A DNA stretch of 48,048 nucleotides, taken from positions 1 through 48,048 of IMG/VR virus record IMGVR_UViG_3300030109_001467; one strand, 5' to 3'. Numbering within the stretch: the first letter of the stretch is position 1; each line of letters opens with the position of its first letter. This document shows positions 1 through 48,048 of the stretch, one piece after another. A program made the translations under genes and the position numbers. This DNA comes from a virus. The notes under the pieces were generated by a model. That model worked only from the letters and a program-made list of their open reading frames with translations. It was not told the DNA's origin and made no database searches.

Positions 1-224
1 ACGATGGAGATTCAACTACTAGCGTTATAAACGACAAAGTTGTTTGTACAATTGGAGCTAATGATCACGCTGATGCTATCGCTGCACTATCAAGATTATT
101 TGCTGGTGCTGCTACTGGTGGTATCCATCATGATGGGTTTATAGTAGTTGCTGACGATTTAGCCTCTACTTACGCTGTGTCAGAAGTTACTGCACTTAGT
201 ACTATTACAGTTACTGCTTCGTAG
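1..224 (+). CDS. C-terminal end of an unknown protein (5' cut by window)
   Basis: An open frame enters from the left edge and ends at TAG 222-224, followed at once by an in-frame TAA. About 73 residues are visible. They are rich in Ala, Thr, Val and Asp, with no Cys-rich or charged segments, which resembles the beta-rich small virion proteins elsewhere in this window (for example at 2004 and 38826). The next gene starts 3 bases later, so it probably belongs to the same transcript. No family is recognised; a virion role is inference from composition and neighbourhood only. Confidence 0.6.
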   Translation, partial: DGDSTTSVINDKVVCTIGANDHADAIAALSRLFAGAATGGIHHDGFIVVADDLASTYAVSEVTALSTITVTAS

Positions 225-227
225 TAA

Positions 228-668
228 GTGAGACTAATCGCGCAAGATCTGCGTGAAATGAATATCCTTAAGTACTACAGGCTCACACGAAAGTGGGCCT
301 GTAAGACTTACGGATTAACAGATGCAGATTTAGAATTATTAATTTACTTAGATTGTAAAGGAAGATTTACACGACAAGAGTTTATAGATGGTACTTATAC
401 CATGAGTTGGGATAAGAACCGTTGGGAGAAACTACGAAGGTTAGGTTGGATAGAAACCTGGAGACATAGAAATAGAACAACAATAAAGTACTCGGTATTT
501 AAAACGTCATTCAAATGTTCTCAGTTAATATCTAGAATATATAGAGTATTGTTAGGTGAAGAAGATTTACCAGTATCAGAGAGAAGTACTTTTTATAATA
601 ATAAATCATACACCGATAAGGTTTTCAATAAATCTATAGACGATATGATTAAAGATAAAGAAAGATAA
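228..668 (+). CDS. Winged-helix (MarR-like) DNA-binding protein
   Basis: A 146-residue protein. Residues about 12-100 alternate helices and a short hairpin in the order expected of a MarR-type winged helix. The string LTDADLELLIYLDCKGRFT looks like the scaffold helix plus entry to the HTH, and WEKLRRLGWIETWRHRNRTTIKY looks like a recognition helix followed by the wing. The C-terminal 40 residues are polar and probably flexible. The GTG start directly follows the previous stop; ATG at 258 (Met11) is an alternative and neither has a Shine-Dalgarno site. It could be a phage transcription regulator. The fold call is from pattern only. Confidence 0.6.
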   Translation: MRLIAQDLREMNILKYYRLTRKWACKTYGLTDADLELLIYLDCKGRFTRQEFIDGTYTMSWDKNRWEKLRRLGWIETWRHRNRTTIKYSVFKTSFKCSQLISRIYRVLLGEEDLPVSERSTFYNNKSYTDKVFNKSIDDMIKDKER

Positions 669-669
669 T

Positions 670-1257
670 ATGGCGTTTAAAATGAACAACCCATTAAAAC
701 ACATGGGTTATAAAGTCGACATACAAAAAGGTAAAGTTGTTAGTGAGGAAGAAAAGCCTCACGGTGATTTTAAAACAGATACAGAGCACGAGGAGTATCA
801 CGATATTTATCCTTCTAAACCTTTTACAGACGCTGAGGGTAAACCTTTGAAACAAAAATTTAATAGTGCCTTCAAAGCTAAAACACCGGTGTTTAGAAAA
901 AAATTAACAGAAGGCGTGTTAGGAGAAGCTAATAACGACGGAACTATATTTGTTAGTAAAGAGATAGAAAAAGGAAGTCCACTAGAAGCAGAGGTTGTAG
1001 CACACGAGCAAAAGCATCTAGATGATATGAAAGCAATGGTAAAAAAACCTGGTAAAAAAAGAAGAGTAAAAAAATTAGGTTATGGAGACGACTTTGTTAT
1101 ATGGAAGGGTAAAAAATTAAAAAGAGAAGACGGTAAAATAGAAGATCCAAAAACAGGTGAAATGAAACCTGAAGGAGATAAAAGTTTTCAATGGGAAAAA
1201 GATGCTTACGCTGCAGGTGAAAAAGCAAGAAAAAAAATAGAAAATAAAAAAGTATAA
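670..1257 (+). CDS. Putative phage zinc metallopeptidase (HExxH)
   Basis: A 195-residue lysine-rich protein with a zincin-type motif HEQKH (His112, Glu113, His116) in the context EAEVVAHEQKHLDDM. A later WEKDAYAAG segment (Glu176) could supply the third zinc ligand. This order (AHExxH, then a basic linker with WKGKK, then WExxAY) is one I associate with small phage zincins. The N-terminus MAFKMNNPLKHMG resembles those of the genes at 1260 and 41584. It begins one base after the upstream stop. The role is unknown: virion-associated proteolysis or cell-wall-linked activity are possibilities. The substrate cannot be deduced. Confidence 0.6.
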   Translation: MAFKMNNPLKHMGYKVDIQKGKVVSEEEKPHGDFKTDTEHEEYHDIYPSKPFTDAEGKPLKQKFNSAFKAKTPVFRKKLTEGVLGEANNDGTIFVSKEIEKGSPLEAEVVAHEQKHLDDMKAMVKKPGKKRRVKKLGYGDDFVIWKGKKLKREDGKIEDPKTGEMKPEGDKSFQWEKDAYAAGEKARKKIENKKV

Positions 1258-1259
1258 TT

Positions 1260-1595
1260 ATGGCATTCAAAATGAAAGGCATGAGTTTTGGAAACTCACC
1301 AATAAAACAAATGGGACCAGTTACAAAATCAAACATTGGACTTCTAGAAACAGAGGACAAAGATGCTTATGTATACACGGGTAACAATTTACAAGAAAGA
1401 ATAAATGACTACGAAGATAGAATAGAGTTTTTAAATTCAGACCTTGAGGATTTTGGACAACAACCAGGCCAAGATCCTAGTAAAATTAAAAAAGATATAA
1501 AGAAGTTAAATCAAGAGTTAGAAATATTAGAAAAAAGAAGAGCTAATAAAGATAGACCAGATCCTGAATTTGAAAACGCAGACGAAGTAGATTAA
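1260..1595 (+). CDS. Small charged coiled-coil protein with MAFKMKG N-terminus
   Basis: A 111-residue protein. Residues 1-20 carry the peptide MAFKMKG...NSPIKQMG, shared in variant form with genes at 670, 21287 and 41584. Residues about 40-98 show a heptad-like pattern rich in Glu, Lys and Leu, consistent with a coiled coil, and the tail is acidic. There is no Cys, no signal peptide and no membrane segment. It lies between the putative Zn-peptidase and the holin, spaced by only a few bases, so it is co-transcribed with them. No family recognised. Confidence 0.6.
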   Translation: MAFKMKGMSFGNSPIKQMGPVTKSNIGLLETEDKDAYVYTGNNLQERINDYEDRIEFLNSDLEDFGQQPGQDPSKIKKDIKKLNQELEILEKRRANKDRPDPEFENADEVD

Positions 1596-1605
1596 AAATT
1601 AAATT

Positions 1606-1998
1606 ATGAGCATATTAACAAAATTATTTTCAGGTGGAGCTACGGATTTAGTAAAGAGTGTAAGTGGGGTTATAGATAATCTACACACATCTAAAGAAGA
1701 AAAGCTTGAAGCTGAAAAGAAAATAAAAGATATGATAATGGGTTACGAAGCTGAAATGCAAAAGCAAGTAACTGAAAGATGGTCGATGGATATGAAGTCG
1801 GACTCTTGGTTATCAAAAAACATAAGACCACTAGTTTTAATATTTCTAGTAGTATCAACAGTATTGTTAGTTTTTATCGATGCTGGTGTTATTGCTTTTG
1901 AGGTTAAAGCTTCATGGGTAGACTTATTACAATTAGTATTAATAACAGTGATCGGTGCTTACTTCGGTGGTAGATCACTAGAAAAAGTAAAAAAATAA
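1606..1998 (+). CDS. Holin of the GTA/3TM type
   Basis: A 130-residue membrane protein. The N-terminal half (1-55) is amphipathic and helical. It is followed by RWSMDMKSDSWLSKNIRPLVL, which matches the hallmark RW..DM.SDSWLS.NIRPL segment of the GTA_holin_3TM family. Clear hydrophobic helices span about 75-92 and 104-121, and the C-terminus is short and basic. Such holins permeabilise the inner membrane so that endolysin reaches the wall. The candidate endolysin is the M15 peptidase at 41104, far away in this linear window but close if the genome map is circular. The leader is A/T-rich with no Shine-Dalgarno site. Confidence 0.82.
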   Translation: MSILTKLFSGGATDLVKSVSGVIDNLHTSKEEKLEAEKKIKDMIMGYEAEMQKQVTERWSMDMKSDSWLSKNIRPLVLIFLVVSTVLLVFIDAGVIAFEVKASWVDLLQLVLITVIGAYFGGRSLEKVKK

Positions 1999-2003
1999 AA
2001 AAA

Positions 2004-2762
2004 ATGGGATATATTTCAAAATTAATTAAACCAACACCCGCTGTAGCGACAATGATACAATCCAACACAACAGACCTTCCTTTTGCGGCTGGAGATCTTA
2101 TTTGTGATTGGACTTCTTTTCAAATCCCTGTAGGAACTGTAAAACTAGAATCCGTAACACTATTAGTAACCGGTCAAGATGGAACACCTCAAACATCTAG
2201 AGATGTTGTTTTATATTTCGCTAAAGGAAACGCAGATGGTACAGCCCCTTCTTCTTTGGGTACTGGTAACATTACGGCTAGTGGAAAAGGTTTTTATAAC
2301 AATATTTTAGGGCATACTATATTAGACATTCTTAATTATGATACTAGACTAGACTTCGCTAGCATTATTACTGCCGGCACAACTAATTCAGACTCTAGCA
2401 TGAACCATACAAATCTAGTTCTTGAATCAGCGGAGTCAATAAATAATCAACACACTTTATATGTGGGTGTAGTAGGAGGCGCAGCTAATGATTTTGATTT
2501 TTCTACAGGAGTATTATTGAACGATGGAGATAACGTTGCCGAGGGAGACACTGCTTTAGTAACAGATGGTACAGACGCTGATAAAGTGTTTAATCCTGGT
2601 GATGTGATACTTAAACACGACTCTGATACAGTTGTAGGAACAGTTAAATCTGTTAGCGCTAACTTAATAACATTAGAAAGTGGTAGTGGAGTAGCTATAA
2701 CAGACGACGATGAATTAGTACACGCAAGTCCAATAAAAATAAGATTAGGATTTGCATATTAA
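2004..2762 (+). CDS. Beta-rich virion-type protein, unknown
   Basis: A 252-residue protein rich in Thr, Ser, Gly, Asp and Val, with no Cys clusters beyond one Cys near residue 34. The last 50 residues contain a GTVKSVSANLITLESG...DDDEL pattern, a small beta motif that resembles the end of the protein at 38826 (GTCTARNSNTEIVFGGG...NNDSL). This suggests the two share a decoration or tail-accessory domain. The 5-base gap after the holin gene indicates one transcript. No family recognised; a structural role is inferred from composition. Confidence 0.6.
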   Translation: MGYISKLIKPTPAVATMIQSNTTDLPFAAGDLICDWTSFQIPVGTVKLESVTLLVTGQDGTPQTSRDVVLYFAKGNADGTAPSSLGTGNITASGKGFYNNILGHTILDILNYDTRLDFASIITAGTTNSDSSMNHTNLVLESAESINNQHTLYVGVVGGAANDFDFSTGVLLNDGDNVAEGDTALVTDGTDADKVFNPGDVILKHDSDTVVGTVKSVSANLITLESGSGVAITDDDELVHASPIKIRLGFAY

Positions 2763-2786
2763 AAAATAATAATTAAATTAAATAAA

Positions 2787-3050
2787 ATGGCAAAAAGAAA
2801 AACACCGAAGGTTGAACAACCTTCAAAAATAACTAATGAAGAATTAAATCAATTACAAGGAGTAGTTAACATAATTAATAAGGCTCAAATGCAAATTGGT
2901 ATGTTACAAACAAACATACACCAATTACTACATCATATAGCTGGTAAAAACGATGAATTGATGTTAATGCAATCTAACTTTAAAGAAAAATACGGAAGTG
3001 ATAATATTAATATTACTGACGGAACAATAAAATCAAATGAAACTAATTAG
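2787..3050 (+). CDS. Small coiled-coil (prefoldin-like) protein
   Basis: An 87-residue, mostly helical protein. Residues about 15-66 form a long amphipathic helix (EELNQLQGVVNIINKAQMQI). This is followed by KEKYGSDNINITDGTI, a short beta tail that recurs in small marine phage proteins of unknown function. The leader is A/T only. The 3' end overlaps the next gene by 14 bases, suggesting translational coupling. No enzymatic motif is visible. Confidence 0.6.
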   Translation: MAKRKTPKVEQPSKITNEELNQLQGVVNIINKAQMQIGMLQTNIHQLLHHIAGKNDELMLMQSNFKEKYGSDNINITDGTIKSNETN

Positions 3051-3255
3051 AAAAATTACAATAGGTAAAGATTATAAAAACGATGCTATGCATTATGCCG
3101 TTGGTCAAGAAGTATATGGTGGACATACTATTTGTGATATAATAGAAGAAGATGATAAATATTCTATTTATATTAGAAAAAACAAAGATGTTTTACCTTG
3201 GAAAGACTTTAACAAAAACATGGCAATATCTATAGAATATAATTTAGAGTACTAA
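3037..3255 (+). CDS. Small conserved-type phage protein, unknown
   Basis: A 72-residue protein starting MKLIRKITIGKDYKNDAMHYAVGQEVYGG. It has an alternating beta pattern with a VGQ-VYGGHTICDII segment that reads like a small beta barrel, and a tail rich in Asp, Glu and aromatic residues. It overlaps the preceding gene by 14 bases, and its TAA shares one base with the next ATG, so these genes are translated together. No family recognised. Confidence 0.6.
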   Translation: MKLIRKITIGKDYKNDAMHYAVGQEVYGGHTICDIIEEDDKYSIYIRKNKDVLPWKDFNKNMAISIEYNLEY

Positions 3256-3836
3256 TGAAAGCGCCTTTTGACTTTGTTATAGAGCCAAAAGGAAACAGAT
3301 ATAACAACACCACTAAGGTTGGAGATAAAGACCTTATATTAAACACAGAGATTTTTAACCACGAGTTTGTTAATAGAGAAGCTATTGTTAAATCTGTACC
3401 TACAGCTTTTGAAACAGAAGTAAAACCTGGAGATACTATTATAACGCATCACAACGTTTTTAGGCGTTGGCATAATATTAAAGGTGTGGAAAAAAATAGT
3501 AGAAGTTATTTCAATGAAGATACTTATTTAGTAAAAGAAGATCAAGTATTTTTATACAAAAGAAACGAAAAATGGAAAGCGCTTAAAGGATATTGTTTTG
3601 TACAACCTATAAAACAAAGAAATAAACTAAAACAAGAAGAAGAGGAGGAGTGTATAGGTGTAGTTAAATATACCGATGGCTCTTATAAAAAAGGAGATTT
3701 AATAGGGTTTACACCTTTTTCAACATACGAGTTTATAATAGACGGTAAACGTTTATATAGAGTTATGACACAATTTATTACAATTAAATATGAATACGAA
3801 GGAAACGAAGAAGCTTATAATCCAAGCTGGGCATAG
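3255..3836 (+). CDS. GroES-like co-chaperonin-type protein (putative)
   Basis: A 193-residue beta-rich protein. Residues 40-120 read like a GroES barrel: REAIVKSVP, then VKPGDTIITHHNVFRRWHNIKGVEKNS where the mobile loop would be, then DQVFLYKRNEKWKALKGYCFVQPIK closing the barrel. Phage co-chaperonins such as T4 gp31 keep the fold with little identity, and the position just before terminase, portal and capsid fits a role in folding capsid protein with host GroEL. The acidic patch EEEEEC near residue 130 is unusual. An alternative is another beta-barrel virion-assembly protein. The 3' end overlaps the next gene by 47 bases. Confidence 0.5.
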   Translation: MKAPFDFVIEPKGNRYNNTTKVGDKDLILNTEIFNHEFVNREAIVKSVPTAFETEVKPGDTIITHHNVFRRWHNIKGVEKNSRSYFNEDTYLVKEDQVFLYKRNEKWKALKGYCFVQPIKQRNKLKQEEEEECIGVVKYTDGSYKKGDLIGFTPFSTYEFIIDGKRLYRVMTQFITIKYEYEGNEEAYNPSWA

Positions 3837-4068
3837 AGCAGTTGAAGAGTTAATCAATGTTGCTAAAGAAAAAATTATTACTAACACAGAAGATGATGTT
3901 AGTGCTGATAGATTAAAAAATGCCGCAGCTACTAAAAAACTAGCTATATTTGACGCATTTGAAATACTTAACAGAATACAGGAAGAAGAAAACTTACTTG
4001 AAGGCAAAACACCTGAAAAGACAGAGAAAAAAGCTTTTAAAGGATTCGCAGAAGGTAGATCTAAGTAA
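3790..4068 (+). CDS. Candidate small terminase subunit
   Basis: A 92-residue, highly helical and charged protein. The core AVEELINVAKEKIITN...DDVSADRLKNAAATKKLAIFDAFEILNRIQEEE suggests two or three helices suited to oligomerisation, followed by a basic tail. It begins inside the end of the upstream gene (47-base overlap) and its stop shares the A of the TerL ATG. Small, helical ORFs directly before TerL are often TerS, but no DNA-binding HTH can be read with certainty. The assignment is therefore mainly positional. Confidence 0.45.
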   Translation: MNTKETKKLIIQAGHRAVEELINVAKEKIITNTEDDVSADRLKNAAATKKLAIFDAFEILNRIQEEENLLEGKTPEKTEKKAFKGFAEGRSK

Positions 4069-6293
4069 TGTACAGTCAAAGTTTAGTTAACACAATAGAA
4101 CCAATAAAACTTACCACGATAAACAGAATGAATCGAGGTAAGAAATGGGAGTATGGTTATAACAAAGAACACGATTTAATTGTGTTGTCTAGAAACGGTC
4201 AAATAGGTGAAATAATAGAAATACAAAACCTAATAATAGCTTTACCAAAACCTCCCAAAAAAATATATAAAAATCCAAAAAATAAATGGGTTAAACTTGA
4301 AAAACCTAAAGATCTAGATATAATTAAAAATATATTTGATTGGAGAAGTTATCCGGAAAACAATAAAGAAAAATGGTACGATTATATAGACGAGGAGTTT
4401 AAACGAAGAGAAGAAGGCTTTTGGTTTATTAACAATGGTAAACCAACCTGGATAACAGGAACACATTACATGTATTTACAATGGAGCAAAATAGATGTAG
4501 GCGCTCCAGATTTTAGAGAGGCAAACAGATTGTTTTATATATTTTGGGAGGCTTGTAAGGCTGATAAAAGATGTTACGGTATGTGTTATCTTAAGAACCG
4601 TAGATCTGGTTTTTCTTTTATGTCATCAGCTGAGACAGTTAACTTGGCTACAATATCAAGCGATAGTAGATATGGTATATTGTCTAAAACAGGTAATGAC
4701 GCTAAAAAGATGTTTACAGATAAAGTTGTTCCAATTAGTATTAATTATCCATTCTTTTTTAAACCTATCCAAGACGGTATGGATAGACCTAAGTCTGAAT
4801 TAGCGTATAGAGTACCAGCTAGTAAATTTACAAGAAAAAAAATTACAACAAACGAAAAGCTAGAAGACATTAAAGGATTAGATACTACTATTGACTGGAG
4901 GAACACTGGGGACAATAGTTATGACGGTGAAAAGTTAAACTTGCTAGTTCATGATGAAAGTGGTAAATGGGAAAGACCCGATAACATTTTAAATAACTGG
5001 AGAGTTACAAAAACATGTTTGCGGCTAGGTAGTAGAATAGTTGGTAAATGTATGATGGGCTCAACTTCAAATGCATTAGACAAAGGTGGAGGTAATTTTA
5101 AAAAACTATATAACGCATCCGACGTCACAAAAAGAAATAGAAATGGCCAAACAAAGTCTGGTTTATATTCTTTGTTTATCCCAATGGAATGGAACTACGA
5201 AGGATTTATTGATGAATATGGATATCCAGTTTTCGATAGTCCAAATAATGATGTGTTCGGACCAGATGGTGAATTAATAGATATAGGAATTATAGAACAC
5301 TGGGATAATGAGGCAGATGGTTTAAAAGATGATCACGATGCTTTAAATGAGTTTTATAGACAGTTTCCAAGAACTACAGAGCACGCGTTTAGAGACGAGA
5401 CAAGAAATAGTATATTTAATTTGGTTAAAATATACGATCAAATAGATTATAATGATGGTGTTGGAGAAAAAGCAAATGTATCTACAGGAAATTTCCAATG
5501 GATAAACGGTATAAAAGACACGCAAGTAATATTTTATCCAGATTTAAAAGGTAGGTTTAAAATAAGTTGGACACCACCTATACATTTACAAAATAATATC
5601 ATTACAAAAAACGGAATAAAATATCCTGGAAATGAACACGTGGGCGCTTTTGGTTGTGACAGTTATGATATATCAGGAACGGTAGATGGTAGAGGCTCTA
5701 ATGGATCTTTACATGGTTTAACTAAATTTAGCATGGAAGATGCTCCTCCAAATCAATTTTTTTTAGAATATATAGCTAGACCACAAACGGCTGAAATGTT
5801 TTTTGAAGATATATTAATGTCATTAGTTTTTTATGGCATGCCTATATTAGCAGAAAATAATAAACCTAGATTATTATATTATTTAAGAAGAAGAGGTTAT
5901 AGAGGTTACTCGATGAACAGACCAGATAAAAAATGGAATAAATTATCTGTTACAGAAAAAGAAATAGGTGGTATACCTAACTCAAGTGAAGATATAAAAC
6001 AAGCTCACGCCGCTGCTATTGAAATGTATATACAAAGCCACGTAGGACACTTAGGAGATGGAAATTATGGTAACATATATTTTAACAGAACATTAAACGA
6101 TTGGGCTAAATTTGATATAACAAAAAGAACAAAATTTGATGCGTCTATAAGTTCTGGATTAGCTATTATGGGTTGCAATAGACATTTGTATACGCCTAGC
6201 GCTATAGTTGAAAAACAAAAAATAAATTTAAATTTTGCAAAATATTCAAACAAAGGAAATATGTCGCAATTAATTAAAAAACAAAATGATTAG
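4068..6293 (+). CDS. terL: Terminase large subunit
   Basis: A 741-residue packaging motor protein (ATPase plus headful or cohesive-end nuclease) that pumps DNA through the portal. The ATPase half shows a degenerate Walker A around residues 175-184 (LKNRRSGFSF) and a Walker B with catalytic acid LLVHDESGKW (Asp296, Glu297). It is followed by a GSTSNALDKGGG coupling segment near 331-342. The nuclease half has GCDSYD (Asp531) and an acidic LAENN (Glu596), fitting the RNase H-like metal site. The length is within the usual range. The start ATG overlaps the upstream stop, and the 3' end overlaps the portal gene by 8 bases. Confidence 0.88.
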   Translation: MYSQSLVNTIEPIKLTTINRMNRGKKWEYGYNKEHDLIVLSRNGQIGEIIEIQNLIIALPKPPKKIYKNPKNKWVKLEKPKDLDIIKNIFDWRSYPENNKEKWYDYIDEEFKRREEGFWFINNGKPTWITGTHYMYLQWSKIDVGAPDFREANRLFYIFWEACKADKRCYGMCYLKNRRSGFSFMSSAETVNLATISSDSRYGILSKTGNDAKKMFTDKVVPISINYPFFFKPIQDGMDRPKSELAYRVPASKFTRKKITTNEKLEDIKGLDTTIDWRNTGDNSYDGEKLNLLVHDESGKWERPDNILNNWRVTKTCLRLGSRIVGKCMMGSTSNALDKGGGNFKKLYNASDVTKRNRNGQTKSGLYSLFIPMEWNYEGFIDEYGYPVFDSPNNDVFGPDGELIDIGIIEHWDNEADGLKDDHDALNEFYRQFPRTTEHAFRDETRNSIFNLVKIYDQIDYNDGVGEKANVSTGNFQWINGIKDTQVIFYPDLKGRFKISWTPPIHLQNNIITKNGIKYPGNEHVGAFGCDSYDISGTVDGRGSNGSLHGLTKFSMEDAPPNQFFLEYIARPQTAEMFFEDILMSLVFYGMPILAENNKPRLLYYLRRRGYRGYSMNRPDKKWNKLSVTEKEIGGIPNSSEDIKQAHAAAIEMYIQSHVGHLGDGNYGNIYFNRTLNDWAKFDITKRTKFDASISSGLAIMGCNRHLYTPSAIVEKQKINLNFAKYSNKGNMSQLIKKQND

Positions 6294-8703
6294 AAAAGGT
6301 ACGAGAAATAATTTTCCTAGCCAAGTAGTTAGTGATTTGGAAAAGTCAAGTTTTGAATACGGTTTAAAAATAGCAAAAGCTATTGAAAACGAATGGTTCA
6401 ATACTGACTATGCTAGTAATAGATTTTTAACTAACACAAATAATTTTCACAGATTACGCTTATATGCTAGAGGAGAACAGTCAATACAAAAATATAAAGA
6501 CGAATTATCGATAAACGGTGATTTGAGTTATTTAAACTTAGACTGGAAACCAGTGCCAATAATACCAAAGTTTGTTGATATAGTAGTTAATGGTATAGCA
6601 GAGAGAGTTTATGACATAAAGGCTTATTCACAAGATCCTTTTGGAGTAAGCCAAAGAACAAAATACATGAAGTCAATATTAGACGACATGAGAACAAAAG
6701 AACTTAATAACTTTGCTGAAGAAAAATTTGGAATATCTTTAAATCAAAACAACAAAGAAATATTACCTGAAACAGAAGAAGAGTTAGCGTTGCATATGCA
6801 GTTGACCTACAAACAAGCTGTAGAAATAGCAGAAGAACAAGCTTTAAACGTTTTGCTAGAAGGTAATAGATTCGATTTAACTAAAAGAAGGTTTTATTAT
6901 GATTTAACGGTTTTAGGTATAGGTTGTGTCAAAACAGGTTTTAATACTTCAGAAGGTGTAACAGTAGATTATGTTGACCCCGCTAAATTAGTATATTCTT
7001 ATACTGACTCTCCTTATTTTGAAGATATATATTACGTTGGAGAGATAAAAACAATACCTATCAACGAGCTTATAAAACAATTTCCAAACTTAACAGACGA
7101 AGAATTAAAAGAAGTTTCTGAAAAAAATTATAAGTTTGCTAGTAAATATAGCCCGTCATCAGGTAATTATAATGAGCAAGATAAAAACAAAGTAGATGTT
7201 TTATATTTTAATTACAAAACTTATAATTCAGAAGTTTATAAAATAAAACAAACTCAAGCTGGAGGAGAAAAAGCTATAGAAAAAGACGATACTTTTCAAG
7301 CGGAAGACTCAGAGTATTTTATAAGGCAATCTAGAAAGGTAGAAGTTTTATACGAGGGAGCTATGATCCTTGGAACTCAAAAACTTTTAAAGTGGGAAAT
7401 GAGTAAAAACATGATGCGTCCTAAAAGTGATTTTACAAAAGTTAAAATGAATTATTCTATAGTAGCACCTAGAATGTATAACGGTAAGATAGAATCACTT
7501 GTAAGCAGAATAACTGGCTTTGCTGATATGATACAGCTTACACATCTAAAGTTACAACAGGTTATGTCTAGAATGACTCCTGACGGTATATATGTAGATG
7601 CAGATGGTTTAGCTGAAATAGATTTGGGTAATGGAACTAACTATAATCCACAAGAGGCTTTAAATATGTATTTTCAAACTGGATCTATAGTAGGTAGAAG
7701 CTTTACTTCAGATGGTGATATGAATCCTGGTAAAATGCCTATTCAAGAAATAGCAAGCGGAAATGGAGGTGCTAAAATGCAGAGTTTAATTGGTACCTAT
7801 AACTATTACTTACAAATGATAAGAGACACTACTGGATTAAACGAGGCTAGAGACGCTGCTAACCCAGATCCTAAAGCTTTAGTTGGTGTTCAAAAAATGG
7901 CGGCGGCAAATTCAAATACAGCAACAAGACATATATTACAATCTGGATTATTCTTAACAGCTGAAACTTGTGAATGTTTATCTTTAAGAATATCAGATAT
8001 ATTAGAATACTCTCCAACTAAAAATGCTTTTATACAACAAATAGGAGCACATAACGTTGGAACATTAGAAGAATTATCTAAATTGCATTTATATGACTTT
8101 GGTATATTTATTGAATTAGCACCAGATGAAGAAGAAAAAGCTATGCTTGAAAACAATATACAGGTGGCTATAGGACAGCAAAGTATAGACTTGGAAGATG
8201 CTATAGATTTAAGAAACATAAAAAATCTTAAATTAGCTAATCAGTTGTTAAAAATTAGAAGAAAGAAAAAACAAGAAAAAGACCAACAAATAGCACAACA
8301 AAACATGCAGGCCCAAGCTCAAGCAAACGCTCAACAACAACAAGCAGCCGCTCAAGCTGAAGTTCAAAAACAACAAGCCTTGTCTCAAACAGCTATTCAA
8401 TTAGAACAAGCAAAAGCTGAATTAGAAAAAACGTCTATGATGCAAGAGGCTGAAATTAAAAAGCAATTAATGGACCATGAGTTCCAATTAAACATGCAGT
8501 TAAAACAGATGGAGGTTCAGGTAACAAAAGGAAAAGAAAAAGAAAAAGAAGATAGAAAAGATAAACGTACAAAAATACAGGCCACACAACAAAGTGAGTT
8601 AATCGATCAAAGACAAAAAGAAAGTGCTCCAAAAAACTTTGAGTCTTCAGGAAACGATATTTTAGGTGGTGGATTTGGATTGAACACGTTTGATCCTAGA
8701 TAA
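6286..8703 (+). CDS. Portal protein with long Gln/Ala-rich C-terminal extension
   Basis: An 805-residue protein. It is called as portal because it follows TerL directly, has the usual size of large podovirus portals, and contains typical elements such as VDPAKLVYSYTDSPYFED and a long central helix region (QLTHLKLQQVMSR...). Residues about 660-735 are a low-complexity Gln/Ala/Glu coiled coil, followed by a Lys/Glu stretch and a glycine-rich end. This may form the barrel that protrudes into the head. It forms a dodecameric channel by family knowledge, not by anything seen here. Its start overlaps terL by 8 bases. Confidence 0.8.
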   Translation: MIRKGTRNNFPSQVVSDLEKSSFEYGLKIAKAIENEWFNTDYASNRFLTNTNNFHRLRLYARGEQSIQKYKDELSINGDLSYLNLDWKPVPIIPKFVDIVVNGIAERVYDIKAYSQDPFGVSQRTKYMKSILDDMRTKELNNFAEEKFGISLNQNNKEILPETEEELALHMQLTYKQAVEIAEEQALNVLLEGNRFDLTKRRFYYDLTVLGIGCVKTGFNTSEGVTVDYVDPAKLVYSYTDSPYFEDIYYVGEIKTIPINELIKQFPNLTDEELKEVSEKNYKFASKYSPSSGNYNEQDKNKVDVLYFNYKTYNSEVYKIKQTQAGGEKAIEKDDTFQAEDSEYFIRQSRKVEVLYEGAMILGTQKLLKWEMSKNMMRPKSDFTKVKMNYSIVAPRMYNGKIESLVSRITGFADMIQLTHLKLQQVMSRMTPDGIYVDADGLAEIDLGNGTNYNPQEALNMYFQTGSIVGRSFTSDGDMNPGKMPIQEIASGNGGAKMQSLIGTYNYYLQMIRDTTGLNEARDAANPDPKALVGVQKMAAANSNTATRHILQSGLFLTAETCECLSLRISDILEYSPTKNAFIQQIGAHNVGTLEELSKLHLYDFGIFIELAPDEEEKAMLENNIQVAIGQQSIDLEDAIDLRNIKNLKLANQLLKIRRKKKQEKDQQIAQQNMQAQAQANAQQQQAAAQAEVQKQQALSQTAIQLEQAKAELEKTSMMQEAEIKKQLMDHEFQLNMQLKQMEVQVTKGKEKEKEDRKDKRTKIQATQQSELIDQRQKESAPKNFESSGNDILGGGFGLNTFDPR

Positions 8704-8732
8704 CAAATTATTAATTATTATTATATTATATT

Positions 8733-9911
8733 ATGGAAGAAAACAAAAAACAAGAAGTAGCTGAGGCAGCTACTGAGCAACCAAAAGTAGACGATAAAGT
8801 TGAAAAGTTAAAAATTAAAAAACCTAAAATTAAAAAGTTTTCAGAACCAGAGGACGGAATAGTTAAAGTAGATCTTAAAGAGCTAGCTGAGAAAGCTAAA
8901 GAAATAACAAAGGTAGATTTATCAAAAAACTCAGAAACTGAAAACATAGAAGTTAAAGAAGAAGAAGTTAAAGACACGGAAGACACTCCGTTACTAGAAG
9001 AGGTTGTTAGTGAAGAAAAAGAAGAAAAGCAGGTAGAAGAAATTAAAGAACCTGTTAAAATACCAGAACCACCTAAAGTTGAACTACCAGAAAACATTAT
9101 GAAAGTAGTTGACTTTATGAAAGACACTGGAGGAGACATATATGATTACGTTAAACTTAATAGAGATTACTCTGAGCTAGATAATCATACTTTATTAAAA
9201 GAATATTACAAATCAACAAAACCTCATTTACAACCAGATGAAATAGATTTTTTAATGGAAGATCAATTTTCATACGATGCTGAAGTAGATGACGAAAGAG
9301 AAGTTAAAAGAAAAAAATTAGCGTTAAAAGAGCAAGTTGCCAACGCTAGAACTGAGTTAGACAGTTTAAAATCTAAATACTATGATGAAATTAAAATGGG
9401 TTCAAAGCTTACGAGTGAGCAACAGGATGCAATTAATTTTTTCAACAAATACAACGAGGAGTCAGAAGAGAAACAAAAAGTAGACAAAGAAGCGGGAGAT
9501 CATTTTTTAAATAAAACAAACGAAGTTTTTAACGATAAATTCAAAGGTTTTGAATACAAAGTCGGAGACAAAAAATATAGATTTAACGTAAAAGATGCTA
9601 GTAAAGTAAAAAACACTCAAAGCGATTTAAATAATTTTGTCAAGAAGTTCTTGAACAAAGAAAATTTAATGGAAGACGCTAAAGGGTACCATAAGTCTTT
9701 ATTTACGGCTATGAATTCTGATGCTATTGCAAATCATTTTTACGAACAAGGTAAGGCCGATGCTTTAAAAGAAAGTATAGCTAAATCTAAAAACATTGAT
9801 ATGAATCCACGTCAAGCGCACGGAGGTACGGTTGAAGCTGGAGGTATTAAAGTTAGAGTTTTGGGTAATGATTCTAATGACTTCAAATTTAAAATTAAAA
9901 AGAAAAAATAA
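8733..9911 (+). CDS. Scaffold / capsid-assembly protein
   Basis: A 392-residue protein located between portal and major capsid genes, the usual place of the scaffold. The first 125 residues are strongly charged and low in complexity (Glu, Lys, Val, Pro), predicted disordered. The middle contains helices (about 185-260), and the end carries a basic C-terminus (FKFKIKKKK) of the sort that binds the capsid lattice. There is no catalytic motif that would indicate a fused protease. The leader (8704-8732) is made almost wholly of A and T. Confidence 0.7.
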   Translation: MEENKKQEVAEAATEQPKVDDKVEKLKIKKPKIKKFSEPEDGIVKVDLKELAEKAKEITKVDLSKNSETENIEVKEEEVKDTEDTPLLEEVVSEEKEEKQVEEIKEPVKIPEPPKVELPENIMKVVDFMKDTGGDIYDYVKLNRDYSELDNHTLLKEYYKSTKPHLQPDEIDFLMEDQFSYDAEVDDEREVKRKKLALKEQVANARTELDSLKSKYYDEIKMGSKLTSEQQDAINFFNKYNEESEEKQKVDKEAGDHFLNKTNEVFNDKFKGFEYKVGDKKYRFNVKDASKVKNTQSDLNNFVKKFLNKENLMEDAKGYHKSLFTAMNSDAIANHFYEQGKADALKESIAKSKNIDMNPRQAHGGTVEAGGIKVRVLGNDSNDFKFKIKKKK

Positions 9912-9933
9912 CAATTTAAAAAATTAAAACAAA

Positions 9934-11355
9934 ATGGCAATTACAAGTGTAACGTCGTCGGGATTAACTCCGTCGCCAAGAGCGCAAACATTAGCGAGTA
10001 ACTATATTGATTTCGCTGATGGGTCATCTAACAATGACTGGTCGCAACAATATTTACCAGATCTTATGGAAAAAGAAGCTGAGATTTTTGGAAACAGAAC
10101 TATCTCAGGATTTCTTTCTCAAGTAGGAGCTGAAGAATCTATGACTTCAGACCAAGTAGTTTGGTCAGAGCAAGGTAGATTACATTTATCGTACAAAAAC
10201 TGTACAGTATCAACTAACACTATAACTATGGTTAATGAAGTTGGTGGACACACGTCTGCTTCAACTCATGCTATACGTCCAGGTGATACAGTATTAATTT
10301 CAGATGCTAACGCAACTATTAGAGCTTTTGTTAATGCTACAGCTGCTGATACTATTACTGTTTTACCTTATGGCCATGCTAATATAGCTGGTGCTGGTGT
10401 AGCAAGTACAACTAACGTTAGCGTTATGGTTTATGGTTCTGAATATGTGAAAGGTGTAGTTGGAAGAGAAGGAGCAAACACGCCAACTTTCCAATCATAC
10501 TCTAACAAGCCAATTATATTAAAAGACAAATATGAGATCTCTGGATCTGATGCGTCTGCTATTGGTTGGGTTGAAATTAGTGGTGAAGATGGGCAAAGTG
10601 GATATCTTTGGTATTTAAAAGCTGAGGGTGATACAAGAGCTAGATTTACTGATTACTTAGAAATGGCAATGATTGAAGCTGAAAAAGCTGCGGTTACAGT
10701 TACTTCTACTATAACTAGTGCTGGTGGTACAATTGAAGGTACTGAAGGATTATTCTCTGCTATTACTAATAGAGGTAACCAAACTTCTGGTGTTACTGGT
10801 GTTAACGCTGCAACTGATTTAGCTGAGTTTGATGCTATATTAGCTGAGTTTGACAAAAACGGTGCTATTGAAGAAAACATGATGTTTGTAAACAGATCTA
10901 CTGCATTAGCGATAGATGACATGTTAGCTTCTATGAATTCTTACGGAGCTGGAGGTACTTCTTACGGAGTATTTGACAACGAAGAAGATATGGCATTGAA
11001 CTTAGGTTTCTCTGGTTTCAGAAGAGGTTCTTACGACTTTTATAAGTCTGACTGGAAATACTTAAACGATTTAGCTACTAGAGGTGGAGTAATTGATACA
11101 GTTACTAACATTAGAGGGGTTATGATTCCTGCAGGTGTTTCTACTGTTTATGATCAAAACCTAGGAAAGAATCTTAAAAGACCTTTCTTACACGTTAGAT
11201 TTAGAGCTTCTCAAACAGACAATAGAAAAATGAAAACATGGACTACTGGTTCTGTTGGAGCAACTACGTCTGATTTAGATGCGATGGAAGTACACTATTT
11301 ATCTGAAAGATGTTTAGTAGTACAAGGTGCTAACAACTTTATGTTGATGAACTAA
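9934..11355 (+). CDS. Major capsid protein
   Basis: A 473-residue protein in the canonical place after the scaffold gene, closed by a strong terminator. It starts with a Ser/Thr-rich arm, followed by QQYLPDLMEKEAEIFGNRTISGFL, a long helical/E-loop-like segment. A beta insertion near residues 105-170 (GDTVLISDANATIRAFVNA...) could be an accessory surface domain. The C-terminal half contains a GPS-like run with DNRKMKTWTTGSVGATT and ends LVVQGANNFMLMN. Codon use is more uniform than in neighbours, as expected of a highly expressed gene. The HK97 fold is inferred from position and size. Confidence 0.8.
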   Translation: MAITSVTSSGLTPSPRAQTLASNYIDFADGSSNNDWSQQYLPDLMEKEAEIFGNRTISGFLSQVGAEESMTSDQVVWSEQGRLHLSYKNCTVSTNTITMVNEVGGHTSASTHAIRPGDTVLISDANATIRAFVNATAADTITVLPYGHANIAGAGVASTTNVSVMVYGSEYVKGVVGREGANTPTFQSYSNKPIILKDKYEISGSDASAIGWVEISGEDGQSGYLWYLKAEGDTRARFTDYLEMAMIEAEKAAVTVTSTITSAGGTIEGTEGLFSAITNRGNQTSGVTGVNAATDLAEFDAILAEFDKNGAIEENMMFVNRSTALAIDDMLASMNSYGAGGTSYGVFDNEEDMALNLGFSGFRRGSYDFYKSDWKYLNDLATRGGVIDTVTNIRGVMIPAGVSTVYDQNLGKNLKRPFLHVRFRASQTDNRKMKTWTTGSVGATTSDLDAMEVHYLSERCLVVQGANNFMLMN

Positions 11356-11369
11356 GCATTATTTATATT

Positions 11370-11408
11370 AAAAGACCGGGGCTTTGGCCTCGGCCTTTTA
11401 TTTTATTA
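11370..11408 (+). terminator. Rho-independent terminator after the capsid gene
   Basis: GC-rich inverted repeat AAAAGACCGGGGC / GGCCTCGGCCTTTT with a short T/G loop, one A-C mismatch and one G-U pair, followed by a T-rich run. It lies 14 bases after the capsid stop, so it probably trims or attenuates the capsid transcript while letting some readthrough reach the tail genes. Confidence 0.85.
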
Positions 11409-11428
11409 ATTTTATTATATATTATATT

Positions 11429-12238
11429 ATGGCAAAAAAGAAACAAAACAAACAAAAAAATGTAGTCAATGAAACTACAACTATTACTAAAGAAAAACCT
11501 TTATCTCCTCCAAAACCAAAATGGGAAATAAAAGATAGAATTTATAAATTAAAAAACGATAAGACACCTTTGTCTTATATGATTAAAGCTGCTAACATTT
11601 ATTATTTTGACGAAGAGGTAGGTTATGAAAGAGAATTAAAATACTGCGAAAACCAAAGAACAAGCTTTGTTGACGAAATGAAAGGTGAACACAGGTTGTC
11701 TCATATTATTTTTAGAGATGGTGTTTTAGTAGTACCAAAAAACAAAGTAACATTACAAAAACTTTTATCTGTATACCACCCGTTAAAAGACAGATTGTAC
11801 TACGAGGTAGACGAAGTTAAAAGAGCAGAGACTCAATTAGATTGGTTAGAGTTTGAAGTAGCGGCTTTAAATGCTGCAAACAACCTAGATATTGATATGG
11901 CAGAGGCTGTTATGAGAGTAGAGTTAGGTTCTAGTGTATCTAAGATGAGTTCTAAGGAAGTTAGAAGAGATTTACTACTGTTTGCTAAGGAGAACCCTAA
12001 ATTGTTCTTAGAATTAGTAACAGATGAAAACGTACAACTTAGGAATATTGGTATAAAAGCAACAGAACAAGGTATAATAGAGTTGTCTCAAGATCAAAGA
12101 TCTTTTTCTTGGAAAAGTACAGGCAGAAAATTAATGTCAGTTCCGTTTGAAGAAAATCCTTATTCAGCTTTAGCCGCTTGGTTAAAAACTGATGAAGGTA
12201 TAGAGGTTTACTCTAGTATAGAAAAAAGATTAAAATAA
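11429..12238 (+). CDS. Unknown protein downstream of capsid
   Basis: A 269-residue protein starting at ATG 11429 (MAKKKQNKQ). The open frame extends upstream to 11384, but that would place the start inside the terminator hairpin and add a hydrophobic peptide read from A/T leader sequence, so the later start is preferred. The first 30 residues are basic and disordered. The rest mixes helices and strands, with PLSYMIKAANIYYFDEEVGYERELKYCENQ and a C-terminal ESFSWKSTGRKLM-like basic part. No family recognised. The position between capsid and connectors suggests a virion or assembly role. Confidence 0.65.
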   Translation: MAKKKQNKQKNVVNETTTITKEKPLSPPKPKWEIKDRIYKLKNDKTPLSYMIKAANIYYFDEEVGYERELKYCENQRTSFVDEMKGEHRLSHIIFRDGVLVVPKNKVTLQKLLSVYHPLKDRLYYEVDEVKRAETQLDWLEFEVAALNAANNLDIDMAEAVMRVELGSSVSKMSSKEVRRDLLLFAKENPKLFLELVTDENVQLRNIGIKATEQGIIELSQDQRSFSWKSTGRKLMSVPFEENPYSALAAWLKTDEGIEVYSSIEKRLK

Positions 12239-12244
12239 TCAAAC

Positions 12245-12281
12245 TGTAGAGCGGTCGCCCTACGGGGCGATCGTAACTACA
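12245..12281 (+). other. Intergenic hairpin with UNCG tetraloop
   Basis: A 9-bp stem CGGTCGCCC (12252-12260) / GGGCGATCG (12265-12273, one G-U pair) closes the loop TACG, giving the extra-stable C(UACG)G tetraloop. An outer stem TGTAG (12245-12249) / CTACA (12277-12281) extends it with a small internal loop. It is followed by an A-rich stretch, not by T residues, so it is not a standard plus-strand terminator. It may be an mRNA processing or 3'-end-protecting structure between the 11429 and 12295 genes. Confidence 0.75.
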
Positions 12282-12294
12282 ATAAAAAAATATT

Positions 12295-13014
12295 ATGGCA
12301 ATAATTATAGACACTGTACATCAAAGAGTTCAAGCTCTTGCTAATAAAGAACAAAGAGGATATATAACTCCTCAAGAATTTAATCTATTTGCCAATCAAG
12401 CTCAAATGGATATATTTGAACAATATTTCTACGATATCAATCAATTTAGAAGAGTACCTGGTAACGACAGCGAGTATTCAGATATGCTAGATATTTTAGA
12501 AGAAAAGATATCACATTTTGAAAAATTTAAAGTAGCTATGTCAGCGATGTCTGGTAATCAAGCTACTTTACCAACAGATACATATAGACTAGGAACAGTT
12601 TTCTATGGAGCAGCTGGATATGATGTAGAAGTAGAAAAAGTAGGTAAAAAAGAACTAGAGTATATGTTGAGACAAAAACTAACGTCACCAGTGGATAAAC
12701 GACCTGTTTATACAAGGAAATCTAACACACTGTTAAAATTATTTCCAGCATCTCCATCAACTTCTTATACAACATCTAATATTACATGTAATTATATAGC
12801 TAAACCATCTACAGCTGTTTGGGGATATGCAGTAATAAATGATAGAGCTTTGTACAATGCTACTACGAGTACTAACTTTGAATTACACGAGTCGGAGGAG
12901 ACAACTTTAGTAATGAAAATATTAGAACTAGCAGGTGTTACAATAAAACAACCTGATCTTGTTCAATTTGCAGCTCAAGAAGATTTACAAAAAACACAAC
13001 TAGAAAAACAATAA
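12295..13014 (+). CDS. Head-tail connector-type protein
   Basis: A 239-residue protein. The N-terminus DTVHQRVQALANKEQRGYITPQEFNLFANQAQMDIFEQYF is a helical segment commonly seen in small virion proteins encoded between capsid and tail-tube genes of marine podoviruses. The middle is beta-rich (LFPASPSTSYTTSNITCNYIAKP) and the end is a helix-rich tail. It is followed 3 bases later by another connector-like gene. A ring or adaptor protein is likely by position. The exact role (adaptor or stopper) cannot be read. Confidence 0.6.
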   Translation: MAIIIDTVHQRVQALANKEQRGYITPQEFNLFANQAQMDIFEQYFYDINQFRRVPGNDSEYSDMLDILEEKISHFEKFKVAMSAMSGNQATLPTDTYRLGTVFYGAAGYDVEVEKVGKKELEYMLRQKLTSPVDKRPVYTRKSNTLLKLFPASPSTSYTTSNITCNYIAKPSTAVWGYAVINDRALYNATTSTNFELHESEETTLVMKILELAGVTIKQPDLVQFAAQEDLQKTQLEKQ

Positions 13015-13017
13015 TAA

Positions 13018-13926
13018 ATGGCTACTAATTACTTATTAACAGAATCACAAGAAAATTATTATGATGCTACTGATGTAAATTATGGTGGTTATCAATTTAT
13101 AGATTTAACAGATATTATAAATAACTTTATTGTAGCTTATGTAGGTGAAGATAAAATTATATCAAAAGTTAAAAGAGTTGATGTTGCTTTTCACGCACAA
13201 AGAGCTTTACAAGAATTAAGTTACGATACGTTTAAATCTATAAAGTCCCAAGAAATAGAAATACCACCAGCGTTAGTAATGACGCTACCTCAAGACTATG
13301 TTAACTACGTTAAATTAACTTGGAGCGACACTGCTGGTATAGAACATATAATATATCCTGCTTCTAAAACGTCTAACCCATACGCTATATCACAAGCAGC
13401 GGATGGTTCTTATAATAACGACGGAACTAATCTAACAGAGCAAGACGCTACAGATCATATATCAGACACGTGGTCTAAATTTAAAGGACAAAGCACAGCT
13501 TCAAATCCAGGTACAAACATAGAAGATGATTATGATACAGACTTGTATGATTTTAATGAAGGTCGTAGATATGGAATTGATCCTCAATTTACACAAAGTA
13601 ATGGATCTTGGTTTATAGATGAACTACAAGGAAAAATACATTTTGGTTCCTCTATGAATGGTAGGACTGTTACGTTAAAATATATTAGCGATAGCTTGGG
13701 AACTGAAGAAGAAATGAAAGTACATAAATTTGCAGAAGAGGCTATGTACAAGTGGATAGCACACGCAATACTATCTACTAGAGCTAATACACAAGAGTAT
13801 TTAGTAGCAAGATTTAAAAAAGAAAGATTCGCAGCTGTACGAACGGCTAAGTTAAGATTATCAAACTTAAAAATTGAAGAATTAACTCAGATAATGAGAG
13901 GTAAGTCTAAACAAATAAAACACTAA
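13018..13926 (+). CDS. Head-tail connector / tail-tube ring protein
   Basis: A 302-residue protein with the elements DLTDIINNFIVAYVGEDKII, VDVAFHAQRALQELSYDTFKS and LPQDYVNYVKLTW, followed by a C-terminal helical bundle VHKFAEEAMYKWIAHAILSTRA. This combination (N-terminal helical adaptor, central beta domain with PQDYVNYVKL, C-terminal helix) is familiar from T7 gp11-like or ring proteins that sit under the portal. It precedes the nozzle-type gene by 4 bases. The function is by analogy and gene order. Confidence 0.65.
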   Translation: MATNYLLTESQENYYDATDVNYGGYQFIDLTDIINNFIVAYVGEDKIISKVKRVDVAFHAQRALQELSYDTFKSIKSQEIEIPPALVMTLPQDYVNYVKLTWSDTAGIEHIIYPASKTSNPYAISQAADGSYNNDGTNLTEQDATDHISDTWSKFKGQSTASNPGTNIEDDYDTDLYDFNEGRRYGIDPQFTQSNGSWFIDELQGKIHFGSSMNGRTVTLKYISDSLGTEEEMKVHKFAEEAMYKWIAHAILSTRANTQEYLVARFKKERFAAVRTAKLRLSNLKIEELTQIMRGKSKQIKH

Positions 13927-13930
13927 TTAA

Positions 13931-16900
13931 ATGCCAGAGTTAAAACACACTTTTAGCAAAGGTCGAATGAACAAAGACCTAGACGAAAGATTAGTACCTA
14001 ATGGAGAATATAGAGATGCTTTAAATGTAGAAGTTTCTACGTCTGAGGCTTCTAACGTTGGTACCGTACAAACCTTAAAAGGTAACACTGTTTTAACTAC
14101 CCATGTTGACGCTGGTAGTACCTGTGTTGGTGCTATAGCTGATGAGCAAAACGATAAGATATACTGGTTAGTAGCAGGTCCATCTTCTGGGCATACAACT
14201 ACAAGCGGTAGCGAACTTCATATAATATACAGAGACTGGATACTAGAGCACAAGGTATCTTCTAATGCCACAAAATACGTAATGGTTGACATACACGCTG
14301 TAGTTGTTACTGCATCTGCTATTATGACTAGCTCCACCTCTTTACAGGTTTTTGATAGCAAAGGTATTAGAAGAGGTATGACAGTTAGTGGAGCTGGAGC
14401 ACCTACTGGAACAACAGTGTCTAGCGTTGATCATTCTACAAACACAGTAACATTAAGTGCTAATGGTAATATAAACGTTTTAAACACGTTAATATCTTTT
14501 GAAGCACCTACAAACCAACCAAATGATTTAAGTGCACCAAGAGGAAGAGCTTTAAATTTACAATCAAGTAGATTAGTAACAGGATTAAACATAATAGACG
14601 GGTTAATTTTTTGGACAGATAACCATACAGAACCTAAAAAAATAAACATAGAAAGATCTATATTTGGAACTGGATATGATGATGTCACTACTACGGGTAC
14701 TGGTAATACAGATGATTTTCAAACAAGATTAGTAACAACAGATAATTTTGGAGACTTTGAATTTACGGTAGACACAGGAACAATACCAATTTATATATCT
14801 GAAAAATATATTACAGTAATTAAAACACCACCGTTAACACCTCCAGTTTTAAACATGTCTTCTACTATTGGTGGTAGAGGTAATATTCTTGGTACTACTG
14901 ACAACATGAGATTTTATGATAGTAATGTTTTACTAGTAGCGGGCGATAGTGCGGATCTTGTTATAAATCCATTTGTTGATTATCAAGTTGGAGATATATT
15001 AATACTAAATAATGACTCAACATTGTCTGATTTTGTAGACTACTTAGTTAGATTAAAGGTTACTGGTACACCAGCCACTAACGGTACATCTAACACTTGG
15101 AACACAGAGGTACTTTCAGTTAGTGAAGAAGCTGTTGATGCAGACGAGGTATGGGCAGTTTTATTAGAGCAACCTAGACCTATGTTTGAAAGAAAATTTG
15201 TTAGGTTTGCTTATAGATATAAATTTGAAGATGGAGAGTATTCTACGTTCTCACCTTTTTCAAACGTCGCGTTTTTACCTGGTCAGTTTGATTACATACC
15301 TAAAAAAGGACACAATCTTGGTATGGTTAATGATTTAAGAACTTTAAAAATACAAGACTTTAGACTAGAAAAATCTTTAATACCTAGAGATGTTGTAGAA
15401 ATAGATATACTATATAGAGAAGACGGCTCGCCAAATATTTATACGGTTAAAACAGTATCAAAAGACAGTGACGAATGGAACGCTAATGGTAGTAGTGGAG
15501 GTGGATTAGTTGGTGGTGAGGTATTAATAGAGTCAGATACTATACACGCCACAGTTCCTTCAAATCAAATATTAAGAGATTATGACGCTGTTCCTAGAAA
15601 AGCCTTAGCGCAAGATATGGTTGGTAATAGAGTTGTTTATGCTAATTACTTAGAAGGATACGATTTAATAAATTCTAACAAAGAAGACATTGATGTGTCG
15701 CTTCAAACAAGTTTAGATATTGATAACATAACAACTTATGAGTTTCCTGAAAAGTCGTTAAAGTCTATGCGTAACTATCAAATAGGTATTGTTTATAGAG
15801 ATGTTTACGGAAGACAAACACCAGTTTTAATTACAGAAAACGACACTACCAAACAAAATACTTTAAAAGTACCTAAAGCACAATCAGTAAGTTCTAGTAG
15901 GTTAGTTACTCAAATATTAAACGAACCTCCAGAGTGGGCAGATTCATTTAAGTTTTTTGTTAAAGAAACTTCTAACGAGTATTACAACCTTGTTATGGAT
16001 CGTTGGTATAATGCTGCGGATGGTAATATATGGTTGTCGTTTCCTTCATCCGAAAGAAATAAAATTGATGAAGAAACTTTTTTAATACTTAAAAAGAAAC
16101 ACCAAGGTACAACACCAGTGCTTGAAGATATTAAATATAAAATAATAGCTATAGAAAATGAAGCTCCAGACTTTGTAAAAATAACTAATTCTTTTTTAGA
16201 TACTATAGCTAACGGATCGGTAGGTTCAGCGACCAATGCTGTGTTTGGAGACACTGCTGGTTCTGCTGGATATCCTCTTTATCAAACTGACCATGTTATA
16301 GTTAATTATTCTAACTGGCAAGACAGCGCTTTGAGCGATGAGGTAACTTCTGGTGACTGTTATTTAAGATTTAGAGCTGACAACGTTGGTACTTCTAAAT
16401 TCTATAGGATCAACTCAATAAAAGTAGATCCTACTGCTAACACGGTAAAATTAGTTATAGAAGGTTCTTTTCAAACAGATATAAACTTTACTTCTACAGC
16501 TAATTCTTATGCTACTAGAATAAGCGGTTTAAGAATGGATGTCAAAAGACAAACACCTGAAAATAGACCTGAGTTTGATGGTAAGTTTTTTGTAAAAATA
16601 CACAAAGATTTTAATATTATAGAAAATGTTACTGGAGGTACAGTTTCAAATGATGACGGCAGCTTACAGGTTTCATCACAAATGAGGATAAGATACGTAC
16701 AGTCTTCTACACAAGACTCACATAACGATACAACAACAACGGTAGATCCAGCTGGAATAGTAAAAATTGGAGCTCCAACTAGTAGACCTGGGTATAACAA
16801 CGGGTTAATGAGTGCTGCCAACTGGGAGAATAACACAGACATAGGCACCTGGGCAACAACTTTATTTCCTATTGCTAATTTTCAAAGTTCTGTTAACGCA

Positions 16901-19273
16901 GAGCACGGAGGTTTTGCTGTTCCTTCCAATGATATACACACTAACTCTAGTGGTTCAAAATATTGGAGAGCTTTCGCTGAGGCCGGCGTAGGTGTCACAG
17001 ATGGATCAGAAGATAACAACCATTTATTTATTGATGAAACTTATTTTCACGAGTGGAATGATGACCCAGGCCAAAACAATTTTAACGGAAAAGAAGGTTA
17101 TGGACAAGGTTTAAGACCAGATCCAAACAATAGTGATAGAGATTTACTTGATGTATCTTTCGCAAACATACATCCAGGTGGTAAAACTGGTCAATGGAAA
17201 GACATTTTTAGTAGTGGTGAGTACGGTTTAGCGGCTGATTTCATGGACAAGCTATATCAAGTTGGAACGCAGTTTAGATGGAAAGAAGATCCAGACCAAA
17301 TAATATACACGGTAGAAGAAACAGTATACAGACAAGATTATATTAAAAATTATTTTGGAGGAATAGGTAATGGTAAAAGCGATGCTGAAAATAAAAGAGT
17401 TAAATGGACAATGGCTATTTCTCCTAGAACTGGACAAGGGCCTAGTGGTTATGTTCCAACGGTAATGCTAACACATGATGAGGTTGACGCTAGTACTTAT
17501 GCTGATGGATTAGGCCCGCCAGCTATAGATTACAACCATGGAAATGTTGGCACCACGTCTGGTTCTTCTAGTGGTACTAAAGGAGCTTCTTTAATGCAGC
17601 CACACGGTAACTCACCTGGTCATACGTTGCAGATATTAGAACCTTTGTCTGGTATAAACACACCTTTGCCAACAGCACCAGATAATCCAGGCATGTGGGA
17701 AACAGAACCTAAAGAAGATGTTGGATTAGATATTTATTATGAAGTTGGAAATACGTATCCTGTAACACTAGACTCTAGAACTAATGAGCAGTTTATTCCT
17801 TTTGGCTCAACGTTTGTAGTAAGTGGAACTACTTATACTGTTAGTAACTGGAGTGACGAGACAGTTACTTGGACAGGCGGAGCTTTAAGTTTAGCTGATG
17901 GAACAGAGATAACTTTTGTATATCCATCAGAACACGGTTCAACAACAAGCCTAACTGACAAGCCTGGTAAAGTAACAGCTATTGTTGATGGAGCTACTTC
18001 TTCATCTTCTTCTGCTAAATTATTATCAAACGTACATAGTACAAGTAAATTTACTTTACCCTGGTATAATTGTTTTAGCTTTGGTAATGGCGTAGAGTCA
18101 AATAGAATAAGAGACGATTTTAACGCTGCAATTATAGATAAAGGAGTTAAAGTATCTACAACAACTGACACACCTTACGCTGAACAAAGAAAAGGAAGTA
18201 GTTTAATATTTGGAGGTATATATAACTCTAGAAACGGAATAAACAATACAAATCAATTTATAAAAGCAGAAGGTATAACAAAAGATCTTAATCCTAAATA
18301 TGGAACTATACAAAAGTTACACACAAGAGATGGGGATATTGTATCTCTATGTGAGGATAAGATATTTAAAATAATAGCGTATAAAGATGCATTGTTTAAT
18401 GCTGATGGTAATCCACAATTAATAGCCACAAATAGAGTTTTAGGACAAGCAGTACCAGTAAGAGGAGAATACGGTATATCTAAAAATCCAGAGTCTTTTG
18501 TGTTTCAAGGTTATCAAGCTTATTTTACAGATAAAGCAAGAGGTGTTGTTTTAAGAATGTCTTTGGACGGGTTAACAGTTATATCAAACGTTGGAATGAA
18601 AGATTATTTTTCAGATACGTTAAAAGCAACTACAGGTAATATAATAGGTACTTATGATGATAAAAAATCTGAATACAACGTTACGCTAAACAATACTACT
18701 TTAGCTTGGAACGAAGGCACTAAAGGTTGGGTTAGTTTTAAATCTTACTTACCAGAGGCTGGAGTTAGTTTTAATAACACGTACTATACTTATAGTGATG
18801 GTGAATTATATCAACATCATAATAACTCTACAAGAAATAATTTTTACGGAACTCAATACGATTCTAGTATAACAGCATTGTTAAACGACGGGCCAGGATC
18901 TGTAAAAAACTATAAAACTTTGAATTATGAAGGTTCTCAAGCTAAGGTTACTCAATTTAGAACCTCAACGTTAAACAGTGTTGCAGATGATCTTGATGGT
19001 ACTTATGGAGATGGACAATACTATAACTTAAACGCAAGTACAGGTTGGTACGTAGATACTATAACAACCGACTTACAAGAAGGTAAAGTTAGTGAGTTTA
19101 AAGAAAAAGAAGGTAAGTGGTTTAACTATATAAAAGGAGTTGAAACAACACTTAGTAACTTAGATCAAAAAGAATTTTCAGTTCAAGGAATAGGAGAGGC
19201 TTCGGCTGTATCAAGATCTGACAGTGGTGACGAAAGAGACTTTAAATTAAATGTAACAGAAAATAACGATTAA
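13931..19273 (+). CDS. Very large tail nozzle / stabilisation-type protein
   Basis: A 1780-residue virion protein. The opening HTFSKGRMNKDLDERLVPNGEYRDALNVEV..SEASNVGTVQ is the typical start of T7 gp12/P22 gp10-like nozzle or stabilisation proteins. The C-terminal third (IYNSRNGINNTNQFI, then GDIVSLCEDKIFKIIAYKDALF, GQAVPVRGEYGISKNPESF, and DKARGVVLRMSLDG) carries the blade-like beta repeats of that family. It is about twice the T7 size. The excess lies in residues about 800-1400 (Gly, Ser, Asn, Asp-rich) and in an inserted beta motif near 120-165 (MTVSGAGAPTGTTV). It probably closes the tail tube and may bind host surface. Confidence 0.75.
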   Translation: MPELKHTFSKGRMNKDLDERLVPNGEYRDALNVEVSTSEASNVGTVQTLKGNTVLTTHVDAGSTCVGAIADEQNDKIYWLVAGPSSGHTTTSGSELHIIYRDWILEHKVSSNATKYVMVDIHAVVVTASAIMTSSTSLQVFDSKGIRRGMTVSGAGAPTGTTVSSVDHSTNTVTLSANGNINVLNTLISFEAPTNQPNDLSAPRGRALNLQSSRLVTGLNIIDGLIFWTDNHTEPKKINIERSIFGTGYDDVTTTGTGNTDDFQTRLVTTDNFGDFEFTVDTGTIPIYISEKYITVIKTPPLTPPVLNMSSTIGGRGNILGTTDNMRFYDSNVLLVAGDSADLVINPFVDYQVGDILILNNDSTLSDFVDYLVRLKVTGTPATNGTSNTWNTEVLSVSEEAVDADEVWAVLLEQPRPMFERKFVRFAYRYKFEDGEYSTFSPFSNVAFLPGQFDYIPKKGHNLGMVNDLRTLKIQDFRLEKSLIPRDVVEIDILYREDGSPNIYTVKTVSKDSDEWNANGSSGGGLVGGEVLIESDTIHATVPSNQILRDYDAVPRKALAQDMVGNRVVYANYLEGYDLINSNKEDIDVSLQTSLDIDNITTYEFPEKSLKSMRNYQIGIVYRDVYGRQTPVLITENDTTKQNTLKVPKAQSVSSSRLVTQILNEPPEWADSFKFFVKETSNEYYNLVMDRWYNAADGNIWLSFPSSERNKIDEETFLILKKKHQGTTPVLEDIKYKIIAIENEAPDFVKITNSFLDTIANGSVGSATNAVFGDTAGSAGYPLYQTDHVIVNYSNWQDSALSDEVTSGDCYLRFRADNVGTSKFYRINSIKVDPTANTVKLVIEGSFQTDINFTSTANSYATRISGLRMDVKRQTPENRPEFDGKFFVKIHKDFNIIENVTGGTVSNDDGSLQVSSQMRIRYVQSSTQDSHNDTTTTVDPAGIVKIGAPTSRPGYNNGLMSAANWENNTDIGTWATTLFPIANFQSSVNAEHGGFAVPSNDIHTNSSGSKYWRAFAEAGVGVTDGSEDNNHLFIDETYFHEWNDDPGQNNFNGKEGYGQGLRPDPNNSDRDLLDVSFANIHPGGKTGQWKDIFSSGEYGLAADFMDKLYQVGTQFRWKEDPDQIIYTVEETVYRQDYIKNYFGGIGNGKSDAENKRVKWTMAISPRTGQGPSGYVPTVMLTHDEVDASTYADGLGPPAIDYNHGNVGTTSGSSSGTKGASLMQPHGNSPGHTLQILEPLSGINTPLPTAPDNPGMWETEPKEDVGLDIYYEVGNTYPVTLDSRTNEQFIPFGSTFVVSGTTYTVSNWSDETVTWTGGALSLADGTEITFVYPSEHGSTTSLTDKPGKVTAIVDGATSSSSSAKLLSNVHSTSKFTLPWYNCFSFGNGVESNRIRDDFNAAIIDKGVKVSTTTDTPYAEQRKGSSLIFGGIYNSRNGINNTNQFIKAEGITKDLNPKYGTIQKLHTRDGDIVSLCEDKIFKIIAYKDALFNADGNPQLIATNRVLGQAVPVRGEYGISKNPESFVFQGYQAYFTDKARGVVLRMSLDGLTVISNVGMKDYFSDTLKATTGNIIGTYDDKKSEYNVTLNNTTLAWNEGTKGWVSFKSYLPEAGVSFNNTYYTYSDGELYQHHNNSTRNNFYGTQYDSSITALLNDGPGSVKNYKTLNYEGSQAKVTQFRTSTLNSVADDLDGTYGDGQYYNLNASTGWYVDTITTDLQEGKVSEFKEKEGKWFNYIKGVETTLSNLDQKEFSVQGIGEASAVSRSDSGDERDFKLNVTENND

Positions 19274-19274
19274 T

Positions 19275-20864
19275 ATGGCTATAACAAATTGTTCAATAAA
19301 AGATTCTAATGGTAACGACACTGTAACGTTTATTAATACGGGTAGCGTAGTTATTGGATCTGATGTCGCTGAGTTTTTTATAACGCCTGACTCTGGGTTT
19401 ACAGTAAGAGCTAGTAGTTTCGCTAATAACACTGGAACTCAACCTTGGTTAACTAGTATAACTTTAGAAGACACAGATACAACTTTGACTTCTGCTGCTG
19501 GTTATCCTAATGCTGATACTTATTATCCATACGGAACAACGGGTAACACTGTTAAAGTAACCGTAACTTTAAATTCAAGTTATACAATGCCAAACGCTGA
19601 TACTAATCTTGTTTTTGATATTGATGATTTTGGTGAATACGGAGGCGCCCAAGCCAATGTTGTTTCTGTTTATGTAGATGATATACACGATGTTGTTAGT
19701 AATACAACTGTAACCACTGTTGAAGGAACAGGTATAACAGCTACAGCAGCTACAGCTAGTAGTGTTACTACTACTTCTCATAGCGGAACTGTTGTAGGTA
19801 ATGTGCAAACAACTTTGTTTACAAAAACTTTTGCCGCGTCTGCTAACTATTATTATTTAAATCCTCCAATACCTAATTTACAAGCTGGAGCCTTAGCCTC
19901 TAGATACGACATGACTTATGTAGATACTACTAATTCAAATGGACAGGTAACACAAAGAGTTTGGACTATAAAATATACTGGTGATACTAATATAACTTCA
20001 GCGGATCAACACAGTATAACATGGTCTGGAGATGATCGTAAAAAACCTGCTGTAGGAGGTACTTATTCAGAAGGTGATAAAATATGGTCCTTTGCCGTGC
20101 AGGGTGAAGAGAAATCAATATCTGCCGCTGGAGAAGAAAGAGAAATAACTGTCACCGGTAAAGAAGGTGCTCAGTATAATTTAGTTGTAAGTAAGTTTGG
20201 TGAAATAGGTGCTACCAGTGTCACTGATACTACTTATAACTTTACATCACAAACTTTTACAGCTAGCTCAACAAACTCTGGTACATTAACAATCCCTAGT
20301 AGCGGGTCAAAAAGTACTACTATACTTTTTCCAGCTGTTTCAGCTAATGATAGTTATGGCTTTGATATTGGGGCTGTTGGAAGCACGTCCTTACATACTA
20401 CCGTACCGCAAGGTAGTCCAGATATAAGTATTAATCAATTTGTGAGTAATACTACTTACACTGTTATAATAGATTCTCCTATACATAAGCCTAGTGGTTC
20501 TGGAGAACAAAGATATGATACTTTTGTTTCTCAAGCGATCGCGTTAGATCAAAGAGAAAACAACAGAGACGTTGCTGTTGATACTGACGTAACTTTAGTT
20601 CAGGTTTGTAAAAGTGGATTTGATTATCCGGTTACTACGGATGCTGTAATAGAAGCTGCTTTTACTACAGCTGATATTGTTATAGATGAAGAAATAGTTG
20701 ATGCTCAGGTTCCGGGTGTTATTGGATTTTCTAGATTATCAGCAGTAAGAACTGACGCAAACACTATGACTTACAATTTAACCGTTTCTGTTGAGCAAGT
20801 AGGTACAGTAAGCGGAAACATCACTATCAACGTAGACGGAATAATAATACCAATAGCAGAATAA
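19275..20864 (+). CDS. Large beta-rich virion protein, unknown
   Basis: A 529-residue protein almost free of Cys, rich in Thr, Ser, Val and Asp. It has repeated beta-strand patterns and an EREITVTGKEGAQYNLVV segment suggestive of an Ig-like or fibre domain. There is no signal peptide, so it is more likely a virion component (tail appendage) than an exported protein. It starts 2 bases after the nozzle gene stop and is followed directly by another small virion-type gene. No family recognised. Confidence 0.6.
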   Translation: MAITNCSIKDSNGNDTVTFINTGSVVIGSDVAEFFITPDSGFTVRASSFANNTGTQPWLTSITLEDTDTTLTSAAGYPNADTYYPYGTTGNTVKVTVTLNSSYTMPNADTNLVFDIDDFGEYGGAQANVVSVYVDDIHDVVSNTTVTTVEGTGITATAATASSVTTTSHSGTVVGNVQTTLFTKTFAASANYYYLNPPIPNLQAGALASRYDMTYVDTTNSNGQVTQRVWTIKYTGDTNITSADQHSITWSGDDRKKPAVGGTYSEGDKIWSFAVQGEEKSISAAGEEREITVTGKEGAQYNLVVSKFGEIGATSVTDTTYNFTSQTFTASSTNSGTLTIPSSGSKSTTILFPAVSANDSYGFDIGAVGSTSLHTTVPQGSPDISINQFVSNTTYTVIIDSPIHKPSGSGEQRYDTFVSQAIALDQRENNRDVAVDTDVTLVQVCKSGFDYPVTTDAVIEAAFTTADIVIDEEIVDAQVPGVIGFSRLSAVRTDANTMTYNLTVSVEQVGTVSGNITINVDGIIIPIAE

Positions 20865-20865
20865 T

Positions 20866-21240
20866 ATGCCAACAATAACACTAACATTTGCAAACGAATT
20901 AAACACATCTGTACAAGTAGGAGATACAGCTTATTATGTTGAAACCACACAGGTAGCTGGTGGAGCTTCTTTTAATAGCGGTAATTTTGATACCGCTGCC
21001 TCTAGTTCAATAGTAGAAATAGGCATAGTAACAGCTGTTGGAAATAAAAATATTACATGTGATATAGATCCAAGTACACCCACTACGCCTGTAGGAGCAT
21101 TTATATTTTTTAGTAAAGATAATAGAGCTAACACTAGTGGGTTATTAGGATATTACGCAGAGTGTAAACTTAAAAATGATTCTACGTCTGAAGCAGAATT
21201 ATTTTCTTTAGCCTCTGAAATATTTGAAAGTAGTAAATAA
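20866..21240 (+). CDS. Small virion-type protein
   Basis: A 124-residue beta-rich protein ending GLLGYYAECKLKNDSTSEAELFSLASEIFESSK. A GYYAE..L.N....AELFS..SEI..SSK tail is one I recognise from small structural proteins of marine phages, where it is of unknown function. The middle (VAGGASFNSGNFDTAASSSIVEIG) is a compact beta unit. It ends the unit before the first promoter-like gap at 21241-21286. Confidence 0.6.
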   Translation: MPTITLTFANELNTSVQVGDTAYYVETTQVAGGASFNSGNFDTAASSSIVEIGIVTAVGNKNITCDIDPSTPTTPVGAFIFFSKDNRANTSGLLGYYAECKLKNDSTSEAELFSLASEIFESSK

Positions 21241-21245
21241 TTAAT

Positions 21246-21267
21246 AAAAAGTGTAATAATAATATAA
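21246..21267 (+). promoter_or_regulatory. Promoter-like motif AAAAAGTGTAATA (copy 1)
   Basis: In the 46-base gap before the ejection-protein block, AAAAAGTGTAATA is followed by ATAATATAA. The same 13 bases recur in the gap before 33255. Apart from the leader at 33208-33254, no other plus-strand gap in this part of the genome is as long. Its core (TAATA with a downstream TATA run) is loosely like single-subunit phage RNA polymerase promoters. Promoter function is inference. Confidence 0.4.
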
Positions 21268-21286
21268 CGAAAAACAATATAGAACC

Positions 21287-22171
21287 ATGTATAAACAAAA
21301 AGGATCAACATTTTATAGTAATTTAAAATCGCCATTTAAATCAAAAGGTGGTGTTAGCCCAGTAAAACAATTAGGTGAAGGTATCGGACAATTAATTGCA
21401 GCTCCTGGAGCAAGGCGTAGAGCTAAAAAAGAACAGGGATTAGCAGATGCAGAGTTTGCTGGAGCGAAACAAGATTATTTAGGTATGGACTTTTCTAATC
21501 CATACGCTAACATGGAGAACACGATGGAAGATTTAACTGTTAACCAACAAGCAGCTGATTTAGCTAAACAACAGTTTCAACAATCTCAATCTAACATACT
21601 TGATCAAATGCAACAAGGAGGTAGTTTTAACGCTGGTAACATACAAGCTTTAGTTGGAGCAGGACAACAAGCGGCAGCGGCAACATCAGCAGATATAGGT
21701 AGACAAGAAGCAGCTAATCAACAAGCGGCGGCTAGACAAGCTGGTATGATACAGTCCCAAGAAAGAAGAGGTCAGGCACAAATGGATGCACTTAAAAGAG
21801 GTCAAACAGAAACTTTATTTGGTATGGCACAACAAAGAAAAGGAGCAGCGGATCAAGCCACGGCAGAAGCTAAAGCTATGGGTGCTCAAGGATGGGGTAA
21901 CGTTGCGGGTGGAGTTGTAGATATAGGAGCAAAAGCGCTTATGATGGCATCAGATATTAGATTAAAAGAAAATATAGAGCACACTGGTTATTCTGAGTCT
22001 GGCATACCTATGTATAACTTTAGTTATAAAGGAAGTAATAAAAAATGGTCTGGAACAATGGCTCAAGATTTAATTAATTTAGGAAGAAACAACGCGGTAG
22101 ATGTAATGGACAATGGTTACTATGGTGTTTATTACGATATGATCGATGTTGATATGGTTCCTTGTAAATAA
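21287..22171 (+). CDS. Ejection-type protein with C-terminal S74 chaperone-like domain
   Basis: A 294-residue protein. Residues 1-40 include SPFKSKGGVSPVKQLGEG, similar to N-termini of other small genes here. Residues about 60-205 are a Gln/Ala-rich helix (AAAATSADIGRQEAANQQAAA), as in T7 gp14-like internal virion proteins. The end, from Ser222 (SDIRLKENIEHTGYSESGIPMYNFSY...GTMAQDLI), is a short version of the peptidase S74 intramolecular chaperone domain. The usual long helical C-terminus after the domain is missing, so self-cleavage may not occur. It starts the ejection-protein block after the promoter-like gap. Confidence 0.7.
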   Translation: MYKQKGSTFYSNLKSPFKSKGGVSPVKQLGEGIGQLIAAPGARRRAKKEQGLADAEFAGAKQDYLGMDFSNPYANMENTMEDLTVNQQAADLAKQQFQQSQSNILDQMQQGGSFNAGNIQALVGAGQQAAAATSADIGRQEAANQQAAARQAGMIQSQERRGQAQMDALKRGQTETLFGMAQQRKGAADQATAEAKAMGAQGWGNVAGGVVDIGAKALMMASDIRLKENIEHTGYSESGIPMYNFSYKGSNKKWSGTMAQDLINLGRNNAVDVMDNGYYGVYYDMIDVDMVPCK

Positions 22172-22177
22172 TATAAT

Positions 22178-23968
22178 ATGGCGGCAAACGAAGAATTAAT
22201 AAACGCAGCGGCAGCAGCTTATGGTAAAAGAACATCTAAGCTAGACTTTAGTGGACTTAGAAAGGCTGACGACGCTATTCATGAATATTTAGATCATAAA
22301 ATAGACATGAAAAGAGACAAAGAAAAAAGAGATGCTGACGAAGATTATCAAGACTACTTAAAAAAAGAAGAAGAAAAAAAGAATGAAGAGGTTTTAGAAG
22401 AAGTTGTTGAAGAAGAGGCTTCTGACCCAAGACAAAATGATGATAATTACGATGAGCATGGAAACTATAAAGGAGATTTTCCAGAGCTTTATCCTGACTT
22501 TAAATCTTCTCCTCTTACTTATAACGCTGGTTTAGTTAATAATGCTAGGCAGATGTATCAAGGTAGAAGATATGCTAATCAAGCCATGTACAATGCTTTA
22601 TCAAAAGCGGGTAGAAGCATAGACGGTAGCATCGGTGACTACATGGAAATGAAAGCTCTTGAAAAAGAAACGTTAAAAGAAGAAGAGAGACTAAAAAAAG
22701 AAAAGGAACAACAAGAAAGAGAAAGACAAGAACAGGTTTTAAATCAGTTTGTTTTAAAAAGTGGTGAGAATAATATAGATCAACTAGGGTCTGATGTTTA
22801 CAATCAAGTGCAAGATAAACTTTATGATTTAAAAGCTAATTATTTAGAGATATACGACCAACCAGATAGCCCTGAAAAAACAAAACAATTAAACAAAATA
22901 ATGTTAGAAATGACTTCTTTAGATAAGGAGTTAACAGGATATTCTAGTGAACTACAAAACTACCAAACAAATATAAACGAAGATAATTATTCGGCCGGTA
23001 TGAGTGGCGACACTAAAAATTTACAAGCAGCTTTGTACACTAACGGTAGTGAGGTTAATTACCAAAACCAAGACTGGAACTTTAGTAAGAAACTTGTAAA
23101 CGGTAAAATGCATATGGTTTTAGTAAATCCAAACTTTTCAGAACAAATAACAAATATTGAAAATAGTATATCTTCCTTAGAAGAACAAAAAGATTTATTT
23201 TCTGAAGAGGAATATAACGCTGCTATGGATTCTTATCAAAAAGAATTATCTCAATATAAGAAAGTTTTAAACCCTAAAGATGTGTTTAATTCTAGTACGG
23301 TGTTTGGAAAAACAGACGGTGTTGCTATGAGCGAGCTTTTTGGTAGCATAGATAAAATAGCTAACAACGGGCAAAGTGAAAGCTTACAGAATATACAAGG
23401 TGTTATTGAGCAAGTGGTAACAAACCCAAAACAATTAGTTAGTTATGCTAATGACACTATACCTGGCCAAGGTAAAAGTATGCGACAACATTTTGAAGAT
23501 ATGTTTCCAAATGGAATACCTATTGAAGATCAAAATGGTGATGTTGTTGAATATAGAACTATTGACCAAATATTTAACCCTCAAAACCCTTATTATAGAG
23601 AGAACGATGGGGAAAAAGTTTTAGCTGAATTAGTCAAAGACTATTATACTAGAATATCTATTAATAGATTTAATATGAACAAAAAAGGTAACGCTCAATT
23701 AATTGGAATAGAAGGATCAGATATATTAGGAATTAGCAACTTTGGAGAAACAACTTTTGGATTAAGTGAAGAAGAAGGTAATAAATTTAGAGCTTGGGTG
23801 AACGATAACTATCCTGAGTATGCTAAGGAAATACAATTAGATAGAGAGTTTAGTTCTTTTACAAATTCTTATATAACCAAAGCATGGCAGAAGTTAGGAG
23901 AAGAATATAAAAAAGCAACACAGTTCCAAGAGTACGATGATATGATTAGTAAATACTATCTTAAATAA
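22178..23968 (+). CDS. Internal/ejection-type coiled-coil virion protein
   Basis: A 596-residue acidic protein. Residues about 40-95 and 155-200 are Lys/Glu coiled coils (KKEEEKKNEEVLEEVVEEE and KEETLKEEERLKKEKEQQE). The rest is Asn/Gln-rich and helical, without catalytic or membrane motifs. Its position between a gp14-like protein and a giant multidomain protein matches that of T7 gp15, which forms part of the trans-envelope channel. That function is by analogy only. Confidence 0.6.
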   Translation: MAANEELINAAAAAYGKRTSKLDFSGLRKADDAIHEYLDHKIDMKRDKEKRDADEDYQDYLKKEEEKKNEEVLEEVVEEEASDPRQNDDNYDEHGNYKGDFPELYPDFKSSPLTYNAGLVNNARQMYQGRRYANQAMYNALSKAGRSIDGSIGDYMEMKALEKETLKEEERLKKEKEQQERERQEQVLNQFVLKSGENNIDQLGSDVYNQVQDKLYDLKANYLEIYDQPDSPEKTKQLNKIMLEMTSLDKELTGYSSELQNYQTNINEDNYSAGMSGDTKNLQAALYTNGSEVNYQNQDWNFSKKLVNGKMHMVLVNPNFSEQITNIENSISSLEEQKDLFSEEEYNAAMDSYQKELSQYKKVLNPKDVFNSSTVFGKTDGVAMSELFGSIDKIANNGQSESLQNIQGVIEQVVTNPKQLVSYANDTIPGQGKSMRQHFEDMFPNGIPIEDQNGDVVEYRTIDQIFNPQNPYYRENDGEKVLAELVKDYYTRISINRFNMNKKGNAQLIGIEGSDILGISNFGETTFGLSEEEGNKFRAWVNDNYPEYAKEIQLDREFSSFTNSYITKAWQKLGEEYKKATQFQEYDDMISKYYLK

Positions 23969-23976
23969 AATATAAT

Positions 23977-26900
23977 ATGAAACAAGAAGACGTAAAAGTT
24001 ATTGTTAAAAAAATGGTTAAAGCTGGAGAGTCAGCAAAAACTATAGAAAGCTTTATTAAGGAAGCTGCAAAAAGAAATAGCCTGGGAAAGAAGAAAAACT
24101 CTGCAACACGTGCGACTGTAGAGTCACCCCTAGCACAACGAATTTCGGATTTACCTTCGGAAAACACTTCATCGGATATACCAGAAAACACTGATTTTTC
24201 TAATCTTACACTAACAATGCCTAAGATTGTCCCTCTTCACGATGCTCAAAAGTACGGCACGTCCGACTGGGATGAATACCAAAGATTATTAAAAGAAGAA
24301 GAAGAAAAGGATAGAATCAAAAGAGAGAAGTTTAATAAACAGATTAATATTGAAGAACAAGTAGAGCTTGGTGATATAACTCAAGAAGAAGCAGATATTA
24401 AGATTAATAATCTAAATGAAGTTTACGACAACTCTAAAAATCAAGACGAGCTTTATTACAACAAGAAGAAAAACAAAATAAAAAATAGTAATGAGTCTGA
24501 AAAAACAAAAATTAGATTAACAGAAGAGTTAGATAAAGAAGTAAAGCTTTACAATTACGAAAAAGAAAATCCTACAGTGTCTTTTGCAACTGTTGATCAA
24601 AACGAAGACGGTTTTGTGGATGTTACCGAGCAGTTTTTTTATAACTCTTTAATAACAAAAAAAGAAGATAACGCTACGTTTTTTGATAATATTTTAGAAA
24701 CAAATAAGACTGAAGACTCTTTGATAGACGAAGACAGTCTACTCGCGCTAGGTAGTTCAAAAAAAGATAGAGGCGAATTTACACCTAACGCTATAGGCGG
24801 TGGAGGTGTTTATGAAGACGGTACTGAAGTAGATAGCAGTGGTAAAATAATATACAGTCCTAACGCCGAAGATAACAATGACGAGTTGTTAAACAAAATT
24901 CTTACGGAATACTACATACAGACTTACGCTCAAGAAAACAATATCTCTTATGATGAAGCTAAAAAAGTTTATAATCCTGAATACGAGGGTTTAATTGACT
25001 ATACAAACTTAACAAACGGAACCATACCTTTAGATATGGTAGAAAAAATAAAAGAAATATATGTAGATTCAAAGTCTAGAAACGAAGCAAGAGATTTAAC
25101 TCAACAAAAGCTCAACAAAGAGTATGAAAATATTACTAAGTGGAACTTACAAGGCGGTAGAACACAAAAACAAATAGATGATTACGAAAAATCAAATATA
25201 AACTTTTGGAATGTTCACGAGGATATTAAAGAGTTAGATGTAAAAACACAAATACTAAACGATTCTTATGAAAAACAATATGAAAGTTACAATGTAATTT
25301 TAAAAGAAGTTGAAGAAACTCCTACTGGTACAGTAACAGTAAACGGCAAAGTACTTAAGGACAAAGATGGAGAAGATATTAAGTTTCCTCATGCCGCTAA
25401 AATTCAAGTTTTAGTAGACGAGAATAAAAAATTACAAGAAGGTAATTATACTACTCAAGAACAGGTTGACGAGGCTAAATTAAAAATGGAAGCAAATCAA
25501 CAACAAATAAGTCAATACATAAATGTTTACCAAGATAATGTAACAAATCTTAACGCTTACGCAAAAAATCTACAAGATATTGACTTAATGATGAAAGATC
25601 AATTTAAGAAAGAAGAAGTGCTATCCGAAACCTTAGATGATTATAGAGCTCTTTTAGAAGTACAAGACAATAGATATTCTTTAACCTCTAGAACTGCTAG
25701 AACTATTGTTTTTGATGGGTTTGGAGGTCTTGTAACTGCTGTCGATGAACTAGCTTTAGAATTTAAAGATCTTACAGGTATAAAAGGTGGTAGTGGTCTT
25801 TTTACCCCTAGTGATATAATGGGAGAAGAAGCGGGGGAGAAATCGGGTATATTACCAAAGATATATAGAGACTATTTAGATTTTCATAAAGAGGAACATC
25901 AAAAGCAAATGAATAAAAAGTTTACTTATTACGATGCTAGTGGATTAAACTCGTTTGCAGACGTAGCTGGACATACTTGTGAGTTGATAGCTGGTATGGC
26001 CCCCATGTTAATTGCTACAGTAGCGAGTGGTGGTACTGCTGGTTTAGCTATTGCTGGTGTTACTGCTACTGGTGGTGATTTAGAAAGAACCAGAAAACTA
26101 GAAGAAAAAAGTTTAGGTTTATATAAATTTACTAGATCACAAAGGTATTTGTCGGCTGTTATTCACGGTACGCTTGAAGTAGCAACAGAGAGATTACTTG
26201 TAGGTAAAATTGGTAAGGTTTCAAATAAAATGGCTCTTGATAATACGTTTCAAGCAGGTGTAAGAAGTTGGTTAACAACAAGTTTAAACATAGGTACTAG
26301 GACTGCTCTTGAAATGGTTCAAGAAGGGTTTGGTGAGGGTGTGAATATGTATGGGCAAAACTTTACTAGTAAATACCTTTTAGGTATGGATGATATTAAT
26401 CTTATGGACGGTGTTACCTCTGCGTTTGTAGATGGTATGCTTGTGTCTGGTGGTATAAGTACACCACTAGTATTAAAAAATACTACAGATCATTTAATGC
26501 CAGATAGGACTAAAAAAACTCTTTCTGAAAACGCGTTTAAAATACGGGAGTTAGCCGAGATGTTAAATTCTAATCCTGACTTATCGTCAGAAGTTAGATC
26601 AGATCTTTTTCAACAAATTGATGATTTGGTTAATACCAACATGGAAATTCAAGATAATCAATTAAAAGGGGCTGTAGGTTACACAGCACAAGACAAACAA
26701 GATTTAATAGATATTTCTAATAAAAAATACGAGGTTGAAAAAAGAGTTAAAAATATAAGAAACGATAAATCATTAACTACAGAGCAAAAACAAAATTTAA
26801 TTGAAAAACAAAAAGCAGAGTTTGATAAATTAAATAAACAGAAACAAGATATAATAAATAAAGACAAACGTACTGAAGAAGAAAAACAACGTGATTACGA

Positions 26901-29900
26901 CGCTTATGTCGCTAACGTTAGAAAAATGGAGCAAGAGTACTTTGAGAAAACTGGAGAGAGAATAGAAATAAAAGAGCTAGATAGAGCGGGTGTTGATGCA
27001 GAGACGTCTATGGATCAAGCAACTATTCAGGCTGAAATAGATGTTAACCAAGAAATTTTAAACGATCCTCAAGCGATAAAAAATATTGCTGAAAATATGG
27101 ATATCACAGAGCAACAAGTGATAGAAATGTTAGAATCTAATATTGAAAATTATTCTAGTCAACTACAAGAATCACAGAGCGCTGTAGATCAATTTGGCTT
27201 TATACGTCAAAACGCAAAAACTGGAGAACAAACAATAATTATAAATAAAGAAACTTCTTTAGCTGCAACAGGTCGAATAACAACCGCTGCTCATGAGTTT
27301 CTACATGCGGTATTGTTTAAGACTATAGGTAGAGACGCTAATATACAAGCTAGATTAGGAGACGCGTTAAACCAATTTATAGGAAAAAAGAAAGGTACTG
27401 TTGGTATGAGTGAGTTCGCGGCGAGAATGGAGCCGTATACGTTTAGAGCTCCATCTACAAACATTGAAACTAAACAACAAGAAGGAGGAAATATAACAGG
27501 TGTTACAGAAAACTATGGTGAAGAAATGATTACCATTATGTCTGAGTCTATATTAGATGGTACTTTAAAGTTTGACGAAGGATTTTTTACACAAGTAGGA
27601 GATGTCTTAAGAAGATTTTTACAAAAGAATGGTTTCACAAAGATTAAGTTTAACAATGGAAGACAAGTTTATAATTTCATAAAAGACTACAACGATAGTA
27701 TAGAAAAAGGATATACTAATAAAGCCATAATGGACGTTATGGTTGAAGGAGCTAAGGGCAGACTCGTAAGTGGACCTAAAAAATCAGGGCCTGGTATATC
27801 TTATTCTAAAGCAAACAACCTTCAACAAATGTATGAAAAGTACGAAGGTAATGTAAATCGTTTAGTTTCAGAAGGATTGTCTAAAGACGCAGATGGCAAC
27901 ACAGTAGATGACTTGCAACAATCAGAGCTTGGTGATGGTATGGGTGCTATAATAGAATCTACAACCAAAAGACTTTACGACGGAATACCAGTATCAGAAA
28001 GAAACCAAATTACTAGAAAAGACTTTAAAGAAGCTTTAATAGCTGAAGCTAGTGGAATGATACAAACAGAGTTTGATCCAACTAGACAAGGGTTAGATAA
28101 GTTTGTTAGTAGTAGATTAAATCTTAGAGCAAATGACTTAGCTGAAAGGTTAGGTGTAAGACAACAATTTACAGAAGATATAAGTGGTAAAAAAGATTTA
28201 GTTGCTGAAGAAGTGGTAGATACACAAGTAGAAGATATTGTTACTAAAAAACTAGAGGATAAATTGGTTTCAATAGATCCTGAATTACAACCTGTTCTTG
28301 ATAATATTAGAAATAAAATTATAGAAACAATACAGGCAAATCCTAGTTTATATAAAGGTAAAAACTACAAATCATTAAAAAATATAGTATCAACCGAAGT
28401 TCAACAAATGTTCGGGATAGTTCCTAAAGTTGGTAACTTAACTAAACCAGATACTAAAAACGCTCAAATGTTTATTAACAAACATGTTGAATCTTTAATA
28501 TCTATGTTACCTGAAGGTCATACAGCTGGTTCTACATCTACTGGTGTACAACAAGTATTGTTGAATGAGTTTTATAATAAAAGATCTGTAAGAGCTAAAA
28601 CAGGTCCTGGATTACAAGTTCAAATAAAAAATCCAAGTATTGATACAAATAAATTTCTAGAAGTATTTGGTATAACAAAAAGAGGCGAGCAAAATTTATA
28701 CAAAAAAGAATCTAACACAAGTTCTAGAATTAAAGCTATAGTAGATCAAACTGGTAGGGTTTTAACAAATCAAATAACAAGAGAGCATTTAGAAAACACT
28801 AATCAACCTGCTGATTTAATTATAAGACTAGGTGATGGTAAGTCTAAGTATATGTTTTCAAAAGGTAAAACTTTAGAAGGATTTATGGGAACTCCTAAAG
28901 GAGCTGCTATAGCTGAAGCTCTATTTGGTACTTCAGTTGAAAATATAGATTCGTATAACGGCAACATGATGGCTTTAACTAACACTCAATTAAGGCCATT
29001 ACTTGAAGACGGAATTGTAACGGAAAAAGATATTAAAAACATTGGAGAAGACATGCAAGACATGTTTGATTTAATAGCTCCTAGTTATATTACTGCTGAA
29101 GCTGTTCCATTAGAACTGTTTGTTATAGATAAATATTTTAACAACAATTTAGAAGGTAGAGTTGGCTATGCCAGCATGTTAAATGAAATGACTGGAGAAA
29201 CGTTTGTTAAAGTTAAAGGTAATAAGATAGCACAAGAACAGGGTAGAGTAGCTATAAAAACATTGGCTGACAAATTAGATGCTAAATATGGAAAAGGTTT
29301 TTCTACTAAATACATGATAGACTTTGTAAAATCAGGAGCAAAAATACAAGATGGTCAATTTATTCCAGATCCTAAAAATCCACTAGGACCATTAATTAAA
29401 AATCCTAATTGGAACCCAAGAAAAGAAGATGGCAAACCTCAAGACAACAGGCTGGGATTTGCAGCTAACACAGTTGACGCCGCTCTTTTAACAAACACAC
29501 AAATTATAGACGGTAAAGTTGTTTATGATTATGGCAAGCACGGGGCTTATCCAGATGGGTTTAGTGCTTACATGAAAGGTAAATTAGAAACAGTACCTAC
29601 AGCAAAACAAAGGGCAGCCTTTATTGAGGCTCAAACCCAAAACAATGCGGCATATAGAAAAATTAACGATATGATAAGAGAATTATATCAAGATAAAATC
29701 ATAACAGGTAATCAAGTCGCATCTATATTAGCCAATATGAACGCTAACCAAAAAGGATTAACTAGAGCTTCTGCTATACTAGATTTTATTCCTGCTGAAA
29801 ACAAAAATTACAAAAATGATAAACTAGTACTAGAACACATGACGCCGGCTTTAGCAATAAACTTATTTGCGCTTAGACATATATTGTCTAGTAACAATAC

Positions 29901-32900
29901 AGCTGTTCAAGCTAGAAAAGATCTTCATGATGCTTTAGATAATTATAGATTAGCTTACTTACCAAAGTCATATGACAATATAGTAAACAAGTTTTACAAA
30001 TCTACAATGCCTTTTTATTGGAACCCTACTTCAACTTCTTTGTTAAGATATTACAACGCTGAAATGGCTGGAGCTTTTGATTTACAAATGACTCAATTAT
30101 CTACAGGTATAGTAGTGGGACCAGATTTAGCTACAGATAAAAACTTAATGAACAAAGTAGTCAAAGGTCAATTAGATGCTGTTAGTGGATTACTTAAGGT
30201 TAAAGTTACAGAAAAAAACTTAGAAGGTATTTCTTTTAGTAAGGCTTCTAAAATAGCTAAAGATGCTCAGATGACTTCTAACACAGTTAATCCTGAAAAA
30301 GGTATCAGCATATGGGATTTTGATGATACGTTAGCTCAGAGCAAGTCTAACGTATTATACACAAAGCCTGATGGTACGACTGGTAAGTTAACAGCTGAAG
30401 AGTTTGCTAAACAAGGCGCTGATTTATTAGCTAAAGGATATGTATATGATTTCTCTGAATTTAGCCAAGTAGTAGAAGGAACGCCTGGTCCATTGTTTCA
30501 AGATTTTGTAGACAGAATAAATAAGTTTGGAGTTAAAGATAATTTTATATTAACTGCTAGACCTGAAAACTCTGCTCCAGCTATACAGGCTTTTCTAAAA
30601 GAATTTGGTTTAGAAATACCAATAGAAAATATAACTGGATTAGCTAACTCAACGCCAGAATCTAAAGCTCTTTGGATAGCAGAAAAAGTAGCAGAAGGTT
30701 ATAATAATATTTACTTTGCTGATGATGCACTAGCAAACGTTCAAGTTGTAAAAAATGTATTAAATCAGTTTGATGTTAAGTCAGATGTTGTTCAGGCTAA
30801 GATACAATTTAGTAAACAAATAAGCCCAGAGTTTAATAACATACTAGATAATAATGTTGCGCCAGAATTAGATCTTAATAGAATAATAGAACAATCAACA
30901 GGTATTAAAGCTGAAGCTGAGTTTTCGCAAGCTCAAGCTAAAATAAGAGGTAGTAAAAAAGGTAGGTTTGGTTTCTTTGTACCTCCCTCAGCGGAAGACT
31001 TCAAAGGTTTAATATATAGATTTTTAGCTAAGGGTAGGATTGGAGAACAACAAATGGCTTTCTTTAAAAAAGCTTTATTTGATCCTTTCGCTAAAGGTTA
31101 TACATCTTTAAATAAAGCAAAACAAAATTTAAATGCTGGTTATAGGCTTTTGTTAAAAAACTTTCCATCTGTAAAAAAAGATTTAAATTTAAAATTAGAT
31201 AGTTTTGAGGGTTACGATGGCAATCAATTTACTGTAGACCAAGCCGTAAGAGTTTATCTTTGGAATAAAAACGGTATGGAAGTTCCTGGTTTATCAAAAA
31301 GAGATTTAAAAACTTTAGTTGATTTTGTACAAGATGATACAGCTTTAAAATCATTTGCAGATTCTCTACAACAATTAGTTGGTTTAGAACAAGGTTATGT
31401 TACGCCTAATGATTATTGGTTAGTAGAGGGTACGGATAGCGATATTCAATCTATAAACAACGAGGTTAGTAGACAAGAACACTTAGCTGAGTTTATTCAA
31501 AACAGAGGTATTATGTTTGGAGAGTGGCAAGGTACGCAACTTGTTGGTCCAAACATGAATAAGATAGAGGCTGTATATGGTTCAAACTTTAGAGATGCAC
31601 TAGAGGATATATTGTATCGTATGGAGTATGGCGCTAAAAGAGAAGGTGGTAAAAATAAACTAGTAAACAAGTTTAACAATTGGGCTAATCAATCGGTTGG
31701 TGCTATCATGTTCTTTAACATGAGATCTGCTTTGTTACAAACCATATCTTCTGTTAACTATATAAACTGGTCTGATAATAACCCGTTAAAAGCAGCGGCT
31801 GCATTTGCTAATCAAAAACAATTTTGGTCAGACTTCTCTATGATATTTAATTCAGACATGTTAAAGCTTAGACGTGCTGGAAACCAAAGAGGTATTAACG
31901 AAGCTGAACTAGCACAAGCTGTATCTGGTTCTAAAAACAAAGCTAAAGCAGCTTTAAACTGGTTGTTAACAAAAGGATTTTTACCTACACAAATTGCGGA
32001 TAGTTTTGCTATTGCTTCTGGTGGTGCTACGTTTTATAGAAACAGAGTTAAATCGTTAATGAAACAAGGTTTAACACAACAAGAGGCAGAAGCTAGAGCG
32101 TTTAAAGATTTTCAAGAAGTAACAGAAGAATCTCAACAGTCTTCAAGACCTGATTTAATATCACAGCAACAAGCTTCTCCGCTTGGTAGATATATATTAG
32201 CTTTTAAAAATACACCTATGCAGTATGCTAGGCTTATGAAAAAATCTGTAGTTGATTTAGCTAAAGGTAGAGGAGATGCTAAAGTACATATATCAAAAAT
32301 TATATATTATGGTATGGTACAAAACTTAATATTCAACGGTTTACAAGCAGCGTTAGGAGCTTTAATTGGAGATGATGATGAAGAAAAAGAAGCTCAAACT
32401 CAAACAAGAATTATTAACGGTATGGTAGATTCTATTCTTGGTGGTTTAGGATTTGGAGGTAATGTAGTTATGACTATTAAAAATACTTTAATGGAGTATT
32501 TAAAACAAAGAGAAAGAGGTTGGAGTGCAGACCATACTTATACTATATTAAAAATAATAGGTTTATCACCAACAATAGGTAGTAAGTTAAGAAAAATATA
32601 CTCAGCTATACAAACCGAAAAGTTTAATAGAGAGGTAATAAACGAAATGAGTTATTTTGATTTTGACAATCCAGTTTGGGAGGCTCTAGCTAACGTTATA
32701 TCTGGTGGTACTAATCTACCTTTAGATAGACTTATTAAAAAAGTAAACAACGTAGATGCAGCTATAACTGAAGATATATCTACTTTAGAAAGATTTGCTT
32801 TATTAATGGGTTGGAATACTTGGGACTTAGGTATAGAAGATCAAGATATAATAGCTGTAGAAAACGAAATAAAAGAAAAAAAAGATAAAGAAAGGATAGA

Positions 32901-33207
32901 GAAAAAAGAAAAAAACAAAATAGAAAAAAAGAAAAAAGAAGAAACAGAAAAGTTACAAAAAGAAGAAGAAAACAAAATAATACAAAAGAAAGAAAAAGAA
33001 GAAGGTAAAGAGGTTACTTGTGCATCTGTAAGTAAAAAAGGTACTAGATGTAAAAATAAAGTTGAGCCTGGTACTTCTTATTGCACAATACACGCTAAAG
33101 TAGAGCAAGGAAGCGAAGAAGTACAGTGCTCTCAAATAAAGTCTAACGGTGAAAGATGTAAAATGAAAACAAAGGCTAAAAGTGGTAAGTGTTATTATCA
33201 TGATTAA
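23977..33207 (+). CDS. Giant multidomain virion/ejection protein (zincin, HAD, tandem CCCH finger)
   Basis: A 3076-residue single frame, the largest gene here, ending the gp14/15/16-like series. Visible in order: coiled-coil N-terminus; a lone EF-hand loop DQNEDGFVDVTE (207-218); a hydrophobic Ala/Gly segment at about 669-700 that could insert in membrane; a zincin motif HEFLH (1106-1110); a HAD phosphatase domain with DFDDT (2114-2118), LTARP (2192-2196) and FADD (2247-2250); a long helical segment from about 2569 resembling conserved ends of large polyvalent phage proteins; hydrophobic helices near 2775-2795 and 2815-2830; a Lys/Glu coil; and two C-X9-C-X10-C-X2-H units (3015-3039, 3051-3075). 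It is likely injected with the DNA. Enzyme activities are predicted from motifs only. Confidence 0.75.
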   Translation: MKQEDVKVIVKKMVKAGESAKTIESFIKEAAKRNSLGKKKNSATRATVESPLAQRISDLPSENTSSDIPENTDFSNLTLTMPKIVPLHDAQKYGTSDWDEYQRLLKEEEEKDRIKREKFNKQINIEEQVELGDITQEEADIKINNLNEVYDNSKNQDELYYNKKKNKIKNSNESEKTKIRLTEELDKEVKLYNYEKENPTVSFATVDQNEDGFVDVTEQFFYNSLITKKEDNATFFDNILETNKTEDSLIDEDSLLALGSSKKDRGEFTPNAIGGGGVYEDGTEVDSSGKIIYSPNAEDNNDELLNKILTEYYIQTYAQENNISYDEAKKVYNPEYEGLIDYTNLTNGTIPLDMVEKIKEIYVDSKSRNEARDLTQQKLNKEYENITKWNLQGGRTQKQIDDYEKSNINFWNVHEDIKELDVKTQILNDSYEKQYESYNVILKEVEETPTGTVTVNGKVLKDKDGEDIKFPHAAKIQVLVDENKKLQEGNYTTQEQVDEAKLKMEANQQQISQYINVYQDNVTNLNAYAKNLQDIDLMMKDQFKKEEVLSETLDDYRALLEVQDNRYSLTSRTARTIVFDGFGGLVTAVDELALEFKDLTGIKGGSGLFTPSDIMGEEAGEKSGILPKIYRDYLDFHKEEHQKQMNKKFTYYDASGLNSFADVAGHTCELIAGMAPMLIATVASGGTAGLAIAGVTATGGDLERTRKLEEKSLGLYKFTRSQRYLSAVIHGTLEVATERLLVGKIGKVSNKMALDNTFQAGVRSWLTTSLNIGTRTALEMVQEGFGEGVNMYGQNFTSKYLLGMDDINLMDGVTSAFVDGMLVSGGISTPLVLKNTTDHLMPDRTKKTLSENAFKIRELAEMLNSNPDLSSEVRSDLFQQIDDLVNTNMEIQDNQLKGAVGYTAQDKQDLIDISNKKYEVEKRVKNIRNDKSLTTEQKQNLIEKQKAEFDKLNKQKQDIINKDKRTEEEKQRDYDAYVANVRKMEQEYFEKTGERIEIKELDRAGVDAETSMDQATIQAEIDVNQEILNDPQAIKNIAENMDITEQQVIEMLESNIENYSSQLQESQSAVDQFGFIRQNAKTGEQTIIINKETSLAATGRITTAAHEFLHAVLFKTIGRDANIQARLGDALNQFIGKKKGTVGMSEFAARMEPYTFRAPSTNIETKQQEGGNITGVTENYGEEMITIMSESILDGTLKFDEGFFTQVGDVLRRFLQKNGFTKIKFNNGRQVYNFIKDYNDSIEKGYTNKAIMDVMVEGAKGRLVSGPKKSGPGISYSKANNLQQMYEKYEGNVNRLVSEGLSKDADGNTVDDLQQSELGDGMGAIIESTTKRLYDGIPVSERNQITRKDFKEALIAEASGMIQTEFDPTRQGLDKFVSSRLNLRANDLAERLGVRQQFTEDISGKKDLVAEEVVDTQVEDIVTKKLEDKLVSIDPELQPVLDNIRNKIIETIQANPSLYKGKNYKSLKNIVSTEVQQMFGIVPKVGNLTKPDTKNAQMFINKHVESLISMLPEGHTAGSTSTGVQQVLLNEFYNKRSVRAKTGPGLQVQIKNPSIDTNKFLEVFGITKRGEQNLYKKESNTSSRIKAIVDQTGRVLTNQITREHLENTNQPADLIIRLGDGKSKYMFSKGKTLEGFMGTPKGAAIAEALFGTSVENIDSYNGNMMALTNTQLRPLLEDGIVTEKDIKNIGEDMQDMFDLIAPSYITAEAVPLELFVIDKYFNNNLEGRVGYASMLNEMTGETFVKVKGNKIAQEQGRVAIKTLADKLDAKYGKGFSTKYMIDFVKSGAKIQDGQFIPDPKNPLGPLIKNPNWNPRKEDGKPQDNRLGFAANTVDAALLTNTQIIDGKVVYDYGKHGAYPDGFSAYMKGKLETVPTAKQRAAFIEAQTQNNAAYRKINDMIRELYQDKIITGNQVASILANMNANQKGLTRASAILDFIPAENKNYKNDKLVLEHMTPALAINLFALRHILSSNNTAVQARKDLHDALDNYRLAYLPKSYDNIVNKFYKSTMPFYWNPTSTSLLRYYNAEMAGAFDLQMTQLSTGIVVGPDLATDKNLMNKVVKGQLDAVSGLLKVKVTEKNLEGISFSKASKIAKDAQMTSNTVNPEKGISIWDFDDTLAQSKSNVLYTKPDGTTGKLTAEEFAKQGADLLAKGYVYDFSEFSQVVEGTPGPLFQDFVDRINKFGVKDNFILTARPENSAPAIQAFLKEFGLEIPIENITGLANSTPESKALWIAEKVAEGYNNIYFADDALANVQVVKNVLNQFDVKSDVVQAKIQFSKQISPEFNNILDNNVAPELDLNRIIEQSTGIKAEAEFSQAQAKIRGSKKGRFGFFVPPSAEDFKGLIYRFLAKGRIGEQQMAFFKKALFDPFAKGYTSLNKAKQNLNAGYRLLLKNFPSVKKDLNLKLDSFEGYDGNQFTVDQAVRVYLWNKNGMEVPGLSKRDLKTLVDFVQDDTALKSFADSLQQLVGLEQGYVTPNDYWLVEGTDSDIQSINNEVSRQEHLAEFIQNRGIMFGEWQGTQLVGPNMNKIEAVYGSNFRDALEDILYRMEYGAKREGGKNKLVNKFNNWANQSVGAIMFFNMRSALLQTISSVNYINWSDNNPLKAAAAFANQKQFWSDFSMIFNSDMLKLRRAGNQRGINEAELAQAVSGSKNKAKAALNWLLTKGFLPTQIADSFAIASGGATFYRNRVKSLMKQGLTQQEAEARAFKDFQEVTEESQQSSRPDLISQQQASPLGRYILAFKNTPMQYARLMKKSVVDLAKGRGDAKVHISKIIYYGMVQNLIFNGLQAALGALIGDDDEEKEAQTQTRIINGMVDSILGGLGFGGNVVMTIKNTLMEYLKQRERGWSADHTYTILKIIGLSPTIGSKLRKIYSAIQTEKFNREVINEMSYFDFDNPVWEALANVISGGTNLPLDRLIKKVNNVDAAITEDISTLERFALLMGWNTWDLGIEDQDIIAVENEIKEKKDKERIEKKEKNKIEKKKKEETEKLQKEEENKIIQKKEKEEGKEVTCASVSKKGTRCKNKVEPGTSYCTIHAKVEQGSEEVQCSQIKSNGERCKMKTKAKSGKCYYHD

Positions 33208-33214
33208 AAAACAC

Positions 33215-33240
33215 AAAAAAAGTGTAATACTATAATAATA
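33215..33240 (+). promoter_or_regulatory. Promoter-like motif AAAAAGTGTAATA (copy 2)
   Basis: The 47-base gap after the giant protein gene contains AAAAAGTGTAATA followed by CTATAATAATA, matching copy 1 at 21246. The string TAATACTATAATA is reminiscent of T7-type promoter ends. It would drive the envelope-directed cassette starting at 33255. No hairpin terminator precedes it. Confidence 0.45.
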
Positions 33241-33254
33241 AAGTAAATTAAAAA

Positions 33255-33536
33255 ATGGCAAAAGAATTAAATGAAGACACGGGCTTCGTATTAAGTATAA
33301 AAACAATAATTGGACTAGGCTTTGCTGTCGCTACCTTAGCTGGCATGTGGTTTACATTGCAAGCTGAAATAGCCGAGGCAAAAGAACTTCCAATTATTCC
33401 ACCAGATGAAGTAACTAGAATGGAGTTTCAAATGAAAGACGAAATGATACGTAACACTATTATGAACACTCAAAAAGACGTTGAAGAAATAAAAGGTACT
33501 TTAGAAAAAATAGAAGACAAACTTTATAACAGATGA
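33255..33536 (+). CDS. Small membrane-anchored coiled-coil protein
   Basis: A 93-residue protein with one hydrophobic helix at about 15-35 (SIKTIIGLGFAVATLAGMWF). It is followed by a Pro-containing hinge (ELPIIPPDEV) and a coiled coil at 50-93 (KDEMIRNTIMNTQKDVEEIKG). Such N-anchored coils occur among phage spanins and holin accessory proteins, but no lipobox or Pro-rich periplasmic stretch identifies it as such. It is the first gene after promoter-like motif copy 2 and overlaps the next gene (ATGA). Confidence 0.6.
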   Translation: MAKELNEDTGFVLSIKTIIGLGFAVATLAGMWFTLQAEIAEAKELPIIPPDEVTRMEFQMKDEMIRNTIMNTQKDVEEIKGTLEKIEDKLYNR

Positions 33537-33886
33537 AAAAGCTAGATATATCAAATGTGGTGTATGTGCTGATAATTATCTTAATGTTTACCGCGTCGCA
33601 AGTGTTTGGTCAAATAACTGTAAAGCATTTTAACGCTGGATGGAACGAGGCTAATGGTGTTGATTGGATAATGGACTTAAAAGATTGTAACACTAAAGGT
33701 TATATTGATATAGCTAAAGATGCGGATGCACAAAAAAAATATAAAATAGCGGTTGTACCCACTATAATAATATTTAAAGATGGAGAAGAAGTAGCTAGGT
33801 TTCAAGCTGATTTAAGCTTTAAATTATTAGCAACTAGAGAAGAGGTACAAGAAGAAATAGATGAACAATTAATGAGTGATTTCTAA
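33533..33886 (+). CDS. Exported thioredoxin-fold protein lacking CxxC
   Basis: A 117-residue protein. Residues 9-26 form a hydrophobic signal or anchor ending at VFGQ. The rest follows a thioredoxin fold: ITVKHFNAGW (first strand), a helix, then YKIAVVPTIIIFKDGEEVARF with the cis-Pro at 76. Where WCxxC should be, it has WNEAN (37-41), so there is no redox pair; a single Cys52 follows. Bacteroidetes phages carry similar HFNAGW...MDLKDC proteins. It may act as a structural or periplasmic binding module. It overlaps both neighbours by ATGA or TAATGA. Confidence 0.7.
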   Translation: MKKLDISNVVYVLIIILMFTASQVFGQITVKHFNAGWNEANGVDWIMDLKDCNTKGYIDIAKDADAQKKYKIAVVPTIIIFKDGEEVARFQADLSFKLLATREEVQEEIDEQLMSDF

Positions 33887-36090
33887 TGAAGAAAATATTA
33901 CTACTATTATTACTACCAATAATAACTTTTGCACAAAAAGAAGTTGTTATACATATAAAAACAGATAGTTACCCAGGAGAAACTAAATGGACGTTATATA
34001 AAGATGCTTATCAAGGTGACACTTTGTCATATGTTGATTATAATTATTATGACTCGGCTAATTTTATGAACATTGACACGGTTTATATACCTGACAGTAT
34101 AAGTAATATATCTTGGGTTATATTTGATCAATATGGAGATGGTATAACTAACGGTGAGTATTATGTTACTGTATGTGGTGATACAATTATTGATTATCCC
34201 GCTAGTACTTTTACCACAGGGTTAATACACAATAGAGCCGTACCACAATGTATGCCTCAACCACCACCGTTACAAATGGTACCTGCGAAAGTTATAATAA
34301 ATTTAGATCAATACCAAAGTGAAACTAGTTGGGATATAAAAGATACAAATGGAACAACTTACGCTTCTGGCGGTGGTTATAATGCTCAGCCAGATTACGC
34401 TACAGTAGTTGTACCAGTTCAGATACCAAAAGGACCTTTAGTATTTACTATATACGATACTTATGGAGATGGATTAAATGGTAGTTTATGGCAAGGGCAA
34501 GATGGTTCTTATTATCTAAAACAATGTAATGACACATTGATACATGGTACAGATCCAGCTTTTGGTAACGACACTTCTCATGTGTTTATATCTGATTCTT
34601 GTCCACCTATATTAGGATGTACGGACAATGATTATATAGAGTGGAATCCTTTTGCAGATGTAGATGATGGTAGTTGTCAAACATTGAAAATATTTGGTTG
34701 TACGGATTCTACTATGTATAACTATGATCCTAACGCTAATACAATGGAGTTAATAGACACTTGTGTTTACACGTTAGTATTACATGATTTAATGGGTAAT
34801 GGTTGGGTAGGCTCACATTTAAAACTTATACACCCCGATACATCGTATCAATTTACTCATACTGGTGGATTTAATAACGTATATCACGTAGGGTTGACCG
34901 CTCCAGATCCTGTTACATTTAGATTTCATATATCTTCACAAGCTAGTTTAACTACAATAGAGTGTGGGTTTACTTTTATAAACCCAGAAGGTGACACGCT
35001 CATAAGTATACAACCGCCGTTTATACAGCCTTTATTACCATATCACATTATAACAAACTGTGGTAATACTTGTGAAGAAAAAGTATTTGGATGTTTAGAT
35101 CCTTTGGCTATTAACTATGATAGTACTGCAAATACTAGTGATAGTAGTTGTTACTATATACCTGGATGTATGAACTCATCTTATTTAGAATATTATACAC
35201 AGGGGTTTGTGGCAGATTATGATGATGGTAGTTGTGATGTAAAAGCTGTTTGGGGATGTATGGATTCTTTAGCATTTAATTATGATTCTACTGCAAACAT
35301 AGATAATGGAGGATGTGTACCAGTTATATATGGATGTATGGAGAGCTTGGCTTTTAACTACGATCCACTAGCAAACACACCAGATACGTGTGTAGCATAT
35401 TTATACGGGTGTACTGATCCAACTATGTTTAACTTTAATTCATTAGCAAACGCTGATGATGGAAGTTGCATACCATTTGTTTATGGATGTACAGATACAA
35501 CAATGTTTAATTTTAACCCTTTAGCAAACGCTGAATATGACCCTAGTAACTGCGTACCTTATATTTACGGTTGTACTGACCCTAGCATGCTTAACTACAA
35601 TCCTGACGCCAACACAGAGGACTTTAGTTGCGTTGCTTATATTTATGGCTGTATGGATAATACCGCTCTTAATTATGATTCACTTGCTAACACCGATAAC
35701 GGTTCGTGTATCGAGGTTGTTACAGGTTGTATGGACCAAAGCGCTTGGAACTACGATGTCTTGGCGAACGTCCACGATACTAGCACTTGTCTTTATGACG
35801 CTGGTTGTGTTACTGGCCCTGGCATACCTTATTGGTTGAATGATCCTTGTTATGCTTGGGTTATAGAAGTAGATGAGTATTGTTGTGAAAACGAGTGGGA
35901 TGAAATATGTCAACTAACATATAATTATTGTGAAGGAACATTTGTAGGACCTTTACCAAAAAGATTTAATAAAAAACTAATAGCAATTACAGATATACTA
36001 GGTAGACCTGTAAACAATATAACTAAAAACAAACTTATGTTCTACATATATGATGATGGAACAGTAGAAAAGAAAATAATAAAAAAATAA
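33886..36090 (+). CDS. Secreted T9SS-type protein with eleven Cys repeats
   Basis: A 734-residue protein with a signal peptide (MKKILLLLLLPIITFAQ). The N-terminal third holds three FD.YGDG/DLMGNGW units typical of Bacteroidetes secreted proteins. Residues 244-635 carry eleven GC(T/M/L)(D/N)..x.NY(D/N)..AN.(D/N)..SC repeats. Residues about 690-734 (ITDILGRPV...FYIYDDGTVEKKIIKK) match type IX secretion C-terminal sorting signals. In the host, such proteins are moved across the outer membrane and anchored or released. Here it may alter the host surface after infection or help adsorption. The region 35530-35830 is visibly richer in C and G than the rest of the gene, hinting at recombination with host DNA. 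Confidence 0.82.
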   Translation: MKKILLLLLLPIITFAQKEVVIHIKTDSYPGETKWTLYKDAYQGDTLSYVDYNYYDSANFMNIDTVYIPDSISNISWVIFDQYGDGITNGEYYVTVCGDTIIDYPASTFTTGLIHNRAVPQCMPQPPPLQMVPAKVIINLDQYQSETSWDIKDTNGTTYASGGGYNAQPDYATVVVPVQIPKGPLVFTIYDTYGDGLNGSLWQGQDGSYYLKQCNDTLIHGTDPAFGNDTSHVFISDSCPPILGCTDNDYIEWNPFADVDDGSCQTLKIFGCTDSTMYNYDPNANTMELIDTCVYTLVLHDLMGNGWVGSHLKLIHPDTSYQFTHTGGFNNVYHVGLTAPDPVTFRFHISSQASLTTIECGFTFINPEGDTLISIQPPFIQPLLPYHIITNCGNTCEEKVFGCLDPLAINYDSTANTSDSSCYYIPGCMNSSYLEYYTQGFVADYDDGSCDVKAVWGCMDSLAFNYDSTANIDNGGCVPVIYGCMESLAFNYDPLANTPDTCVAYLYGCTDPTMFNFNSLANADDGSCIPFVYGCTDTTMFNFNPLANAEYDPSNCVPYIYGCTDPSMLNYNPDANTEDFSCVAYIYGCMDNTALNYDSLANTDNGSCIEVVTGCMDQSAWNYDVLANVHDTSTCLYDAGCVTGPGIPYWLNDPCYAWVIEVDEYCCENEWDEICQLTYNYCEGTFVGPLPKRFNKKLIAITDILGRPVNNITKNKLMFYIYDDGTVEKKIIKK
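34615..35790 (+). repeat. Eleven in-frame Cys repeats (GCTD...NYDPxAN..DGSC)
   Basis: Coding repeat array inside the secreted protein. Units run about 21-35 residues, each starting Gly-Cys and ending in Cys. The best-preserved units are GCTDPTMFNFNSLANADDG and GCMDNTALNYDSLANTDNG, each followed by SC. The two Cys per unit could form one disulfide each. Units differ at DNA level, so this is an old or diversified array and not a recent tandem expansion. Confidence 0.85.
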
Positions 36091-36093
36091 ATT

Positions 36094-36537
36094 ATGGCAA
36101 TAATTACACCAACACTAACATTAACATCAAACGCTGCTACAGCTGGTACTAATCCAGGACCACTAAGTATAGCTTTGTCTTTATCCGCTACAGACGATAT
36201 AACTGTTACGACTGTTAAAGCTGCTAATATAACAGTTTCAACTACCGCTGCTAGTTTGTTTACAGACGCTCTACAAACAGAGGGTGATACAGCTGGTACA
36301 CACGGTTCTTTTATATACTTTAAAAATACTAGCCCGGCTGATCATGATGTTTATATAGGATTTGAAGCATCAGGAGCTACAGCAGCGGAAATGCAAGCCG
36401 CTGGAGCAGCTACAAGATTAGGTACTTTAAAACAAAATGAGTTTGCGTTTTTTCCTTATGATTTTGCTGGCGATATTACGATCGACGCAGAAAACTCAAG
36501 TGCTACTTTAGAATACTTTTTATTCTCAAGAACATAA
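36094..36537 (+). CDS. Small virion-type protein
   Basis: A 147-residue Ala/Thr-rich protein with no Cys and no signal peptide, starting MAIITPTLTLTSNAATAG and ending AENSSATLEYFLFSRT. The pattern ...FFPYDFAGDITIDAENSSATLEYFLF is one I associate with small tail-associated proteins of marine phages. It sits between two exported proteins but itself looks intracellular or virion-bound. Its stop overlaps the next ATG. Confidence 0.55.
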   Translation: MAIITPTLTLTSNAATAGTNPGPLSIALSLSATDDITVTTVKAANITVSTTAASLFTDALQTEGDTAGTHGSFIYFKNTSPADHDVYIGFEASGATAAEMQAAGAATRLGTLKQNEFAFFPYDFAGDITIDAENSSATLEYFLFSRT

Positions 36538-37655
36538 TGAAAAAGATATTAATAATATTACTAATCATTCTGACATCTTGCGCTGCTACAAAAACCTGTT
36601 GTGGGCAGTTTAGTTATAAAGGATATGATTATGACATTCAAAATATTTTAAAAAATCAATTAAAGTTTTCTACTATATACGGAGCGGTAAACGGTGGTAC
36701 ATCTATATCTGATGTTAAACAGTTTTCAGTTATAGACGGCTTACAAACGTCAATGATAGAAACTCCTTATGATTATTCTTTTACTTTAGGTATAAGAAAA
36801 ATTGCAAGGTTTGGGTATGAAAATAAAGCTAATACTTTTTATGACGGTACTGAGTCTAATTATACAGACGCTGCAACCGTAGGCAAGGTACAGGGGTTTG
36901 AATATTTGTTTGAAATAGATTACGCTAGACAACAAGGTTTAGACTACATAGATCAACATCATTTTATTAGATATAGTTCTGATGACAATTGTGATGGCCC
37001 TTTGTGTATAGATCATTTTGCTGCTAAAGTAGAATATTTAAAAGATGGTTTCGCTGATGTAGAGTATTTCGAGTTATCAGAAAGGTATAGATACAAGAAA
37101 GACAAAAACTTAGCGTTTAGTATAGGTGCTGCACATAGACTAGCAGAACCATACGGTTATGATCCGCTAGAAGAATGGGTCTTGGATAATGGCAATTTGC
37201 ATTACACTTACTTAGCAATACAAGAAGGATATACTATAGATGTTGCAAACAGTGAGTATAAAGATCCAAGCGGAAACACCGTTGCTAACAGTGCTGACGT
37301 TTGGAAGGAGGTTGTTATACCACAAGTACTGTCTGATTATACTACTAGAAAAAGAAACGAATTAAATAGAGTTATACAACATTCTCTAGTTGTAGGATTT
37401 GATTATTACAACTACAGTAAAAGCTACTGGTTACACGCTTGGGGTAATTTATTACCTTATCATTATGATGATGGTGGAGAGTTTTCTTATCACAAATATA
37501 ACAATGGGGAACAGTGGTATGATTATTCTGGAGGAATTATATTTGGTAGAAAAATAGATAAACAATTAGGTATATTTGCAGAAGGCAAATACAATAAGTA
37601 CTGGAATAGAGAGTGGTACGATTTTAAATTTGGTGTTAATTACATAATACGATAA
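36537..37655 (+). CDS. Putative lipoprotein / outer-membrane barrel-like protein
   Basis: A 372-residue protein starting MKKILIILLIILTSCAATKTCCGQ. LTSC at 12-15 fits a lipobox with Cys15 as acyl site, although a second Cys pair follows immediately. The mature part is rich in aromatic and acidic residues, with alternating-strand patterns ending GIFAEGKYNKYWNREWYDFKFGVNYIIR, similar to the last strands of an outer-membrane barrel. It is therefore exported to the host envelope. Function unknown: blocking superinfection or altering surface permeability are guesses. Coupled by overlapping stop/start on both sides. Confidence 0.6.
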   Translation: MKKILIILLIILTSCAATKTCCGQFSYKGYDYDIQNILKNQLKFSTIYGAVNGGTSISDVKQFSVIDGLQTSMIETPYDYSFTLGIRKIARFGYENKANTFYDGTESNYTDAATVGKVQGFEYLFEIDYARQQGLDYIDQHHFIRYSSDDNCDGPLCIDHFAAKVEYLKDGFADVEYFELSERYRYKKDKNLAFSIGAAHRLAEPYGYDPLEEWVLDNGNLHYTYLAIQEGYTIDVANSEYKDPSGNTVANSADVWKEVVIPQVLSDYTTRKRNELNRVIQHSLVVGFDYYNYSKSYWLHAWGNLLPYHYDDGGEFSYHKYNNGEQWYDYSGGIIFGRKIDKQLGIFAEGKYNKYWNREWYDFKFGVNYIIR

Positions 37656-38812
37656 TGAAGTTTGTAAATCCATTTCCTAACAACTTAGACCTAGCTGATA
37701 TAACAGGTGTTGATTTAACAGGTAGTTTACCTATAACTATAAATAGTGAAACTGGTATAACTAGTGGTGATTATTCAGCTACAATAGGTGTTGACACTGC
37801 TACTACTGATGCAAAAGGTGTGGTTGAATTAGCAACTACAGCAGAGGTAACTACCGGTACAGACGCGGGTAGAGTGGTAACGCCTGATGGGTTAAAAGAC
37901 GGATATCAAGGAAGTACAAATATAACCACGTTAGGAAATATATCAACATGCGCAGGTTTTGCAATGACTGGAGATTTTGCTCAAACATCTGGTGATATGA
38001 CTCTTTTTCACGCTGCTAATGACGCTAATCCCACTATTAGTTTAGGATCTTCTGCTACTGAAAGATTAGAAATAAAAGCTCAATACGAAAGTGGCGCACA
38101 AGGATTAGATGTTGTTAAGTTTATAACTCACACTGCTGGTGGTTCTTCTGATGATGCTAGGTTTGCTTTTAACGTAGATGAAACTTTTATTTTTAATATA
38201 TTAGATGCTGGCGTAAGAATAAAATCTAGTGGTATTCTTGAGATGGGTAGTGGTAACACTATATTGTCTGATAGCAGCGGAACCACAACACTATCTAATA
38301 TAGACGCATTAGACGCTACTACAACAGCCACTATTCAAGCAGCTCAATTAATACATTATGACTTTCAAGGTTATGGCACTGGTGATGGAACTAATTTTGA
38401 AATGTCCAAAAACGTTGCTACTAATACAGCTCCGTTTAATCATGATGTTAGCATTGGATCAGATGGATTAACTGCTCAAACAGTGCAAACGTGGATGAGA
38501 TTGGGTGGAAAGGTAATGCCTAAAGCCTGTACGCTTAAACGAATTACGGGTTGGTCAACTACGGCTGGTAGTGCTACAGCTAATATAGGGTTATTTAAAG
38601 TAACTCCTACAAGAAATAATAATAGTAATGTATCTGCAGTAGAGTTAGCAGACGTCTCTTACACGGCTATGGGTAATGCTAAAATGGAAGATCATGATGT
38701 AACTAGTTTTACAGCTACAGCTATAGCCGCTGGAGATATATTGTTTACAGCTTTAAAATCAGAAAGTGGAGCAATACAATATTTTTCTTTAACTGTAGAA
38801 GTAGAACTTTAA
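37655..38812 (+). CDS. Tail fibre / appendage protein
   Basis: A 385-residue Thr/Gly/Ser/Asp-rich protein. The segment TTDAKGVVELATTAEVTTGTD followed by RVVTPDGL (residues about 50-76) is the widespread fibre motif 'KGvvelAT.aEv..GtD..raVTP.gL'. After it comes a beta-rich shaft and a C-terminal domain of about 150 residues beginning near HYDFQGYGTGDGTNFEMS that could bind the receptor or a partner. There is no signal peptide. It follows the envelope-directed cassette by a TAATGA overlap. Confidence 0.75.
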   Translation: MKFVNPFPNNLDLADITGVDLTGSLPITINSETGITSGDYSATIGVDTATTDAKGVVELATTAEVTTGTDAGRVVTPDGLKDGYQGSTNITTLGNISTCAGFAMTGDFAQTSGDMTLFHAANDANPTISLGSSATERLEIKAQYESGAQGLDVVKFITHTAGGSSDDARFAFNVDETFIFNILDAGVRIKSSGILEMGSGNTILSDSSGTTTLSNIDALDATTTATIQAAQLIHYDFQGYGTGDGTNFEMSKNVATNTAPFNHDVSIGSDGLTAQTVQTWMRLGGKVMPKACTLKRITGWSTTAGSATANIGLFKVTPTRNNNSNVSAVELADVSYTAMGNAKMEDHDVTSFTATAIAAGDILFTALKSESGAIQYFSLTVEVEL

Positions 38813-38825
38813 TAAATAATAAATT

Positions 38826-39365
38826 ATGGCGCAACAGGTATTTAAAATAACAGACGATAATAAAGTTAAATTACTAGGTAGTAGAGAGGGATATAATCAA
38901 TTAAAATCTATTACAATTGCTAATTTACATAGCGCCGATACTAATGTTACTTTGTATTTAGCTTCTCAAGTTGGTGACGATATTACAGATTCAGGTACAG
39001 ACGCAAACGAAGCTGATAATTCTGCTACAACAAGCTCTGTTACGCTAACAGTTGATGGTACCGCTGCTACATCTGACACGTTTTTAAACGAACAAGTGTT
39101 TAAATCAGACGGAACTTTATTTGGAACTTGTACAGCTAGAAATAGTAATACAGAAATTGTTTTTGGAGGTGGGCTTTCTCAAACATTAGCAAACAACGAT
39201 AGTTTATTTGTTGGGACTAGATATCACATTCTTGCAGGTAGTGTTATACCAACCCGTCAGACGTTGATATTACAAGGTAATGAAATTAGTTTTGATAATT
39301 TAAGATACGCTATGTATATTAAATTAGGAGGTGCAACACCTGTAGACGTAATAATAAATTCTTAA
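38826..39365 (+). CDS. Virion-type protein, possibly fibre-associated
   Basis: A 179-residue beta-rich protein starting MAQQVFKITDDNKVKLLGS. The region GTLFGTCTARNSNTEIVFGGGL followed by NNDSLFVG resembles the end of the protein at 2004. It probably forms a small beta-barrel decoration or fibre tip partner. It follows the fibre gene after 13 bases of A/T leader. No family recognised. Confidence 0.55.
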   Translation: MAQQVFKITDDNKVKLLGSREGYNQLKSITIANLHSADTNVTLYLASQVGDDITDSGTDANEADNSATTSSVTLTVDGTAATSDTFLNEQVFKSDGTLFGTCTARNSNTEIVFGGGLSQTLANNDSLFVGTRYHILAGSVIPTRQTLILQGNEISFDNLRYAMYIKLGGATPVDVIINS

Positions 39366-39366
39366 A

Positions 39367-39717
39367 ATGGCATACATACAAAAAAATAATCCTTTTGTAA
39401 AAACTAAATGTGGTAGAAGATACGCTCCTCTACAAGCTCAAATAATGGGTGATTTTAAATCTCCTTTTGAGCAGTCAAACAAAAGAACAAAAGGTAAAGG
39501 CAGACATTTTAGAACTTCGGAAGAAGGAGCTGGAATGACAAAGGCTGGAGTTGCTTCTTATAAAGCGGCAAACCCTGGTAGTAAATTAAAAACAGCTGTA
39601 ACAGGTAAAGTAAAACCTGGTAGTAAAGCAGCTGGTAGAAGAAAATCATTTTGTGCTAGATCAAAAGGTTGGACTGGTGAAAGAGGTAAGGCGGCTAGAC
39701 GTAGATGGAAATGTTAG
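39367..39717 (+). CDS. Basic Cys/Gly/Lys-rich phage protein (DUF6321-like)
   Basis: A 116-residue very basic protein. The stretch EGAGMTKAGVASYKAANPGSKL, then TAVTGKVKPGSKAAGRRKSFCARSKGWTG and RGKAARRRWKC, is a conserved pattern in marine phages that I recall as a DUF family (probably DUF6321). Charge and glycine content suggest nucleic-acid or virion association. The Cys residues at CARS and the C-terminal WKC may bind metal. It overlaps the next gene by 13 bases. Function unknown. Confidence 0.6.
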   Translation: MAYIQKNNPFVKTKCGRRYAPLQAQIMGDFKSPFEQSNKRTKGKGRHFRTSEEGAGMTKAGVASYKAANPGSKLKTAVTGKVKPGSKAAGRRKSFCARSKGWTGERGKAARRRWKC

Positions 39718-40232
39718 AAGGATTTAAAATACAAAAATATTTGGATAAAAAACCGCCTAGTGAAAATTCTATTACAACTAAAGGTGAAGTTAAAGAATTA
39801 ACTAAACTACCTATTAGAGAAAAGTTTATAAAAGAAAAAGATGATATTAAAAAATCTTTTGAAAGTATAGTAGGTAAAGAACCGTTGATACAAAAATTAA
39901 TAAATGAGTCTGCACCTATTATAATGAAAATTAAAAAACATCATAATAGACCTAGGCCAAAAGTCATGGCTAAAAAAATAAAAACAAAAATGGAGGATAT
40001 AGAAATGGCCTCAATGAAAACACCTTCTTATCCATCTGGTCACTCGGTTCAAGGAATATTAATAGCTAACGCTTTAGCTGATAAATATCCTAACAAAAAA
40101 GATAAGTTAAAAAAAATGGGTAGAGATATATCATACAGCAGAAGATCTGCTAGAGCCCACTTTAAATCTGATTCATTGTTTGGTGAACAGATAGGTAAAG
40201 ATATGTATAACTATATAAAAAATAAAATATGA
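39705..40232 (+). CDS. PAP2-family phosphatase (soluble)
   Basis: A 175-residue protein with all three PAP2/haloperoxidase signature motifs: K75-x6-R82-P83 (KIKKHHNRP), PSGHS (110-114), and S145-R146-x5-H152-x3-D156. The last two carry the catalytic histidines that form the phospho-enzyme. There is no membrane segment, unlike most bacterial PAP2 enzymes, so a soluble phosphatase acting on small phosphates, nucleotides or exposed lipid head groups is likely. The first 70 residues are helical, basic and of unknown use. Start at ATG 39705, with 39711 as a second option inside the upstream gene's end. Confidence 0.78.
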   Translation: MEMLEGFKIQKYLDKKPPSENSITTKGEVKELTKLPIREKFIKEKDDIKKSFESIVGKEPLIQKLINESAPIIMKIKKHHNRPRPKVMAKKIKTKMEDIEMASMKTPSYPSGHSVQGILIANALADKYPNKKDKLKKMGRDISYSRRSARAHFKSDSLFGEQIGKDMYNYIKNKI

Positions 40233-40459
40233 GAAATACGCCATTAAGAGCTTTTGCTGGAAAAGAAAAACTTAAAGAAGTTTCAGGAGAATTAAAAAAA
40301 GCTAGCAACATGCACGCTGCGCAGGCTAAAAAAATTGACAATATTATAAGTCCACTAAAGGGTAAATTAAAGCCATGTCAAAAAGCTGCAGCTAGAAAGA
40401 AGTTCGATGTTTACCCTAGTGCTTACGCAAATATGTGGGCTTCAAACCACAAGTGCTAA
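40229..40459 (+). CDS. Small basic phage protein with FDVYPSAYAN motif
   Basis: A 76-residue protein with CQKAAARKKFDVYPSAYANMWASNHKC. The ARKKF.VYPSAYAN.WAS..C signature recurs in small basic proteins of marine phages of unknown function. The N-terminus MRNTPLRAF and the internal SPLKGK recall the SPLK-type peptides in other genes here. Both ends overlap neighbours (ATGA upstream, TAATG downstream), so it belongs to the 39367-40917 trio. Confidence 0.6.
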   Translation: MRNTPLRAFAGKEKLKEVSGELKKASNMHAAQAKKIDNIISPLKGKLKPCQKAAARKKFDVYPSAYANMWASNHKC

Positions 40460-40917
40460 TGCCTTACAATATTAAAGATAAGTTTATAAAAAACAGTCCT
40501 TTGCCTTGTTGGAAAGGTTACGAACGTGTACCTGGTACAACTAAAGGTGCTAAAGGTAGTTGTCGTAAATCTTCTCCTGTAAAAGAATATGTTTCAGACG
40601 CTCAACGAAAAGCCGTGTGGGCAAGCAAGGCTGATGGCGGTAAAGGTAATCCAAATAAAATGTTATCACCAATTAAAGCAAAGCAAAAAGGTGGTGGTAC
40701 TAAAAAAGTTTGTTTACCCAAAGCTAAGATTGCTAGTATGAGTAGCGCTGAAAAAAACAAAGTAATAGCTGCAAAACAAGCTGCTGGTAGAGCAGGTAAA
40801 TATAAAAGATCTAGTTCTAGTAATGTTACTGGTACTAAGAGCGATGGTCTAAGAGATTGGGTTAAACAAGACTGGAGACAAGTTGGTAACCCGAGTAAAA
40901 AATGTGGAGAAAAATAA
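40459..40917 (+). CDS. Basic phage protein with AQRKAVWASKADGGKGNP motif
   Basis: A 152-residue protein from ATG 40459 (MPYNIKDKF). The frame opens at 40435, but the later ATG overlaps the upstream stop as TAATG and is preferred. It contains NSPLPCWKGYERVPGTTKGAKGSC, SSPVKEYVSDAQRKAVWASKADGGKGNP and, at the end, LRDWVKQDWRQVGNPSKKCG. These motifs are familiar from marine phage proteins without known role. Very basic, with several Cys that could bind metal. It is likely virion- or DNA-associated together with the two genes upstream. Confidence 0.6.
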   Translation: MPYNIKDKFIKNSPLPCWKGYERVPGTTKGAKGSCRKSSPVKEYVSDAQRKAVWASKADGGKGNPNKMLSPIKAKQKGGGTKKVCLPKAKIASMSSAEKNKVIAAKQAAGRAGKYKRSSSSNVTGTKSDGLRDWVKQDWRQVGNPSKKCGEK

Positions 40918-40927
40918 ATAAAAAACT

Positions 40928-41104
40928 ATGAAAATAAATTGGATAAACGGTTATGCTGCCGGAAACAAAAAGCAAAAATATGAATTTAACTTTAGGTTAG
41001 GTACGTTTACAGTTTTAGAAATTAAAGCTTGTTTGTTCTGTGACGAAAAGTGCACAGCTAAAAGATTTAGGTTAATGATATTAAATTTAGGATTTGAATT
41101 ATAA
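40928..41104 (+). CDS. Small Cys-containing protein (58 residues)
   Basis: An ATG at 40928 opens a 58-codon frame that ends with TAA 41102-41104, overlapping the ATG of the M15 peptidase by one base. The protein starts MKINWINGYAAGNKKQKYEF and contains CLFCDEKC (C-x2-C-x3-C), a possible metal-binding or redox knuckle. It fills the only gap of notable length in the arm. Overlap coupling and the otherwise unused space support it as real. No family recognised. Confidence 0.6.
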   Translation: MKINWINGYAAGNKKQKYEFNFRLGTFTVLEIKACLFCDEKCTAKRFRLMILNLGFEL

Positions 41105-41580
41105 TGGAAAAGATTAGTAAACATGTAAGTTGGCACGAAGGAACTTATAGCAGAACTGGTGAAAGAAGAGATTTAGATAACACTCCAAACAAAGATCAAC
41201 TTATACGCATGAAAGAAGTTGCTGAAAACTTATTTGAACCATTACGTGAGTGGGTTGGTGGTCCAATAAAAATAAATAGTTTTTTCAGAGGTGAACCTGT
41301 TAATACAGCGATAGGTGGTAGCACTAGATCACAACACATGAAAGGCCAGGCTATAGATATTGATGATACATTTAGACATAAGACAAATGCAGAAATGTAC
41401 TATTATATAAAAGACAATCTAGACTTTGATCAAATGATATGGGAGTTTGGAAATGATGAAAATCCTAATTGGTTACATATTAGTTGGGTGTCACATAGAC
41501 CTAATAGAAAGAAATTAACCATTGCTAAGAAAGTAAATGGTAGAACAAAATATATTCACGAAGTACAACTTAAAAAATAA
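41104..41580 (+). CDS. M15-family peptidase (candidate endolysin)
   Basis: A 158-residue protein matching peptidase M15_3: INSFFRGEPVNTAIGGSTRSQHMKGQAIDIDD supplies His78 and Asp85, and a later NWLHISW supplies His125, with Glu114 as probable catalytic acid. These bind zinc and hydrolyse peptide bonds in peptidoglycan stems (D-Ala-D-Ala or L-Ala-D-Glu type). It has no signal peptide and no binding domain, so it would need the holin at 1606 for release. Start overlaps the small upstream gene (TAATG). Confidence 0.85.
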   Translation: MEKISKHVSWHEGTYSRTGERRDLDNTPNKDQLIRMKEVAENLFEPLREWVGGPIKINSFFRGEPVNTAIGGSTRSQHMKGQAIDIDDTFRHKTNAEMYYYIKDNLDFDQMIWEFGNDENPNWLHISWVSHRPNRKKLTIAKKVNGRTKYIHEVQLKK

Positions 41581-41583
41581 ATT

Positions 41584-41859
41584 ATGGCGTTTAAAATGAA
41601 AGGCCCGTCACTACTAAAGATGACATCAGCTTTAAAACAAACTGATAAAGAAAAAAGACTGTTAGAGATAAAAAGGCAGAGAGCGTTATTAAATAATAAG
41701 AAAGAGTTTGAAGAAGAAAAAGAACCAGAAACCTTTGAATATAATGATAGTGAAAGAAAAGTTGTAGGTGGTGGCGTGGCAGGTGGTCCTGGAGATTTTT
41801 ATAAACAGGCAAAAAAATTAATAAATCTTGATTATGGGGTAAAACCTATAAATGAATAA
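41584..41859 (+). CDS. Small charged protein with MAFKMKG N-terminus
   Basis: A 91-residue protein. Residues 1-20 (MAFKMKGPSLLKMTSALKQT) share MAFKM and a following S-A/P-L-K-Q with genes at 670 and 1260. The middle is a short Lys/Glu helix and the end is Gly-rich (VVGGGVAGGPGDF). It is the last gene of the plus arm; a bidirectional hairpin terminator starts 2 bases after its stop. No family recognised. Confidence 0.6.
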   Translation: MAFKMKGPSLLKMTSALKQTDKEKRLLEIKRQRALLNNKKEFEEEKEPETFEYNDSERKVVGGGVAGGPGDFYKQAKKLINLDYGVKPINE

Positions 41860-41860
41860 T

Positions 41861-41890
41861 AAAAAAAAAGGGGCGTGAGCCCCTTTATTT
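41861..41890. terminator. Bidirectional terminator with GNRA loop between arms
   Basis: A run of A (41861-41869), stem GGGGC (41870-41874), loop GTGA (75-78), stem GCCCC (79-83), then TTTATTT. AAA/TTT pairs extend the stem. The A run is a U run on the opposite transcript, so it can end both the plus and the convergent minus operon. C(GUGA)G is a GNRA tetraloop. Confidence 0.9.
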
Positions 41891-42089
41891 AATTTAGTAC
41901 TGAATTTTTTTGTTGTTGTACTTCAACCCTGACTTCTTGAGCTAAGCTTTTAATATTTTGCATAGCTTTTCTAAGTCTAGTTCCTGCTGAATTATTACCT
42001 TCAACAAATTTTTCCGCGTCAGTTTCTACGTTGTTAAACTGATCACTCATTTTTTGTAGCAATTTAATTACATTGTTTTCTCCGTACAT
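41889..42089 (-). CDS. Histone H1-like Hc1-family protein
   Basis: A 66-residue, mainly helical protein. The segment DQFNNVETDAEKFVEGNNSAGTRLRKAMQNIKSLAQEVR matches the Hc1 family found in Bacteroidetes and some of their phages, with the hallmark 'GN..AGTR.RKAMQ..K.LAQE.R'. It lacks the long Lys/Ala tail of chlamydial Hc1, as do Bacteroidetes forms. It probably binds and compacts DNA, either phage or host. It is the last gene of the minus arm; its stop lies in the terminator tail, and its leader is A/T-rich. Confidence 0.78.
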   Translation of the reverse strand: MYGENNVIKLLQKMSDQFNNVETDAEKFVEGNNSAGTRLRKAMQNIKSLAQEVRVEVQQQKNSVLN

Positions 42090-42099
42090 ATTTATTTAT

Positions 42100-42498
42100 T
42101 TAAAATTTATAAGATATTCCTAATTTAAACTCACCTTCTGAATCTTCTTTTGTAGACATCATATAGTTTGGTTCTACATATAACTCATCCCATACTTTTA
42201 TAGAATAACCTACGCCAAACGTCATATTGTCCATAGTTGAATCAGTCGGGGCTTGTACAACCGCGTAGCAGTTACTAAAATAGTATCTACCCCACATATC
42301 GTACTCTTCACCGTTTTTTACAAGGCCTAAAGTAATGTTATCGTTTAACATATACCCAACTCCCATGTTATCGGTGATGCTTGACATTTCCCACTCTGCG
42401 TCATCCTCTGGCATATTTATAGTTGTTACAGCCATAAACTGTGCAGAGCATAAAATTGTAGCAAGAGCAAAACTTGCCGTTAAAAATAGTTTTTTCAT
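42100..42498 (-). CDS. Small outer-membrane beta-barrel-type protein
   Basis: A 132-residue protein from ATG at 42498. The open frame extends further upstream but would overlap the reductase gene, and the later Met gives a clean signal peptide MKKLFLTASFALATILCSAQ. The mature part has alternating strands with GVGYMLNDNITLGLV, DNMTFGVGYSIKV and a last strand ending ...FKLGISYKF, with terminal Phe as in barrel proteins. It would sit in the host outer membrane. In a replication operon this is unusual. A surface change such as superinfection exclusion is a guess. Confidence 0.7.
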   Translation of the reverse strand: MKKLFLTASFALATILCSAQFMAVTTINMPEDDAEWEMSSITDNMGVGYMLNDNITLGLVKNGEEYDMWGRYYFSNCYAVVQAPTDSTMDNMTFGVGYSIKVWDELYVEPNYMMSTKEDSEGEFKLGISYKF

Positions 42499-42512
42499 AA
42501 TAATTGTTTTAG

Positions 42513-44384
42513 TTATAAGCTTGTTATTTCGCAAGATCCACCGGCACAAGCTAATTCACCGGATAAATCCGTGTTGTCATCAGACTCTACAATTTTAGAT
42601 AAATCTATTTCTTGAAGAGCTTTTGACATTTCATCATACTTAGTTTTAGTAACGTCCTCAAACGGAGCTTGTGTATATGTTCCTCCGTCGTAAGGCAATA
42701 CAGATAAACCATTATAGTTGTCTCTGTTTTTCCACATCCATTCACCAGCTTTTTCCCACTCGTTTTCTTTTAATGATATTGTAGCTGAAACATTGTGAGT
42801 GTTACTTCCTGATTTATGTCCAGGTTTAACCCACTCTGTAGCTATTTTCTTTACACGATCTAAAAGATCAAAAGCAGATTCAGTTCTAATAATAGAACCT
42901 TTTGGTGCGGCCTGTGGTATTTCTATAACCGCAGTATCATGAGGTCTAAAGTATTCATCTTCTATAAGTTCCGGGTGGTGTATAGCAAGATAGTTATAAA
43001 TTGCTTCGTTTTTACCCACGCGCATTCTACGGATGTAATACTTATTATGCCAAGCATGTATACCTGATGATGTTCCGAGTACTAGAGATGTTGTGCCCGC
43101 AGGTTTAACGCACGTTGTACGGGCTGCAGATTTAATACCTATAGTCTTAGCTGTCATTCTATTCATCATTTTAACATGGTCAGCGGCTTCATGTACATTT
43201 AATTTAAGAACCTTGCCAGAGGCTATTCCTGTCATTGACACTCCTATAAGAGCATCTTTTTCAGTGGTCTCTTGCCAAACTTCTCTTAAATAATGAAACT
43301 CTGTGTAACCAGCTTGTAACGTACCTATAAATGAAGCAGCAGCAACTCTATCGTTTAATTCCTCTTGCGTGTCTACATCTGATACGTTTACTTCACATAA
43401 GTTACAAAATTGAAAAGGACGAAGGGCTATTTCACAACATGGATTAGTTCCCCAGTCTTTATCGTTATTAAAATATATACCAGGTTCTCCAGAACCAGAT
43501 AACTCTATACGTTTCCATAAGTCCATAAAAAAGTCTTTAGTTATTTTATGTCTCATAAGTACCGCAGAGTTATTTGCTCTACCTCTTTGTGGATTAACTT
43601 CCCACCAATTACCTGATTTACACGAAATCATTTCTTCGTCGTACGCTGAAAATAGCGATATAAGCGCTGCCCTACGTATACCACCGGCCAAAACGGCATC
43701 GGCAATATGACATATAATATCATGGACTTCCAACGACGAGAGTTTTTCTCCATCTTGTTTTGCATCTAATATTCCTTTAATTTTCACTAAACACTCTCTT
43801 AATGGTTGCGGTCCTGGTGCTTTTCCTCCAGAGGTCACGAGACGTGCTCCCTTGGGTCTAATATCAGAATAATCAAATTTGATCTTAGATGATCTCTTAG
43901 AGCCTAAATAAGACTTAATTAAAACTTTTATTGCGTCTGACCAGCCTTCAATGCTATCACCAATAACAAATCTACGTTTTCTTACAGCATGGGGCTTTAT
44001 TATTTCTGGTAGCTTTTTAATGTTATGTAATTGTACTGAGTAACCTACACCACAACCTGATAACAATAAAAACATAACTTCACTAAAAGCATCAATATGG
44101 TCAATAGGCAAATAGGCACAATTATAAAGTCTATTAGGACTAATTTCAATAGGCTTGCCACCGAATTGCAGCGATCGCATTGACGGGAGGACTTTCTTTT
44201 CATATACATATTTATAATAAGTGTTTATATCGTTTTCTAAACTTGGATATTTTCTTACATGCATAGCTTTATTACGATCAACTAATTCTTCCCAAGTTTC
44301 TCTTCGTTGTAACTCAGGAATATATTTAGCATATTTCATATGCACTGTTATATCCGATAGTATTTTATTATTTATTTCTTTCAT
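42513..44384 (-). CDS. Class II (B12-dependent) ribonucleotide reductase, monomeric type
   Basis: A 623-residue enzyme making deoxyribonucleotides with adenosylcobalamin. Cysteines fit the Lactobacillus leichmannii RTPR pattern: Cys89 (LYNCAYLP), the thiyl/acid motif NPCCEI (Cys316, Glu318; the usual Gly is Cys317 here), Cys327 (FCNLCEVN), and a C-terminal CAGGSC pair (613, 618) in the same CxxxxC spacing used for re-reduction. GCGVGYSV (110-117) and PAGTTS (428-433) are further conserved loops. It is shorter than RTPR (about 739), mainly from a reduced N-terminal part. Overlaps the nuclease gene upstream. Supplies dNTPs for phage replication. Confidence 0.88.
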   Translation of the reverse strand: MKEINNKILSDITVHMKYAKYIPELQRRETWEELVDRNKAMHVRKYPSLENDINTYYKYVYEKKVLPSMRSLQFGGKPIEISPNRLYNCAYLPIDHIDAFSEVMFLLLSGCGVGYSVQLHNIKKLPEIIKPHAVRKRRFVIGDSIEGWSDAIKVLIKSYLGSKRSSKIKFDYSDIRPKGARLVTSGGKAPGPQPLRECLVKIKGILDAKQDGEKLSSLEVHDIICHIADAVLAGGIRRAALISLFSAYDEEMISCKSGNWWEVNPQRGRANNSAVLMRHKITKDFFMDLWKRIELSGSGEPGIYFNNDKDWGTNPCCEIALRPFQFCNLCEVNVSDVDTQEELNDRVAAASFIGTLQAGYTEFHYLREVWQETTEKDALIGVSMTGIASGKVLKLNVHEAADHVKMMNRMTAKTIGIKSAARTTCVKPAGTTSLVLGTSSGIHAWHNKYYIRRMRVGKNEAIYNYLAIHHPELIEDEYFRPHDTAVIEIPQAAPKGSIIRTESAFDLLDRVKKIATEWVKPGHKSGSNTHNVSATISLKENEWEKAGEWMWKNRDNYNGLSVLPYDGGTYTQAPFEDVTKTKYDEMSKALQEIDLSKIVESDDNTDLSGELACAGGSCEITSL

Positions 44385-44838
44385 TTATTAATTCTATTAC
44401 TTTATCACATTCTTTTTGATTCTGAGGTTTATATAAAGTCACATGTTCCATATGTTCTTTTACAAACTTTTTAAACATTTTCCATCTTATTGGAAATGAT
44501 TCATTAGCTCTTCCTTTGCATTCTATTATAAATGAATCACTTATAAAATCAGGTGTATATTTAATATTTTGTATCTTTTTTTGACCTCTATTAACCATAT
44601 CACCTTTTCCGTTAGCTTGTCGTTCATAAGAATCTACATTGAATAAAAAATCTTCTTGTAGTACAAACGTAGCTCCTTCATATACAGAGTGTATCTTAGC
44701 TTTCTTTAAAGCTTGGTACATATACTTCTCTAAACCTGAGGCAAAGGTTATCCCGTCAAAAGTAACTTTCTTACTTCTGACAGGGCCTTTTCTTCTTTTA
44801 AAACGTTTCTTCATATCTATCGTCTTTAAACTTATCAA
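44368..44838 (-). CDS. T7 endonuclease I-like (DUF1064-type) nuclease
   Basis: A 156-residue protein with the PD-(D/E)xK layout of T7 gp3: Glu37 in FASGLEKYM, then YTPDFISDSFIIECKG with Asp97, Glu106 and Lys108. T7 endonuclease I reads SGLE...YTPDF...ETKG, so the match covers every catalytic residue. By family it cuts Holliday junctions and branched DNA, clearing recombination intermediates before packaging. Start is Met1 (44838) or Met9 (44814); both overlap the upstream gene. The basic N-terminus (KKRFKRRKGPVRSKK) fits DNA binding. It overlaps the reductase gene by 17 bases. Confidence 0.85.
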   Translation of the reverse strand: MISLKTIDMKKRFKRRKGPVRSKKVTFDGITFASGLEKYMYQALKKAKIHSVYEGATFVLQEDFLFNVDSYERQANGKGDMVNRGQKKIQNIKYTPDFISDSFIIECKGRANESFPIRWKMFKKFVKEHMEHVTLYKPQNQKECDKVIELINERNK

Positions 44839-45115
44839 TTAAAGATTCTTCAGATAAGTCCTGTAGTTCGTCACGTGCTGCTTGTATGTATAGCACAGCG
44901 TCCATAAGCTCTTCTTGAACATCATTAAGATATTTTTGTAAGCCTTTCATCTTAAGTCTACGTTCATCATCTAGCGTTGAGCCATACTTAGCATAACCAA
45001 CATCTGAACGTTTAACAAATTTATCAACAACGCTTCTAACTACAGGATCTCTAAATCCATATTCTTTTCTTGACGTGATACCTGATTTGGCATCTGATAT
45101 TTCTCTACTTGACAT
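44798..45115 (-). CDS. All-alpha NTP pyrophosphatase-type protein
   Basis: A 105-residue helical protein with VDKFVKRSDVGYAKYGSTLDD, then WL-type helix residues and QEELMDAVLYIQAARDEL. EELMDA is the EExxD metal motif seen in MazG/dCTPase-like all-alpha NTP pyrophosphohydrolases, and the KYG.TL.D loop is common in phage members. It may hydrolyse dCTP, dUTP or dATP/dGTP to monophosphates. Together with the MazG-like domain at 45118 and the hydroxymethylase at 46053, it would shape the dNTP pool. Substrate not readable. Confidence 0.6.
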   Translation of the reverse strand: MSSREISDAKSGITSRKEYGFRDPVVRSVVDKFVKRSDVGYAKYGSTLDDERRLKMKGLQKYLNDVQEELMDAVLYIQAARDELQDLSEESLIDKFKDDRYEETF

Positions 45116-45117
45116 AA

Positions 45118-46056
45118 TTAATCTTTTTTAAATGTTCCGTTAACCATCTTTCCAGTTCTGTTTTTAATCTCGTAATAAGCTTGGTCAATACAACCTTCAA
45201 TAGGCTCACCGATAAGCTCGGCTAAATTAACTAACACAACAACACAATCGCCAATACCATCAATGGCTTCCATATCGTTACCCTTTAATATAGCTCTACA
45301 AGTCTCGCCAACCTCTTCAACAAGTTTTAATGCTTGTGTTTTAGGATCACCTTTGTCATACAAACCTCTTTCATCAGCCCACTCTCTAATTAATTCAAAC
45401 TGGGGATTTGGCATGCACTCGCAAGGGTTGTTTTCATCACAGCACTCAAAGTCCATTGGTTTAGCTGATCGCTCACTTGCGCCCGCTGGAGATAAAGCAC
45501 CTGATCTAGTTTTACCGTTATATTGATCTACTAAATTCATTTGCTTAGCATTGTCTAACTCGTGATGACTATAAACATCATGGTTATCAAACCATCTAGC
45601 AAAAGCTTTATTGTACACGTAACACCTGTTGTTTGTAAACTGAGATGTTTTAACATTATCCATTATCCAATCAATTGATTTTTTAGTAATTCCAACTGGA
45701 CCACTGTCTGTCTCCCATTGCATACCTATTTTATCCATAAGTTGCCCTTTTAGTTTATTGACTGGACAAGGGAATGTCGTAGTCATTTCCGTTACATTTA
45801 TTCTCATATTATTTATTCTTATTTGGTTTACTGGTTTATATAAATCTTTGTAAAGTTTTCTATCAACTCTATAGCCTAAAGCTTTTTGTAAGGCTATTTC
45901 TCTTTGTGAGACCAAATCAATATCTGTAGTAGACATTATAACTTGATATTCATCTTTATTATAGCCTTGTTGATGTTCAACTCTTTCCTCAAGATCTGTC
46001 GTTACCCCTATTTTCTTACCCGGGATATGGTATAAGTAGTACATTTTATCTATCAT
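45118..46056 (-). CDS. GIY-YIG-like / Cys-rich / MazG-like fusion protein
   Basis: A 312-residue protein in three parts. Residues 5-60 (YYLYHIPGKKIGVTTDLEERVE, later QREIALQ) look like a divergent GIY-YIG nuclease domain in which GIY reads YLY and YIG reads KIG; the conserved Arg25 and a later Glu are present. Residues about 204-214 are ECCDENNPCEC, a possible zinc site. Residues 220-300 form a MazG-like pyrophosphohydrolase with EEVGE (247-251) and EAIDGIGD (263-270), the EExxE...ExxD metal motif. It starts with an ATGA overlap with the hydroxymethylase gene, so the two are made together. Confidence 0.65.
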   Translation of the reverse strand: MIDKMYYLYHIPGKKIGVTTDLEERVEHQQGYNKDEYQVIMSTTDIDLVSQREIALQKALGYRVDRKLYKDLYKPVNQIRINNMRINVTEMTTTFPCPVNKLKGQLMDKIGMQWETDSGPVGITKKSIDWIMDNVKTSQFTNNRCYVYNKAFARWFDNHDVYSHHELDNAKQMNLVDQYNGKTRSGALSPAGASERSAKPMDFECCDENNPCECMPNPQFELIREWADERGLYDKGDPKTQALKLVEEVGETCRAILKGNDMEAIDGIGDCVVVLVNLAELIGEPIEGCIDQAYYEIKNRTGKMVNGTFKKD

Positions 46057-46703
46057 ATTTTATCGTTATATAAATGCATATTGTGTGCGAAATGATAATA
46101 TACACCCGGTTCAATATTTAATTCATTAGAGACCATCTTTTGCAGCTTAGAAAAACAATATTGGTCATTACAAAAACCAAACCATAAATCATTACTACGC
46201 ATTGTTACGCACATATCAAGTCTACCATGTAATATTGTAAACTGCACGGCGTAGGTACAAGGCGTGTCTGTCTTATAATCTGGATGTTCTTTACCATCGT
46301 ATATAGATATACAAGCTTGTCTAGTCTCAGGATTATCTTTTAATAGACCAACAATATAACCTAGTTGTGTTGTGTGGTTGTAACCACGCTGCCATTGATA
46401 ACCGTAGTTAGAATTAACATTACCTTGTCGATCAGCCATACGTTTCCATATTTCAGGAACTTTACCATACAGATCGCCTAGTTTAGCTATGTTGCGATCA
46501 CCAGATAAATACCATTGCCATTCAGCTTCAGCATAATCTTCTTTCCAATTACGTTCTCTGTTTATTATCTTGTTGTCTTGTGAGTCTGTAATATATACAC
46601 CTACGTTAAACAAAGCTTTAGTACCTGCAAAGTCAACACCGTCTTGTATTATTCTATCATGTAAGTATTCGTAAGCGTCGTTTGCTGTTCTAAATTTATG
46701 CAT
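46053..46703 (-). CDS. ThyA-family dCMP hydroxymethylase-like enzyme
   Basis: A 216-residue enzyme from ATG 46703 (MHKFRTANDA), chosen because AAGGAG lies 6 bases upstream; a longer frame to 46763 would overlap the upstream gene further. Catalytic Cys149 sits in TDTPCTYAVQF. MRSNDLWFGFCND matches T4 gp42 (MRSNDVVFGFRND), including Asp180, where thymidylate synthases have Asn. This Asp selects cytosine. NSNYG and HNMHLYND complete the fold. The protein ends soon after HLY, shorter than T4 gp42. It probably converts dCMP to 5-hydroxymethyl-dCMP. Thymidylate synthase is the alternative. Confidence 0.75.
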   Translation of the reverse strand: MHKFRTANDAYEYLHDRIIQDGVDFAGTKALFNVGVYITDSQDNKIINRERNWKEDYAEAEWQWYLSGDRNIAKLGDLYGKVPEIWKRMADRQGNVNSNYGYQWQRGYNHTTQLGYIVGLLKDNPETRQACISIYDGKEHPDYKTDTPCTYAVQFTILHGRLDMCVTMRSNDLWFGFCNDQYCFSKLQKMVSNELNIEPGVYYHFAHNMHLYNDKI

Positions 46704-46887
46704 AGTGTTCTCCTTTATATTTAATATAACTAGAAAAATCTTGTATTGTAAGCTCGCTAACACCTGGTGTGATTCTAAAATATGTTTTTGACTTACCGTT
46801 CTTAGTTAATGTAATTGTTTTATTTTGTATATTTTCTCCATTTGTATCTTTATATGATATCGTTTTTTGTTTTAATGTATTATCCAT
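46696..46887 (-). CDS. Small unknown protein upstream of hydroxymethylase
   Basis: A 63-residue protein (MDNTLKQKTISYKDTNG...) with a beta-rich, Lys/Thr-rich composition and a C-terminal TIQDFSSYIKYKGEHYA. It overlaps the gene before it by 8 bases and the hydroxymethylase gene after it by 8 bases, so it is embedded in the operon. No motif recognised. The overlaps and the absence of other use of this DNA support it. Confidence 0.55.
   Translation of the reverse strand: MDNTLKQKTISYKDTNGENIQNKTITLTKNGKSKTYFRITPGVSELTIQDFSSYIKYKGEHYA
46710..46715 (-). promoter_or_regulatory. Shine-Dalgarno site deciding the hydroxymethylase start
   Basis: AAGGAG on the minus strand, 6 bases before ATG 46703. 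This is the clearest Shine-Dalgarno site I noticed. Most other genes have A/T-only leaders. It lies just upstream of the 8-base overlap with the preceding gene and fixes the start of the dCMP hydroxymethylase-like gene. Confidence 0.75.
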
Positions 46888-47164
46888 CTTTATTCGTATT
46901 TAGTTTGTTAAAATAATATTTATAATATTCTATAACTTTATTATAAACATCTCCATCTTCATATCTATTAGGATCGGTGTGCCACTTGCTTTTGTTGACT
47001 TTTATATCTATTTGCCAATAGCTAAACTCATGCTTCCAATCAGGTGATATACCTATTTTAATACCGTTTTTAATAACCATGCCTACTATATCTAACATCT
47101 CTCTTGTCCAATTAAATGGAGGAGGTTTTTTAGTAGGGGCTTTATTCCATTTGTTCCAAGCCAT
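46880..47164 (-). CDS. Small unknown protein
   Basis: A 94-residue protein starting MAWNKWNKAPTKKPPPFNW, rich in Trp, Lys and Tyr. It contains MLDIVGMVIKNGIKIGISPDWKHEFSYWQIDIKVN and a C-terminal helix VYNKVIEYYKYYFNKL. Its ATG overlaps the helicase stop by one base (TAATG), so it is translationally coupled to the helicase. No family recognised. Confidence 0.6.
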   Translation of the reverse strand: MAWNKWNKAPTKKPPPFNWTREMLDIVGMVIKNGIKIGISPDWKHEFSYWQIDIKVNKSKWHTDPNRYEDGDVYNKVIEYYKYYFNKLNTNKDG

Positions 47165-48048
47165 TATTCCCAGGGCATTGGCTCTGTCTCTGCAATAGCA
47201 TCAACGTGTGGTACAAAGCTACCAGATCGTGGCTCCCACGTAAAATGAGATTCAGCACCGTTTTCACCAAGGTTTTGAAACTTAACCTTAAGTACTTTAA
47301 CCTTAGTTGTTTTAGCGTCATAGTCTCTGTGTACTAATAAACCGTGGTAACTAGCATCGTACCATTCACCACCACCTTTAATATTGTACATTGTAGGCTC
47401 TTCCATTTTACCGTCTTGGCCTTTGTACATTTTGGTAGGATGAGCCACAATAAATGTAAGCACGTCGTACTTTTTACAAAAGGCTTCAATCTTAGCTAGG
47501 TAATCCATAGTATAACGGTTTACATCATCTGAGTGTGCATTTGTATCTCTAATCTTATTAAACGGATCAAGTACTAAACATTTAATACCTTTACGTTTAA
47601 CTAGCTCAGCGCCTTTACGTAACACGGCTTCAAGGTTATACTTATCCATATCAATAAAGTAATAGTTATCATTAACATGATTAGTTACTTGTTCCCACTT
47701 GTTACCATCTATATCATCTACACGTGGCATATCCTGCCAGTGTTTACGCATTAATTTGTGCGCGTGTAAATAGACTGGTTGGTTTTCTGGACTAGCATAC
47801 GCAGTTTTCCAACCGTAAAGTTGATTATATCCCACAACCATTTGGTCAACAAAGTCAGACTTGCCGCTACTAGGTACACCGGTAACAGTAATAAACTGGC
47901 CGGTGTAAGTACTAAAAATACTATCAAAGTTTTTAAGTCCGATTTGAAATCCGGGCTTAAATCCGTTTTTAACAAAGTCTTTAAGTTCATCTTCTATATC
48001 TTTTAATGTTGATACATTTTCTAGCGGAACAGGACGCGCGGTGTGTAT
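47164..48048 (-). CDS. Twinkle / T7 gp4-like replicative helicase (N-terminus outside window)
   Basis: The frame is open to the right edge, adding about 69 residues before the first internal Met. The visible part is a RecA-like helicase domain: GQFITVTGVPSSGKSDF with Walker A GVPSSGKS at 47857-47880, YASPENQP, Walker B region CLVLDPFNK, and FIVAHPTKM, where the His is the sensor seen in DnaB/gp4 helicases. It unwinds DNA 5' to 3' as a hexameric ring at the fork. A primase half may lie upstream. It leads the minus-strand operon visible here. Confidence 0.85.
   Translation of the reverse strand: MHTARPVPLENVSTLKDIEDELKDFVKNGFKPGFQIGLKNFDSIFSTYTGQFITVTGVPSSGKSDFVDQMVVGYNQLYGWKTAYASPENQPVYLHAHKLMRKHWQDMPRVDDIDGNKWEQVTNHVNDNYYFIDMDKYNLEAVLRKGAELVKRKGIKCLVLDPFNKIRDTNAHSDDVNRYTMDYLAKIEAFCKKYDVLTFIVAHPTKMYKGQDGKMEEPTMYNIKGGGEWYDASYHGLLVHRDYDAKTTKVKVLKVKFQNLGENGAESHFTWEPRSGSFVPHVDAIAETEPMPWE

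Follow-up and report, generated by a model that had tools for sequence, protein, structure and literature searches.

The locus carries a putative phage-encoded cargo gene of the type IX secretion system (T9SS), which is flanked on both sides by genes for exported proteins (Table 1). The window analysed, meaning the whole stretch of 48,048 bases, spans an IMG/VR virus record completely and has linear ends. The open reading frame with its signal peptide, three YGDG/MGNG units, eleven GC...C repeats and C-terminal tail, all reported in an initial annotation, was confirmed exactly in the sequence; the exported neighbours and the Cys domain at residues 640-682, the most conserved part of the cargo, were absent from that annotation. 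The YGDG/MGNG units lie near residues 83, 193 and 303, and the GC...C units start at residues 244, 271, 402, 427, 457, 483, 508, 534, 562, 588 and 614, with a spacing near 26. The motif GC[TMLV] occurs 13 times in the cargo, against at most 4 times in 2,000 shuffles, and the protein contains 35 Cys residues in total. Its extreme C-terminus is the tail LIAITDILGRPVNNITKNKLMFYIYDDGTVEKKIIKK.

Table 1. Features of the cargo locus and of the surrounding genome, with positions in the window
Feature	Position	Strand	Basis or remark
Holin	1606..1998		
Giant protein, 3,076 aa	23977..33207		Relatives annotated as structural proteins
Cassette gene: 93-aa protein, single TM segment at the N-terminus, coiled-coil-like periplasmic part	33255..33536	+	Conserved beside cargo; read from sequence
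Cassette gene: exported thioredoxin-like protein	33533..33886	+	Profile search points to thioredoxin fold; stop overlaps cargo start
Predicted phage T9SS cargo gene, 734 aa	33886..36090	+	ORF, ATG to TAA; 65 viral loci with relatives
Signal peptide MKKILLLLLLPIITFA, cleavage before Q17	33886..33933	+	Sequence
Beta domain 1, YGDG motif, residues 17-118	33934..34239	+	AF2 pLDDT about 80-90
Beta domain 2, YGDG motif, residues 130-240	34273..34605	+	AF2 pLDDT about 80-85
GC...C repeats 1-2	34615..34764	+	Sequence
Beta domain 3, MGNGW motif, residues 292-396	34759..35073	+	AF2 pLDDT about 80
GC...C repeats 3-11	35089..35790	+	Sequence; identity of up to 58-60% with repeats from host-like Flavobacteriales genomes
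Conserved Cys domain PYWLNDPCYAW...EYCCENEWDxICQ, residues 640-682, PYWLNDPCYAWVIEVDEYCCENEWDEICQ	35803..35931	+	Densest run of invariant alignment columns
Short C-terminal tail (predicted sorting tail), 39 residues	35971..36087	+	TIGR04183 tails instead in sister phages
Small protein encoded between cargo and barrel, not among the fixed cassette genes	36094..36537	+	Found at some of the loci only
Cassette gene: outer-membrane beta-barrel, 372 aa, lipobox-like start LTSCA	36537..37655	+	At least 567 relatives in viral contigs
PAP2-type phosphatase	39705..40232		Late region
B12-dependent ribonucleotide reductase, thymidylate synthase and MazG-like genes	42516..47841	-	

Profile searches with hmmscan gave no useful match to the cargo in Pfam, NCBIfam or PHROGs, and the first, whole-protein scan of genome contigs returned no relatives. 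Foldseek placed ferlins and galectin on top at TM-scores of 0.05-0.16, which we read as a beta sandwich and nothing more. By sequence pattern, the Sec signal peptide expected of T9SS cargo is present, and a signal-peptide-like N-terminus was found in 104 of 109 tailed relatives, the exceptions being mainly truncated or having an upstream start. The number of GC...C repeats per cargo varies from 2 to 21 among relatives.

The genome is podovirus-like, with a co-chaperonin-like gene, the terminase large subunit, the portal and several virion proteins matched in PHROGs. Gene order is shared with Cellulophaga phi38:1 (Pervagoviridae), Flavobacterium elemo phages and Maribacter Panino, and the homologous terminase, portal and virion genes in order mark the window, by gene homology and order, as a Pervagoviridae-like podovirus. 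No integrase was found in 30 related records, which may be incomplete; its absence fits a virulent life style. The cargo region lies in the late operon near a tail-fibre-like gene and the giant virion protein encoded upstream of the cargo, and an M15 peptidase gene is close by. A consensus scan for Bacteroidota promoters found four sites, none of them adjoining the cargo and its conserved neighbours. The giant protein has at its C-terminal end two units rich in Cys and His (CxxxxxKGTRCKNK...YCTIHAK), similar in appearance to small zinc-binding motifs. Relatives of the PAP2-type phosphatase often lie between the cassette genes at other loci, and the genes for nucleotide metabolism are on the opposite strand (Table 1).

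A conserved four-gene envelope cassette

Comparison of loci showed that three genes around the cargo are conserved while other neighbours vary. Together they form a cassette of an outer-membrane beta-barrel, a one-TM coiled-coil protein, a thioredoxin-like protein and the T9SS cargo, whose reading frames touch, overlap or lie close by within one operon. For what the initial annotation labelled a virion region, the more fitting term is an envelope cassette within the late operon. The cassette probably belongs to a large group of marine podoviruses of putative Flavobacteriales hosts.

The thioredoxin-like protein lacks the CxxC active site of an active thioredoxin. Both active-site Cys are replaced by Asn, and the resulting N-A-x-W-N-x-x-N is invariant in 22 sequences, so that the protein is not an ordinary disulfide exchanger; such a redox-dead thioredoxin (WNxxN) is common to the phage group. 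The barrel was modelled with AF2 at pLDDT 69.7 and pTM 0.67, and Foldseek matched the model to NanC, FapF and similar barrels at low TM-scores; matches to viral barrels were also obtained. Mean column identity in the barrel alignment is 72%. Its C-terminal GKYNKYWNREWYDFK is nearly invariant, and its starts alternate between lipobox-like ones and ordinary signal peptides. The barrel gene stands before or after the cargo, depending on the locus. As a candidate for a cognate T9SS PorV or PorP/SprF, the barrel was rejected, as no NCBIfam family matched at E <= 1.

To avoid circularity, a second scan was started from the barrel; it gave at least 567 viral relatives, and 80 loci were kept. Each of the 37 barrel-found loci of 14 kb or more had a single T9SS-tailed ORF; where none was present, the locus was shorter. 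In both scans taken together, there was exactly one T9SS-tailed ORF per locus in the 109 loci where any was found (98 with a short tail and 11 with a type A tail, some contigs being counted twice). The starts of the cargo proteins at two pairs of loci (L007 and L031; L030 and L039) resemble those of the thioredoxin-like or the barrel gene, which suggests, at the level of sequence, that signal peptides are swapped within the cassette. A scan of 15 bacterial genomes, made without a positive control, found no barrel homologue. The isolated Pervagoviridae and Elemovirus phages (Cellulophaga phi38:1, Flavobacterium elemo, Maribacter Panino), whose hosts are Flavobacteriia, share the order of the terminase, portal, GroES-like and virion genes with the window, but unlike it they have yielded none of the four cassette genes; relatives of the thioredoxin-like, barrel and one-TM proteins were all absent.

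The short C-terminal tail and its exchange with type A

The initial annotation regarded the C-terminus as a T9SS tail that should match TIGR04183 or PF18962 over the last 80 residues, and it named the lack of a significant match as grounds for refutation. The window protein failed this check, with no match to either model at E <= 1 nor to PHROGs at E <= 0.1. Similarly, 37 isolated short tails searched at E <= 10 matched no NCBIfam model (TIGR04183 included) and left PF18962 unmatched, with scattered unrelated Pfam models only. Taken by itself, and on that criterion, this result would refute the T9SS assignment, but comparison with orthologues reverses that outcome. The part of the claim that relied on a direct profile match was lost, whereas the assignment gained indirect support from type A swaps, from the occurrence of the tail in T9SS-positive Flavobacteriales and from profile kinship.

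Most of the 65 viral relatives of the cargo end in the short tail. At the same junction, six orthologues (L009, L014, L030, L039, L041 and L060) carry a type A tail scoring 32.5-37.1 bits with TIGR04183 and 33.7-38.5 bits with PF18962, over both curated cut-offs (23 and 27 bits, respectively). When tail type was placed on a tree of cargo bodies built with the tails left out, at least four changes were counted; the count is rough, since the bootstrap of this tree is not settled and repeats may recombine. The clearest case is the pair L041 and L055: their DNA is about 93% identical across 1,890 ungapped nt, the two sequences part sharply at the linker that follows the last Cys, and one member then has a type A tail and the other a short tail. 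The same was seen in bacteria, where the bodies of L128 and L175 are 74% identical over 487 aa and the tail types differ. As short and type A tails replace each other at one junction, they most likely do the same job.

A pattern search for the short tail in genomes gave 193 relatives, from which 78 loci were kept, nearly all of them in marine Flavobacteriales or Bacteroidetes MAGs, and in Portibacter. In all 75 readable bacterial proteins the tail forms the last 35-45 residues, and the bodies are unrelated, mostly with signal peptides. The 15 genomes with short tails have 1-51 copies each, next to 31-134 type A tails; PorV was found in 15/15 and SprA in 12/15, although PorV-family matches alone are not T9SS-specific and the three assemblies without SprA may be incomplete. 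The short tail is thus distributed like a C-terminal sorting tail that otherwise unrelated proteins share in T9SS-positive genomes. In a test of little power, it was never seen in a T9SS-negative genome. Of 296 genomes sampled evenly across the phylum, two had the tail, both already among the 15, which marks it as a clade-restricted signal.

Comparison of the short-tail profile with type A by hhalign gave an E-value of 9.5e-5 and a score of 22.9; the highest score among 40 column shuffles was 13.9, and the reversed profile scored 12.3. The DxxGR part and the final DG...K strand are kept, while the YPNP start is absent. By these profiles, the short tail is related to type A, though distantly and in shortened form. 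It resembles type A (TIGR04183/PF18962) in that orthologues carry the latter at the same junction and in that it aligns with the motif-B-like part and the C-terminal end; unlike type A it is about 37-40 aa long, has no YPNP motif and is matched by no model. When the phage short tails were compared with the six phage type A tails, only the linker TWxGPLPxR aligned, and it was the larger bacterial set that gave the signal. A sequence search of the PDB with the short tail gave chance matches only.

The tail, LxKIxDxLGRE...NxLLFYIYxDGTVEKKII, occurs in up to 51 proteins per marine Flavobacteriales genome and is matched by no Pfam or NCBIfam model. A 2023 review names T9SS types A, B and C only (PMC10202324). 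Judged by these sequence comparisons, the short tail is probably an unannotated T9SS sorting class. If so, the annotated secretome of marine Flavobacteriales would grow by up to about 50 exported proteins per genome.

Proposed role of the cassette and relation to known systems

We consider it likely that the host T9SS exports the cargo as part of the four-gene cassette. The cargo anatomy, its conservation, the late-operon position, the tail swap and the tail distribution were all observed; export itself is deduced by comparing sequences, and the short tail is a predicted T9SS signal. In the proposed sequence of events, the signal peptide would carry the cargo through Sec and the repeats of this disulfide-rich protein would fold within the oxidising periplasm. 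The short tail would then be recognised by the host T9SS, probably via PorV as for type A cargo, and the protein would end on the outer surface or be released from there. A function at the surface is plausible for it. By coating the infected cell, the cargo could hide surface receptors or compete with them, keeping other phages out and preventing released progeny from sticking to the cell or its debris. Such masking of receptors on the infected cell is the most likely role, proposed tentatively. Flavobacterium columnare gld/spr (T9SS) mutants resist phage V156 (PMC9233685), which indicates that T9SS-exported surface parts can be phage receptors, as appears to be the case in Flavobacterium. A precedent for the masking strategy and a model for the proposed role is phage T5 Llp (PMC9586334), which the phage directs to the envelope, where it prevents use of the receptor; unlike the cargo, Llp is a small early lipoprotein with another export route and no homology. 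The late position among structural genes suits early superinfection exclusion less well, T5 Llp being an early protein.

The main alternative is an aid to release, with the cassette weakening or crossing the outer membrane or surface layer at lysis. In the corresponding division of labour the one-TM coil would be spanin-like, the barrel would sit in the outer membrane and the cargo would loosen the surface coat. The TM segment and coil do resemble the topology of an inner-membrane spanin, many barrels have lipobox-like starts, and the cassette is late with an M15 peptidase nearby. Yet no cassette gene matched a spanin, holin or lysis family, the holin is encoded elsewhere, and known lysis systems need no T9SS cargo, so that we regard both the release role and this assignment of its parts as unlikely. 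It is less probable still that the cargo is a virion component, i.e. a tail or adsorption protein in or on the particle whose repeats bind the host. Such a role would agree with the late-operon place adjoining the giant virion protein and the tail-fibre-like gene. A cyanophage virion structural protein also has a short match to the same GC...C repeats, which do not by themselves mark T9SS cargo or prove secretion. However, the Sec signal peptide of the tailed relatives and the sorting tail speak against incorporation into the particle, exported proteins are unavailable to virion assembly in the cytoplasm, and the neighbours are envelope proteins.

Two further readings concern the link to the T9SS. 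That it serves another pathway or is a folding cap, with T9SS uninvolved, would explain why no T9SS profile matches it; type A and short tails have replaced each other repeatedly in phages and bacteria, and their profiles are related, which makes this improbable. Slightly lower still do we rate a decoy, in which the cargo would flood the translocon, lower the export of host adhesins or receptors and halt gliding and further adsorption without any surface action of its own. Phage resistance of the F. columnare T9SS mutants and the fact that the tail is the host's own are consistent with such an effect, but the three beta domains and the Cys domain, all of them conserved, together with 2-21 repeats per cargo, exceed the needs of a decoy. 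Least probable of all, to a degree that we find it hard to credit, is a lysogenic conversion gene (moron) benefiting the carrier cell. Bellas et al. (2020) proposed such roles for Cryophage cargo (PMC7468147); here, the related records gave no integrase and the gene is fixed in the late operon and is not an optional insert.

Redecoration of the surface of infected Flavobacteriales cells, the putative hosts, is thus what the cassette phages probably bring about. The initial annotation held phage-encoded T9SS cargo to be undescribed, but as a kind it is already known: Bellas et al. (2020) reported type A cargo in Cryophage (PMC7468147) and de Jonge et al. (2019) reported T9SS domains in BACON-repeat phages (PMC6949934). 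The Cryophage genes are likewise phage genes with T9SS C-terminal sorting domains and a presumed hijack of the host T9SS. They differ in being variable (endoglucanase, GH39, PA14), in their type A tails and in lying in flexible islands, whereas here a single fixed gene, in which no enzyme domain is recognised and which mostly has the short tail, lies in a conserved four-gene cassette. New are the fixed cassette in a large group of uncultured phages, the uncatalogued short tail and the exchange between it and type A; in open-licence PubMed Central papers we found no description of a conserved phage cassette with T9SS cargo or of the short tail. T9SS is a main route by which marine Bacteroidota place enzymes and adhesins on the surface, and a fixed viral cassette aimed at it in hundreds of contigs would make phage envelope remodelling in Bacteroidota directly testable. 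The evidence leaves evenly balanced the wider proposition that a large group of virulent marine phages depends on the host T9SS for a dedicated and conserved surface-remodelling cassette and that the short tail is an undescribed T9SS signal class, carried by a large part of the proteins that marine Flavobacteriales export.

Repeats and origin of the cargo

A search with the repeats, as proposed in the initial annotation, found matches in host-like Flavobacteriales genomes. These genomes encode many proteins with GC...C repeats (identity up to 58-60%) and YGDG domains (30-46%), several of which end in type A tails. It therefore appears that the phage took over a host T9SS surface protein and rebuilt it. 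The secreted GC...C proteins of marine Flavobacteriales differ from the phage cargo in being chromosomal and often much larger (to about 4,000 aa). Related GC...C repeats were also observed in phage proteins encoded upstream of the cassette at three loci (L034:543-2741, L046:348-3887 and L047:74-4207). These have starts unlike signal peptides and no PHROG match, and are candidate virion fibres that share repeats with the cargo.
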